Virus record (IMG/VR): IMGVR_UViG_3300025711_000083 | Location: 1 to 33,898 of that record | Source: a virus | Length of the DNA stretch: 33,898 nucleotides | Direction: 5' to 3' (one strand) | Part shown: piece after piece, positions 1-33,898 of the stretch | Layout of the letters: each line of letters starts with the position of its first letter | Numbering within the stretch: position 1 is the stretch's first letter | The notes under the pieces: generated by a model | The model's input: only the letters and a program-made list of their open reading frames with translations | Database searches by the model: none | Told to the model about the DNA's origin: nothing | Position numbers and translations under genes: made by a program

Positions 1-17
1 ATCTGACCTATTAACTT

Positions 18-39
18 CCCCGCGCCTGCGGGGATTTTT
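18..39 (+). terminator. Rho-independent terminator before the FI operon
   Basis: A perfect 6-bp stem (CCCCGC at 18-23, GCGGGG at 28-33) with loop GCCT is followed by ATTTTT. It would end transcription of whatever lies upstream, by P2 gene order the tail-fibre/assembly operon or a cargo gene in the fun(Z) position. It lies just ahead of the FI late promoter. Confidence 0.8.
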
Positions 40-51
40 GTATCCTTCCAT

Positions 52-69
52 TGTCTCATTTACTTCACA
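52..69 (+). promoter_or_regulatory. Ogr/Delta activator site of late promoter PF
   Basis: TGT at 52-54 and ACA at 67-69 are separated by exactly 12 bases, the TGT-N12-ACA dyad recognised by the P2 Ogr zinc-finger activator, whose sites are centred about 55 bp upstream of late starts. A -10-like CATAGT lies at 107-112, which puts the start near 116-119. That is upstream of FI and its ribosome site. Confidence 0.8.
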
Positions 70-143
70 ATGCCCGTCACGTGCGCCGCGCGTAATTCCG
101 CCAGAACATAGTCACACCCCCTCTATAACGGAGTGACTGCCTT

Positions 144-1316
144 ATGGCTCAGGATTACCACCACGGGGTGCGCGTTGTCGAAATCAACGAAGGCACCCGA
201 CCGATTACCACGGTGAGCACCGCCATCGTGGGCATGGTCTGCACCGGCGATGATGCCGATGCGGCAATGTTCCCCCTCAATAAACCTGTTCTGCTGACCG
301 ACGTCCTGACCGCCAGTGGTAAAGCGGGCGAGTCCGGCACGCTGGCTCGCTCGCTGGATGCGATTGCCGACCAGGCCAAACCCGTCACCGTCGTAGTGCG
401 CGTGGCGCAGGGCGAAACCGAAGCGGAAACCACCTCCAACATCATCGGCGGCGTGACCGCTGACGGCAAAAAAACGGGCATGAAGGCGCTACTGTCGGCG
501 CAGTCTCAGCTCGGCGTTAAGCCGCGCATACTTGGCGTACCGGGGCACGACACGCAGGCGGTGGCAACTGAACTGCTGAGCGTGGCGCAAAGCCTGCGCG
601 GGTTTGCTTACCTGTCCGCCTATGGCTGCAAAACCGTGGAAGACGCCATTGCCTATCGCGCTAATTTCAGCCAGCGAGAGGGGATGCTGATCTGGCCTGA
701 CTTCATCAACTTTGACACCGTGCTGAATGCCGACGCGACGGCCTATGCCTCCGCCCGTGCGCTCGGCCTGCGTGCCAAAATCGACGAGCAGACCGGCTGG
801 CACAAAACGCTCTCCAACGTCGGCGTGAACGGTGTCACCGGTTTATCTGCTGATGTGTTCTGGGACCTGCAGGACCCGGCAACCGATGCGGGACTGCTGA
901 ACCAGAACGACGTCACCACACTCATTCGCAAAGACGGCTTCCGCTTCTGGGGTTCCCGCTGCCTCAGTGACGATCCGCTGTTTGCCTTTGAGAACTACAC
1001 CCGCACGGCGCAGGTGCTGGCGGACACCATTGCCGAGGCACACATGTGGGCGGTGGATGGCGTGCTGAATCCGTCGCTGGCCCGCGACATTATCGAAGGC
1101 ATCCGCGCCAAACTGCGCAGCCTGAAAACGCAGGGCTACATCATCGGCGCGGACTGCTGGCTGGACGAGGCCGTGAACGATAAGGATTCCCTGAAAGCCG
1201 GGAAGCTCACCATCGACTACGACTACACGCCAGTGCCGCCGCTGGAAAACCTGATGCTGCGCCAGCGCATCACCGATCAGTACCTGCTGGATTTCTCCAG
1301 CCAGGTCAGTGCGTAA
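144..1316 (+). CDS. FI: Contractile tail sheath protein
   Basis: The product is a 390-residue tail sheath protein, close to the 396 residues of P2 gpFI. It polymerises around the tail tube and contracts to drive the tube through the cell envelope. The N-terminus ([17 protein letters not shown]) is typical of P2-family sheaths. The C-terminal part, with the conserved [13 protein letters not shown] stretch near residue 365, matches the sheath core. The ATG has GGAG about 10 bases upstream. It is the first gene after the PF late promoter and is followed 9 bases later by the tube gene. Codon use is GC-rich like the rest of the structural block. I see no disruption. Confidence 0.95.
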
Positions 1317-1325
1317 GGGGACACC

Positions 1326-1841
1326 ATGGCTTTACCACGCAAGCTGAAACATCTGAACCTGTTCAACGACGGGAACAACTGGCAGGGGATCGTCGAGTCG
1401 CTGACCCTGCCGAAATTCACCCGTAAGTTTGAGAAGTATCGCGGCGGCGGGATGCCCGGCGCGGTGGACGTGGATATGGGGCTGGATGACGGCGCTATTG
1501 ATACGGAGTTCTCCATCGGCGGCACCGAGCTGCTGTTGTTTAAACAGATGGGCAAAACCACGGTGGACGCCATCCAGCTGCGCTTTACCGGCTCTATCCA
1601 GCGTGACGACACCGGCGAGGTACAGGCCGTCGAACTGGTTGTGCGCGGGCGTCATAAGGAGCTGGATTCCGGCGAGTGGAAGACCGGCGAAAGCAGCACC
1701 ACCAAAGTGACCAGTACCAACAGCTACGCGAAGCTGACCATTAACGGCGAAGTGCTCTATGAGGTCGATCTGGTCAACATGATTGAAATCGTGGACGGCG
1801 TGGATCTGATGGAAGCGCACCGTAATGCCCTAGGCCTCTGA
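1326..1841 (+). CDS. FII: Major tail tube protein
   Basis: The product is a 171-residue tail tube protein; P2 gpFII has 172 residues. Hexameric rings of this protein form the inner tube through which DNA passes. The start MALPRKLKHLNLFNDGNNW and the central GGMPGAVDVDMG segment are characteristic of the family, as is the late VDLMEAHRNALGL end. The ATG is preceded by GGGGACACC. It lies 9 bp after FI and 53 bp before the tail chaperone gene, in the same FI-to-D operon. Confidence 0.95.
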   Translation: MALPRKLKHLNLFNDGNNWQGIVESLTLPKFTRKFEKYRGGGMPGAVDVDMGLDDGAIDTEFSIGGTELLLFKQMGKTTVDAIQLRFTGSIQRDDTGEVQAVELVVRGRHKELDSGEWKTGESSTTKVTSTNSYAKLTINGEVLYEVDLVNMIEIVDGVDLMEAHRNALGL

Positions 1842-1894
1842 ATAACTTGAACGGCGCGGGCAACCGCGTCAGTACGCATATACAGGAAAAGAAC

Positions 1895-2197
1895 ATGAGC
1901 GATAAACCAACCGAAAAGACCGTGCAGCTGGATACGCCGATCACGCGTGGAAAGACGGAAATCACCGAGATTGTACTGCGCAAACCACAGTCCGGCGCGC
2001 TGCGGGGCACACGCCTGCAGGCCATTATGGATATGGACGTGGGCGCGATGATGACAGTTATTCCGCGAATCTCCACGCCGACCCTGACCGCGCAGGAAAT
2101 GGCGGAGCTGGACCCTGCCGATCTCACCGCGCTGTCGGTTGAGGTGGTGACTTTTTTATTGAAGAAGTCGGTGCTTGCCGGTTTGCCGACTGCCTGA
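1895..2197 (+). CDS. E: Tail assembly chaperone, short form
   Basis: The product is a 100-residue equivalent of P2 gpE (91 residues), which helps load the tape measure during tail assembly and is not part of the virion. The reading frame stays open back to 1847, but the ATG at 1895 fits the family: it follows AGGAAAAGAAC and begins MSDKPTEKT. The C-terminal end overlaps the slippery heptamer at 2152-2158, so the same start also yields a longer product by frameshifting. Its place between tube and tape-measure genes is the invariant position of tail chaperones in phages. Confidence 0.9.
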   Translation: MSDKPTEKTVQLDTPITRGKTEITEIVLRKPQSGALRGTRLQAIMDMDVGAMMTVIPRISTPTLTAQEMAELDPADLTALSVEVVTFLLKKSVLAGLPTA

Positions 2198-2331
2198 CGG
2201 TTGATGATCTGGTGGCAGACATTGCCACCATCTTTCACTGGTCGCCGTCCGTCACTGACGTTATGCCGCTAACGGACGTGCTGGAGTGGCGACACAAAGC
2301 CATTCTGCGAAGCGGGGCCAGCGATGAGTGA
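1895..2331 (+). CDS. E': Tail assembly chaperone, -1 frameshift form (E+E')
   Basis: Reading E to the TTA codon at 2156-2158 and slipping back one base opens a frame from 2158 to the TGA at 2329-2331. The fusion is about 145 residues, 88 from E plus 57 from E'. P2 makes the same pair of products by -1 frameshifting, with E+E' of 142 residues. The E' part has no start codon or ribosome site of its own and ends inside the first codons of T (ATG at 2324). The two forms together act as the tape-measure chaperone. The frameshift is inferred from the heptamer, the open -1 frame and the family precedent. Confidence 0.85.
2152..2158 (+). promoter_or_regulatory. Programmed -1 frameshift slippery site
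   Basis: The heptamer T TTT TTA sits in the E frame as ACT-TTT-TTA, the X-XXY-YYZ arrangement needed for tandem slippage. P2 uses T TTT TTG at the corresponding place. The -1 frame stays open for 57 codons after it. Confidence 0.85.
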
Positions 2332-5300
2332 CAACAACCTGCGCCTGCAGGTGATTCTTAATGCGGTTGATAAGCTCACCCGCCCGTTCCGATCCGCGCA
2401 GGCCAGCTCGAAGGAGCTGGCAACTGCCGTCCAGCAAAGCCGTGCCCGTCTTAAAGAGTTAGATGCCCAGGCGGGCAGGATTGACGGTTTCCGCAAAGCC
2501 AGCGCGCAGCTGGCCGTCACCGGTAACAGCCTGAAAGCCGCCCGCGAAGAAGCGGCGAAACTCGCCACGCAGTTCTCAGCCACCAACCGCCCGACGGCGG
2601 CGCAGTCCAGACTGCTGGAGCAGGCAAAAAGCCGCGTCACCGACCTGCAGGGCAAATACAACGGTCTGCGCCAGTCGGTCCAGCGTCAGCGTCTGGCACT
2701 CAGTGAGGCCGGGCTGGTTACGAAGAAACTTAGCAGCGCGCAGCGGGAACTCCGGCAGAACGCATACGAAACACGTCAGGCGCTGGACCGTCAGATGAAA
2801 TCCCTGAAACGCCTGGGCGAACAGCAGGCGCGAATGAATGCGGTCCGCGAGCAGTACTCCCGCCGTCTGGAGGTGCGGGACAGGATTGCCGGAGCCGGAG
2901 CAACCACCACGGCCGCCGGGCTGGCCATGGGCGCCCCAGTGATGGCGGCGGTGAAAAGCTACGCCAGCATGGAAGATGCCATGAAGGGCGTGGCAAAGCA
3001 GGTCAACGGCCTTCGCGACGACAATGGCAACCGCACCGCCCGGTTCTATGAAATGCAGGATGCCATCAAGGCCGCCAGCGAACAGCTACCGATGGAAAAC
3101 GGCGCAGTAGATTATGCCGCGCTGGTTGAGGGCGGGGCGCGCATGAACGTGGCGAACCCGAACGATTCCTGGGCAGACCAGAAGCGTGACCTGCTGGCCT
3201 TTGCCAGTACGGCGGCTAAAGCGTCCACGGCGTTTGAACTGCCCGCTGATGAGTTGTCAGAGGGGTTGGGGAAAATCGCCAGTCTGTATAAAGTGCCGAC
3301 CCGCAATATTGAACAGCTGGGCGATGCGCTGAACTACCTGGACGATAACGCCATGTCAAAGGGTGCAGACATTATCGACGTCCTGCAGCGGATGGGGGGC
3401 GTGGCGGACCGTCTGGACTATCGGAAGGCCGCCGCGCTTGGCTCTACGTTTCTGTCATTAGGTGCTGCACCAGAAATTGCGGCCAGCGCGTCGAATGCCA
3501 TGGTGCGCGAACTGTCGATTGCCACCATGCAGAGCAAGCGCTTCTTCGAAGGCATGGACCTGCTCAAACTCAATCCAGCAGAGATTGAAAAGCAGATGAC
3601 CACGGACGCCATCGGCACCATCCAGCGCGTGCTGGAGAAGGTCAACCATCTGCCGCAGGACAAGCGCCTGTCCGCCATGACCATGCTGTTTGGCAAAGAG
3701 TTTGGCGATGACGCGGCGAAGCTTGCCAACAACCTGCCGGAGCTGCAGCGCCAGCTCAGTCTCACATCCGGCGGAGATGCGAACGGCTCGATGCAGAAAG
3801 AGTCCGATATCAACAAGGATTCTCTTTCCGCGCAGTGGTTGCTGGTGAAAACGGGCGCGCAGAACGCGTTCAGTAGCCTGGGCGAAACCCTGCGTCAGCC
3901 GCTGCTGGATATCATGGACTCCGTGAAAGGCGTCACCGGTGCGCTACGCCGCTGGGTGGAACAAAACCCGCAGCTGGCGGGCACGCTGATGAAAGTAGCG
4001 GCAGCGACTGCAGCGATCACCGTTGTGCTCGGCACGTTAGCGGTGGCCGTGGCGGCGGTGCTGGGGCCGCTGGCGGTGATCCGCTTTGGCCTGTCGATGC
4101 TGGGCGTTAAAACTCTGCCCTCCGTGACGGCTGCCGTATCACACACTGGCAGCGCACTCTCCTGGCTGGCGGGTGCCCCGCTTTCCCTGTTGCGTCGGGG
4201 AATGGCGTCCTCTGGGGGCTCTGCCGGATTGCTGAGCGCGCCGCTGAATGCCCTGCGCCGTTCTGCCGGGCTGGCGGGTAATGCGCTGAAAGCGGTTGCC
4301 GGTGCGCCACTTGCGGTATTCCGCGCCGGAATGGCGGGCATTCGTAATGTTATCGGCGCAGTGATGAACCCGCTGGCAGTGCTGCGCGGTGGACTTTCCG
4401 CTGCCGGTGGCGTGCTGCGCTTTCTTGTCTCCGGTCCGCTGGCCATGCTGCGCGTGGCGCTGTACGGCATTTCAGGTTTGTTGGGCGCGCTGCTCAGTCC
4501 GGTAGGGCTGGTTGTAGCGGCACTGGCAGGTGTGGCGCTGGTTATCTGGAAACACTGGCAGCCCATCAGCGCCTTTTTGGGCGGCGTGGTGGAAGGATTC
4601 AAAGCCGCTGCCGCACCCATAAGTGCCGCCTTTGAACCGCTCCGTCCGGTGTTTCAGTGGATAGGTGACAAAGTGCAGGCGTTATGGGGATGGTTCACGG
4701 ATTTGTTAGCGCCGGTGAAATCCACCGCCGAAGAGCTGAGCAGTGCGGCGGCGATGGGCCGCAGCTTTGGTGAGGCGCTGGCCGAAGGTCTCAACATGGT
4801 GATGCACCCGCTGGAGTCACTGAAGTCGGGCGTGTCGTGGTTGCTGGAAAAGCTAGGCATTGTCAGCAAGGAAGCGGCAAAAGCGAAATTACCTGAGCAG
4901 GTCACGCGACAACAGCCCGCTACGGTCAACAGTGACGGCAAGGTATTGCTGCCGCCCGGCGGTTTTCCCTCGATGGGTTATGCGGGAATGTACGACAACG
5001 GCGGGGCGATCCCACGCGGCCAGTTTGGCATCGTGGGAGAGAACGGCCCGGAAATTATCAACGGTCCGGCCAATGTGACCAGCAGGCGGCGCACTGCTGC
5101 GCTGGCGTCCGTGGTGGCTGGAGCGATGGGTGTAGCGGCAGCGCCTGCAGAGGCGGCACCTCTGCATCCGTTCAGTCTTCCGGTCAGGGCATACCAGACG
5201 CAGACCGTGAAGGCGAACAGTCCGCCACCGGTAATCCGCTATGAGATTAATGCGCCGATTCATATCACCGCCCAGCCGGGGCAGAGCGCGCAGGACATTG

Positions 5301-5395
5301 CCCGTGAGGTGGCACGACAGCTCGATGAGCGCGAACGTCGGGCAAGGGCGAAGGCCCGCAGCAACTACAGCGATCAGGGGGGATACGATTCATGA
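2324..5395 (+). CDS. T: Tape measure protein
   Basis: The product is a 1023-residue tail length determinant that fills the tail lumen and may help DNA cross the inner membrane. The first 200 residues are highly charged and helical, consistent with coiled coil. Hydrophobic, glycine/alanine-rich segments at about residues 550-740 are likely membrane-active. The C-terminal motif YDNGGAIPRGQFGIVGENGP near residue 887 is shared by many tape measures. P2 gpT is 815 residues. Part of the extra length is a tandem set of about 22-residue repeats (see 4063-4500). The ATG overlaps the end of E'. U starts inside its last codons (ATGA overlap at 5392). A longer tape measure predicts a longer tail than P2. 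Confidence 0.93.
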   Translation: MSDNNLRLQVILNAVDKLTRPFRSAQASSKELATAVQQSRARLKELDAQAGRIDGFRKASAQLAVTGNSLKAAREEAAKLATQFSATNRPTAAQSRLLEQAKSRVTDLQGKYNGLRQSVQRQRLALSEAGLVTKKLSSAQRELRQNAYETRQALDRQMKSLKRLGEQQARMNAVREQYSRRLEVRDRIAGAGATTTAAGLAMGAPVMAAVKSYASMEDAMKGVAKQVNGLRDDNGNRTARFYEMQDAIKAASEQLPMENGAVDYAALVEGGARMNVANPNDSWADQKRDLLAFASTAAKASTAFELPADELSEGLGKIASLYKVPTRNIEQLGDALNYLDDNAMSKGADIIDVLQRMGGVADRLDYRKAAALGSTFLSLGAAPEIAASASNAMVRELSIATMQSKRFFEGMDLLKLNPAEIEKQMTTDAIGTIQRVLEKVNHLPQDKRLSAMTMLFGKEFGDDAAKLANNLPELQRQLSLTSGGDANGSMQKESDINKDSLSAQWLLVKTGAQNAFSSLGETLRQPLLDIMDSVKGVTGALRRWVEQNPQLAGTLMKVAAATAAITVVLGTLAVAVAAVLGPLAVIRFGLSMLGVKTLPSVTAAVSHTGSALSWLAGAPLSLLRRGMASSGGSAGLLSAPLNALRRSAGLAGNALKAVAGAPLAVFRAGMAGIRNVIGAVMNPLAVLRGGLSAAGGVLRFLVSGPLAMLRVALYGISGLLGALLSPVGLVVAALAGVALVIWKHWQPISAFLGGVVEGFKAAAAPISAAFEPLRPVFQWIGDKVQALWGWFTDLLAPVKSTAEELSSAAAMGRSFGEALAEGLNMVMHPLESLKSGVSWLLEKLGIVSKEAAKAKLPEQVTRQQPATVNSDGKVLLPPGGFPSMGYAGMYDNGGAIPRGQFGIVGENGPEIINGPANVTSRRRTAALASVVAGAMGVAAAPAEAAPLHPFSLPVRAYQTQTVKANSPPPVIRYEINAPIHITAQPGQSAQDIAREVARQLDERERRARAKARSNYSDQGGYDS
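4063..4500 (+). repeat. Degenerate tandem repeats inside the tape measure gene
   Basis: The protein here repeats a unit of about 22 residues beginning (A/G/N)PL followed by a hydrophobic stretch, an Arg and a Gly-rich tail: GPLAVIRFGL, APLSLLRRGM, APLNALRRSA, APLAVFRAGM, NPLAVLRGGL, GPLAMLRVAL. At least six copies run in series across about residues 581-725. The DNA copies are diverged, so this looks like an old expansion. Confidence 0.7.
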
Positions 5396-5877
5396 TGATG
5401 GTGCTGGGGTTATACGTTTTTATGCTGCGCACCGTGCCGTATCAGGAGCTTCAGTATCAGCGCAGCTGGCGACACGCAACCAACAGCCGGGTAAATCGCC
5501 GTCCGTCCACGCAGTTTCTCGGCCCGGATAACGACCCATTGACGCTATCCGGTGTCCTGCTGCCGGAAGTCACCGGCGGCAGGCTGTCACTGCTGGCACT
5601 TGAGCAGATGGCGGAACTGGGGAAAGCGTGGCCGCTGATTGAGGGCAGCGGCACTATCTACGGCATGTTTGTAATCGAGAGTCTGAGCCAGACCAAAACG
5701 GAGTTTTTTGAAAGCGGAATGCCCAGGCGGATTGAGTTTACGCTGACCCTGAAACGGGTGGATGAGTCGCTGTCTGAGATGTTCGGCAGCCTGAACGATC
5801 AGCTCAGCAACCTGCAGGACACAGCAGCCTCTGCGATTGGCAAGGTGAAAAATATGGCGGGAGGGCTGCTGTCATGA
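5392..5877 (+). CDS. U: Tail terminator/completion protein
   Basis: The product is a 161-residue homologue of P2 gpU (159 residues), needed for tail completion. The family features visible are the hydrophobic start MMMVLGLYVFMLRT, the central LSGVLLPEVTGG, and the WPLIEGSGTIYGMFVIES stretch followed by R(K/R)IEFTLTLKRVDESL. It overlaps the stop of T by an ATGA junction and is itself overlapped by the D start, so T, U and D are translationally coupled. Confidence 0.93.
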   Translation: MMMVLGLYVFMLRTVPYQELQYQRSWRHATNSRVNRRPSTQFLGPDNDPLTLSGVLLPEVTGGRLSLLALEQMAELGKAWPLIEGSGTIYGMFVIESLSQTKTEFFESGMPRRIEFTLTLKRVDESLSEMFGSLNDQLSNLQDTAASAIGKVKNMAGGLLS

Positions 5878-6974
5878 ATCTGAATACCGAGCTACTGGAC
5901 CTGAAAAGCAAAAGTCCGGCATTCAGTATCACCATCGAAGGCAAAGACGTGACGACGGTGATGGATGCGCGCCTGATGAGTCTGACGCTGACCGACAACC
6001 GGGGCTTTGAAGCGGACCAGCTCGATCTGGAGCTGGACGACGCGGACGGAATGATTGTTCTGCCGCGTCGGGGTGCGGTGATCCATCTGGCGCTGGGCTG
6101 GAAAGGCCAGCCTCTTTTCCCTAAAGGGGGATTTACCGTGGATGAGATTGAGCACTCCGGTGCGCCTGACCGGCTGACCATCCGCGCACGCAGCGCTGAT
6201 TTTCGGGAAACCCTGAACACCCGGCGTGAAAAGTCTTGGCACCAGACTACCGTGGGGGCGGTAGTGAAGGAAATTGCTTCCCGCCACAACCTGAAACTGG
6301 CACTGGGCACAGACCTGACGGAAAAGCCGCTCGACCACCTGGACCAGACCAATGAGAGCGACTCGAGTTTCCTGATGAAGCTGGCGCGCCAGTATGGGGC
6401 GATTGCGTCCGTGAAGGACGGAAACCTGCTGTTTATCCGCCAGGGGCAGGGCAGAACGGCCAGCGGTAAGCTGCTGCCGGTTATTACCATCACTCGCAAG
6501 GCCGGAGACGGACACCGGTTCACCCTGGCAGATCGCGGGGCATACACCGGCGTCATCGCCAGCTGGCTGCATACCCGTGAACCAAAGAAGAAAGAGACTA
6601 CACAGGTGAAACGCCGCCGCAAGAAAACCACCGCGCCCAAAGAGCCGGAGGCGAAGCAGGGTGATTATCTGGTGGGAACGGATGAAAACGTGCTGGTCCT
6701 CAACCGGACCTACGCCAACCGCAGCAATGCGGAGCGTGCAGCCAAAACGCAGTGGGAGCGCCTGCAGCGCGGAGTAGCGTCATTCTCCCTGCAGCTCGCA
6801 GAAGGGCGGGCAGATCTCTACACCGAGATGCCGGTGAAAGTGAGCGGCTTTAAACAACCCATTGATGATGCGGAGTGGACCATCACCACGCTGACACATA
6901 CGGTGAACCCGGACAGTGGATTTACCACCAGTTTGGATCTCGAAGTGAAAATTGATGAGTTCGGAATTGAATGA
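5874..6974 (+). CDS. D: Tail hub/late control protein
   Basis: The product is a 366-residue equivalent of P2 gpD (387 residues), a baseplate hub protein of the gp27/VgrG-like class needed for tail assembly. Family signs include the early SPAFSITIEGKDVT segment, DNRGFEADQLDLELDD near residue 45, and the SDSSFLMKLARQYGA motif near residue 160. A lysine/arginine-rich linker (KRRRKKTT) follows near residue 245. Its start overlaps U and it is the last gene of the FI operon. Downstream are 67 bp and then ogr, as in P2. Confidence 0.93.
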   Translation: MNLNTELLDLKSKSPAFSITIEGKDVTTVMDARLMSLTLTDNRGFEADQLDLELDDADGMIVLPRRGAVIHLALGWKGQPLFPKGGFTVDEIEHSGAPDRLTIRARSADFRETLNTRREKSWHQTTVGAVVKEIASRHNLKLALGTDLTEKPLDHLDQTNESDSSFLMKLARQYGAIASVKDGNLLFIRQGQGRTASGKLLPVITITRKAGDGHRFTLADRGAYTGVIASWLHTREPKKKETTQVKRRRKKTTAPKEPEAKQGDYLVGTDENVLVLNRTYANRSNAERAAKTQWERLQRGVASFSLQLAEGRADLYTEMPVKVSGFKQPIDDAEWTITTLTHTVNPDSGFTTSLDLEVKIDEFGIE

Positions 6975-6993
6975 TTAGTTCCAAAGTGAGAAC

Positions 6994-7007
6994 AATGATG
7001 TATCATT
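6994..7007. promoter_or_regulatory. Palindrome in the D-ogr gap
   Basis: AATGAT and ATCATT form a perfect 6-bp inverted repeat around GT, 35 bp ahead of ogr. A TATCAT that could act as a -10 box lies within it (7001-7006), with no clear -35. P2 ogr has its own promoter here in addition to late read-through, so this may be that promoter or an operator. The assignment is tentative. Confidence 0.3.
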
Positions 7008-7041
7008 ATTGCGAACTGGTTAAGAGTGAGGGCGGAACGAA

Positions 7042-7257
7042 ATGATGAATTGTCCGATGTGCGGTCAGGCCGCGCATACACGCAGTAGCTTTCAGGTTTC
7101 CAGCGAAACCAAAGAACGATACAACCAGTGCACCAATATCGAATGCGGGCATACGTTCGTGACCCATGAAACGTTTGTCCGTTCTGTATGCCGTCCGCAG
7201 AAAATCAGCGCTGCACCGCCTCATCCGAAAGGAATGCAGGAACAATTAGCCTACTGA
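7042..7257 (+). CDS. ogr: Ogr/Delta-type late gene activator (zinc finger)
   Basis: The product is a 71-residue zinc-binding transcription activator; P2 Ogr has 72 residues. It binds TGT-N12-ACA sites and contacts the RNA polymerase alpha subunit to switch on late promoters. The N-terminus MMNCPMCGQAAHTRSS aligns with P2 Ogr (MFHCPLCQHAAHARTS). The four metal-ligand cysteines are in CPMC and in the later C-x4-C (QCTNIEC). TKERYNQC and the PHPKG tail are also conserved. I chose the first of two adjacent ATGs because it aligns with P2. Three matching target sites are present in this window (52, 22827, 30025). Confidence 0.93.
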   Translation: MMNCPMCGQAAHTRSSFQVSSETKERYNQCTNIECGHTFVTHETFVRSVCRPQKISAAPPHPKGMQEQLAY

Positions 7258-7270
7258 TTCAAGCCAGCTG

Positions 7271-7299
7271 GCGCAGTGTTACACCAATAGTCACTGCGC
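7271..7299. terminator. Inverted repeat between convergent ogr and the GIY-YIG gene
   Basis: GCGCAGTG (7271-7278) and CACTGCGC (7292-7299) form a perfect 8-bp stem with a 13-base loop between two convergent genes. There is no strong T-tract on either side, so terminator function is a guess from position and stem strength. Confidence 0.4.
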
Positions 7300-7845
7300 T
7301 GCTAATCTCCTTTTGAAAGCCCGCTCATCTGCAATCTCCATCAATCTTGCCTCTGCTGCAGCCTGGCTGCGCATTCCTGAAAGCGTCACTTTAAAGCCAT
7401 GAGCATTTCCCTGAATGTTCAATGGTAGGGGAATCGATGCGATCAGCGTGTCCTCAAGTTCCCATGGCGCATCGACAGGAATCCAGTGAACTTTGGCATT
7501 CTTTTCCATCCAGGCATCAAGCCACTGCTCGCCCGGGTGAGTGAACGTCATTCTGGAGCCAGATCCAACGCGGCGCAGGGGAAAGTTGCTTTCACTGCTC
7601 AGTAACACGCCAAGTGTACGTCTGAGCGTTGAACCTGCAGCATTGCCGCTATAGTGCGTTTTGATACGCTTTCTCAAATTCGAGCGACTATTCGGTTTCC
7701 CGCGCTGATCTGGCGAAATGCCGACGTACAGTAACGTGTAGCCATCACAGGTAATGCAACCCTCTGCCGGTACGCCCGGGGGGATTTCTTTAAACCACCA
7801 AAAATAGACGCCGTTCACTGCGGGAACCGGCGTTGGCTTACTCAT
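7291..7845 (-). CDS. GIY-YIG domain protein (putative nuclease)
   Basis: The product is a 184-residue protein with the core of a GIY-YIG nuclease: GVYFWWF near residue 12 in place of GIY, LLYVGIS near residue 38 in place of YIG, and the helix arginine in NLRKRIKTHY. A late acidic residue in the WELEDTLIAS segment, followed by the family-like PLNIQGN, could be the metal-binding Glu. The frame is open to 7890, but the ATG at 7845 has AGGA 8 bases upstream and the outer ATG has none. It lies opposite to the late operon between ogr and attP, a usual cargo position. A role in defence or DNA processing is possible; nothing here defines the target. Confidence 0.7.
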   Translation of the reverse strand: MSKPTPVPAVNGVYFWWFKEIPPGVPAEGCITCDGYTLLYVGISPDQRGKPNSRSNLRKRIKTHYSGNAAGSTLRRTLGVLLSSESNFPLRRVGSGSRMTFTHPGEQWLDAWMEKNAKVHWIPVDAPWELEDTLIASIPLPLNIQGNAHGFKVTLSGMRSQAAAEARLMEIADERAFKRRLAAQ

Positions 7846-7969
7846 GACTTCCGTCCTGCTGTAAGTTTTCTCAGGGTAATGGTTAAACATACATATTCAC
7901 TGTTCAGTCTGGTTACTGATATTTTACCTAATCCTAAACAATAACTAATTGATTTTTGCCGGAGGGTTT

Positions 7970-8224
7970 ATGGTTTTGAGAATCACTACGCAGCAGGTAG
8001 ATACCTGGAAGAAACGTATTCAGCGGGATGGTTTGAAAGGCTCTACCTACTTTTGCCACCAGGGCGGAAGTGTCTGGGTTTCCGCATCAGCCGATCATCA
8101 GGCTATCTGTCAGAAAGTTTTAGGAAGAGATTCAGGAACAAGTTCTTTATCACATTATTTGCGCTGGGATGATGTCGGCGCTGTTGCTTTGGTTGAATTA
8201 TTGCACGCGATTGAAACGGCTTAA
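7970..8224 (+). CDS. Small protein of unknown function
   Basis: The product is an 84-residue protein that I do not recognise (MVLRITTQQVDTWKKR start). An upstream ATG at 7949 is in frame, but GGAGGG stands 4 bases before the ATG at 7970, so the shorter form is preferred. It has no membrane segment or obvious motif beyond one Cys-His pair (FCHQGG). It is divergent from the GIY-YIG gene with a 124-bp AT-rich gap that probably holds both promoters, and it precedes the non-coding attP-side region. It may be a partner of the neighbour, but that is only proximity. Confidence 0.55.
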   Translation: MVLRITTQQVDTWKKRIQRDGLKGSTYFCHQGGSVWVSASADHQAICQKVLGRDSGTSSLSHYLRWDDVGAVALVELLHAIETA

Positions 8225-8251
8225 GACGAAGATTTTGCAGCCAGGCTAAAG

Positions 8252-8273
8252 CGCTGCCGCCACTTTGTCGCCA
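8252..8273 (+). repeat. 22-bp direct repeat, copy 1
   Basis: The copy starts CGCTGCCGCC and ends TTTGTCGCCA, identical to copy 2 at 8435-8456, 183 bp away. An inverted partial copy (AAAAGTGGTGG) lies at 8280-8290. Integrase arm-type binding is the likeliest role, inferred from position. Confidence 0.6.
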
Positions 8274-8331
8274 TGCACAGAAAAGTGGTGGTGTAAGTGA
8301 TTGATTTGATGAGCGGTAAATTTCAGGCAAC

Positions 8332-8357
8332 AAAAAACCCATTTATGTAAACGGGTT
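8332..8357 (-). terminator. Leftward terminator downstream of int
   Basis: AACCCATTTA (8336-8345) pairs with TAAACGGGTT (8348-8357) with one mismatch around TG. On the minus strand the stem is followed by a T-run (A-run at 8332-8337 on the plus strand). It would stop leftward transcription coming from int. Confidence 0.6.
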
Positions 8358-8434
8358 AGTGAAAACAATGACTTGCAAGATAATCAATAAGCTAGGTTGG
8401 TGGTAAGGAGTGGCGATTACGGGGCAATGCCAAC

Positions 8435-8456
8435 CGCTGCCGCCACTTTGTCGCCA
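8435..8456 (+). repeat. 22-bp direct repeat, copy 2
   Basis: This is identical to the copy at 8252-8273. Copy 2 is followed by a further CTTGG, so a shorter CGCCACTT element recurs here. An inverted GTGGCGA lies just upstream at 8410-8416. Confidence 0.6.
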
Positions 8457-8664
8457 CTTGGAACGGGGCTGCGGGAAGTGAATAAATCATGTTATTTAGA
8501 AAATAGTGCAACATGATTTTAGTTCATAAAGGCTATGAAATTGTATTCATCAAAGCAGTATAAATGATATCAACCTTTTACCGCAGATTTCAAGGCAATG
8601 TCGCTAGTTCAATAGCCAAAGACTAACAACAATCTGGTGAGTGTGTGAAAAACACACCCAATTA

Positions 8665-8693
8665 TTTACAATGTTAATGGGTTGATGGATAAT
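8665..8693 (+). promoter_or_regulatory. Predicted sigma-70 promoter of the AbiC-like gene
   Basis: TTTACA (8665-8670), a 17-base spacer and GATAAT (8688-8693) make a near-consensus promoter, giving a start near 8700. It has no Ogr site, so the cargo gene should be expressed in the lysogen. Confidence 0.6.
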
Positions 8694-8848
8694 TAGAATC
8701 CTAATGAATGTTCGTGTATTTTTTATTTAAACATAATTTTTGGCGGTTTGCATTGAGCAGATTACTAGGTAGAGATGTAACTTACGGTGAACGGATTCTG
8801 GTTCTTTTCTTAATTGTTTTTTGTTTTTTTTGCATTAGGAGTATTATA

Positions 8849-9589
8849 ATGAATGTATTTGAATGGCTTTTTTGTACACTAACAAACATAGCTAGTGGCA
8901 ATAAGGATTTAGTCCAGTTTTTCGTCGCATTTGGTACTGTTGCATCGGTAATGGTTGCATTATATATTTCAATTAGAAATAATAAAAGAGATACATTCGA
9001 ACGGAATTTTTCTTTACTTTTAGAACAACACAATGAACAGTTGAATGCTCTTCTTTCACGAGACGATTTCGGAGATAAATTATCGAATGTGTTGGGGTTT
9101 TCAGGAAGTAAAGATTTGATGTCGGCAAATCAGCGAATGCATAAACTAGATTCTTATTATGGTAGCTATTTTAGAGTTCTTTATTATTTGTTGAATCATA
9201 TTGACAGGAATTATTACGGATACATTTTTACTCATAAAAAAAAGAAGTTTTATACAAGTATGGTTAGATCGTTTTTAAACTCAGATATAACTCTTCTCTT
9301 AATAATAAATGTGGCACATGCTACTAAAGGTAATCAGTATTATGGATACAGATGTTTAATTGAAAAGTATTCATATCTAGAGCACTTGGTTATTGATGGT
9401 GAGGTTTTTGTTTCTGGTTGCCGTGAAGATGTTAGAAATGGATTGGCTTGGGAGAATGGTATCGATGCTAATTCTTATATAACAAGACTTCAAATACTCG
9501 ATGATATTTGCAAAGTATTTCCATTGTCATCTTTTGGTGATAATGATTGGAAGGAGCATGTAATAAGTGTCAAGGGGCAGTTAATCTAA
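8849..9589 (+). CDS. Putative AbiC-like abortive infection membrane protein
   Basis: The product is 246 residues from this start. A single membrane segment lies at about residues 22-44 (LVQFFVAFGTVASVMVALYI), followed by a soluble helical domain. The stretch SYYGSYFRVLYYLLNHIDRN and a later YGYRCLIEKYSYLEHLVI resemble the putative phage abortive infection (AbiC-like) family. The frame is open to an ATG at 8708, which would add another hydrophobic segment, but AGGAG stands 7 bases before 8849 and no ribosome site precedes 8708. The gene is strikingly AT-rich compared with the structural genes, indicating recent acquisition. Its place beside attP/int is a classic cargo position. The defence role is inferred from resemblance only. 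Confidence 0.65.
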   Translation: MNVFEWLFCTLTNIASGNKDLVQFFVAFGTVASVMVALYISIRNNKRDTFERNFSLLLEQHNEQLNALLSRDDFGDKLSNVLGFSGSKDLMSANQRMHKLDSYYGSYFRVLYYLLNHIDRNYYGYIFTHKKKKFYTSMVRSFLNSDITLLLIINVAHATKGNQYYGYRCLIEKYSYLEHLVIDGEVFVSGCREDVRNGLAWENGIDANSYITRLQILDDICKVFPLSSFGDNDWKEHVISVKGQLI

Positions 9590-9707
9590 AAGGGTTATTA
9601 TATGTTTTAAGTATCTCTCATCTCTAATATTCTTGCTTTACAAGAAGGCAGCACATAGACATAACTCGCTCAAAAGTATTATCGGAACCGTCTCTAATAA
9701 ATCCTTA

Positions 9708-10733
9708 CTAATAAAGTTTATTCTCCATTGTGGCAAGAGGGTTAAATTTTAATGCTGTTTCAAGGTGGTCAGGGGCAAGGTGAGCATAACGCATGGTCAT
9801 TTTTATGTCGTGGTGACCCAGGATTTTCTGTAGGGCAAGGATATTTCCGCCGGACATCATAAAGTGTGCTGCGAAAGTGTGACGTAGAACGTGAGTCAGC
9901 TGTCCGCGCGGAAGTACGATAGAAGTTTTCTCCATCACCGACATAAACTGAAAGTAGCAGTCCGTGAAGAACTTGAAGCCGTCCAGGGCAATGATCTCCT
10001 CATACAGCTCTTTGCTGATCGGAATGCTACGGTTCTTTTTGCCTTTGGTCCTGACAAATGTGATTCGGTGTTTAGTGACCTGGAATCGCGTAAGGTTTAC
10101 AGCTTCGCGCCAGCGTGCTCCGGTGCTCAGGCAGATTTTAACGACTAGGGCGAGCTGTGCGCTTTGGCGTTGGCAGTCGTACAGAAGCTCTGTGATTTGT
10201 TCATGCGTGAGCCAGGCCATTTCCTTTTCGGCAATGGTGAACTTGCGCATGCTTTCCAGTGGATTTGGCGCAGTCCATTCTCCAAGGCGTGCCAGCTCGC
10301 TAAAAACGCCACTCAGATAGCTTTGTTCGAGGTTGATTGTTACCGGGCTGGCACCTTTCTTCCACTTCTCACTGAAATAGATTTCACCCGTCAGGCGTTT
10401 GTCACGGTAATGCGCGAACATTTTCGAGCTGAGATCAGTAGCTAGCGGGTTTCCGAGTGCATCGACCATCAGGATCAGCTTGTCGTAAACATGCTCGCCA
10501 GCAGTAAGGGATTTACCGTGCAGTTTGAACCAGAGTTCAACCACGTCTTTCAGAGTCCGACGGTCTACCGATTCACCCAGCCAGGGCTTAGCTTCTGCCT
10601 CATCCATCGTGTGACGCTCAAAAGCCAGCGCTTCGCCTTTAGTGGCGAACTGCTTACGCACGCGACGCCCACTACGTCCGGCGGGGTAGCATTCACAAAT
10701 CCATTTTCCTGTTTCGAGTTTTCGTACTGCCAT
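9708..10733 (-). CDS. int: P2-type tyrosine recombinase integrase
   Basis: The product is a 341-residue integrase that catalyses attP x attB recombination and, with the Cox/Apl-type factor, excision. The arm-binding N-terminal domain starts MAVRKLETGKWICECYPAGR. The catalytic residues are visible: Arg207 in TGARWRE, Lys230 in RTKGKK, His281 and Arg284 in HVLRHTF, His307/308 in LGHHD, and Tyr316 in RYAHL. In 186 int is co-transcribed with cI. Here two cargo genes, a terminator and a LexA-box promoter separate them. The start codon abuts the terminator T-run, and its only ribosome site (GAGGG) lies in the hairpin's 3' arm. Confidence 0.95.
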   Translation of the reverse strand: MAVRKLETGKWICECYPAGRSGRRVRKQFATKGEALAFERHTMDEAEAKPWLGESVDRRTLKDVVELWFKLHGKSLTAGEHVYDKLILMVDALGNPLATDLSSKMFAHYRDKRLTGEIYFSEKWKKGASPVTINLEQSYLSGVFSELARLGEWTAPNPLESMRKFTIAEKEMAWLTHEQITELLYDCQRQSAQLALVVKICLSTGARWREAVNLTRFQVTKHRITFVRTKGKKNRSIPISKELYEEIIALDGFKFFTDCYFQFMSVMEKTSIVLPRGQLTHVLRHTFAAHFMMSGGNILALQKILGHHDIKMTMRYAHLAPDHLETALKFNPLATMENKLY

Positions 10734-10758
10734 AAAAAAGCCCTCATGTCTGAGGGCT
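10734..10758 (-). terminator. Terminator abutting the int start codon
   Basis: On the minus strand AGCCCTCA (10758-10751), loop GACA, and TGAGGGCT (10746-10739) form a perfect 8-bp stem followed directly by T residues up to the ATG of int at 10733. It should end the cI-ATPase-DUF4276 transcript. The 3' arm contains GAGGG, the only candidate ribosome site for int, so the hairpin would also mask it. Confidence 0.85.
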
Positions 10759-10760
10759 AA

Positions 10761-10789
10761 ATTTAACTGTATATTTGAACAGTGGTCAA
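10761..10789 (-). promoter_or_regulatory. SOS promoter with LexA box upstream of int
   Basis: On the minus strand TTGACC (10789-10784) and TTAAAT (10766-10761) are 17 bases apart. A LexA box, CTGT-ATATTTGA-ACAG on the plus strand at 10767-10782, fills the spacer. The expected start, about 10751-10754, lies inside the 5' arm of the downstream terminator hairpin. Repression by LexA and induction by DNA damage follow from the box; neither has been shown for this phage. Confidence 0.75.
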
Positions 10790-10823
10790 TGTATTAAAGT
10801 GAATGACTCATACAACAAGCATT

Positions 10824-11375
10824 TCAAATTCTACTTTGTAAGCCTCTAATAAAAACATTGTAGCTACCAGACAAATTTCCCTCGATACTCAGAATCTTAC
10901 CTATAGCTCTTGAACCAGAAACTTTTTGATATTTTTTCTTGGTCAAATTGATTAGCTCTTGAGCGGCATTGCCTAGCCTGTCTGGATTGCGGAATTTTTG
11001 ATTATTTTGATGTCGCGAAAGTCGCGGTATTTCTAGAGCAGCTTCGACTGAAGCTAAATCACCAAGATACCAACTTTCAAGTTCGTGGCAAGCGATGCGT
11101 ATTAATACATCATCCTTGCCAGCATTAGTACAGATTTCAGACAGTCTTCCTTTTATTGTGGGGCCATCTCCACTATCTTTATCTCGGATTACAATGAAGA
11201 CCGTATCCGGAGTCATCCATCTGCTTAATTTTTTTTCAAGATTTTTTTCTAAATCTTGTTTGCCTTCAAAAGAAATATACCGAACACAACTGTCCGCTGG
11301 TAACAAACGCGGTAATAGTCCTTTCAGCATCTCCTCGGCTGATAACTCTTCTAAAAAGAAAGCATATGTTGTCAT
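10824..11375 (-). CDS. DUF4276-like (TOPRIM-like) partner of the AAA ATPase
   Basis: The product is a 183-residue protein resembling DUF4276, which is commonly paired with AAA ATPases. Visible features are an early acidic motif (FFLEELSAEEML, residues 6-17), an aspartate pair in IVIRDKDSGDG (Asp65, Asp67), and the HELESWYLGD motif at residues 97-106. The Glu plus DxD pattern is what a TOPRIM-type metal-dependent nuclease would have, so it is the likely effector. Its ATG overlaps the stop of the ATPase by 4 bases (ATGA), showing translational coupling. The pair looks like a two-component abortive infection system of the OLD/AbiL/PARIS kind. Exact type and nuclease activity are inferred. Confidence 0.72.
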   Translation of the reverse strand: MTTYAFFLEELSAEEMLKGLLPRLLPADSCVRYISFEGKQDLEKNLEKKLSRWMTPDTVFIVIRDKDSGDGPTIKGRLSEICTNAGKDDVLIRIACHELESWYLGDLASVEAALEIPRLSRHQNNQKFRNPDRLGNAAQELINLTKKKYQKVSGSRAIGKILSIEGNLSGSYNVFIRGLQSRI

Positions 11376-12571
11376 TGAGGATCAACCCCCGGGAAGAATC
11401 CTTGTTTCCATAAATATCCCATTTTATCGCCGTCATCCATATATGCCACTAGTTGCGGATCTTCTGAGGCTCTGTAAGAACGGGTATATCCATTAGTTTT
11501 AGTTAACCAAAATACTTCATCAACATTAACCGCATTCAAGAAATCAGGAGAATGTGTTGAAACGAAAACTTGTCCTCCGCGCTCAGTATAAGCTCTAAAT
11601 TCCTCTGCTAGTTCAACGAGTAGCTTAGGATATAACTGATTCTCAGGTTCTTCAACACAAAGTAATGGATGTGGTTCAGGGTCATGTAGTTGCACTAAAT
11701 ATGCAAACATTTTTAATGTACCGTCAGAAACATATCTGTCAATAAACGGATCAGCAAAGCTTCCATCCTGAAAACCTAATAATAAACGTCCATCTTGTGT
11801 ACTAATTGGTTTTACGTCAGATACCCCAGGAACCCTGTGCTTCATAGAATCTATTATTGTTGCAAAAATTTCCGGGTAATTATCATGAATATTTCTAGCA
11901 ACTAATTGAAGATTATCGCCTGTTGCAGATAAGTGGTCTTCGTAACCAATGGCATCCTTAGAGCCTCTCGCGGCATTAATGTGAAAGTCAGAAACATGCC
12001 AGTTTTCAATAAGCTGTCTGAAAGCACTAGCTGCTTTAAATTTGCTAAATTGTCCTAATCCCTTTATTGCTAAAACATCATCAGCATCAAGTTGCTGTGA
12101 CTCTCTGTTTAATTCTTCATCTTCTTTGCTAAAGTCATCTTCGTTTACAATTGCAGTACCTTGACCTTTGGCAAAATCTAAGAAATGGTAAGGGGAACCA
12201 TACGCCCCCCGCTTATATCTTAAAATCTCTCTGTCTACAAAAACTTTATTTCTTGTATCTTCTTTTAATTTTAGAATGTATGTGACTAATCTTTCATATC
12301 CGCTTATCTCTAATCGAAATTTGACTTCTATCTCAATTGTACGGTCATCTTGGTTTACACCGCGACTAAGAAGTTCATCAAACCCCCCTCGTTTTTGTAC
12401 TGCGCTTCTAACATTGAACGTTAAGCAATCTTTCAGAAAACCAAAAACGTCAAAAAGTGTTGTTTTTCCAACACCATTTGCTCCGACTATTACGCAGAAT
12501 TTAGGGATGTTGTTCATTTCAAGATCTTGAAATGACTTGAAGTTTTTTAATTTTATCGCTTCGATGAACAT
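11372..12571 (-). CDS. OLD-like AAA/ABC-type ATPase, probable phage defence
   Basis: The product is a 399-residue ABC/SMC-like ATPase. The Walker A motif GANGVGKTT is at residues 30-38, a signature-like VSDGTLKM lies near residue 282, Walker B LLCVEEPE is at 303-310, and the switch histidine is in STHSP at 338-342. It begins MFIEAIKLKNFKSF, the usual start of OLD/RecF-type ATPases. It has no C-terminal TOPRIM domain of its own; the next gene appears to supply it. AAGGAG precedes the ATG directly after the cI stop, an 8-base gap, so it is the second gene of the cI transcript and should be made in lysogens. Base composition is more AT-rich than the core genes. Confidence 0.8.
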   Translation of the reverse strand: MFIEAIKLKNFKSFQDLEMNNIPKFCVIVGANGVGKTTLFDVFGFLKDCLTFNVRSAVQKRGGFDELLSRGVNQDDRTIEIEVKFRLEISGYERLVTYILKLKEDTRNKVFVDREILRYKRGAYGSPYHFLDFAKGQGTAIVNEDDFSKEDEELNRESQQLDADDVLAIKGLGQFSKFKAASAFRQLIENWHVSDFHINAARGSKDAIGYEDHLSATGDNLQLVARNIHDNYPEIFATIIDSMKHRVPGVSDVKPISTQDGRLLLGFQDGSFADPFIDRYVSDGTLKMFAYLVQLHDPEPHPLLCVEEPENQLYPKLLVELAEEFRAYTERGGQVFVSTHSPDFLNAVNVDEVFWLTKTNGYTRSYRASEDPQLVAYMDDGDKMGYLWKQGFFPGVDPQ

Positions 12572-12579
12572 AAGGCTCC

Positions 12580-13188
12580 TTATTTATTCGGAGGAACGTT
12601 GGAAATTAGTAATTCGATCCTTGCAACAATTTCAATATCAGAAAAGTTGCATTCAAAACTGTCGTCTAAAGATGAAATTTTAATCCTACCTTTAGGAAGT
12701 CTGATAATGGATCTAATTGAATAGGTGCCATCAATATTGATCAACCAGTGTCCATCCAAAACCTCACCGAATTTTTTATCGCAAATGTAAGTTGTGGCAC
12801 CGTCAATAACAATTATTGGTAAGTGAAGGCTAGCAGGAAGAAATGAAGAATCAAAGATGAATGAACCTTCTTCAATCATTTTTCCTTCTGTTAATCTAAA
12901 TTTTACAAGTTCTTCAGTGGTCGCATTCTTAGAGTTTGTCTTTAGACCTTGTCCAGTGGTTAACCAGTTTAGTGATACGCCTGTTTCAAGAGCGCACTGG
13001 ATTATCCAGTCGGCAGGGAACGTATCACGCATATATCTGTTAGCCAAAGTGCTTTTTGAAACATCCAGGTGATCGGCTAATGCCTGCCGTGTTGTAAAAC
13101 CATACGCCTCTACCAATCGTTCAATCGCAGCTTTACCACCCTGATTGGGATTTAATTTGATCTCAGTTGGGTACTTTGATGTTGACAT
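12580..13188 (-). CDS. cI: CI repressor, coliphage 186 type
   Basis: The product is a 202-residue repressor that keeps the early promoter silent. The N-terminal DNA-binding domain (GGKAAIERLVEAYGFTTRQA onward; helix-turn-helix about residues 32-50) and the following NRYMRDTFPADWIIQCALETG are close to 186 CI. The C-terminal half is the oligomerisation domain. I see no LexA-type self-cleavage arrangement, as in 186, whose CI is removed by an antirepressor instead. Its start codon overlaps the -35 box of the opposing early promoter (13182-13187). It is followed within 8 bases by the ATPase gene. Confidence 0.92.
   Translation of the reverse strand: MSTSKYPTEIKLNPNQGGKAAIERLVEAYGFTTRQALADHLDVSKSTLANRYMRDTFPADWIIQCALETGVSLNWLTTGQGLKTNSKNATTEELVKFRLTEGKMIEEGSFIFDSSFLPASLHLPIIVIDGATTYICDKKFGEVLDGHWLINIDGTYSIRSIIRLPKGRIKISSLDDSFECNFSDIEIVARIELLISNVPPNK
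13164..13176. promoter_or_regulatory. Candidate CI operator half-site in the 5' end of cI
   Basis: The sequence CAGTTGGGTACTT nearly repeats CAATTGGGTACTT at 13223-13235, 59 bp away. The pair brackets the early promoter. Assignment to CI rests on repetition and location. Confidence 0.5.
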
Positions 13189-13210
13189 ATCTCTTATGCG
13201 ATCCTAGTAT
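13182..13210 (+). promoter_or_regulatory. Rightward early lytic promoter
   Basis: A perfect TTGACA (13182-13187) is separated by 17 bases from TAGTAT (13205-13210), predicting a start near 13217. It drives apl/cox, cII, fil and the replication genes. The -35 overlaps the cI start codon, so the opposing cI transcript must cross it, as with the face-to-face pR/pL promoters of 186. Confidence 0.8.
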
Positions 13211-13220
13211 CAGTTCTGTT

Positions 13221-13235
13221 CCCAATTGGGTACTT
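13221..13235. promoter_or_regulatory. Candidate CI operator at the early start site
   Basis: The palindrome CCCAATTGGG lies 4 bases after the predicted early transcription start and continues into TACTT, shared with the site at 13164. Binding here would block the early promoter. Confidence 0.55.
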
Positions 13236-13283
13236 GTCACGGTTACAAACGGCTCACCACAAGCCAATAGGAGATGTTGCATC

Positions 13284-13505
13284 ATGAGACCTAACATTTC
13301 AATCACTCTCATCACCCCCCACGTCACTATCGAAAGATATAGTGAACTCACTGGGTTATCTATCGACACCATCAACGACATGCTTGCAGATGGGCGGTTG
13401 CTTCGTCATCGCCTACGTAAGGATAAAAAGCGTGAAAAAGTGATGATTAACATCGCTGCGATGACGGTCGATGCCCTTTCTGATTGCAACGTGACTATCA
13501 ACTAG
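13284..13505 (+). CDS. Apl/Cox-like excisionase and regulator
   Basis: The product is a 73-residue basic protein with a MerR/excisionase-like helix-turn-helix pattern (TIERYSELTGLSIDTINDMLADGRL, residues 15-39) and the lysine/arginine-rich LRKDKKREK that follows. It is the first gene of the early operon, opposite cI. This is the place of 186 apl and P2 cox, whose products direct excision and repress the lysogenic promoter. Those proteins are 87 and 91 residues, so this one is shorter. The frame is open from 13167, but the ATG at 13284 lies downstream of the predicted start site and has AGGAG 10 bases upstream. Confidence 0.75.
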   Translation: MRPNISITLITPHVTIERYSELTGLSIDTINDMLADGRLLRHRLRKDKKREKVMINIAAMTVDALSDCNVTIN

Positions 13506-13537
13506 TTCCATTTTGAGACTACACGGAGCAACTGACT

Positions 13538-14047
13538 ATGTTTGACTATCGCATATCAAAACATCCCCATTTCAATGAAGCCTGCCGAGCCTTCGCTCTA
13601 CGCCACAATATGGCGAAGCTGGCAGAACGTGCAGGCATGAACGTTCAAATCCTGCGTAATAAGCTCAACCCGGAGCAACCGCACCAGCTCACAGCACCAG
13701 ACATATGGTTGCTAACCGATCTCACCGAAGACTCAACGCTGGTTGATGGGTTTCTGGCGCAGATCCATTGCCTGCCATGTGTGCCAACCAATGAAGTCGC
13801 ACGTGAGAAAATGCCTCAGTACGTCCTGAAAGCCACCGCCGAAATGGGACGTGTCGCTGCGAGTGCGGTTTCTGGTGTTCAGCTGAATGCGACTACCCGC
13901 CGTCAGGTTGTTGAAAGCGTCAACTCAGTTACTCGTTTGATGGCTTTAACCGCTATTTCACTGCAGGCGCGTTTACAGGCCAATCCTGCAATGGCCAGTG
14001 TCGTCGATACCGTGACAGGTCTTGGCTCTTCTTTTGGGCTGAGCTGA
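13538..14047 (+). CDS. cII: CII-like lysogeny establishment regulator
   Basis: The product is a 169-residue protein, the same length as 186 CII, which activates transcription of cI to establish lysogeny. The N-terminal helix-turn-helix region (FALRHNMAKLAERAGMNVQILRNKLNPEQPH) is the hallmark of this family, and the LTAPDIWLLTDLTEDSTLVDGFLAQIHCLPC stretch follows. GGAG lies 9 bases before the ATG. It is the second gene of the early operon, 32 bp after the apl/cox-like gene. Confidence 0.88.
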   Translation: MFDYRISKHPHFNEACRAFALRHNMAKLAERAGMNVQILRNKLNPEQPHQLTAPDIWLLTDLTEDSTLVDGFLAQIHCLPCVPTNEVAREKMPQYVLKATAEMGRVAASAVSGVQLNATTRRQVVESVNSVTRLMALTAISLQARLQANPAMASVVDTVTGLGSSFGLS

Positions 14048-14054
14048 GGTGTTT

Positions 14055-14288
14055 ATGTTGAATAACGAACCTTCATTCGCATCACTGCTGGTTAGGCAAA
14101 GCCCGGCAATGCATTACGGTCATGGCTGGATTTACTTACCTGACGGGAAAAAGTGGCATCCGTGTATTGAATTGTCTCCCCGGCAGCAGGCTGTCCGGGG
14201 AACTGGCAAAAAGAGTTTGCTACAACGTCTAAGTATTAACGTGGCAGGCAACCTGCAAACCAGGCGAAAAGCTTTTCCTGGACGCTGA
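14055..14288 (+). CDS. fil: Fil-like early protein (186 filamentation protein family)
   Basis: The product is a 77-residue small basic protein starting MLNNEPSFASLLVRQSPAMHYGHGW, which matches the 186 Fil-type family. In 186 the fil product blocks host cell division early in infection. The gene directly follows cII as in 186, with AGGTG 4 bases before the ATG. A GTG two codons upstream is also in frame. Its last 50 bases overlap the end of the opposite-strand membrane gene, and its C-terminus (GNLQTRRKAFPGR) may have been altered when that gene was inserted. Function is inferred from family and position. Confidence 0.7.
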   Translation: MLNNEPSFASLLVRQSPAMHYGHGWIYLPDGKKWHPCIELSPRQQAVRGTGKKSLLQRLSINVAGNLQTRRKAFPGR

Positions 14289-14694
14289 GCTTAGTGTCAT
14301 CAGGCCGACCACATGCAATAGCAGCTCTTTTGTAGGCTGGATTTAACAAAGAACCGAAAGGTGCGGAATCAGAGTGATGCAGTGTTTTCAATTTTTGTGC
14401 AATCAGTTCCGGGGTCAGTTCATCCCCAGCATAAAGCAATTCCCCGTACTGGCGGCTTTGTACGCTAGCACGCTCGGAAATAATGGCTGGTTGCCACACA
14501 AGTTGAATTATCGCGATAACGACAACTGGCAAAGCGAACAACCATTCCAGACCAGTGTCCGCAAACACAGCAGTACCGCTAATAAGCTGAATGGCTGTCA
14601 TCAATTTGTCAGCTCTACCGTGAAGCGTTGCCGTCATAACCTCAAGGTAATAACTGTAATGCAGTTGGAAGTATTCGGAGCTTTGTTTAGTCAT
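14236..14694 (-). CDS. Predicted two-TM membrane protein, possible exclusion protein
   Basis: The product is a 152-residue protein with two adjacent hydrophobic segments at about residues 31-66 (MTAIQLISGTAVFA and WLFALPVVVIAIIQLVW) between an N-terminal helix and a charged cytosolic tail. That helix-2TM-helix layout recalls SLATT-type membrane effectors, but I cannot confirm the family. It is transcribed against the early operon, 9 bases after a 26-codon gene, and AGGA precedes its ATG. In a lysogen the leftward orientation would let it be expressed while the early operon is silent. A superinfection-exclusion or effector role is a guess from topology and location. Confidence 0.6.
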   Translation of the reverse strand: MTKQSSEYFQLHYSYYLEVMTATLHGRADKLMTAIQLISGTAVFADTGLEWLFALPVVVIAIIQLVWQPAIISERASVQSRQYGELLYAGDELTPELIAQKLKTLHHSDSAPFGSLLNPAYKRAAIACGRPDDTKLSVQEKLFAWFAGCLPR

Positions 14695-14703
14695 GCCGGA
14701 ATC

Positions 14704-14784
14704 CTATTTTTTATCCTGTCCCGGCGCTGGTTGAGGTGCAGGGGCAGGGCGAGGCAATACGTGGAAGTTGTCAGAGTCTGACAT
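14704..14784 (-). CDS. Small proline-rich peptide gene
   Basis: The product is a 26-residue peptide (starts MSDSDNFHVLPRP, then alternating Pro/Ala, ending GQDKK). AAGGAG stands 8 bases before the ATG, a very good ribosome site. It ends 9 bases before the two-TM gene on the same strand, so they likely form an operon. The strong ribosome site and tight spacing are the evidence that it is real. Function is unknown; it may act as a leader or a small partner. Confidence 0.5.
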   Translation of the reverse strand: MSDSDNFHVLPRPAPAPQPAPGQDKK

Positions 14785-14951
14785 CAGGTTTCTCCTTCGA
14801 TGGGTAGATGATTGTTGGCGCAAATAGTCTACCACTAAGGCACGTGCCGGGCGTGCATAAAGATCCCCGGCATCACTTTAAACATTCTTTGGTTCAGTGG
14901 GTTATGTGGATTTTTAACCATTTAAGTTCAGGTCACTAGTGAGGTTGATTA
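14785..14951. other. Divergent intergenic region
   Basis: This 167-bp gap separates the leftward small-peptide gene from the rightward early gene at 14952. It contains the perfect palindrome GGCACGTGCC near 14839, overlapping CGTGCCGGGCGTGC. I see no strong sigma-70 promoter on either strand. Confidence 0.35.
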
Positions 14952-15293
14952 ATGGCTATAGAAGGTAACACGTCGACAGTTCCGCTTAGTCCCGGTCAGC
15001 GCCTGAATGGGCTGAACCACATAGCGGAGCTGAGAGCAAAAGTGTTTGGTCTGAATATTGAGCACGAGCTGGAACGGTTTATTCATGAGATGCGCAACCC
15101 ACGCGACATTAATCATAAACAGAACGAGAGGGCTCTGGCCGCCATATTCTTTATGGCAAAAATTCCGGCAGAACGTCACAGCGTCAATATTAGTGAGCTG
15201 ACTACTGACGAAACGCGGGAGCTGATTAAAGCAATGAATCATTTTCGTGCAGTGGTGAGCTTATTTCCGAAACGGCTAACCATGCCGAATTAA
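14952..15293 (+). CDS. Early protein of unknown function (DUF5347-like)
   Basis: The product is a 113-residue protein beginning MAIEGNTSTVPLSPGQRLNG, with a helical middle part (HIAELRAKVFGLNIEHELERFIHEMRNP). It recalls a small family found in P2-like early operons (DUF5347), occupying roughly the place of P2 gene B or 186 dhr. It is not recognisably gpB, which loads the host helicase. GAGG precedes the ATG by 7 bases. It has no membrane segment. It likely belongs to the early transcript leading to A, with a replication-related role suggested only by position. Confidence 0.6.
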   Translation: MAIEGNTSTVPLSPGQRLNGLNHIAELRAKVFGLNIEHELERFIHEMRNPRDINHKQNERALAAIFFMAKIPAERHSVNISELTTDETRELIKAMNHFRAVVSLFPKRLTMPN

Positions 15294-15360
15294 CCCAAAA
15301 CAGAAATTAATGGCGTAAACCCGCCGGGCATTCTTTTGCCCAAATTCAGGAGAATTGATG

Positions 15361-15597
15361 ATGCGAAATAGTGAAACGCGTACCACCAAAACCGGACCAG
15401 ATGATGCCGGTTTATTCCAGCTGTTTAACGAGACTCGCCTGGATGAGCGTAAAAGCTGTGCCTTTGCCGTTTCCCTCCGCATGGAGGCACTGGCGCTCCA
15501 CATCCTGCAAAAGGAAATGACCGGAATTGAGGCGGCAGAACTGCTGCGCCGTGAAGTTGCTCGTTATGAAGCTGAATCACGCGGGGACTGGCACTAA
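15361..15597 (+). CDS. Early protein of unknown function (DUF2732-like)
   Basis: The product is a 78-residue protein starting MRNSETRTTKTGPDDAGLF, a start I associate with the DUF2732 family of P2-like phages. CAGGAG lies 8 bases before this ATG. An ATG one codon upstream (15358) is also possible. The protein is mainly helical and charged, ending ARYEAESRGDWH. Its stop codon shares a base with the ATG of the next gene (TAATG). Function is unknown; the location suggests early replication or host takeover. Confidence 0.65.
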   Translation: MRNSETRTTKTGPDDAGLFQLFNETRLDERKSCAFAVSLRMEALALHILQKEMTGIEAAELLRREVARYEAESRGDWH

Positions 15598-15824
15598 TGG
15601 CTGATTCCATGGATCTCGTACAGCAGCGCGTCGAAGAAAACCTGCAGCGCCATATCCAAAACGCCCGCACCAGAAAGCCGGGCATTGCTCGCGTTCTTTG
15701 CATCGACTGTGACGCGCCAATACCAACAGCTCGCAGACAAGCTATTCCGGGCGTGCAGTGCTGCGTTACATGTCAGGAAATCGCAGAACTGAAAGGCAAG
15801 CACTACACCCGAGGCGCGCTGTGA
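15597..15824 (+). CDS. TraR/DksA-family zinc finger protein
   Basis: The product is a 75-residue protein with a C4 zinc motif, CIDC near residue 35 and CVTC near residue 56, separated by a basic [12 protein letters not shown] loop. This is the DksA/TraR C4 finger. Short phage and plasmid members bind the RNA polymerase secondary channel and alter promoter choice in place of DksA and ppGpp. It overlaps the previous stop by one base and lies 19 bp upstream of A. It could shift host transcription during infection; activity is inferred from the family. Confidence 0.8.
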
Positions 15825-15843
15825 ACTTCGGAGTCTGTCAGTG

Positions 15844-18225
15844 ATGCCTGAATTAACAAACGACAAAGGCGGCCCGACTGAGGCCGCCGGGGCTTTTCCA
15901 TGGAATGCCCCGAAAAAAGCTGTAAACCCCTATCTGGACCCGGCGGATGTTGCGCCGGTGTCTGCGCTTTCAAACCTGATCACTCTTTACGCTGCGGATA
16001 GCGAGGAGGAACAACTGCGCCACGAGGCCCTGAGTGATGAGGTCTGGGAACGCTATTTCTTCAATGAGTCCCGCGATCCTGTTCAACGTGAACTTGAACA
16101 GGACCAACTCATCAGCCGTGCCAAAATGGCCCGTGAGCAGCAGCGCTTTAATCCCGATCTGGTCATTCTGGCTAACGTTAGCGCCGAACCCGCCCACGTC
16201 AGCAAACCACTGCTGGAAAGAATTAAATTCTTCCAGGGGCTGGGAAGGGCGAAGGCTTATTCCCGCTATCTTCGTGAAACAATCAGGCCGTGCCTTGATC
16301 GACTGGAACGCGTGCGTGAAAGTCAGGTGTCTGCCTCTTTCCGGTTTATGGCGAGCCATGAAGGACTGGAGGGGCTGCTGATTCTGCCCGAAATGAATCA
16401 GGAGCAGGTCAAGCGCCTGTCTACACTGGTTGCGGCATATATGAGCATGTGTCTCGATGCCGCCTGCAGCGATCTGTTTGTGACTGATAATGTGAAGCCG
16501 GAACAAATCCGCCAGTCATGGGAAAAGGTAGCCGCTGAAGCAATGCGCCTTGATGTGATCCCACCTGCCTTTGAACAGCTGCGCCGCAAGAAACGCCGTC
16601 GCAAGCCTGTGCCCTATGACCTTATTCCGGGTTCGCTGGCGCGTATGCTTTGTGCAGACTGGTGGTATCGCAAACTGTGGCAGATGCGCTGCGAGTGGCG
16701 GGAGGAACAGCTGCGTGCCGTTTGCCTGGTCAACAAGAAAGCGTCTCCTTATGTCAGCTATGAAGCCGTGATTAACAAACGTGAGCAGCGCCGCAAATCG
16801 CTGGAGTTTTTCCAGTCACACGAGCTGGTCAATGCCGACGGTGACACGCTGGATATGGAAGACGTGGTGAACGCCAGCAGCAGCAACCCGGCGCACCGTC
16901 GTAATGAAATGATGGCGTGCGTGAAAGGCCTGGAGCTGATCGCAGAAATGCGCGTCGACTGCGCCGTGTTCTATACCATCACCTGCCCGTCGCGCTTCCA
17001 CGCCACCCTCAACAATGGCAGACCGAATCCTAAGTGGACCAGCGAAACGGTCCGACAGAGTAGTGATTATCTGGTCGATACGTTCGCCGCATTCCGCAAA
17101 GCCATGCACAAAGCCGGGCTGCGCTGGTATGGCGTGCGCGTTGCTGAGCCGCATCACGATGGCACCGTGCACTGGCATCTGCTGTGCTTCATGCGCAAAA
17201 AAGACCGCCGCACGCTCACTGCTCTGCTGCGTAAATTTGCTATTCGTGAAGACCGCGCCGAGCTGGGCAACAATACCGGCCCGCGCTTCAAGTCTGAACT
17301 AATCAACCCGCGCAAAGGCACACCGACCAGCTACATCGCCAAATACATCAGCAAGAACATCGACGGGCGGGGGCTGGCAAAAGAGATCAGCAAGGAAACG
17401 GGCAAATCACTGCGCGACAGCGCCGAGCACGTCAGTGCCTGGGCATCCCTGCACCGGGTTCAACAATTCCGTTTCTTCGGCATTCCAGGGCGTCAGGCAT
17501 ACCGCGAGCTGCGCCTTCTGGCCGGGCAGGCGGTGAGGGCACACGGCGATAAAAAAGCATGTGCGCCGGTGCTGGAAAATGCGCGTCTGGATGCCGTGCT
17601 TGCTGCAGCCGACGCGGGCTGCTTTGCCACCTATATCATGAAGCAGGGCGGCGTACTGGTTCCCCGCAAACATCACCTTATCCGAACCGCATACGAGCTT
17701 AACGACGAGCCGGGCACCTATGGCGATCACGGCATCCGAATCTATGGCATCTGGTCCCCGATTGTTGAGGGCCGGATCTGCACGCACGCGATGAAGTGGA
17801 AAATGGTTCGTAAAGCCGTTGACGTTCAGGAGGCGACAGCCGACCAGGGCGCTCGCGCCCCTTGGACTCGTGGCAATAACTGTCCCCCTGTTGAAATTTT
17901 GAACCAATCAGGGGGCGAACTACCGGGCAGCGAAGAACCTGCAGCGCTGCCGGACTTCGAGAACATGAGCAAAAAGGAACTGCGCGAGCTAACAGCCAGG
18001 CTGAGACTGGTCAAACCGAAGCGCCGGAAAGGGTATAAACAGGAAATTACAGAACACCAACGGCTGCAGCTCGATGCTGAGCTGAAATCCAGAGGCTTTG
18101 ACGCCAGCGAAACGGAAGTGGATCTGCTTCTGCGTGGCGGCAGCTTGCCATCTGGAGCGGGGTTGCGCCTGTTTTACCGGAATCAGCGACTACAGGAGGA
18201 TGATAAATGGCGTCAGTGGTACTGA
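15844..18225 (+). CDS. A: Rolling-circle replication initiator gpA
   Basis: The product is a 793-residue HUH endonuclease that starts P2-type rolling-circle replication by nicking the origin and staying bound to the 5' end; P2 gpA has 761 residues. The metal-binding HUH motif is VHWHLL (His443, His445). The paired catalytic tyrosines are in [10 protein letters not shown] (Tyr497, Tyr501), with the same 4-residue spacing as P2 Tyr450/Tyr454. The start could also be the GTG one codon earlier, which is 7 bases after GGAG. It is the last large gene of the early operon, and the putative origin lies inside it (17847-17880). In P2, A acts in cis, which suits an origin inside the gene. Confidence 0.93.
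17847..17880 (+). other. Putative rolling-circle origin inside gene A
   Basis: A perfect inverted repeat, GGGCGC (17847-17852) and GCGCCC (17855-17860) with loop TC, is followed by CTTGGACTCGTGGCAA. The region resembles the P2 origin, remembered as CGCGCC followed by TCGGAGTCCTGTCAA, which also lies within A. The nick is expected just after the CGCGCC. The match to P2 is imperfect and recalled from memory. Confidence 0.55.
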
Positions 18226-18260
18226 GAAAGTCGGTAATCAGCTTATCTATTAATCAATAG
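18207..18260 (+). CDS. Possible 17-codon ORF overlapping the end of A
   Basis: An ATG with a consensus AGGAGG 7 bases upstream opens a 17-residue frame ([17 protein letters not shown]) that overlaps the last codons of A in another frame. The ribosome site is stronger than that of many real genes nearby, but the peptide is very short. It may be the remnant of a longer gene or a device that sustains ribosome flow. Its end falls inside an imperfect inverted repeat at 18239-18268. Confidence 0.3.
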
Positions 18261-18268
18261 GTTAGCTG
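18239..18268. terminator. Imperfect hairpin after gene A
   Basis: CAGCT (18239-18243) and AGCTG (18264-18268) close a stem that continues with two mismatches to CTATT/AATAG around the loop. It is followed by AGTAAAAAACC, not a T-run, on the plus strand. It may end the early transcript; support is weak. Confidence 0.35.
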
Positions 18269-18304
18269 AGTAAAAAACCATTTCAGCTTTAAATACATAT
18301 GTTG

Positions 18305-18324
18305 TACTGTATATATAAACAGTA
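18305..18324 (+). promoter_or_regulatory. LexA (SOS) box at the tum position
   Basis: TACTGT-ATATATAA-ACAGTA fits the LexA consensus almost perfectly (CTGT-N8-ACAG with an AT-only spacer). It lies 16 bp before the GTG of a small gene between A and cos. 186 carries its LexA-controlled tum promoter at this map position. A TTTAAA/TATATA pair with 16-bp spacing overlaps the box. Confidence 0.88.
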
Positions 18325-18340
18325 ATAAGGGGAGGGAGTT

Positions 18341-18526
18341 GTGAACGATTTGTTCATGGAGTCACTTGCATTGCAGCGGATAGAACTTATGGCCCGGCTG
18401 GTCGCCAGCTCAGATTGTAGCGATGACGACAAGGAGGTTGCGATCTCGTGGTTGTCGGAGCTGACTAGCGATCTGTTTACCAGGCTAAATGAATATGGAG
18501 TAGGGCAGGATGAGAGTACGCATTAG
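18341..18526 (+). CDS. SOS-controlled small protein, candidate antirepressor (tum position)
   Basis: The product is a 61-residue acidic, helical protein (GTG start; MNDLFMESLALQRIELMARL) preceded by GGAGGGAG 2-5 bases upstream and by the LexA box. In 186 the gene at this position is tum, whose product binds CI and triggers prophage induction after DNA damage. Tum is clearly longer (about 146 residues, recalled), and I see no convincing similarity, so this may be a non-homologous replacement. CI here shows no self-cleavage motif, so an SOS-induced antirepressor is needed and this gene is the best candidate. It overlaps a 34-codon frame at its 3' end. Confidence 0.65.
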   Translation: MNDLFMESLALQRIELMARLVASSDCSDDDKEVAISWLSELTSDLFTRLNEYGVGQDESTH

Positions 18527-18614
18527 TGATTTCGCACCATGGGAAACTCCCTCCTATATGGCATCCTGCGGTTTGAGAAAGCAGTGCATGTCTATGGTGC
18601 ATGGATTCGCATGA
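18510..18614 (+). CDS. Possible 34-codon gene overlapping the SOS gene
   Basis: The ATG at 18510, directly after AGGGCAGG, opens a 34-residue frame (starts MRVRISDFAPWETPSYMASC; 3 Cys) that overlaps the previous gene by 17 bases. The overlap would give translational coupling under LexA control. It ends about 95 bp before cos. No family is recognised. It could be the second half of a two-peptide antirepressor or a chance frame. Confidence 0.35.
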   Translation: MRVRISDFAPWETPSYMASCGLRKQCMSMVHGFA

Positions 18615-18671
18615 TCCAAATAGGATCGCAACAGGTCGGGGCCGCCAGAACTGGCGCGCTTTCCGGCCTGT

Positions 18672-18685
18672 CATGCACCTGCATG
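18672..18685. repeat. Palindrome next to cos
   Basis: CATGCA and TGCATG form a perfect 6-bp inverted repeat around CC, 24 bp upstream of the predicted cos nick region. A terminase-binding role is plausible from position only. Confidence 0.4.
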
Positions 18686-18708
18686 AAAACCACTACACAA
18701 AGCGGGCA

Positions 18709-18727
18709 GGCGTGGCGGGGATACGAT
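18709..18727. other. cos: Cohesive-end site cos
   Basis: GGCGTGGCGGGG at 18709-18720 matches the first 12 bases of the 19-base 186/P2-type cos (186 GGCGTGGCGGGGAAAGCAC, as recalled). The remainder differs (ATACGAT). It lies where P2 phages have cos, between the A/tum end and gene Q. The terminase (M and P) would cut here to form the linear virion genome, so the RES gene would be the first gene at the left end. Confidence 0.7.
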
Positions 18728-18755
18728 TGCGCGCTTATTTCAAAACGGCAATAAT
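18727..18755 (+). promoter_or_regulatory. Candidate promoter of the RES gene
   Basis: TTGCGC (18727-18732), a 17-base spacer and AATAAT (18750-18755) lie between cos and the RES gene. The -35 is weak, the -10 good. No Ogr site or LexA box is present, so constitutive expression is expected. Confidence 0.4.
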
Positions 18756-18786
18756 TAACTTTTCAAAACCTATCCTAGGAAAGACA

Positions 18787-19941
18787 ATGTTTATCTGCGA
18801 AAACCATATCGTCGAACCAAACGTAAAAAATCATGTTCGTCTGCAGACTGAAAACAACATATGTGTGTTTTGTAATACTGTTACAAAATGCCTAGATACT
18901 GATTCGATAGAAGCTCGAAATTTGCTAAAAGCAATCCTACGTTATAACTTTGATGAAGTTCTCTATAATACACATATTGGTGGTGACTATTTTACAGGTT
19001 TTTTATTAGCGGATGATTATATATTTTGCAAGGATATCCAAAGTCAAACGGAAGAGTTTACTGATCTTGATAGTGAAATATGGAGTATGGGGTTCACAAC
19101 TCCAGGTGAGATTGATATACACTCAGGGCATGATCAAGATGGCATGAGGAATATGCCGTTTATGTCAATTATTAACTCATACCATCCATTTATAGAAAAA
19201 TTATCTAAGAAACTTGCTGAGGTAAATTACCATGATTTTGAAGATGAATTGAGGGATATTATTAAAGATTATGGAAATTCTTTTGCCAAAATAATTGAGG
19301 GTAGTTCTGTAGTTTATCGTGCTCGCGTAGGGACTGCTGGTTATAAAAAAGCTCATGAAGATTTTAACCGTGAAGGTAAGAAAATATTCGTTCCATACAA
19401 AAATAAAGAAATAGGTTCTGTTCCTCCTCTTAAAGCTACAGCAGGTAGAGCTAATAGGGTAGGGGTTTCATACTTATATTGCGCGACTGATAGCTATACC
19501 GCGATCGCTGAAGTTAGACCTCATCCTACAGATGTAGTTTCTTTAGGTAAATTTAGCGTGTCACGAGCTTTAAAAGTATTCGATTTTTCATATCCAAATT
19601 TATTAGACTTTATCGAAAATGAAGATACTTTATTGAGAATGATTCCTTATGCTAAAATGGCGGGTATTTTTAATACCGCTACACCACCCTCTTTAGAGGG
19701 AAGGTATAGTGTTTCACAGCTCATATCTGACTGCATAAGAAAGGAGGGGTACGATGGCATACAGTTTTCAAGCACTGTTGGTGAAGGGAAGAATTTAGTT
19801 GTGTTTAATCCTAATAACATGGAATTTATTGAGGGTAGTTCAACGGTAATTGAAATTGATAAAGTGCAATATATATACGAAGAAAAACAAGTAGTAGGGA
19901 TGAATGATCAGTGGGAAATTTATTATAATGAAGTTGAGTAG
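18787..19941 (+). CDS. RES-domain protein with N-terminal Cys-rich domain
   Basis: The product is a 384-residue protein. The C-terminal half is a RES domain: YRARVG (Arg178), GRANRVGVSYLYCA (221-233), IAEVRPHP with Glu242, and IQFSSTVGEGKNLVVFNP with Ser328/329, supplying the R, E and S residues that name the family. Characterised RES toxins such as MbcT degrade or modify NAD+. The N-terminal part carries C-x2-C pairs (Cys4, CVFC at 26-29, Cys35), as in RES proteins with an N-terminal HEPN/RES-associated domain. The frame is open back to 18601, across cos, but AGGAAAG precedes the ATG at 18787. It is very AT-rich, has no visible antitoxin gene, and sits beside cos, where P2 carries its defence gene tin. 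Confidence 0.75.
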   Translation: MFICENHIVEPNVKNHVRLQTENNICVFCNTVTKCLDTDSIEARNLLKAILRYNFDEVLYNTHIGGDYFTGFLLADDYIFCKDIQSQTEEFTDLDSEIWSMGFTTPGEIDIHSGHDQDGMRNMPFMSIINSYHPFIEKLSKKLAEVNYHDFEDELRDIIKDYGNSFAKIIEGSSVVYRARVGTAGYKKAHEDFNREGKKIFVPYKNKEIGSVPPLKATAGRANRVGVSYLYCATDSYTAIAEVRPHPTDVVSLGKFSVSRALKVFDFSYPNLLDFIENEDTLLRMIPYAKMAGIFNTATPPSLEGRYSVSQLISDCIRKEGYDGIQFSSTVGEGKNLVVFNPNNMEFIEGSSTVIEIDKVQYIYEEKQVVGMNDQWEIYYNEVE

Positions 19942-19950
19942 GTAAATGTG

Positions 19951-19972
19951 GCTCCGCAATTTCTTGCGGAGC
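19951..19972. terminator. Bidirectional terminator between the RES gene and Q
   Basis: GCTCCGCAA (19951-19959), loop TTTC and TTGCGGAGC (19964-19972) form a perfect 9-bp stem, followed by TAATTTTG on the plus strand. It lies between two convergent genes and can serve both; the plus strand has the better T-tract. Confidence 0.8.
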
Positions 19973-19985
19973 TAATTTTGTGATG

Positions 19986-21014
19986 TTAACCTAACGAGTA
20001 TGAGTCAAATCTTATTATTTTATCTCCGAGCCAATTGTTAATTTCGACCATTCTTTTCTGTAATGGAATAAGTTCATTTCGCACAAACACATTAGCAGCC
20101 TTTTCCACATCCCCAAATCCCCCAACATTACTCGGCATGATCCCCATCATCTGCGGCGGAACGCGGTGTGCCGCCATCATGTCGTCCCGGCTCACGTTCT
20201 TGATGTTCAGAAACTCATCCTTTGCCGCGACCTCTGACAACGGGATGATCTGAATCCCGTCTTTCTTGCCGTTCGGCGAGTACATAAAAAGGTTGCGGAA
20301 GTTGCCCGGCCCTTTGGCACTTTTCATCGCCTGGCGGATGTTGTTCACGTCCTCCTGGTTCTGCGCGGCGTCGGTCATATACATGATGAACCCTGCATGG
20401 CTGCCGTTGATGTAATACTTGCGGCGGAACAGGGTGGCGGACTCGTTCAGCAGGGCGGAAGGGATAGCGGACAGGTATTCCGGCAGGCCGTAAATCTCCT
20501 GGTTTAAATCCGGCTCCATCAGGTGAAAGATGCTACCTTTCGTGAACTCGTAAGGCTGCGTGGTCATTCCGTACTGCACAAACCAGTAGGTATCCAGATC
20601 CACGCCGCGACGGGTGTATTTGGCCAGCGACGGCTCCAGCGACAGAATGCCGCCGAGCCGGTTGGTGCGCTTCTCGAGATAGGCGTTACCGAATACCAGA
20701 TAGTCCTGGACGAAGCGGCTGAATGCCTGTTGGCTGAGCAGAGGGTGTGGGATAAAGGTGCTGGTCAGAATGTTGCGCTTCACGGCAATCGGTGAGCTGT
20801 GATGCACGGCTGCACGATAGGTGCGCGCCAGTCCGTCAAAACTCACCGGCGGCTCATACCAGCGGTCCATCTGCACGCACTCGACATAATCCAGCAGCTC
20901 GCGGCGGTCCAGTACCGGGATTGGGTCGCCGAAACTGAACGCTTCTGCTCTTGTCGCGCCGCTGTGCTGAACGTTATGCGCGGCTGCAGCGCGGTTTTTA
21001 TTTCTCTTGCCCAT
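19986..21014 (-). CDS. Q: Portal protein
   Basis: The product is a 342-residue portal protein; P2 gpQ has 344 residues. It forms the dodecameric ring at the capsid vertex through which DNA is packaged. The segments AFSFGDPIPVLDRRELLDY near residue 25 and PPQMMGIMPSNVGGFGDVEKAA near residue 295 are conserved in the family. It is transcribed leftward after P, and its ATG overlaps the P stop (TAATG). The gene converges on the RES gene across a terminator. Confidence 0.95.
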   Translation of the reverse strand: MGKRNKNRAAAAHNVQHSGATRAEAFSFGDPIPVLDRRELLDYVECVQMDRWYEPPVSFDGLARTYRAAVHHSSPIAVKRNILTSTFIPHPLLSQQAFSRFVQDYLVFGNAYLEKRTNRLGGILSLEPSLAKYTRRGVDLDTYWFVQYGMTTQPYEFTKGSIFHLMEPDLNQEIYGLPEYLSAIPSALLNESATLFRRKYYINGSHAGFIMYMTDAAQNQEDVNNIRQAMKSAKGPGNFRNLFMYSPNGKKDGIQIIPLSEVAAKDEFLNIKNVSRDDMMAAHRVPPQMMGIMPSNVGGFGDVEKAANVFVRNELIPLQKRMVEINNWLGDKIIRFDSYSLG

Positions 21015-22780
21015 TAAAAAATCTCCACAATATTGCTGGTATTGGCGGATTCGCCCTGCAGCGGTTCGTTAAACAGTGCGTGCATCGTGGCCCACGCCAG
21101 ATCGGCATGGCTGGCTTCTTCGCTGCGGCTGGCTTCGTAGGTCGGGCGGTTGCCGCTGGCGGTGGTGGCCCGGCGGATAGCCATGAATGACTGCGCGATA
21201 TCGGTGTGCCCAGCGTCAAACTCCAGACGGCGGTGGCTGATAATGTCGTAGGCCTTGAGCACCAGGGCGTTTTTAACGTTGGGGTTGTAGACAAACTCGC
21301 GCACGGCAGGGAAGAACGCCTTCACGTTCTCATACACACCGTGGCCGACGCCGGTGGAGTCGATGCCAATGTAGGTCACGTTGTACTGTTGCGTCAGCTT
21401 TTTGATGGCGTCCGCCTGGGCGCGGAAGTCCATTCCGCGCCACTGATGGCGCTCCAGAATGCGGAACTTGCCGCCCGGCACCGTGGGCGGTGCCATCACC
21501 ACGCAGCCCGCGCTGTCACCGTTCTGCGTACCTTTCGCCGGGTCATAGCCGATCCACACTTCTCGCCAGCCAAACGGGCGAAGCGCCAGGGCGTGAAAGT
21601 CGCTCCAGACTTCCCAGCTGTCCACCATGCAGGCCTGCAGCTCGCTGAGCGGGAACACGGACGCCAGATCGTCGATAAACTCGCACATCAGCAGGTTCTG
21701 GTATTCGTCCGGGCTGTACTCCATGCGCAGCTGGTCGATGTCGAACAGGTTACAGCCGCCGCGCACCGCGTCTTCCACGGTGACAATCTGGCGATACTGT
21801 CCGTCCGGGCAGAGCAGGCCGGGGGCCAGGCTGCCGTGGGTCAGGTCAATATCCACTTTGTCCGCTTTGGCGCGGCCCCGGTTGAACAATGCGCCGGACC
21901 AGAACGGATACGCGCTGTGCGTCAGGCTGGATGGCGTGGAGAAATAGGTCTGGCGCCATTTTTTGTGAATAGCCATCCCGGAGGCGACTTTGCGCAGCTC
22001 CTGGAATTTCGGTATCCAGAAATATTCATCCAGGTACAGGTTGCCGTGGTAGCTCTGCGCCGTGCGGGCGTTAGTGCCGAGGAAGTACAGACACGCGCCG
22101 TTGCTGAGCGTCATCGGGTCGCCTTTCAGCTCCACATCGACCTCTTTGGCAAAGTCGATGATGTACTGCTTAAAGACGTGCGCCTGCGCCTTGCTGGCGG
22201 AGAGGAAAATCTGGTTGCGGCCGGTGGTGATGGCGTCAATCAGCGCTTCACGGGCAAAGAAGAAGGTCGCCCCAATCTGGCGAGACTTGAGCAGGTTGCG
22301 GATGCGGTGCCGGTTGCCTGCCTCCCACCAGTGGCGCTGGTAGGCAAACATCGAGTCGTGGAATACCTCCTGCAGCTTCTCGATCTGCTCGTCGGTAAAC
22401 AGATTTTTTTCCGGCTGTTTGCGCGGGCCTTTGTTGCGGTTGGCGACGTTGGGGTTGAGGTCGGCTTCGTTGCCGCCGTCGTTGAACTTGCCTATGCGGG
22501 CGTGTCGCTCGGACTGGCGCGCCAGCAGGTCAATTTCCTTAAAGTCTTTCCCTTCTTTCTGCTCCTTCATGATGAGCTGGCAGTAGCGCGCGGCGGTGGT
22601 GAGCTGCATCTGATCCAGCGGCCCGTACTCGCCCCATTTGTCGCGTTTTTTCCAGCTGTGAACGGTTGCAACTTTCTCGCCCAGCATTTCAGCAATGCGG
22701 GCTACGCGGTATCCCTGAAAGTACAGCAGCATGGCCTGCCGACGGGGATCGAGGTCTGCGGGGGTCAGTGTCATATCCAT
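21014..22780 (-). CDS. P: Terminase large subunit (ATPase)
   Basis: The product is a 588-residue packaging motor subunit; P2 gpP has 590 residues. The N-terminus PADLDPRRQAMLLYFQGYRV is shared with P2, and a helix-turn-helix follows at about residues 28-46. The ATPase has a Walker A-like KSRQIGATF. The C-terminal nuclease part has IGYDPAKGTQNGDSAG and YIGIDSTGVGHG with acidic residues. It works with M to cut cos and fill the capsid. Only a weak AGG lies 10 bases before the ATG. The Ogr site at 22827-22844 is centred 55 bp from the start codon, so the predicted late transcript begins at the ATG itself. Confidence 0.95.
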   Translation of the reverse strand: MDMTLTPADLDPRRQAMLLYFQGYRVARIAEMLGEKVATVHSWKKRDKWGEYGPLDQMQLTTAARYCQLIMKEQKEGKDFKEIDLLARQSERHARIGKFNDGGNEADLNPNVANRNKGPRKQPEKNLFTDEQIEKLQEVFHDSMFAYQRHWWEAGNRHRIRNLLKSRQIGATFFFAREALIDAITTGRNQIFLSASKAQAHVFKQYIIDFAKEVDVELKGDPMTLSNGACLYFLGTNARTAQSYHGNLYLDEYFWIPKFQELRKVASGMAIHKKWRQTYFSTPSSLTHSAYPFWSGALFNRGRAKADKVDIDLTHGSLAPGLLCPDGQYRQIVTVEDAVRGGCNLFDIDQLRMEYSPDEYQNLLMCEFIDDLASVFPLSELQACMVDSWEVWSDFHALALRPFGWREVWIGYDPAKGTQNGDSAGCVVMAPPTVPGGKFRILERHQWRGMDFRAQADAIKKLTQQYNVTYIGIDSTGVGHGVYENVKAFFPAVREFVYNPNVKNALVLKAYDIISHRRLEFDAGHTDIAQSFMAIRRATTASGNRPTYEASRSEEASHADLAWATMHALFNEPLQGESANTSNIVEIF

Positions 22781-22826
22781 GGCACAAGCCTACGGCCTTG
22801 ACTGACGGCTTTCTTCGGCTTCGTTT

Positions 22827-22844
22827 TGTATGGCGAAAGGCACA
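22827..22844. promoter_or_regulatory. Ogr site shared by divergent late promoters PP and PO
   Basis: TGT (22827-22829) and ACA (22842-22844) are 12 bases apart. The dyad reads the same on both strands and is the only such site between divergent P and O. For O, CATAAG at 22883-22888 is a fitting -10. For P, TAGGCT on the minus strand (22792-22787) fits a start at about 22780. Confidence 0.75.
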
Positions 22845-22920
22845 AGCGCAGCGCGTTGTCTCACTCCCCCCATCCCCGCAACCATAAGGCTCCAGACAGT
22901 TTTCTAACGGAGCACGGCTC

Positions 22921-23754
22921 ATGACAGTGAAAGCAAAGCGTTTCCGCATCGGGGTGGAAGGTGCCACCACCGACGGACGCGAAATCCAGCGCGAATGGCT
23001 GGAACAGATGGCGGCGAGTTATAACCCGACGGTCTACACCGCGCTGATTAACCTTGAGCACATCAAGTCCTACTCCCCGGACAGCGCCTTTAACCGCTAC
23101 GGCCAGGTGACGGCGCTGGTTGCCGAAGAGATCAAGGACGGTCCACTGGCCGGAAAAATGGCGCTGTACGCCGACGTGGAGCCGACCGCCTCCCTGGTGG
23201 AGCTGGTCAAAAAAGGCCAGAAGCTGTTCACCTCCATGGAGGTCAGCCCGAAATTTGCCGACACCGGCAAAGCCTATCTTGTCGGACTTGCCGCAACCGA
23301 CGATCCGGCGAGTCTCGGCACCGAAATGCTGGCGTTCAGCGCCAGTGCTGCCCACAACCCGCTGGCGAACCGCAAGCAGAAACCGGACAACCTGTTTTCT
23401 GCCGCCGAAGAAACCCTTATCGAGCTGGAAGAAATCCAGGACGACAAACCCTCCCTGTTTGCCCGCGTCACCGCGCTGTTCACCAAAAAAGAGCAGACCG
23501 ACGATGCGCGTTTCTCTGACGTGCATCAGGCCGTGGAGCTGGTTGCTACCGAGCAGCAGAACCTGAGCGAACGCACCGCCAAATCCCTGACCGAAAACGG
23601 TGAACGCCTGTCCGCGCTGGAGACTTCCCTGCAGGCGCAGCAGGCCGCCTTTGCCGAACTGGAGCAGAAGCTGAACCGCGAAGACAGCCGCAGGGACTAC
23701 CGCCAGCGCGCGCCGGGCGGCGATGCCCCGGCAGGCACCGTGACCAATTGCTGA
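22921..23754 (+). CDS. O: Capsid scaffold and maturation protease
   Basis: The product is a 277-residue protein; P2 gpO has 284 residues. It is an internal scaffold whose N-terminal half is a serine protease that trims itself, the capsid and portal proteins. By alignment with the P2 triad (Asp19, His48, Ser107) the likely residues here are Asp18, His47 and Ser105 in FTSMEVSP. The C-terminal half is a glutamine-rich helix (about residues 205-260), as expected for the scaffold part. Transcription is from PO. N follows 15 bp later. Confidence 0.94.
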   Translation: MTVKAKRFRIGVEGATTDGREIQREWLEQMAASYNPTVYTALINLEHIKSYSPDSAFNRYGQVTALVAEEIKDGPLAGKMALYADVEPTASLVELVKKGQKLFTSMEVSPKFADTGKAYLVGLAATDDPASLGTEMLAFSASAAHNPLANRKQKPDNLFSAAEETLIELEEIQDDKPSLFARVTALFTKKEQTDDARFSDVHQAVELVATEQQNLSERTAKSLTENGERLSALETSLQAQQAAFAELEQKLNREDSRRDYRQRAPGGDAPAGTVTNC

Positions 23755-23769
23755 GGAGCAAAAACACCA

Positions 23770-24834
23770 ATGAAACAGAAAACCCGCTTTGCCTTTAACG
23801 CCTACCTGCAGCAGCTGGCACGCCTGAACGGTGTGGCCGTGACCGAGCTTGCCAGCAAGTTCACCGTCGAGCCGTCGGTATCTCAGACGCTGGAAGATGA
23901 AATTCAGCAGTCCGCCGCGTTTCTGACGCTGATCAATGTGATGGGCGTGGCCGAACAGTCCGGCCAGCTGCTGGGGCTGGGCGTCGGCAGCACCATTGCA
24001 GGCACCACCGACACCACCACCAAAGAGCGCGAACCGACCGATCCGACGCTGATGGCGGACGTGGAATACAAGTGCGAGCAGACCAACTTCGACACCGTGC
24101 TGACCTACGCGAAGCTGGACCTGTGGGCCAAGTTCCAGGACTTCCAGGTGCGTATCCGCAACGCTATCGTCAAACGCCAGGCGCTGGACCGCATCATGAT
24201 CGGTTTCAACGGCGTGAAGCGTGCCAAAACCTCTAACCGTGGCGAGAACGTGCTGCTGCAGGACGTGAACAAGGGCTGGCTGCAGAAAATCCGTGAAGAC
24301 GCGCCGGACAACGTGCTGGGCACCAAAACGGCTGACGATGGCACCGTGACCGTCGAACCGGTGAAAGTCGGGAAGGGCGGTCTGTACGCCAACCTGGACG
24401 CGCTGGTGATGGATGCGGTCAACGAGCTGATCGATCCGATTTTCCAGGACGACGACGAGCTGGTTGTGGTCTGTGGCCGTGAGCTGCTGTCCGACAAGTA
24501 TTTCCCGCTGGTCAACAAAGAGCAGGAGAACAGCGAGAAAATCGCCGCCGATCTCATCATCAGCCAGAAACGCATGGGTGGCCTGCAGGCCGTGCGCGCG
24601 CCTTACTTCCCGGCGAATGCCGTGCTGATCACTCGCCTGGATAACCTGTCCATCTACTGGCAGGAAGAGACCCGCCGCCGCTCGGTTATCGACAACCCGA
24701 AACGTGACCGCATCGAAAACTTCGAATCCGTGAACGAGGCCTATGTGGTGGAAGACTACCGCTGCGCGGCTCTGGTGGAAAACATCGAAATCGGTGATTT
24801 CAGCGCGCCTTCCGCACCGGACGCCGGGGAGTAA
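23770..24834 (+). CDS. N: Major capsid protein
   Basis: The product is a 354-residue capsid precursor with HK97-like fold; P2 gpN has 357 residues. The first 31 or so residues are the part removed by gpO in P2. The segments RQALDRIMIGFNGVKRAKTSN and YWQEETRRRSVIDNPKRDRIENFES are P2-family signatures. The start follows GAGGAGC. It ends with EAYVVEDYRCAALVENIE and a short acidic tail. M begins 3 bases after the stop. Confidence 0.96.
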   Translation: MKQKTRFAFNAYLQQLARLNGVAVTELASKFTVEPSVSQTLEDEIQQSAAFLTLINVMGVAEQSGQLLGLGVGSTIAGTTDTTTKEREPTDPTLMADVEYKCEQTNFDTVLTYAKLDLWAKFQDFQVRIRNAIVKRQALDRIMIGFNGVKRAKTSNRGENVLLQDVNKGWLQKIREDAPDNVLGTKTADDGTVTVEPVKVGKGGLYANLDALVMDAVNELIDPIFQDDDELVVVCGRELLSDKYFPLVNKEQENSEKIAADLIISQKRMGGLQAVRAPYFPANAVLITRLDNLSIYWQEETRRRSVIDNPKRDRIENFESVNEAYVVEDYRCAALVENIEIGDFSAPSAPDAGE

Positions 24835-24837
24835 CGC

Positions 24838-25485
24838 ATGAGCCTGAGTCCCGCACGGCAGCACCGCCTGCGCGTTCAGGCTGAACAGGCCGCCCGCGAG
24901 GGCGGCAGTGTTCGCCATGCCTCGGGTTATGACCTGATGCTGCTCCAGCTGGCCGAAGATCGCCGCCGTCTCAAGGGCATCCAGTCCACGGTGAAAAAGG
25001 CGGCGATCAAGGTGGAGCTGCTGCCGAAATATGCCGCCTGGGCGGACGGCGTGCTGGCCGCCGGAGGCGCGCAGCAGGATGACGTCCTGATGTACGTGAT
25101 GCTGTGGCGTATCGATGCCGGGGATTATGCCGGTGCGCTGGAAATCGGGCGTCATGCCCTGCGCCATGGCTGGGTGATGCCACTTGGCAACCGCAACGTG
25201 CAGACCGTGCTGGCCGAAGAAATGGCCGACGCGGCACAAAGCGCAATGCTGGCGGCGGCTCCTTTCGATGCTGACCTGCTGCTGCAGGCGCTGGACCTGA
25301 CCACCGGGCAGGATATGCCGGACCAGTCACGGGCGCGCCTGCACAAGGCCATCGGCGCGGTGCTAAGCGAGAACCATCCGGCATCGGCCCTGAATCACCT
25401 CACTCATGCGCTCCAGCTGGACTCCCGCTGCGGTGTGAAGAAAGACAAAGAGCGGCTGGAGCGCAGACTGCGCAACGACCGCTGA
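24838..25485 (+). CDS. M: Terminase small (endonuclease) subunit
   Basis: The product is a 215-residue subunit; P2 gpM has 247 residues. In P2 it binds and cuts cos together with gpP. The start MSLSPARQHRLRVQAEQAA and the following YDLMLLQLAEDRRRLKGIQS match the family, as does PKYAAWADGVLAAGGAQQDDVLMYVMLWRIDAG. GGGGAG lies 8 bases before the ATG. The protein is shorter than gpM, without sign of a frameshift. Confidence 0.93.
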   Translation: MSLSPARQHRLRVQAEQAAREGGSVRHASGYDLMLLQLAEDRRRLKGIQSTVKKAAIKVELLPKYAAWADGVLAAGGAQQDDVLMYVMLWRIDAGDYAGALEIGRHALRHGWVMPLGNRNVQTVLAEEMADAAQSAMLAAAPFDADLLLQALDLTTGQDMPDQSRARLHKAIGAVLSENHPASALNHLTHALQLDSRCGVKKDKERLERRLRNDR

Positions 25486-25579
25486 CGGAACGTGCCCCGC
25501 GCACGGGCGGCACGGGATGGCGACTGGCTTTGCCTCATCAAAATCCCGTTCACCGCCCACTTATTCAGGAGAAGACCGC

Positions 25580-26044
25580 ATGAAGTTTGTTGCGCCCGAA
25601 CCGGCACCGGAACAGGCGGAGGTCATCAAAAACACGCCGTTCTGGCCGGACGTGGATCTGTCGGAGTTTCGCAGCGTGATGCGCACCGACGGCACGGTGA
25701 CGCAGCCGCGCTTAAAGCAGGTACTGCTCACCGCTATTTCCGAAGTGAACGCCGAGCTGTTCGACTTCCGCAACCGCCAGCGAATGCTCGGATTTCAGGC
25801 ACTGGCTGATGTACCGGCGGACGTGCTCGACGGCAAAAGTGAGCGCATCCAGCACTACCACAACGCTGTCTATTGCTGGGCGCGCGCCGTGCTCAATGAA
25901 CGCTATCAGGACTACGACGCTACGGCGTCCGGGGTGAAACGCGGGGAAGAGCTGGCGGAGGCCAGCGGCGACCTGTGGCGCGATGCCCGCTGGGCGATCA
26001 GCCGGGTGCAGGATGCGCCGCACTGCACGGTGGAGCTTATCTGA
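25580..26044 (+). CDS. L: Head completion protein
   Basis: The product is a 154-residue capsid completion protein (P2 gpL, 169 residues), which stabilises the filled head and forms the head-tail connection. The central WPDVDLSEFRSVMRTDGTVT and the later YQDYDATASGVKRGEELAE are typical. The frame is open from 25517, but CAGGAG sits 10 bases before the ATG at 25580. Its stop overlaps the start of X (TGATG). Confidence 0.92.
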   Translation: MKFVAPEPAPEQAEVIKNTPFWPDVDLSEFRSVMRTDGTVTQPRLKQVLLTAISEVNAELFDFRNRQRMLGFQALADVPADVLDGKSERIQHYHNAVYCWARAVLNERYQDYDATASGVKRGEELAEASGDLWRDARWAISRVQDAPHCTVELI

Positions 26045-26247
26045 TGAAAGTGCGTGCGCACCAGTATGACACGGTGGACGCGCTGTGCTGGCGTCACTAC
26101 GGGCGCACGCAGGGTGTCACGGAGCAGGTATTACGGGTCAATCCGGGGCTGGCCGAGCATGGCCCCTTTTTACCGCACGGGTTGCAGGTGGAACTGCCGG
26201 ATCTCCCGGCATCGACCACCGCGCAGACCGTCCAGCTATGGGACTGA
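26044..26247 (+). CDS. X: Tail protein X
   Basis: The product is a 67-residue essential tail protein, the same length as P2 gpX. It has a LysM-like sequence (YDTVDALCWRHYGR, then VLRVNPGLAEHGPFLPHGLQVELPDLP). Its ATG overlaps the L stop. Similar short LysM proteins help fix the tail or hub; gpX is required for P2 tails. Confidence 0.92.
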   Translation: MKVRAHQYDTVDALCWRHYGRTQGVTEQVLRVNPGLAEHGPFLPHGLQVELPDLPASTTAQTVQLWD

Positions 26248-26250
26248 ATC

Positions 26251-26466
26251 ATGACGCTTGAGAGAGTCAGCGCCTTTATCACTTACTGCATCGCCGTGCT
26301 GCTGGCCTGGCTGGGCGACCTGTCGCTCAAGGATGCCTCCACGGTCGGCGGCGTGCTGATTGGTGTGCTGATGCTGGCGATCAACTGGTACTACAAACAC
26401 CAGTCTTTCAAACTGCTGCGCGGCGGCAAAATCTCGCGGGGGGAGTATGAATCCTTCAATCGTTAA
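26251..26466 (+). CDS. Y: Holin
   Basis: The product is a 71-residue membrane protein with two hydrophobic segments (ITYCIAVLLAWLG, about residues 10-22, and VGGVLIGVLMLAINWYY, about 32-48) and a basic tail with KHQSFKLLRGGK. The layout is that of a class II holin. The sequence looks like HP1/186-type holins; P2 gpY is longer (93 residues). It sits directly ahead of the endolysin, whose gene overlaps its end by 20 bases. It forms the inner-membrane lesion or depolarises the membrane to time lysis. Confidence 0.82.
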   Translation: MTLERVSAFITYCIAVLLAWLGDLSLKDASTVGGVLIGVLMLAINWYYKHQSFKLLRGGKISRGEYESFNR

Positions 26467-26962
26467 GCGCTGCCTGGTTGGGGCTGTGCTGGCTATCGCC
26501 GCCACGCTGCCCGGTTTTCAGTCGCTGCACACTTCCGTGGAGGGGCTGAAACTGATTGCCGATTACGAGGGCTGTCGCCTGCAGCCGTATCAGTGCAGCG
26601 CGGGCGTCTGGACCGACGGGATCGGCAACACGTCCGGCGTAATGCCCGGCAAAACCATCACCGAACGGCAGGCGGCGCAGGGACTGATTACTAACGTTCT
26701 GCAGGTGGAGCGGGCGCTGGAGAAGTGCGTGGTGCCATCCGTGCCGCAAAAGGTGTATGACGCGGTGGTGTCGTTTGCCTTTAACGTTGGCACCGGAAAT
26801 GCCTGCAGCTCGACGCTGGTGAAACTGCTGAATCAAAAGCGCTGGACAGATGCCTGCCGCCAGCTGCCGCGCTGGGTATATGTCAAAGGCGTGTTTAATC
26901 AGGGGCTGGATAATCGCCGCGCGCGGGAAATGGCCTGGTGTCTGAAAGGGGCTGGAGCATGA
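26447..26962 (+). CDS. K: SAR-type endolysin (GH24 lysozyme)
   Basis: The product is a 171-residue muramidase. The catalytic pattern E-x8-(D/C)-x5-T is present as Glu41, Cys50 and Thr56, the cysteine variant known in phage lysozymes. The N-terminal weakly hydrophobic segment (residues 10-24, LVGAVLAIAATLPGF) looks like a signal-anchor-release sequence, so export would go through Sec and release would follow membrane depolarisation. Several cysteines (Cys43, Cys50, and those in the C-terminal half) may form regulatory disulfides. GGGAG precedes the ATG, and it overlaps both the holin and lysB genes. Confidence 0.9.
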   Translation: MNPSIVKRCLVGAVLAIAATLPGFQSLHTSVEGLKLIADYEGCRLQPYQCSAGVWTDGIGNTSGVMPGKTITERQAAQGLITNVLQVERALEKCVVPSVPQKVYDAVVSFAFNVGTGNACSSTLVKLLNQKRWTDACRQLPRWVYVKGVFNQGLDNRRAREMAWCLKGAGA

Positions 26963-27387
26963 CGCGCACGCTGGCGGTGATGCTCGCGCTTGTACTGGCG
27001 GCGCTGGTCTGGCAGTCGTGGCGGCTCAACAACGCCCGGCACACCATCGAAACACAGAGCGAACAGCTGGCGACTAAAACGCAGGCACTGGCGAAGAAAA
27101 ACAGCCAGCTGATCGGCCTGTCCATTCTGACCGAAACCAACAGCCGGGCGCAGATGCGGCTTTATGCGGCAGCAGAGCAAACCATCGCGCTGCTGCGCAA
27201 CCGCCAGCACCGGATAGAGGAGTTAAAACGTGAGAACGAAGAATTGCGCCGCTGGGCTGACACTCTTTTGCCTGCTGATATTATCCGGCTGCGGGAACGT
27301 CCGGCCCTCGCCGGAGGTGCAGCTTACCGTGAATGGCTGTCCCAGAGTGACGCCGTGCAGCCTGAACCCGTCAGCGCCGCGCACTAA
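26959..27387 (+). CDS. lysB: Inner-membrane spanin (Rz-like)
   Basis: The product is a 142-residue protein with one N-terminal membrane anchor (LAVMLALVLAALVWQSW) and a long periplasmic coiled coil (about residues 28-95). P2 LysB has 141 residues. With LysC it joins and fuses the two membranes at the end of lysis. The ATG overlaps the endolysin stop (ATGA). An in-frame ATG at 26938 is rejected because it lies inside K and lacks that coupling. Confidence 0.9.
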   Translation: MTRTLAVMLALVLAALVWQSWRLNNARHTIETQSEQLATKTQALAKKNSQLIGLSILTETNSRAQMRLYAAAEQTIALLRNRQHRIEELKRENEELRRWADTLLPADIIRLRERPALAGGAAYREWLSQSDAVQPEPVSAAH

Positions 27388-27520
27388 CGGTGATCTGAAC
27401 GCGATGATGGATGAAACCGAGGCCGCCTGGGCGGTCTGTGCTGACAAAGTGGACACGATAGTGGCGTGTCAGGAGCGAAACAGTGAACAAGCCGCAGTCC
27501 TTACGCAACGCCCTGAATAA
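27230..27520 (+). CDS. lysC: Outer-membrane spanin lipoprotein (Rz1-like)
   Basis: The product is a 96-residue lipoprotein whose 5' part lies in another frame within lysB, the usual nested spanin arrangement. The GTG start has GGAG 7 bases upstream. The signal peptide is hydrophobic (GLTLFCLLIL) and ends in a lipobox LSGC (Cys21), followed by a proline-containing mature region. It extends past lysB and overlaps the first codons of R. Confidence 0.88.
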   Translation: MRTKNCAAGLTLFCLLILSGCGNVRPSPEVQLTVNGCPRVTPCSLNPSAPRTNGDLNAMMDETEAAWAVCADKVDTIVACQERNSEQAAVLTQRPE

Positions 27521-27914
27521 GTCGGTGCCTTATGTCTGCGATAATCCGGACAAGCTGCATCTGTTTGTGGATAACGGTTCCCTGGTGGCAACCGGCGCGC
27601 TGTCCATGTCGTGGGAATACCGTTATACCCTGAACGTGGTGCTCGAGGATTTCAGCGGCGACCAGAATCTGCTTATGGCTCCGGTGCTGCTGTGGCTGAA
27701 AGCGAATCAGACGGATGCTATCAATAACCCAGACCTGCGTGAAAAGCTGTTCACCTTTGAGGTCGATATTCTGCGCAACGACGTGTGTGATATCAGCCTG
27801 AACCTGCAGCTGACGGAGCGCGTGCTGGTCAGCACTGACGGCGCTGTCTCAACGGTTGAGGCGGAGCCGGAACCCGACGAGCCAGAAGAAATGTGGACGG
27901 TGAAACGTGGATAA
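27483..27914 (+). CDS. R: Tail completion protein R
   Basis: The product is a 143-residue homologue of P2 gpR (155 residues), needed for tail completion. The start MNKPQSLRNALNKSVPYV and the MSWEYRYTLNVVLEDFSGD stretch are family features. The start is GTG with AGGAG 7 bases upstream. The C-terminus is acidic (EPEPDEPEE). S overlaps its last codons. Confidence 0.92.
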   Translation: MNKPQSLRNALNKSVPYVCDNPDKLHLFVDNGSLVATGALSMSWEYRYTLNVVLEDFSGDQNLLMAPVLLWLKANQTDAINNPDLREKLFTFEVDILRNDVCDISLNLQLTERVLVSTDGAVSTVEAEPEPDEPEEMWTVKRG

Positions 27915-28356
27915 TCTGCATAAGGTAGATGAGTGGCTGGCGGCACTGCTGGCGAATCTTGAGCCTGCTGCCCGTCAGCGCATGATGCGGGAGCTGGCGC
28001 AGGCACTGCGCCGGAATCAGCAAAACAATATTCGGCTACAGCGTAATCCTGACGGCAGCGGATACGAGCCGCGAAAAGTGACAGCCCGAACTAAAAAGGG
28101 GCGAATTAAGCGGCAGATGTTTGCGAAGCTGCGCACGACCAAATACCTGAAAACTGCAGCCAGCGCGGATTCAGCCAGCGTGCAGTTTACAGGGAAGGTG
28201 CAGCGGATGGCGCGGGTTCACCATTACGGTTTGCGTGATTATGTTTATCGCAACGGACCGAAGGTACGCTACCGAGAGCGGAAATTACTAGGAATAAATC
28301 ATAATTCCACAGATGTGATACAAAGCATGTTATTAACTTGGGTGTCTAAAAAGTAA
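27907..28356 (+). CDS. S: Tail completion protein S
   Basis: The product is a 149-residue homologue of P2 gpS (150 residues), which acts in tail completion and joining. The family start (DNLHKVDEWLAALLANLEPAARQRMMRELA) and the FAKLRTTKYLK motif are present, and the basic middle region with HHYGLRD is conserved. The start is GTG, overlapping R. Its last 20 residues turn AT-rich (KLLGINHNSTDVIQSML), which suggests the adjoining insertion replaced the original end. Confidence 0.92.
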   Translation: MDNLHKVDEWLAALLANLEPAARQRMMRELAQALRRNQQNNIRLQRNPDGSGYEPRKVTARTKKGRIKRQMFAKLRTTKYLKTAASADSASVQFTGKVQRMARVHHYGLRDYVYRNGPKVRYRERKLLGINHNSTDVIQSMLLTWVSKK

Positions 28357-28397
28357 GCGCATTTCCTCTTGATGAATGATTGACAAGAGAAATTCGC
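28357..28397. terminator. Hairpin after S at the edge of the insertion
   Basis: GCGCATTTCCTCTTG (28357-28371) pairs with CAAGAGAAATTCGC (28384-28397) with one bulge and one mismatch, around a 12-base loop. It starts directly after the S stop. No T-run follows. It may be the old end of the O-to-S transcript. Confidence 0.45.
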
Positions 28398-28408
28398 TGG
28401 TAGATGAT
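28380..28408 (+). promoter_or_regulatory. Predicted promoter of the membrane/PcfJ-like insert
   Basis: A perfect TTGACA (28380-28385), a 17-base spacer and GATGAT (28403-28408) predict a start near 28415. The promoter is independent of Ogr, so the insert should be expressed in the lysogen. It overlaps the hairpin after S. Confidence 0.55.
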
Positions 28409-28441
28409 TTAATAGGCTTTTAATTGACTGAGTTAGTTATT

Positions 28442-28825
28442 GTGAAAGATCTTATCCTAGTGCTGCAAGTTGTACTAACATGGCCTACAGCTTTTATTTT
28501 TGCTTTATGCATATTATATCGCCCAATAACTCTTTTGCTAAAGAGAATAGTCGAAAGCAATACGGCGAAAGCAAAGCTAGGTTTCGTAGAACTCGAACTC
28601 GGTGAGTTGGCTAAAAGAGGAAAAAATGCTGTAGATACTTTTAATGAGTTATCAATCACAATGGCAAAAACCAGACAGTTAGAGTTGGAGATTACTAAAG
28701 AAAATTTTTCTCATTCTTTTTCCTCAAGTCAGCAAGTTAAATTGAATGGTTTAATGCTGGAGTTGGAAAGGAAAATAACTCACCTTGAAGGACAGATAGA
28801 TGAAAGTTTATCTATTGAAAAATAA
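28442..28825 (+). CDS. Membrane-anchored coiled-coil protein of unknown function
   Basis: The product is about 127 residues with an N-terminal membrane segment (LILVLQVVLTWPTAFIFALCILY), a short basic stretch (LLKRIVES) and then a charged helical tail rich in Glu/Lys/Leu that is probably coiled coil. The start is uncertain: GTG at 28442 or TTG at 28424, neither with a strong ribosome site. I prefer GTG because the predicted transcript begins near 28415. The next gene starts 26 bases before its end with a good ribosome site, so the two are coupled. It is AT-rich and absent from P2 and 186. The topology suggests an anchor or sensor for the partner protein. Confidence 0.6.
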   Translation: MKDLILVLQVVLTWPTAFIFALCILYRPITLLLKRIVESNTAKAKLGFVELELGELAKRGKNAVDTFNELSITMAKTRQLELEITKENFSHSFSSSQQVKLNGLMLELERKITHLEGQIDESLSIEK

Positions 28826-30014
28826 GATTGTTATATCTTTTTCACCTGTTATTTCTGTGGCGATAAAGGTCTACGTTCGAGATGGGCAGGTTTTGTCTGA
28901 TATCTATCATGAGAGGAATGTTCAAAAAGGTGAGGTTGATTGTGGAATACCTCTTTTCAATAGCCATGTGATGGGTAATGATGCAGTGGAGCATCTACTT
29001 CATATGTTGACTGTCAATGAGAGTAATAATTTTGATAAAATCATACAGTATAATGATGCTCAAATCGAAATATATAATTCTATAAATGCAAGCAAATCTC
29101 TTAGTGAGCTTTTTTCAGATTGTGGTAATCTTGCGTGGGGGATTATTTTAAATAATTACTACGGATACAATTTCCATACCGTTGAATATTTGGCGAGGAT
29201 GAAAAGAAGAGCCCTTTTTTCTGTCTTAGCTGAAACCCCGCCTAAAGAAAAAATAATAAACTTATTAAAAAAGACTTCAATGCTTCATGGGCGTAGATAT
29301 GAGTTCATCTTGTTATCAAGATGCTTGAAAGATAATGACCTCATAGAGGCTTATAAGCACAAGCAATCAGTTACTTTGCAAGAGTTATATTTGGCATATT
29401 ATTACCGTGCATTATCTGGAACGACTCTTTTGAGTAACATTTGTCGCGATAAAAAGGATTTTTTGAGAGAGTACCGAGTTGGGATGCTGTCACTTGTCAA
29501 ATTGGTGAAAGATAGTATCCGTATCGGAGAAAATATTGGTATTAAAAAATCTTATGACATTGTTATGGGTTGTGATTGCCGCGAAGATGTTAAATCCTTA
29601 CACGATAAATGGTCGCAAAGGTTAAGAGATACGACGAAATATTTAAGAGATGATGTCCATTTTGAAGAACCAAGTTTAATGGTTTCAGAGGGGATCGAAT
29701 TCATCAACTCCATTAATAAACTTATCACAGAAGGTAAGGAAATGGAGCATTGTTTGGCATCATATAAGATAAAGGCACTGAATGGCGAAAGCTATGTCTA
29801 TAAAGTTAGAACCCATTGGAACGAACGCGTGACAGTGGAGTTAGGACTTTCAAATGGTATTTATATACTTAAGCAAGCTAAAGGTTTCCGGAATGCAGAA
29901 CCAAGTAACTTGGCGTTAAACTATGTTCATACTTGGTTGGAAACGGAAAATAAAAAGTTAAAGAGATTATTACAGGAATATGAGCATTATTTGAACAATG
30001 CTATGAGTGCTTGA
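28800..30014 (+). CDS. PcfJ-like domain protein, function unknown
   Basis: The product is a 404-residue protein. Residues about 300-385 resemble the PcfJ-like domain: EGKEMEHCLASYKIKALNGES with the His-Cys pair, YVYKVRTHWNERVTVEL, and LKQAKGFRNAEPSNLAL. The rest (residues 60-280) is helical and not recognised. AAGGA lies 7 bases before the ATG, inside the end of the membrane-protein gene. PcfJ was named in an enterococcal conjugative plasmid and its biochemical role is unknown. The gene is AT-rich, has its own operon promoter and ends just before the PV site. A defence or conflict role is inferred from its cargo position. Confidence 0.65.
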   Translation: MKVYLLKNKIVISFSPVISVAIKVYVRDGQVLSDIYHERNVQKGEVDCGIPLFNSHVMGNDAVEHLLHMLTVNESNNFDKIIQYNDAQIEIYNSINASKSLSELFSDCGNLAWGIILNNYYGYNFHTVEYLARMKRRALFSVLAETPPKEKIINLLKKTSMLHGRRYEFILLSRCLKDNDLIEAYKHKQSVTLQELYLAYYYRALSGTTLLSNICRDKKDFLREYRVGMLSLVKLVKDSIRIGENIGIKKSYDIVMGCDCREDVKSLHDKWSQRLRDTTKYLRDDVHFEEPSLMVSEGIEFINSINKLITEGKEMEHCLASYKIKALNGESYVYKVRTHWNERVTVELGLSNGIYILKQAKGFRNAEPSNLALNYVHTWLETENKKLKRLLQEYEHYLNNAMSA

Positions 30015-30024
30015 TTAGTTTAAT

Positions 30025-30042
30025 TGTACCATCGCCCCCACA
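30025..30042 (+). promoter_or_regulatory. Ogr activator site of late promoter PV
   Basis: TGT (30025-30027) and ACA (30040-30042) are exactly 12 bases apart, immediately after the inserted genes. The centre is 55 bp upstream of the V ATG at 30089. This is the late promoter for V-W-J-I-H, left intact by the insertion. Confidence 0.78.
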
Positions 30043-30088
30043 AGTTCCTTCTTTTTAATTACCCAAAGTATTCATTCACTCTATGTGT

Positions 30089-30667
30089 ATGAATACGCAA
30101 CTCACAGAAATCATGCGCCTTATCACCAACCTGATCCGCACCGGCACCGTGACCGAAGTGGACCGGGAAAACTGGCTGTGCCGGGTGAAAGTCGGCGAAC
30201 TCGAAACCAACTGGATTAACTGGCTGACGCTGCGCGCCGGTGGTGCACGCACATGGTGGTGCCCGTCACCGGATGAGCAGGTGGTGGTGCTGAGCATGGG
30301 CGGCAATCTCGAAACTGCGTTTGCGCTGCCCGCTATCTACTCCAGTGAATTTGCGCCGCCGTCGGATTCCGTGGACGGCAGCGTGACGCAGCACCCGGAT
30401 GGGGGCTGGTTTGAGTATGAACCCGCCACCGGGCGCTGGCTCGTCAAAGGCATCAAAACCATGGTGATCGAGGCGGCCAACAATATCACCTTCAAAACAG
30501 CTGAGTTTGTGGTGGAGGCCGACACCACGCGCATCAACAGCGAGGTGGTGATCAACGGCGGAGTCACCCAGGGCGGCGGCGCGATGAGTTCCAACGGGAT
30601 CGTGGTGGATGACCATATGCACGACAAAGTTAAATCAGGCGGCGACACGTCGGGAGGTCCGGTATGA
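30089..30667 (+). CDS. V: Baseplate spike protein
   Basis: The product is a 192-residue spike; P2 gpV has 211 residues. It forms the trimeric membrane-piercing needle at the tail tip. The N-terminal OB-fold part (IRTGTVTEVD, then NWINWLTLRAGGARTWWCPSPDEQV) matches P2 gpV. The C-terminal repeats and HMHDKV, a possible metal-binding HxH, form the spike. The ATG aligns with the P2 start (MNT). An ATG two codons upstream is in frame. No ribosome site is visible, and the predicted late start falls on the ATG. Confidence 0.93.
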   Translation: MNTQLTEIMRLITNLIRTGTVTEVDRENWLCRVKVGELETNWINWLTLRAGGARTWWCPSPDEQVVVLSMGGNLETAFALPAIYSSEFAPPSDSVDGSVTQHPDGGWFEYEPATGRWLVKGIKTMVIEAANNITFKTAEFVVEADTTRINSEVVINGGVTQGGGAMSSNGIVVDDHMHDKVKSGGDTSGGPV

Positions 30668-31023
30668 CGCTGTATCTCGGCATGAGTCAAAGCAACGGCA
30701 AAGCCATCACGGACGCAGACCATTTGCGCCAGTCGGTGCGCGATATTCTGCTGACGCCGCAGGGCAGCCGCATTGCCCGGCGGGAATACGGCTCCCTGTT
30801 ATCCGTCCTGATTGACCAGCCGCAGAACCCGGCACTGCGCCTGCAGATCATGTCGGCGGTGTATATGGCACTGAACCGCTGGGAGCCGCGTCTGACACTG
30901 GACTCCATCACCATCAGCAGCAATTTTGACGGCTCCATGCTGGTTGACCTTACCGGGCAGCGCAACAACGGCGCGCCGGTTTCCCTTTCCGTATCAACAG
31001 GAGCAGACAATGGCGGTCATTGA
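30664..31023 (+). CDS. W: Baseplate wedge protein W
   Basis: The product is a 119-residue homologue of P2 gpW (115 residues) and T4 gp25, a baseplate wedge that starts sheath assembly. The RQSVRDILLTPQGSRIARREYGS motif, with the EYGS signature of gp25-type proteins, is present. It overlaps the V stop (ATGA) and is overlapped by the start of J. Confidence 0.94.
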   Translation: MTLYLGMSQSNGKAITDADHLRQSVRDILLTPQGSRIARREYGSLLSVLIDQPQNPALRLQIMSAVYMALNRWEPRLTLDSITISSNFDGSMLVDLTGQRNNGAPVSLSVSTGADNGGH

Positions 31024-31918
31024 CCTTTCCCAGCTCCCCGCGCCGCAGATTGTGGACGTGCCGGATTTTGAGACGCTGCTGGCGGAGCGCAAGGCCGCTT
31101 TTGTGGCGCTCTATCCGGCGGACGAGCAGGCTGCAGTAGCGCGCACGCTGGCGCTCGAATCTGAACCCATCACCAAACAACTGCAGGAAAGTACCTACCG
31201 CGAAGTTCTGTTGCGCCAGCGCATCAACGAGGCCGCGCAGGCGGTCATGGTGGCGTATGCCCTCGGCGGCGATCTGGAGCAACTGGCCGCCAACTACAAC
31301 GTGAAGCGCCTGACGGTAACGCCTGCCGATACCGACGCCGTGCCGCCGGTTGCTGCCGTGATGGAAAGTGACGAGGCGCTGCGTCTGCGTGTTCCCGCTG
31401 CATTTGAGGGGCTGTCCGTTGCGGGGCCGACGGCGGCCTATGAGTTTCACGCCAGAAGTGCAGACGGGCGCGTGGCGGATGCCAGCGCAACCAGCCCGGC
31501 ACCGGCGGAGGTCGTGCTGACTGTACTGAGCCGTGAGGGTGATGGAACGGCAGGTGATGACTTGCTGGCCGTGGTTGAAAAGGCGCTGAACAGCGAGAGC
31601 GTGCGCCCGGTGGCGGATCGCCTGACGGTGCGCAGCGCCGAAATTATCCCGTACAGCGTGGATGCCACCATTTTTCTCTATCCGGGACCGGAAGCCGAGC
31701 CGGTGATGGCGGCCGCAATAGCCAGCCTGCAGAAGTACATCGCCAGTCAGACGCGACTCGGGCGGGATATCCGTCGCAGTGCTCTGTATGCCGCGCTGCA
31801 TGTCGAAGGCGTGCAGCGTGTCGAGCTGGCTTCTCCGCTGGCTGATGTGGTGCTGGACAAAACGCAGGCCGCCTCCTGCACGGAGTGGAATGTGACCAAC
31901 GGGGGCACGGATGAATAG
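31010..31918 (+). CDS. J: Baseplate wedge protein J
   Basis: The product is 302 residues, the same length as P2 gpJ, a baseplate wedge component related to T4 gp6. It starts MAVIDLSQLPAPQIVDVPDFE and has the RLRVPAAFEGLSVAGPTAAYEFHARSADGRVADAS region. AGGAG lies 8 bases before the ATG. It overlaps both W and I by a few bases. Confidence 0.95.
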   Translation: MAVIDLSQLPAPQIVDVPDFETLLAERKAAFVALYPADEQAAVARTLALESEPITKQLQESTYREVLLRQRINEAAQAVMVAYALGGDLEQLAANYNVKRLTVTPADTDAVPPVAAVMESDEALRLRVPAAFEGLSVAGPTAAYEFHARSADGRVADASATSPAPAEVVLTVLSREGDGTAGDDLLAVVEKALNSESVRPVADRLTVRSAEIIPYSVDATIFLYPGPEAEPVMAAAIASLQKYIASQTRLGRDIRRSALYAALHVEGVQRVELASPLADVVLDKTQAASCTEWNVTNGGTDE

Positions 31919-32516
31919 CCTGCTGCCGCCTGGCTCATCGCCGCTTGAGCGCCGACTGGCGCAGAGCTGCAGCGGTATTTCCGGGCTTGAAGTGCCGCTG
32001 CGTGACCTGTGGAACCCGGCAACCTGTCCGGTCAGTTTCCTGCCGTATCTGGCGTGGGCGTTTTCCGTGGACCGCTGGGACGAGAGCTGGACGGAGAGCG
32101 TCAAGCGCCGGGTGGTACAGGATGCGTTCTATATTCATCAGCACAAAGGCACAACCAGCGCCGTGCGTCGGGTGGTGGAGCCGTTCGGCTTCCTGATCCG
32201 CATTGTCGAATGGTGGCAGACCGGCGAGCAACCGGGCACGTTCCGCCTGGATATCGGCGTGCAGGACCAGGGCATCACAGAAGAAACCTATCTGGAGCTG
32301 GAGCGCCTCATCAGCGACGCCAAACCCTGCAGCCGTCATCTGATCGGCATGTCCATCAACCTGCAGACCAGCGGGCCATATTTTGTCGGCGCAGCCACCT
32401 ACACCGGCGAAGAAATCACGATTTACCCGTATATCAACGACACCATTATTTTCGGCGGCACCGCTTACGAGGGCGGGGCGGTCCACGTTATTGACACAGT
32501 GAGAGTGAATCCATGA
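31911..32516 (+). CDS. I: Baseplate protein I
   Basis: The product is 201 residues; P2 gpI has 176. It acts in the baseplate wedge, near the fibre attachment site. The start MNSLLPPGSSPLERRLAQSCSG and the motif FLPYLAWAFSVDRWDESW are family signatures. The extra length is a C-terminal tail (TYTGEEITIYPYINDTIIFGG) with regular beta-type spacing that may help hold the fibre. It overlaps J and H by 4-8 bases. Confidence 0.94.
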   Translation: MNSLLPPGSSPLERRLAQSCSGISGLEVPLRDLWNPATCPVSFLPYLAWAFSVDRWDESWTESVKRRVVQDAFYIHQHKGTTSAVRRVVEPFGFLIRIVEWWQTGEQPGTFRLDIGVQDQGITEETYLELERLISDAKPCSRHLIGMSINLQTSGPYFVGAATYTGEEITIYPYINDTIIFGGTAYEGGAVHVIDTVRVNP

Positions 32517-33814
32517 GCGCAAAATTTTACACCCTGCTGACGGAGATCGGCGCAGCGAAACTGGCCAGCGCCGCAGCGCTCGGCGTCCCGCTGAAAATTA
32601 CCCAGATGGCGGTGGGCGACGGGGGCGGTGTACTCCCCACACCCAGCGCGCAGCAGACGAAACTGATTGCTGAAAAGCGCCGGGCCGATCTCAATATGCT
32701 GTACATCGACCCGCAAAACAGCAGCCAGATTATTGCGGAGCAGGTGATCCCCGAAACTGAGGGCGGGTGGTGGATTCGGGAAGTCGGACTGTTTGATGAC
32801 ACAGGTGCGTTGATTGCCGTGGGCAACTGCCCGGAGAGCTACAAGCCGCAGCTGGCGGAGGGGAGCGGGCGCACGCAGACCGTGCGCATGGTGCTGATTA
32901 CCAGCAGCACCGAAACCATCACCCTGAAAATTGACCCTGCCGTGGTGCTGGCAACGCGCAAGTATGTTGACGACAAGGTGCTGGAGCTGAAGGTTTACGT
33001 CGATGATCAGATGGTGAAACACCTAGCTGCAGTCGATCCGCATTCGCAGTATGCCCCGAAAGAGAGTCCAACCCTGACGGGCACGCCCAAAACGCCAACC
33101 GCGCCAGCGGGAACGAACAGTACCCAGATTGCCAGCACGGCATTTGTGCAGGCGGTGGTGGCGGTACTTAATAACGCGCTGGCACTGAAAGCACCGCTGG
33201 CAAATCCTGCCCTGACGGGAACGCCGACGGCCCCCACTGCAGCGCAGACCGCTAACAACACGCAGATTGCCACAACGGCTTTTGTGAAATCAGCGCTGGC
33301 GGCTCTGGTGGGTTCATCCCCGGCGGCGCTGGATACGCTGAACGAGCTGGCGGCAGCCCTGGGCAACGACCCAAACTTTGCCACAACGATGACTAATGCC
33401 CTGGCAGGGAAGCAGCCGCTGGACAATACCCTGACGGCATTAAGCGGGAAAAATGTTTCGGGTTTATTGCAGTATCTGGGCCTGGGAGAGGCGAAGTTTG
33501 TTACCAGCCGTGGAAGGAATGCAAATGGTGGCTGGATTATTTGGTCAGACGGGGCCATTGAATTATATGGGATGAGTGGAGTTCATAACGCCGGGAAAGC
33601 CACCATTACGTATCCAATCGCACTACCTGAACTTTCACGATATATCAGTATTGCTGAGCGTATAGCGAGTGACAGAAGTGCTAATGCGCTTCATGTCTCA
33701 ATGATTATTGATAATGAAGTGACTGCCTCGGGCTTTACCGCTCGTTGCCAGCTGTATGATGGCTCTGCATCATCAAACTCTTTTTCATGGAGGGTACTCT
33801 ATGCGCCTGTTTAA
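32513..33814 (+). CDS. H: Tail fibre protein
   Basis: The product is 433 residues, much shorter than P2 gpH (669). The N-terminal 150 residues (MSAKFYTLLTEIGAAKLASA, GGWWIREVGLFDDTGALIAVG) are the conserved baseplate-attachment domain. Two tail-fibre repeats (PTLTGTPKTPTAP and PALTGTPTAPTAA, each ending TQIA-TAFV) lie at about residues 184-262. The last 100 residues (from about 33500) are different in composition and more AT-rich, and form the receptor-binding tip. The short length suggests the distal part was swapped. The next gene encodes the matching assembly chaperone, overlapping by 14 bases. Confidence 0.93.
   Translation: MSAKFYTLLTEIGAAKLASAAALGVPLKITQMAVGDGGGVLPTPSAQQTKLIAEKRRADLNMLYIDPQNSSQIIAEQVIPETEGGWWIREVGLFDDTGALIAVGNCPESYKPQLAEGSGRTQTVRMVLITSSTETITLKIDPAVVLATRKYVDDKVLELKVYVDDQMVKHLAAVDPHSQYAPKESPTLTGTPKTPTAPAGTNSTQIASTAFVQAVVAVLNNALALKAPLANPALTGTPTAPTAAQTANNTQIATTAFVKSALAALVGSSPAALDTLNELAAALGNDPNFATTMTNALAGKQPLDNTLTALSGKNVSGLLQYLGLGEAKFVTSRGRNANGGWIIWSDGAIELYGMSGVHNAGKATITYPIALPELSRYISIAERIASDRSANALHVSMIIDNEVTASGFTARCQLYDGSASSNSFSWRVLYAPV
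33067..33294 (+). repeat. Two fibre repeats in H
   Basis: Two diverged copies of a unit of about 90 bp, at 33067-33156 and 33208-33294, encode LTGTPxxPTAP followed by TQIA-TAFV. Such repeats occur in many phage fibre genes and are sites for recombination between fibre genes. Confidence 0.7.
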
Positions 33815-33898
33815 TCCCGTCACGATGACAGAGGTTTTGCCTGGCTTTCATGATATTACCGGTGCGATTGAGCTGCCGGAAGATAACTGGTTTTTCGT
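33801..33898 (+). CDS. Tail fibre assembly chaperone (truncated by the window)
   Basis: This partial gene shows the first 32 codons: MRLFNPVTMTEVLPGFHDIT then GAIELPEDNWFF. That is the start of the tail fibre assembly (Tfa/gpG-like) family. The start overlaps the end of H by 14 bases, with GGAGGG upstream. These proteins help fold or trimerise the fibre tip and usually match its C-terminal domain. The rest lies beyond the window. Confidence 0.85.
   Translation, partial: MRLFNPVTMTEVLPGFHDITGAIELPEDNWFF

Follow-up and report, generated by a model that had tools for sequence, protein, structure and literature searches.

The present analysis of a 186-like phage identified, directly upstream of its integrase gene (int), a compact cassette of about 85 bp (10815-10734) that comprises, from upstream to downstream, a CII-type activator site, a -35 element, a LexA box, a -10 element and a hairpin with the ribosome site in its 3′ arm, the int ATG coming next. 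We consider it probable that int is thereby provided with its own promoter, activated by CII, repressed by LexA and proof against read-through from upstream genes. More broadly, and with less assurance, we lean towards the view that this is a previously undescribed mobile int cassette, combining CII control, LexA control and start-site-dependent exposure of the ribosome site, that has arisen more than once and permits the presence of defence cargo between cI and int in 186-like phages.

The window, i.e. the whole analyzed stretch of 33,898 bases, corresponds to the virus record IMGVR_UViG_3300025711_000083. It carries a 186-type cI repressor gene (12580..13188, minus strand; PF07022 and PF16452), a cII activator gene (13538..14047, plus strand; PF06892, phrog_101), a gpA-type replication gene and a tyrosine integrase gene, int (9708..10733, minus strand; PF24624 and PF00589). 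Two cargo genes of the minus strand, encoding an AAA ATPase (11372-12571) and a DUF4276 protein (10824-11375), separate cI from int; together (10824..12571), they match both halves of HEC-01, a candidate defence system of PADLOC. A pair of this type (AAA ATPase and DUF4276) is found at the same place in a relative from E. coli ECO2947 (L131), whose hairpin sequence is different, and the cargo of the cI-int interval varies in other relatives (for example, a KAP NTPase). A second and perfect LexA box (18305..18324, plus strand) lies upstream of a small ORF (18341-18526, 61 aa) with DinI/Tum-like profile matches (strong for phrog_698, weak for phrog_189); BLASTP revealed no homology between this ORF and TumA of PSP3, so that the assignment is one of profiles. 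The position of tumB downstream of this ORF is occupied by an unrelated ORF of 446 aa (18601-19941). This LexA box likely belongs to an SOS antirepressor promoter, which is expected to fire together with that of int.

Read on the minus strand, the int upstream region consists of TTGTATG-N13-AATACAT, TTGACC, ACTGTTCAAATATACAG, TTAAAT, TT, AGCCCTCA-GACA-TGAGGGCT, TTTTT and the int ATG. The -35 element TTGACC (10784..10789) and the -10 element TTAAAT (10761..10766) are separated by a 17-nt spacer, and both are conserved in the family (strongly for TTGA, and in the TAAAT columns for the -10). The LexA box CACTGTTCAAATATACAGTT (20-mer, 10765..10784) lies between them, its core CTGT-TCAAATAT-ACAG (10782-10767) filling the spacer. 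It scores 19.6 bits with a matrix of 18 known E. coli LexA sites, the result being independent of fine score differences. This value falls inside the range of the known sites (13.7-25.8 bits) and ranks second among all 20-mers of the window, after the box at 18305 (27.2 bits) and before a third one at 11.0 bits. The int box thus has the features of E. coli-type LexA sites, i.e. CTGT-N8-ACAG and an overlap with promoter elements, and we infer that LexA would bind the int promoter and that DNA damage would induce it. All these parts, as well as the hairpin, T-run and ribosome site discussed below, lie base for base where the preliminary description had placed them. However, bare patterns of the promoter class near int (13 observed, 11.7 expected) and of the terminator class in the int region (five observed, 4.8 expected) occur at chance level. 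Therefore, the pattern alone would not count, and the decisive evidence is its conservation.

This conservation was assessed on int relatives drawn from IMG/VR, GTDB genomes, phage records and E. coli genomes, which gave 275 distinct upstream regions. With LexA boxes called at 13 bits or more, the -35, LexA box, -10 and ribosome-site hairpin were found together upstream of int in 180 of the 199 relatives in which int stands apart from the preceding ORF, the box being missing in the other 19. No LexA box was found in the 76 relatives in which int abuts the upstream ORF (186, Fels-2 and Cartapus type). The joint conservation of box and hairpin, for which an alignment of related phages had been suggested, was thus borne out. 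Since the 180 regions were picked by box score, the core pattern was also searched in IMG/VR without reference to int: int was directly downstream in 98 of the 99 loci retrieved (95 int homologues by BLAST and three int starts with a truncated or mis-called ORF), the remaining locus being a chance match. Within the 180 regions, the boxes score 15-26 bits and their CTG...CAG columns are essentially invariant against drifting surroundings. One half of the box reads CTGG in 42 of the 180, which counts against LexA control; CTGG is a weaker LexA form known in natural sites such as ruvAB. A close int of the window's family is present in more than a thousand complete genomes. Besides, a P2-like prophage remnant of E. 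coli Nico21(DE3), a BL21-type strain, carries an int cassette with a CTGG..ACAG box of 22.2 bits.

The hairpin AGCCCTCA-GACA-TGAGGGCT (10739..10758, minus strand) has a perfect 8-bp stem (10758-10751 paired with 10746-10739) and a 4-nt loop. Its 3′ arm contains GAGGG (10745-10741), the only sequence resembling a ribosome site for int. A run of six T's (10734..10739) follows the stem and adjoins the int ATG (10733-10731), so that this GC-rich hairpin has the form of an intrinsic terminator in the window's clade. The stem sequence differs among clades, yet its pairing with a ribosome site in the 3′ arm is kept in nearly all members; neither the loop nor the arms retain their sequence from one clade to another. 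Chimeric hairpins joining halves from different clades reach on average -5.4 kcal/mol, compared to -12.5 kcal/mol for native ones, and none of 20,000 permutations was as good as the native pairing. Among the 180 distinct elements, the T-run is present in 82, with no further terminator in the 150 nt upstream of any of them, and absent from 98; nearly all of the latter still have the stem, and 42 possess a separate terminator upstream. As the two groups are distributed by clade, a Fisher p-value calculated on them overstates independence. Since about half of the elements are devoid of the T-run whereas the stem is rebuilt, sequestration of the ribosome site appears to be the constant and termination the option, and we rejected termination as the conserved function because many clades lack the T-run. 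We also rejected a leader peptide encoded by ORF 10747-10565, whose out-of-frame ATG lies within the hairpin, as other clades do not have it.

The distance to the -10 places the predicted transcription start in the region 10751..10754 (minus strand), at the loop-proximal end of the 5′ arm, where A10751 is the purine closest to the expected position; a start there is plausible. RNA initiated within this region begins inside the 5′ arm, so that it could not form the full hairpin and would leave the ribosome site open. Folding predicts the full stem in the read-through RNA of the window, whereas RNA starting at 10751 can form only a weak alternative fold (-3.9 kcal/mol) and RNA starting at 10754 retains four pairs (CUCA/UGAG). 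Across the family, the median predicted cost of opening the ribosome site is 7.6 kcal/mol in read-through RNA versus 1.3 kcal/mol in promoter RNA (9.8 versus 1.3 kcal/mol in a first set, n = 51), compared to 2.9 kcal/mol for leaders with shuffled 5′ parts and 1.5 kcal/mol for ints co-transcribed with cI. The ribosome site is thus predicted to be closed in RNA initiated upstream. However, a start only 2-3 nt further upstream (10755-10756) would leave a 5′ arm long enough to keep it closed, which makes the model sensitive to the precise position of the start. The comparative data and these opening costs strengthen the earlier proposal that a LexA-controlled promoter yields an int RNA devoid of most of the 5′ arm. 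The proposed insulation of int from cI and cargo transcripts is supported as regards the hiding of the ribosome site but not, for the family at large, as regards the stopping of the transcript.

The conserved region does not begin with the promoter. The preliminary description delimited an element of 60 bp, but conservation starts upstream of it, at about 10815, with an inverted repeat whose downstream end falls within the -35. In the window, this repeat (TTGTATG-N13-AATACAT, 10789..10815, minus strand) abuts the -35, its last T being the first T of this element, and it is degenerate, departing at four of its 14 arm positions from the consensus of 186. The family consensus, ATGTWTG-N12/13-CAAACAT, has half-sites about 20 bp apart, centre to centre, and occupies a fixed position against the -35. 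It resembles the 186 sequence ATGTTTG-GAAACCTGAAAAT-CAAACAT (read along pE), which carries the annotation of the CII site through which pE is activated. The equivalent of this site in the window is ATGTTTT-N13-CAAACAT (13538..13564, minus strand), covering codons 1-9 of cII. A repeat with at most three mismatches to the 186 site was found in 165 of the 180 LexA-boxed regions (1.9% in shuffled upstream DNA), and its right arm ends 3-4 nt before the LexA 20-mer in 164 of these 165. A matrix of the int-side repeats, built with the window left out, ranked 135,484 window positions: the best match is the pE CII site (22.0 bits) and the int site comes fifth (15.3 bits), among the weaker ones of the family (median 22.0 bits). 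The int-side spacer has 12 nt in 101 sites and 13 nt in 64, whereas that of pE has 13 nt in all 104 sites scored; pE spacing is additionally constrained by the cII reading frame. An RNA hairpin or a relic of a cargo boundary were rejected as explanations of the repeat: substitutions in its arms are not consistently paired, and its position and spacing are fixed. In 186, both cI and integrase are expressed from the CII-activated pE, and mutation of the promoter-distal half-site lowers this activation (PMC8538670). With a CII-type operator at about 10815, the int of the window is therefore probably activated by CII at infection too, and not by SOS alone. Two other CII-site-like repeats were observed in the window: one of 18.1 bits at 8708-8734, overlapping the start of a putAbiC-type gene (8708-9589), and one of 17.0 bits at 11684-11710 within the ATPase gene, which may be due to chance.

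On the Int tree, the cassette fills two large and well-supported clades. One relative (L291) is the single carrier within an otherwise cassette-free Fels-2 clade; another (L310), inside a cassette clade, has no cassette and its int adjoins the upstream ORF again. Three others (L187, L190 and L192) have kept the CII-type repeat upstream of int and lost the LexA box. The int of L039 is 95% identical to that of the window; its upstream region (5900-6000) is unrelated and devoid of the hairpin but has a different LexA box of 20.8 bits, a possible independent gain of SOS control. Such cases suggest that the modules can be acquired and lost independently of one another. Parsimony requires six changes for the cassette and six for the separation of cI and int. 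Independent pairs gave two or three concordant cases, no difference in the rest and none contrary, which is too few for significance.

According to the model that we propose, LexA would keep the int promoter down in the lysogen, and RNA arriving from cI and the cargo would fold the full hairpin and hide the int ribosome site; in the window's clade, the hairpin would also terminate this transcript. While lysogeny is being established, CII, in addition to driving pE, would turn on the int promoter and thus supply integrase, in the manner of lambda CII at pI. After DNA damage, LexA cleavage would let this promoter fire at the same time as the tum-type gene behind the LexA box at 18305, providing integrase for excision. 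The cassette would thereby have restored the control of int by CII once cargo had split the cI-int operon, so that cargo could be tolerated between the two genes with neither loss of this control nor constant production of integrase. Some points speak against this model: (i) the infected cell already contains LexA, whose box overlies the promoter that CII should activate; (ii) the CII site of the window is among the weaker ones and the 12- or 13-nt spacers of the family differ from the uniform one of pE; and (iii) the link between separation and cassette is built on few independent changes.

Other explanations deserve consideration. The LexA promoter and the hairpin could constitute the whole device, dedicated to SOS response and insulation, the repeat not being a CII site but, for example, an unrelated operator or what cargo exchange has left behind. 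Box and hairpin are indeed the best conserved parts, and the degeneracy of the repeat in the window, like its spacer in many phages, fits this explanation. However, the half-sites of the repeat are those of the 186 CII site, with near-identical spacing and a fixed place against the -35, a matrix built from the int side ranks pE first, and int would be left with no clear source of expression at integration; we thus regard this explanation as unlikely.

It seems to us very improbable that the region merely associates an ordinary terminator of the cI-cargo operon with a constitutive int promoter, the LexA box being incidental or weak. The hairpin of the window, with its six T's, is a canonical terminator, and the box has been lost in three relatives, as this would allow. 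The invariance of CTG..CAG and the scores of the boxes in all 180 regions are difficult to reconcile with an incidental box, and ribosome-site stems are kept where there is no T-run, many such loci having a terminator of their own. Finally, the hairpin could serve in conditional termination or bind a protein or an RNA, for example in autoregulation by Int, rather than expose the ribosome site according to the start. P2 offers a parallel, as its Int is said to autoregulate and a terminator is said to lie between its C and int genes. Nevertheless, pairing and ribosome site, and not loop or arm sequences, are what clades share, and Rfam gave no family above its gathering score (the best, RyhB, reaching 25.3 bits versus 55 required), which makes this role extremely unlikely. 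We therefore retain the model of a promoter controlled by both CII and LexA and shielded by its hairpin.

An integrase is needed at infection, has to be silent in the lysogen and is needed again at induction; about 85 bp appear to serve all three. The cassette also appears to shield int from any genes inserted upstream, which suggests a way in which defence genes came to be carried as cargo between cI and int. Furthermore, it leads to the prediction that SOS induces integrase in many prophages of E. coli, including the BL21-type remnant.

Each part of the cassette has precedents, and their combination appears to be new within the literature searched: with partial coverage, we found no report of a LexA-controlled integrase in P2/186-like phages nor of all these parts combined on a prophage integrase. 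In IS10, IS50 and IS200, an RNA structure hiding the ribosome site of the transposase gene shields it from outside transcription; unlike the cassette, these are insertion sequences with additional layers of antisense RNA and Hfq and with no known SOS or CII input. Lambda, which limits int by other means, has a CII-activated promoter dedicated to int (pI), as the cassette does. However, its CII protein and site are unrelated (PMC8538670, PMC7708051). No LexA box is known at pI. The pE/cI-int operon of 186 shares with the window family the sequence of the CII site, a CII-driven integrase at establishment and the phage family. By contrast, int of 186 abuts cI and, as had been stated initially, is co-transcribed with it, from pE/pL, with neither promoter, LexA box nor hairpin of its own (PMC8538670). 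In integrons, an E. coli-type LexA box overlies the SOS-induced promoter of the tyrosine recombinase gene intI, as in the cassette, but neither a CII site nor a start-dependent hairpin at the ribosome site is described, and the recombinase belongs to another group (PMC3108266). A parallel to the hairpin is offered by gene e and I-TevI of T4, whose ribosome site is hidden in long upstream transcripts and whose local promoter initiates past the 5′ arm, yielding a translated RNA (PMC3014915, PMC2988022). There, T4 late promoters, and not LexA or CII, set the timing, no terminator function is described and the product is not a prophage integrase. Lastly, p95-tum of 186 is a LexA-controlled promoter from the same phage family, with its equivalent in the window at 18305; unlike the int cassette, it drives an antirepressor and not int.

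Follow-up and report, generated by a model that had tools for sequence, protein, structure and literature searches.

What is the DNA that a P2-like phage carries between its tail genes S and V, and which function could it serve for the phage or for its host? The question is raised by the window analysed here, i.e. the whole stretch of 33,898 bases of an IMG/VR record, which holds a P2-like phage genome in permuted order. Three moron regions are known in P2-like phages, among them orf30 between S and V (PMC6823313). In the window, the S-V interval consists of two overlapping plus-strand genes, here called A and B in their order (Table 1), and they occupy exactly the site of the P2 orf30 moron, which is variable and holds defence genes in other phages. 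An earlier first-pass annotation, made from the letters alone, had regarded this pair as a candidate for a new anti-phage or conflict system. We give an even chance to the reading that A and B would form a lysogen-expressed, membrane-anchored two-gene cargo operon, the role of which is most likely anti-phage.

Table 1. Positions of the insert, its flanking genes and further cargo of the phage in the 33,898-base window.
Feature	Position	Strand	Remarks
GIY-YIG_2 nuclease-domain protein	7291-7890	minus	PF20815, E 3e-35; just after ogr; no PADLOC match
putAbiC-domain membrane protein	8708-9589	plus	PF16872, E 5e-9; weak AbiP match; between ogr and int
HEC-01A/B (DUF4276 protein + AAA_21 ATPase)	10824-12571	minus	PADLOC E 7e-75, 4e-208
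RES-domain protein	18601-19941	plus	PF08808, E 2.5e-18; at known A-Q (tin/old) hotspot position
P2 gene S, tail completion	27907..28356	plus	PF05069, 9e-38
Putative promoter of the A-B pair	28380..28408	plus	TTGACA-N17-GATGAT; ends 33 nt before gene A
Gene A	28442-28825	plus	127 aa; GTG start, from which relatives align
Gene B, PcfJ-domain protein	28800..30014	plus	404 aa; ATG start within gene A, AAGGA before ATG
PcfJ domain (gene B aa 260-368)	29577..29903	plus	PF14284, 42.9 bits, E 5.4e-11
PV, Ogr-type late-promoter site	30025..30042	plus	TGT-N12-ACA, TGTACCATCGCCCCCACA; intact, 3' of the insert
P2 gene V, baseplate spike	30083..30667	plus	PF04717, 5.8e-18; right border of the insert

Borders of the insert

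The AT-rich two-gene insert described in the first-pass annotation is real, but it begins at 28280 inside S, about 100 nt earlier than had been assumed. The G+C content amounts to 0.56 in S up to position 28279 and to 0.30 in the final 77 bases of the gene, and across the insert it stays at 0.34-0.35 compared to 0.59 in V; the AT-rich span covers positions 28280-30082. For most rows, the matches of the R-S region to at least 39 phages (80-83% identity) do not extend beyond 28280. The foreign segment therefore takes in the final 25 codons of S, which are AT-rich and diverged and were exchanged along with the cargo.

In most of the empty-site phages examined, S and V are separated by 68 bases. 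The PV site had been reported as untouched, and the complete TGT-N12-ACA element is indeed present behind gene B. PV-type elements also follow gene B in two further phage copies of the pair (L001, position 10548; L012, position 9221), and in the empty-site phage 4LV2017 such an element stands directly 3' of S (L066, position 3876). The location between S and V, the intact PV site and the absence of the insert from relatives agree with the layout of lysogenic cargo that had been recognised before. The hairpin at the S stop, which had been taken as the left boundary, was dismissed as a terminator, given a z of -0.5 compared to shuffled sequences, the missing T run and its absence from the other lineages.

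The gene pair and its promoter

The longest frame of gene A opens at TTG 28424; the relatives align from GTG 28442 instead, and this codon is therefore taken as the start. The encoded protein is, as had been noticed, a membrane protein; it contains one membrane helix, which is N-terminal and spans about aa 4-25. It is preceded by 0-1 and followed by 3-5 positive residues, and because the positive charges follow the helix, the positive-inside rule predicts an N-out/C-in topology, in which the C-terminus should be cytosolic. The structure model (pLDDT 77) shows a helical hairpin made of the helices 2-92 and 95-122. The most conserved block, SNTAKAKLGFVE, is invariant in the alignments and lies after the membrane helix. 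Protein A gave no family match above noise in Pfam, PHROGs, NCBIfam and PADLOC, and no match in a sequence search of solved structures. Two membrane proteins of 183-188 aa (L117, L118) share a gene A-like N-terminal membrane and juxtamembrane segment (E 3e-4 to 5e-4), and their tails, judged by eye, resemble HEPN/DUF4145.

The PcfJ-like C-terminus that had been suspected in the 404-residue product of gene B was confirmed by HMM search, since its PF14284 score in Table 1 clearly exceeds the gathering score of 25. All 20 aligned relatives of gene B match PF14284 as well. In this alignment (A5), which was compiled by profile or protein search and includes distant members with 17-22% identity, the residues W271, L308, E311, G312, H317, C318, R343, T345, Q359 and N365 are invariant, so that the motif proposed earlier, a His-Cys pair with a Gln and an Asn near the end, is found again in H317, C318, Q359 and N365, accompanied by T345. 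In a second alignment (A6) of 28 sequences, with distant viral members among them, T345, Q359 and N365 remain invariant. Its loci were retrieved with the E311-G312-H317-C318 pattern, which makes the invariance of these four residues in A6 partly circular, and hence the claim rests on A5. The invariant set of residues suggests a putative active or binding site.

The model of protein B has a pLDDT of 80-94 over aa 290-404 and mostly below 50 before residue ~200. Structural comparison resulted in clear matches to viral PcfJ proteins. Furthermore, aa 297-391 weakly resemble the first half of GNATs, which make up most of the top structural matches, and the model stops after helix 3. A GNAT fold is retained as a lead and not used to identify the PcfJ domain, since Z is at most 6.5 and thus below the level of trust, the Foldseek E values are about 0.7 or higher, and the model lacks the remaining half of a GNAT. 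The sequences of solved structures gave nothing meaningful for protein B, the best match being SecB with an E of 0.04 over 16 residues.

In four diverged phage lineages, each time at the S-V site, and at two Pantoea loci, genes A and B are found together in an unchanged order and with an overlap. The overlap of 26 nt, already recognised in the window, is identical in the four phage lineages and is 4 nt in Pantoea. Identities of the phage copies to the window are at least 97% (L009, L010, L011), 67% (L012), 62% (L001/L013/L014) and 59% (L086); the non-phage copies are situated on a Pantoea piersonii plasmid (L003, 54%) and in Pantoea sp. A4 (L008, 53%). Copies in E. coli prophages were found in 6 of 5,426 complete genomes, at one place each and with 68% DNA identity; for L001, L002 and the STEC309 record, the location between S and V was confirmed by direct reading. 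The pair was present in one of 392 genomes of the family of the Pantoea host and had no match among 50,697 phage records. Searches of 394 genomes from the order and 369 from the class revealed no gene A that lacks a gene B, with the exception of two weak and partial matches. The recurring pairing of the two families that had been expected is thus seen in six diverged lineages, and by this comparison A and B form one conserved unit, an obligate pair.

A promoter of their own, of the non-Ogr type, had also been claimed for the two genes. All six lineages compared (the window lineage, L086, L003, L008, L001 and L012) share a motif TTGAC[A/T]-N17-NANNAT that ends 28-34 nt 5' of gene A. It is thus kept at the same position in six loci, and in each locus it is matched in just 0.05-0.7% of the shuffled upstream regions. 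The six lineages are related and not fully independent, and the flanks of the phage and the Pantoea copies differ completely. A consensus promoter scan by itself is not above chance (8 found, 6.8 expected). The putative promoter lies within the 3' end of S in L001 (about 8904-8932) and L012 (7586-7614), where gene A opens 17 and 7 nt past the S stop, respectively, with no terminator in between. In L001 and L012, the C-terminus of S has therefore been reshaped to carry a promoter within coding sequence. Overall, this is good evidence, drawn from sequence comparison, for a sigma-70-type promoter which would be independent of the late activator. Since such a conserved promoter stands outside the phage late control, the pair should be expressed in lysogens; an additional read-through from the late operon into A and B is possible.

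The S-V site and possible functions of the pair

The S-V flanks are present in 1,057 of the 5,426 E. coli genomes. Among the matches listed, 28 of 51 site-spanning rows contain extra DNA by length, a count that includes some insertion sequences and near-duplicate strains and for which not all rows were checked. Of the 11 distinct cargos other than PcfJ that were read, seven reach an E of 1e-5 or lower against PADLOC models, a proportion to be taken as indicative and not as an unbiased rate, because annotation had partly guided the choice of cargos. These seven are AriA+AriB (PARIS), which is carried by phage 813R9, an AbiU-like AIPR protein, an ApeA-like protein, a NucC-like DUF6602 protein, FRG PDC-S15, DUF2971 PDC-S31 and an AriA/Gabija-like ATPase. 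None of ten structural genes of the window phage matches a PADLOC model. The remaining four cargos match no defence model, among them the single-gene cargos L075, L077 and L081. Hence, the P2 S-V site is indicated to hold recognised defence genes besides several uncharacterised ones. One of the cargos (L073) is a DUF6216 gene; a DUF6216 gene was also noticed in the P2 remnant of the widely used laboratory strain E. coli BL21(DE3), within the spanned S-V flank match (NC_012971.2, about 883611-887532).

The inspection of gene neighbourhoods that had been proposed revealed defence genes both at S-V in other P2-like phages and beside both Pantoea copies. The copy on the Pantoea piersonii plasmid is followed by a gene for a five-helix membrane protein and then by an AbiE-type pair. 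In Pantoea sp. A4, the copy lies near an AAA+HNH pair that matches the candidate defence pair PDC-M01AB, and near transposase-like and integrase-like ORFs as well. The published defence hotspots of P2 are A-Q (tin/old; PMC9122126) and fun/Z (PMC9519451); S-V is not named as a defence hotspot in the available parts of these two publications.

The pair is a good candidate for a defence system because it combines its own conserved promoter with a site at which related phages keep anti-phage genes. In addition to the promoter, pairing in six lineages, purifying selection, the seven defence-like cargos out of 11 and the defence neighbours speak for such a role, as do HEC-01AB and an AbiC/AbiP-like gene elsewhere in the window phage. 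Against it stand the non-defence genes that cargo sites also hold, the strand of A and B, which is plus like that of the late genes and opposite to that of all 11 other cargos, and the mostly solitary occurrence of PcfJ. In the wider PcfJ family, most genes stand alone on chromosomes, on plasmids or in lytic phages and have no gene A beside them, and therefore PcfJ alone is not a defence marker. A defence link of the whole family was rejected, as most of the chromosomal relatives are solitary and reside in stable neighbourhoods.

The fixed order, the overlap and the predicted topology of protein A fit a membrane-anchored complex. Protein A would be placed in the inner membrane with its N-terminus outside and its C-terminus inside, and its cytosolic hairpin may bind protein B and keep it at the membrane. 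The PcfJ pocket (E311, H317-C318, T345, Q359, N365) could then act as an enzyme or effector. Upon infection, the A-B complex would be released or activated, and it might either act at the membrane to block the infecting phage or stop the host cell, i.e. cause abortive infection. That A and B represent a new two-component, membrane-anchored anti-phage system with PcfJ as the effector enzyme, and S-V a third P2 defence hotspot, is a tentative proposal to which we assign somewhat less than an even chance.

Several other explanations have to be weighed. The two genes could represent a toxin-antitoxin or addiction pair, in which a toxic B is kept inactive by A and which serves to stabilise the prophage or plasmid and may or may not also protect against phages. 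A short gene that comes first and overlaps a longer one under a single promoter would suit this reading, the plasmid copy adjoins AbiE genes, and a precedent exists in PD-T4-10, two overlapping ORFs of no known family that proved to be a phage-defending toxin-antitoxin pair (PMC9519451). Nevertheless, a membrane helix would be unusual for a protein antitoxin, the weak ribosome site of gene A and the good one of gene B reverse the usual ratio, and no toxin family was recognised in the pair, so that we regard this reading as unlikely. A lysogenic conversion with a non-defence role, for example an altered envelope or host regulation, also appears rather improbable: a moron site need not carry defence genes, and solitary chromosomal PcfJ genes exist in neighbourhoods without obvious defence genes, but most of the recognised S-V cargo is defence-like and both non-phage copies adjoin defence genes.

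The plus strand, which makes the pair co-directional with the late operon and distinguishes it from the other S-V cargos, would be compatible with a function in the phage cycle, for instance against satellites or in host takeover, the genes being read from the late operon through S. The short, terminator-free distance between the S stop and gene A in L001 and L012 and the PcfJ proteins known from lytic phages point in the same direction. However, the sigma-70-type promoter is kept in all lineages, even within S, the pairs of L003 and L008 have the same promoter outside phages, and most P2-like phages lack the pair; we consider this function quite improbable. Finally, the insert might be passenger DNA with no present function, as its rarity could imply (six of the E. 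coli genomes and none of the phage records). This reading is disfavoured by the selection test and deserves hardly any credit, because dN/dS against the 97% relative is only 0.02 for gene A and 0.06 for gene B, corresponding to strong purifying selection, and the frames are intact in every copy with both genes fully read.

Known systems and further cargo of the window phage

The first-pass annotation knew of no described system with this pair, and the searches agree. In the literature searched no such system was found; it comprised mostly open texts without supplementary tables, which means that a system described in supplementary material could be missed. The uncharacterised PcfJ family is mentioned there only in passing. 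Among the PADLOC and NCBIfam models, gene A has no match and gene B only one to KwaB (E 0.012, aa 70-139), which is not significant. The Kiwa system (KwaA/KwaB) resembles the A-B pair in combining a small membrane protein with a soluble partner. KwaA has several membrane helices, whereas protein A has one and gave no KwaA match.

Other PcfJ proteins, such as PcfJ of the Enterococcus plasmid pCF10 and those of IncI2 and Salmonella plasmids and phages, have the same C-terminal domain with the same invariant residues. In contrast to gene B, they have no adjoining gene for a membrane partner, and their identity to gene B is about 17-25%. PD-T4-10 likewise consists of two small overlapping operon genes on mobile DNA of E. 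coli; its description names no PcfJ domain (PMC9519451). Moron sites of prophages are known to hold cargo of two genes, and the composition of A and B is new.

PcfJ proteins are spread across phages, conjugative plasmids and chromosomes. The A-B pair is compact and has its own promoter and clear invariant residues, and therefore makes a PcfJ activity directly testable. If the defence reading is true, the PcfJ domain would be the effector of a new defence system and S-V would join A-Q and fun/Z as the third P2 defence hotspot, a site that could be mined like the two published ones.

Among the further cargo of the window phage (Table 1), HEC-01A/B sits between the integrase and the repressor region, where P2-like phages do not usually carry cargo. 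The RES-domain protein has no obvious Xre antitoxin partner, and its first 46 aa match another phage family (phrog_28685).
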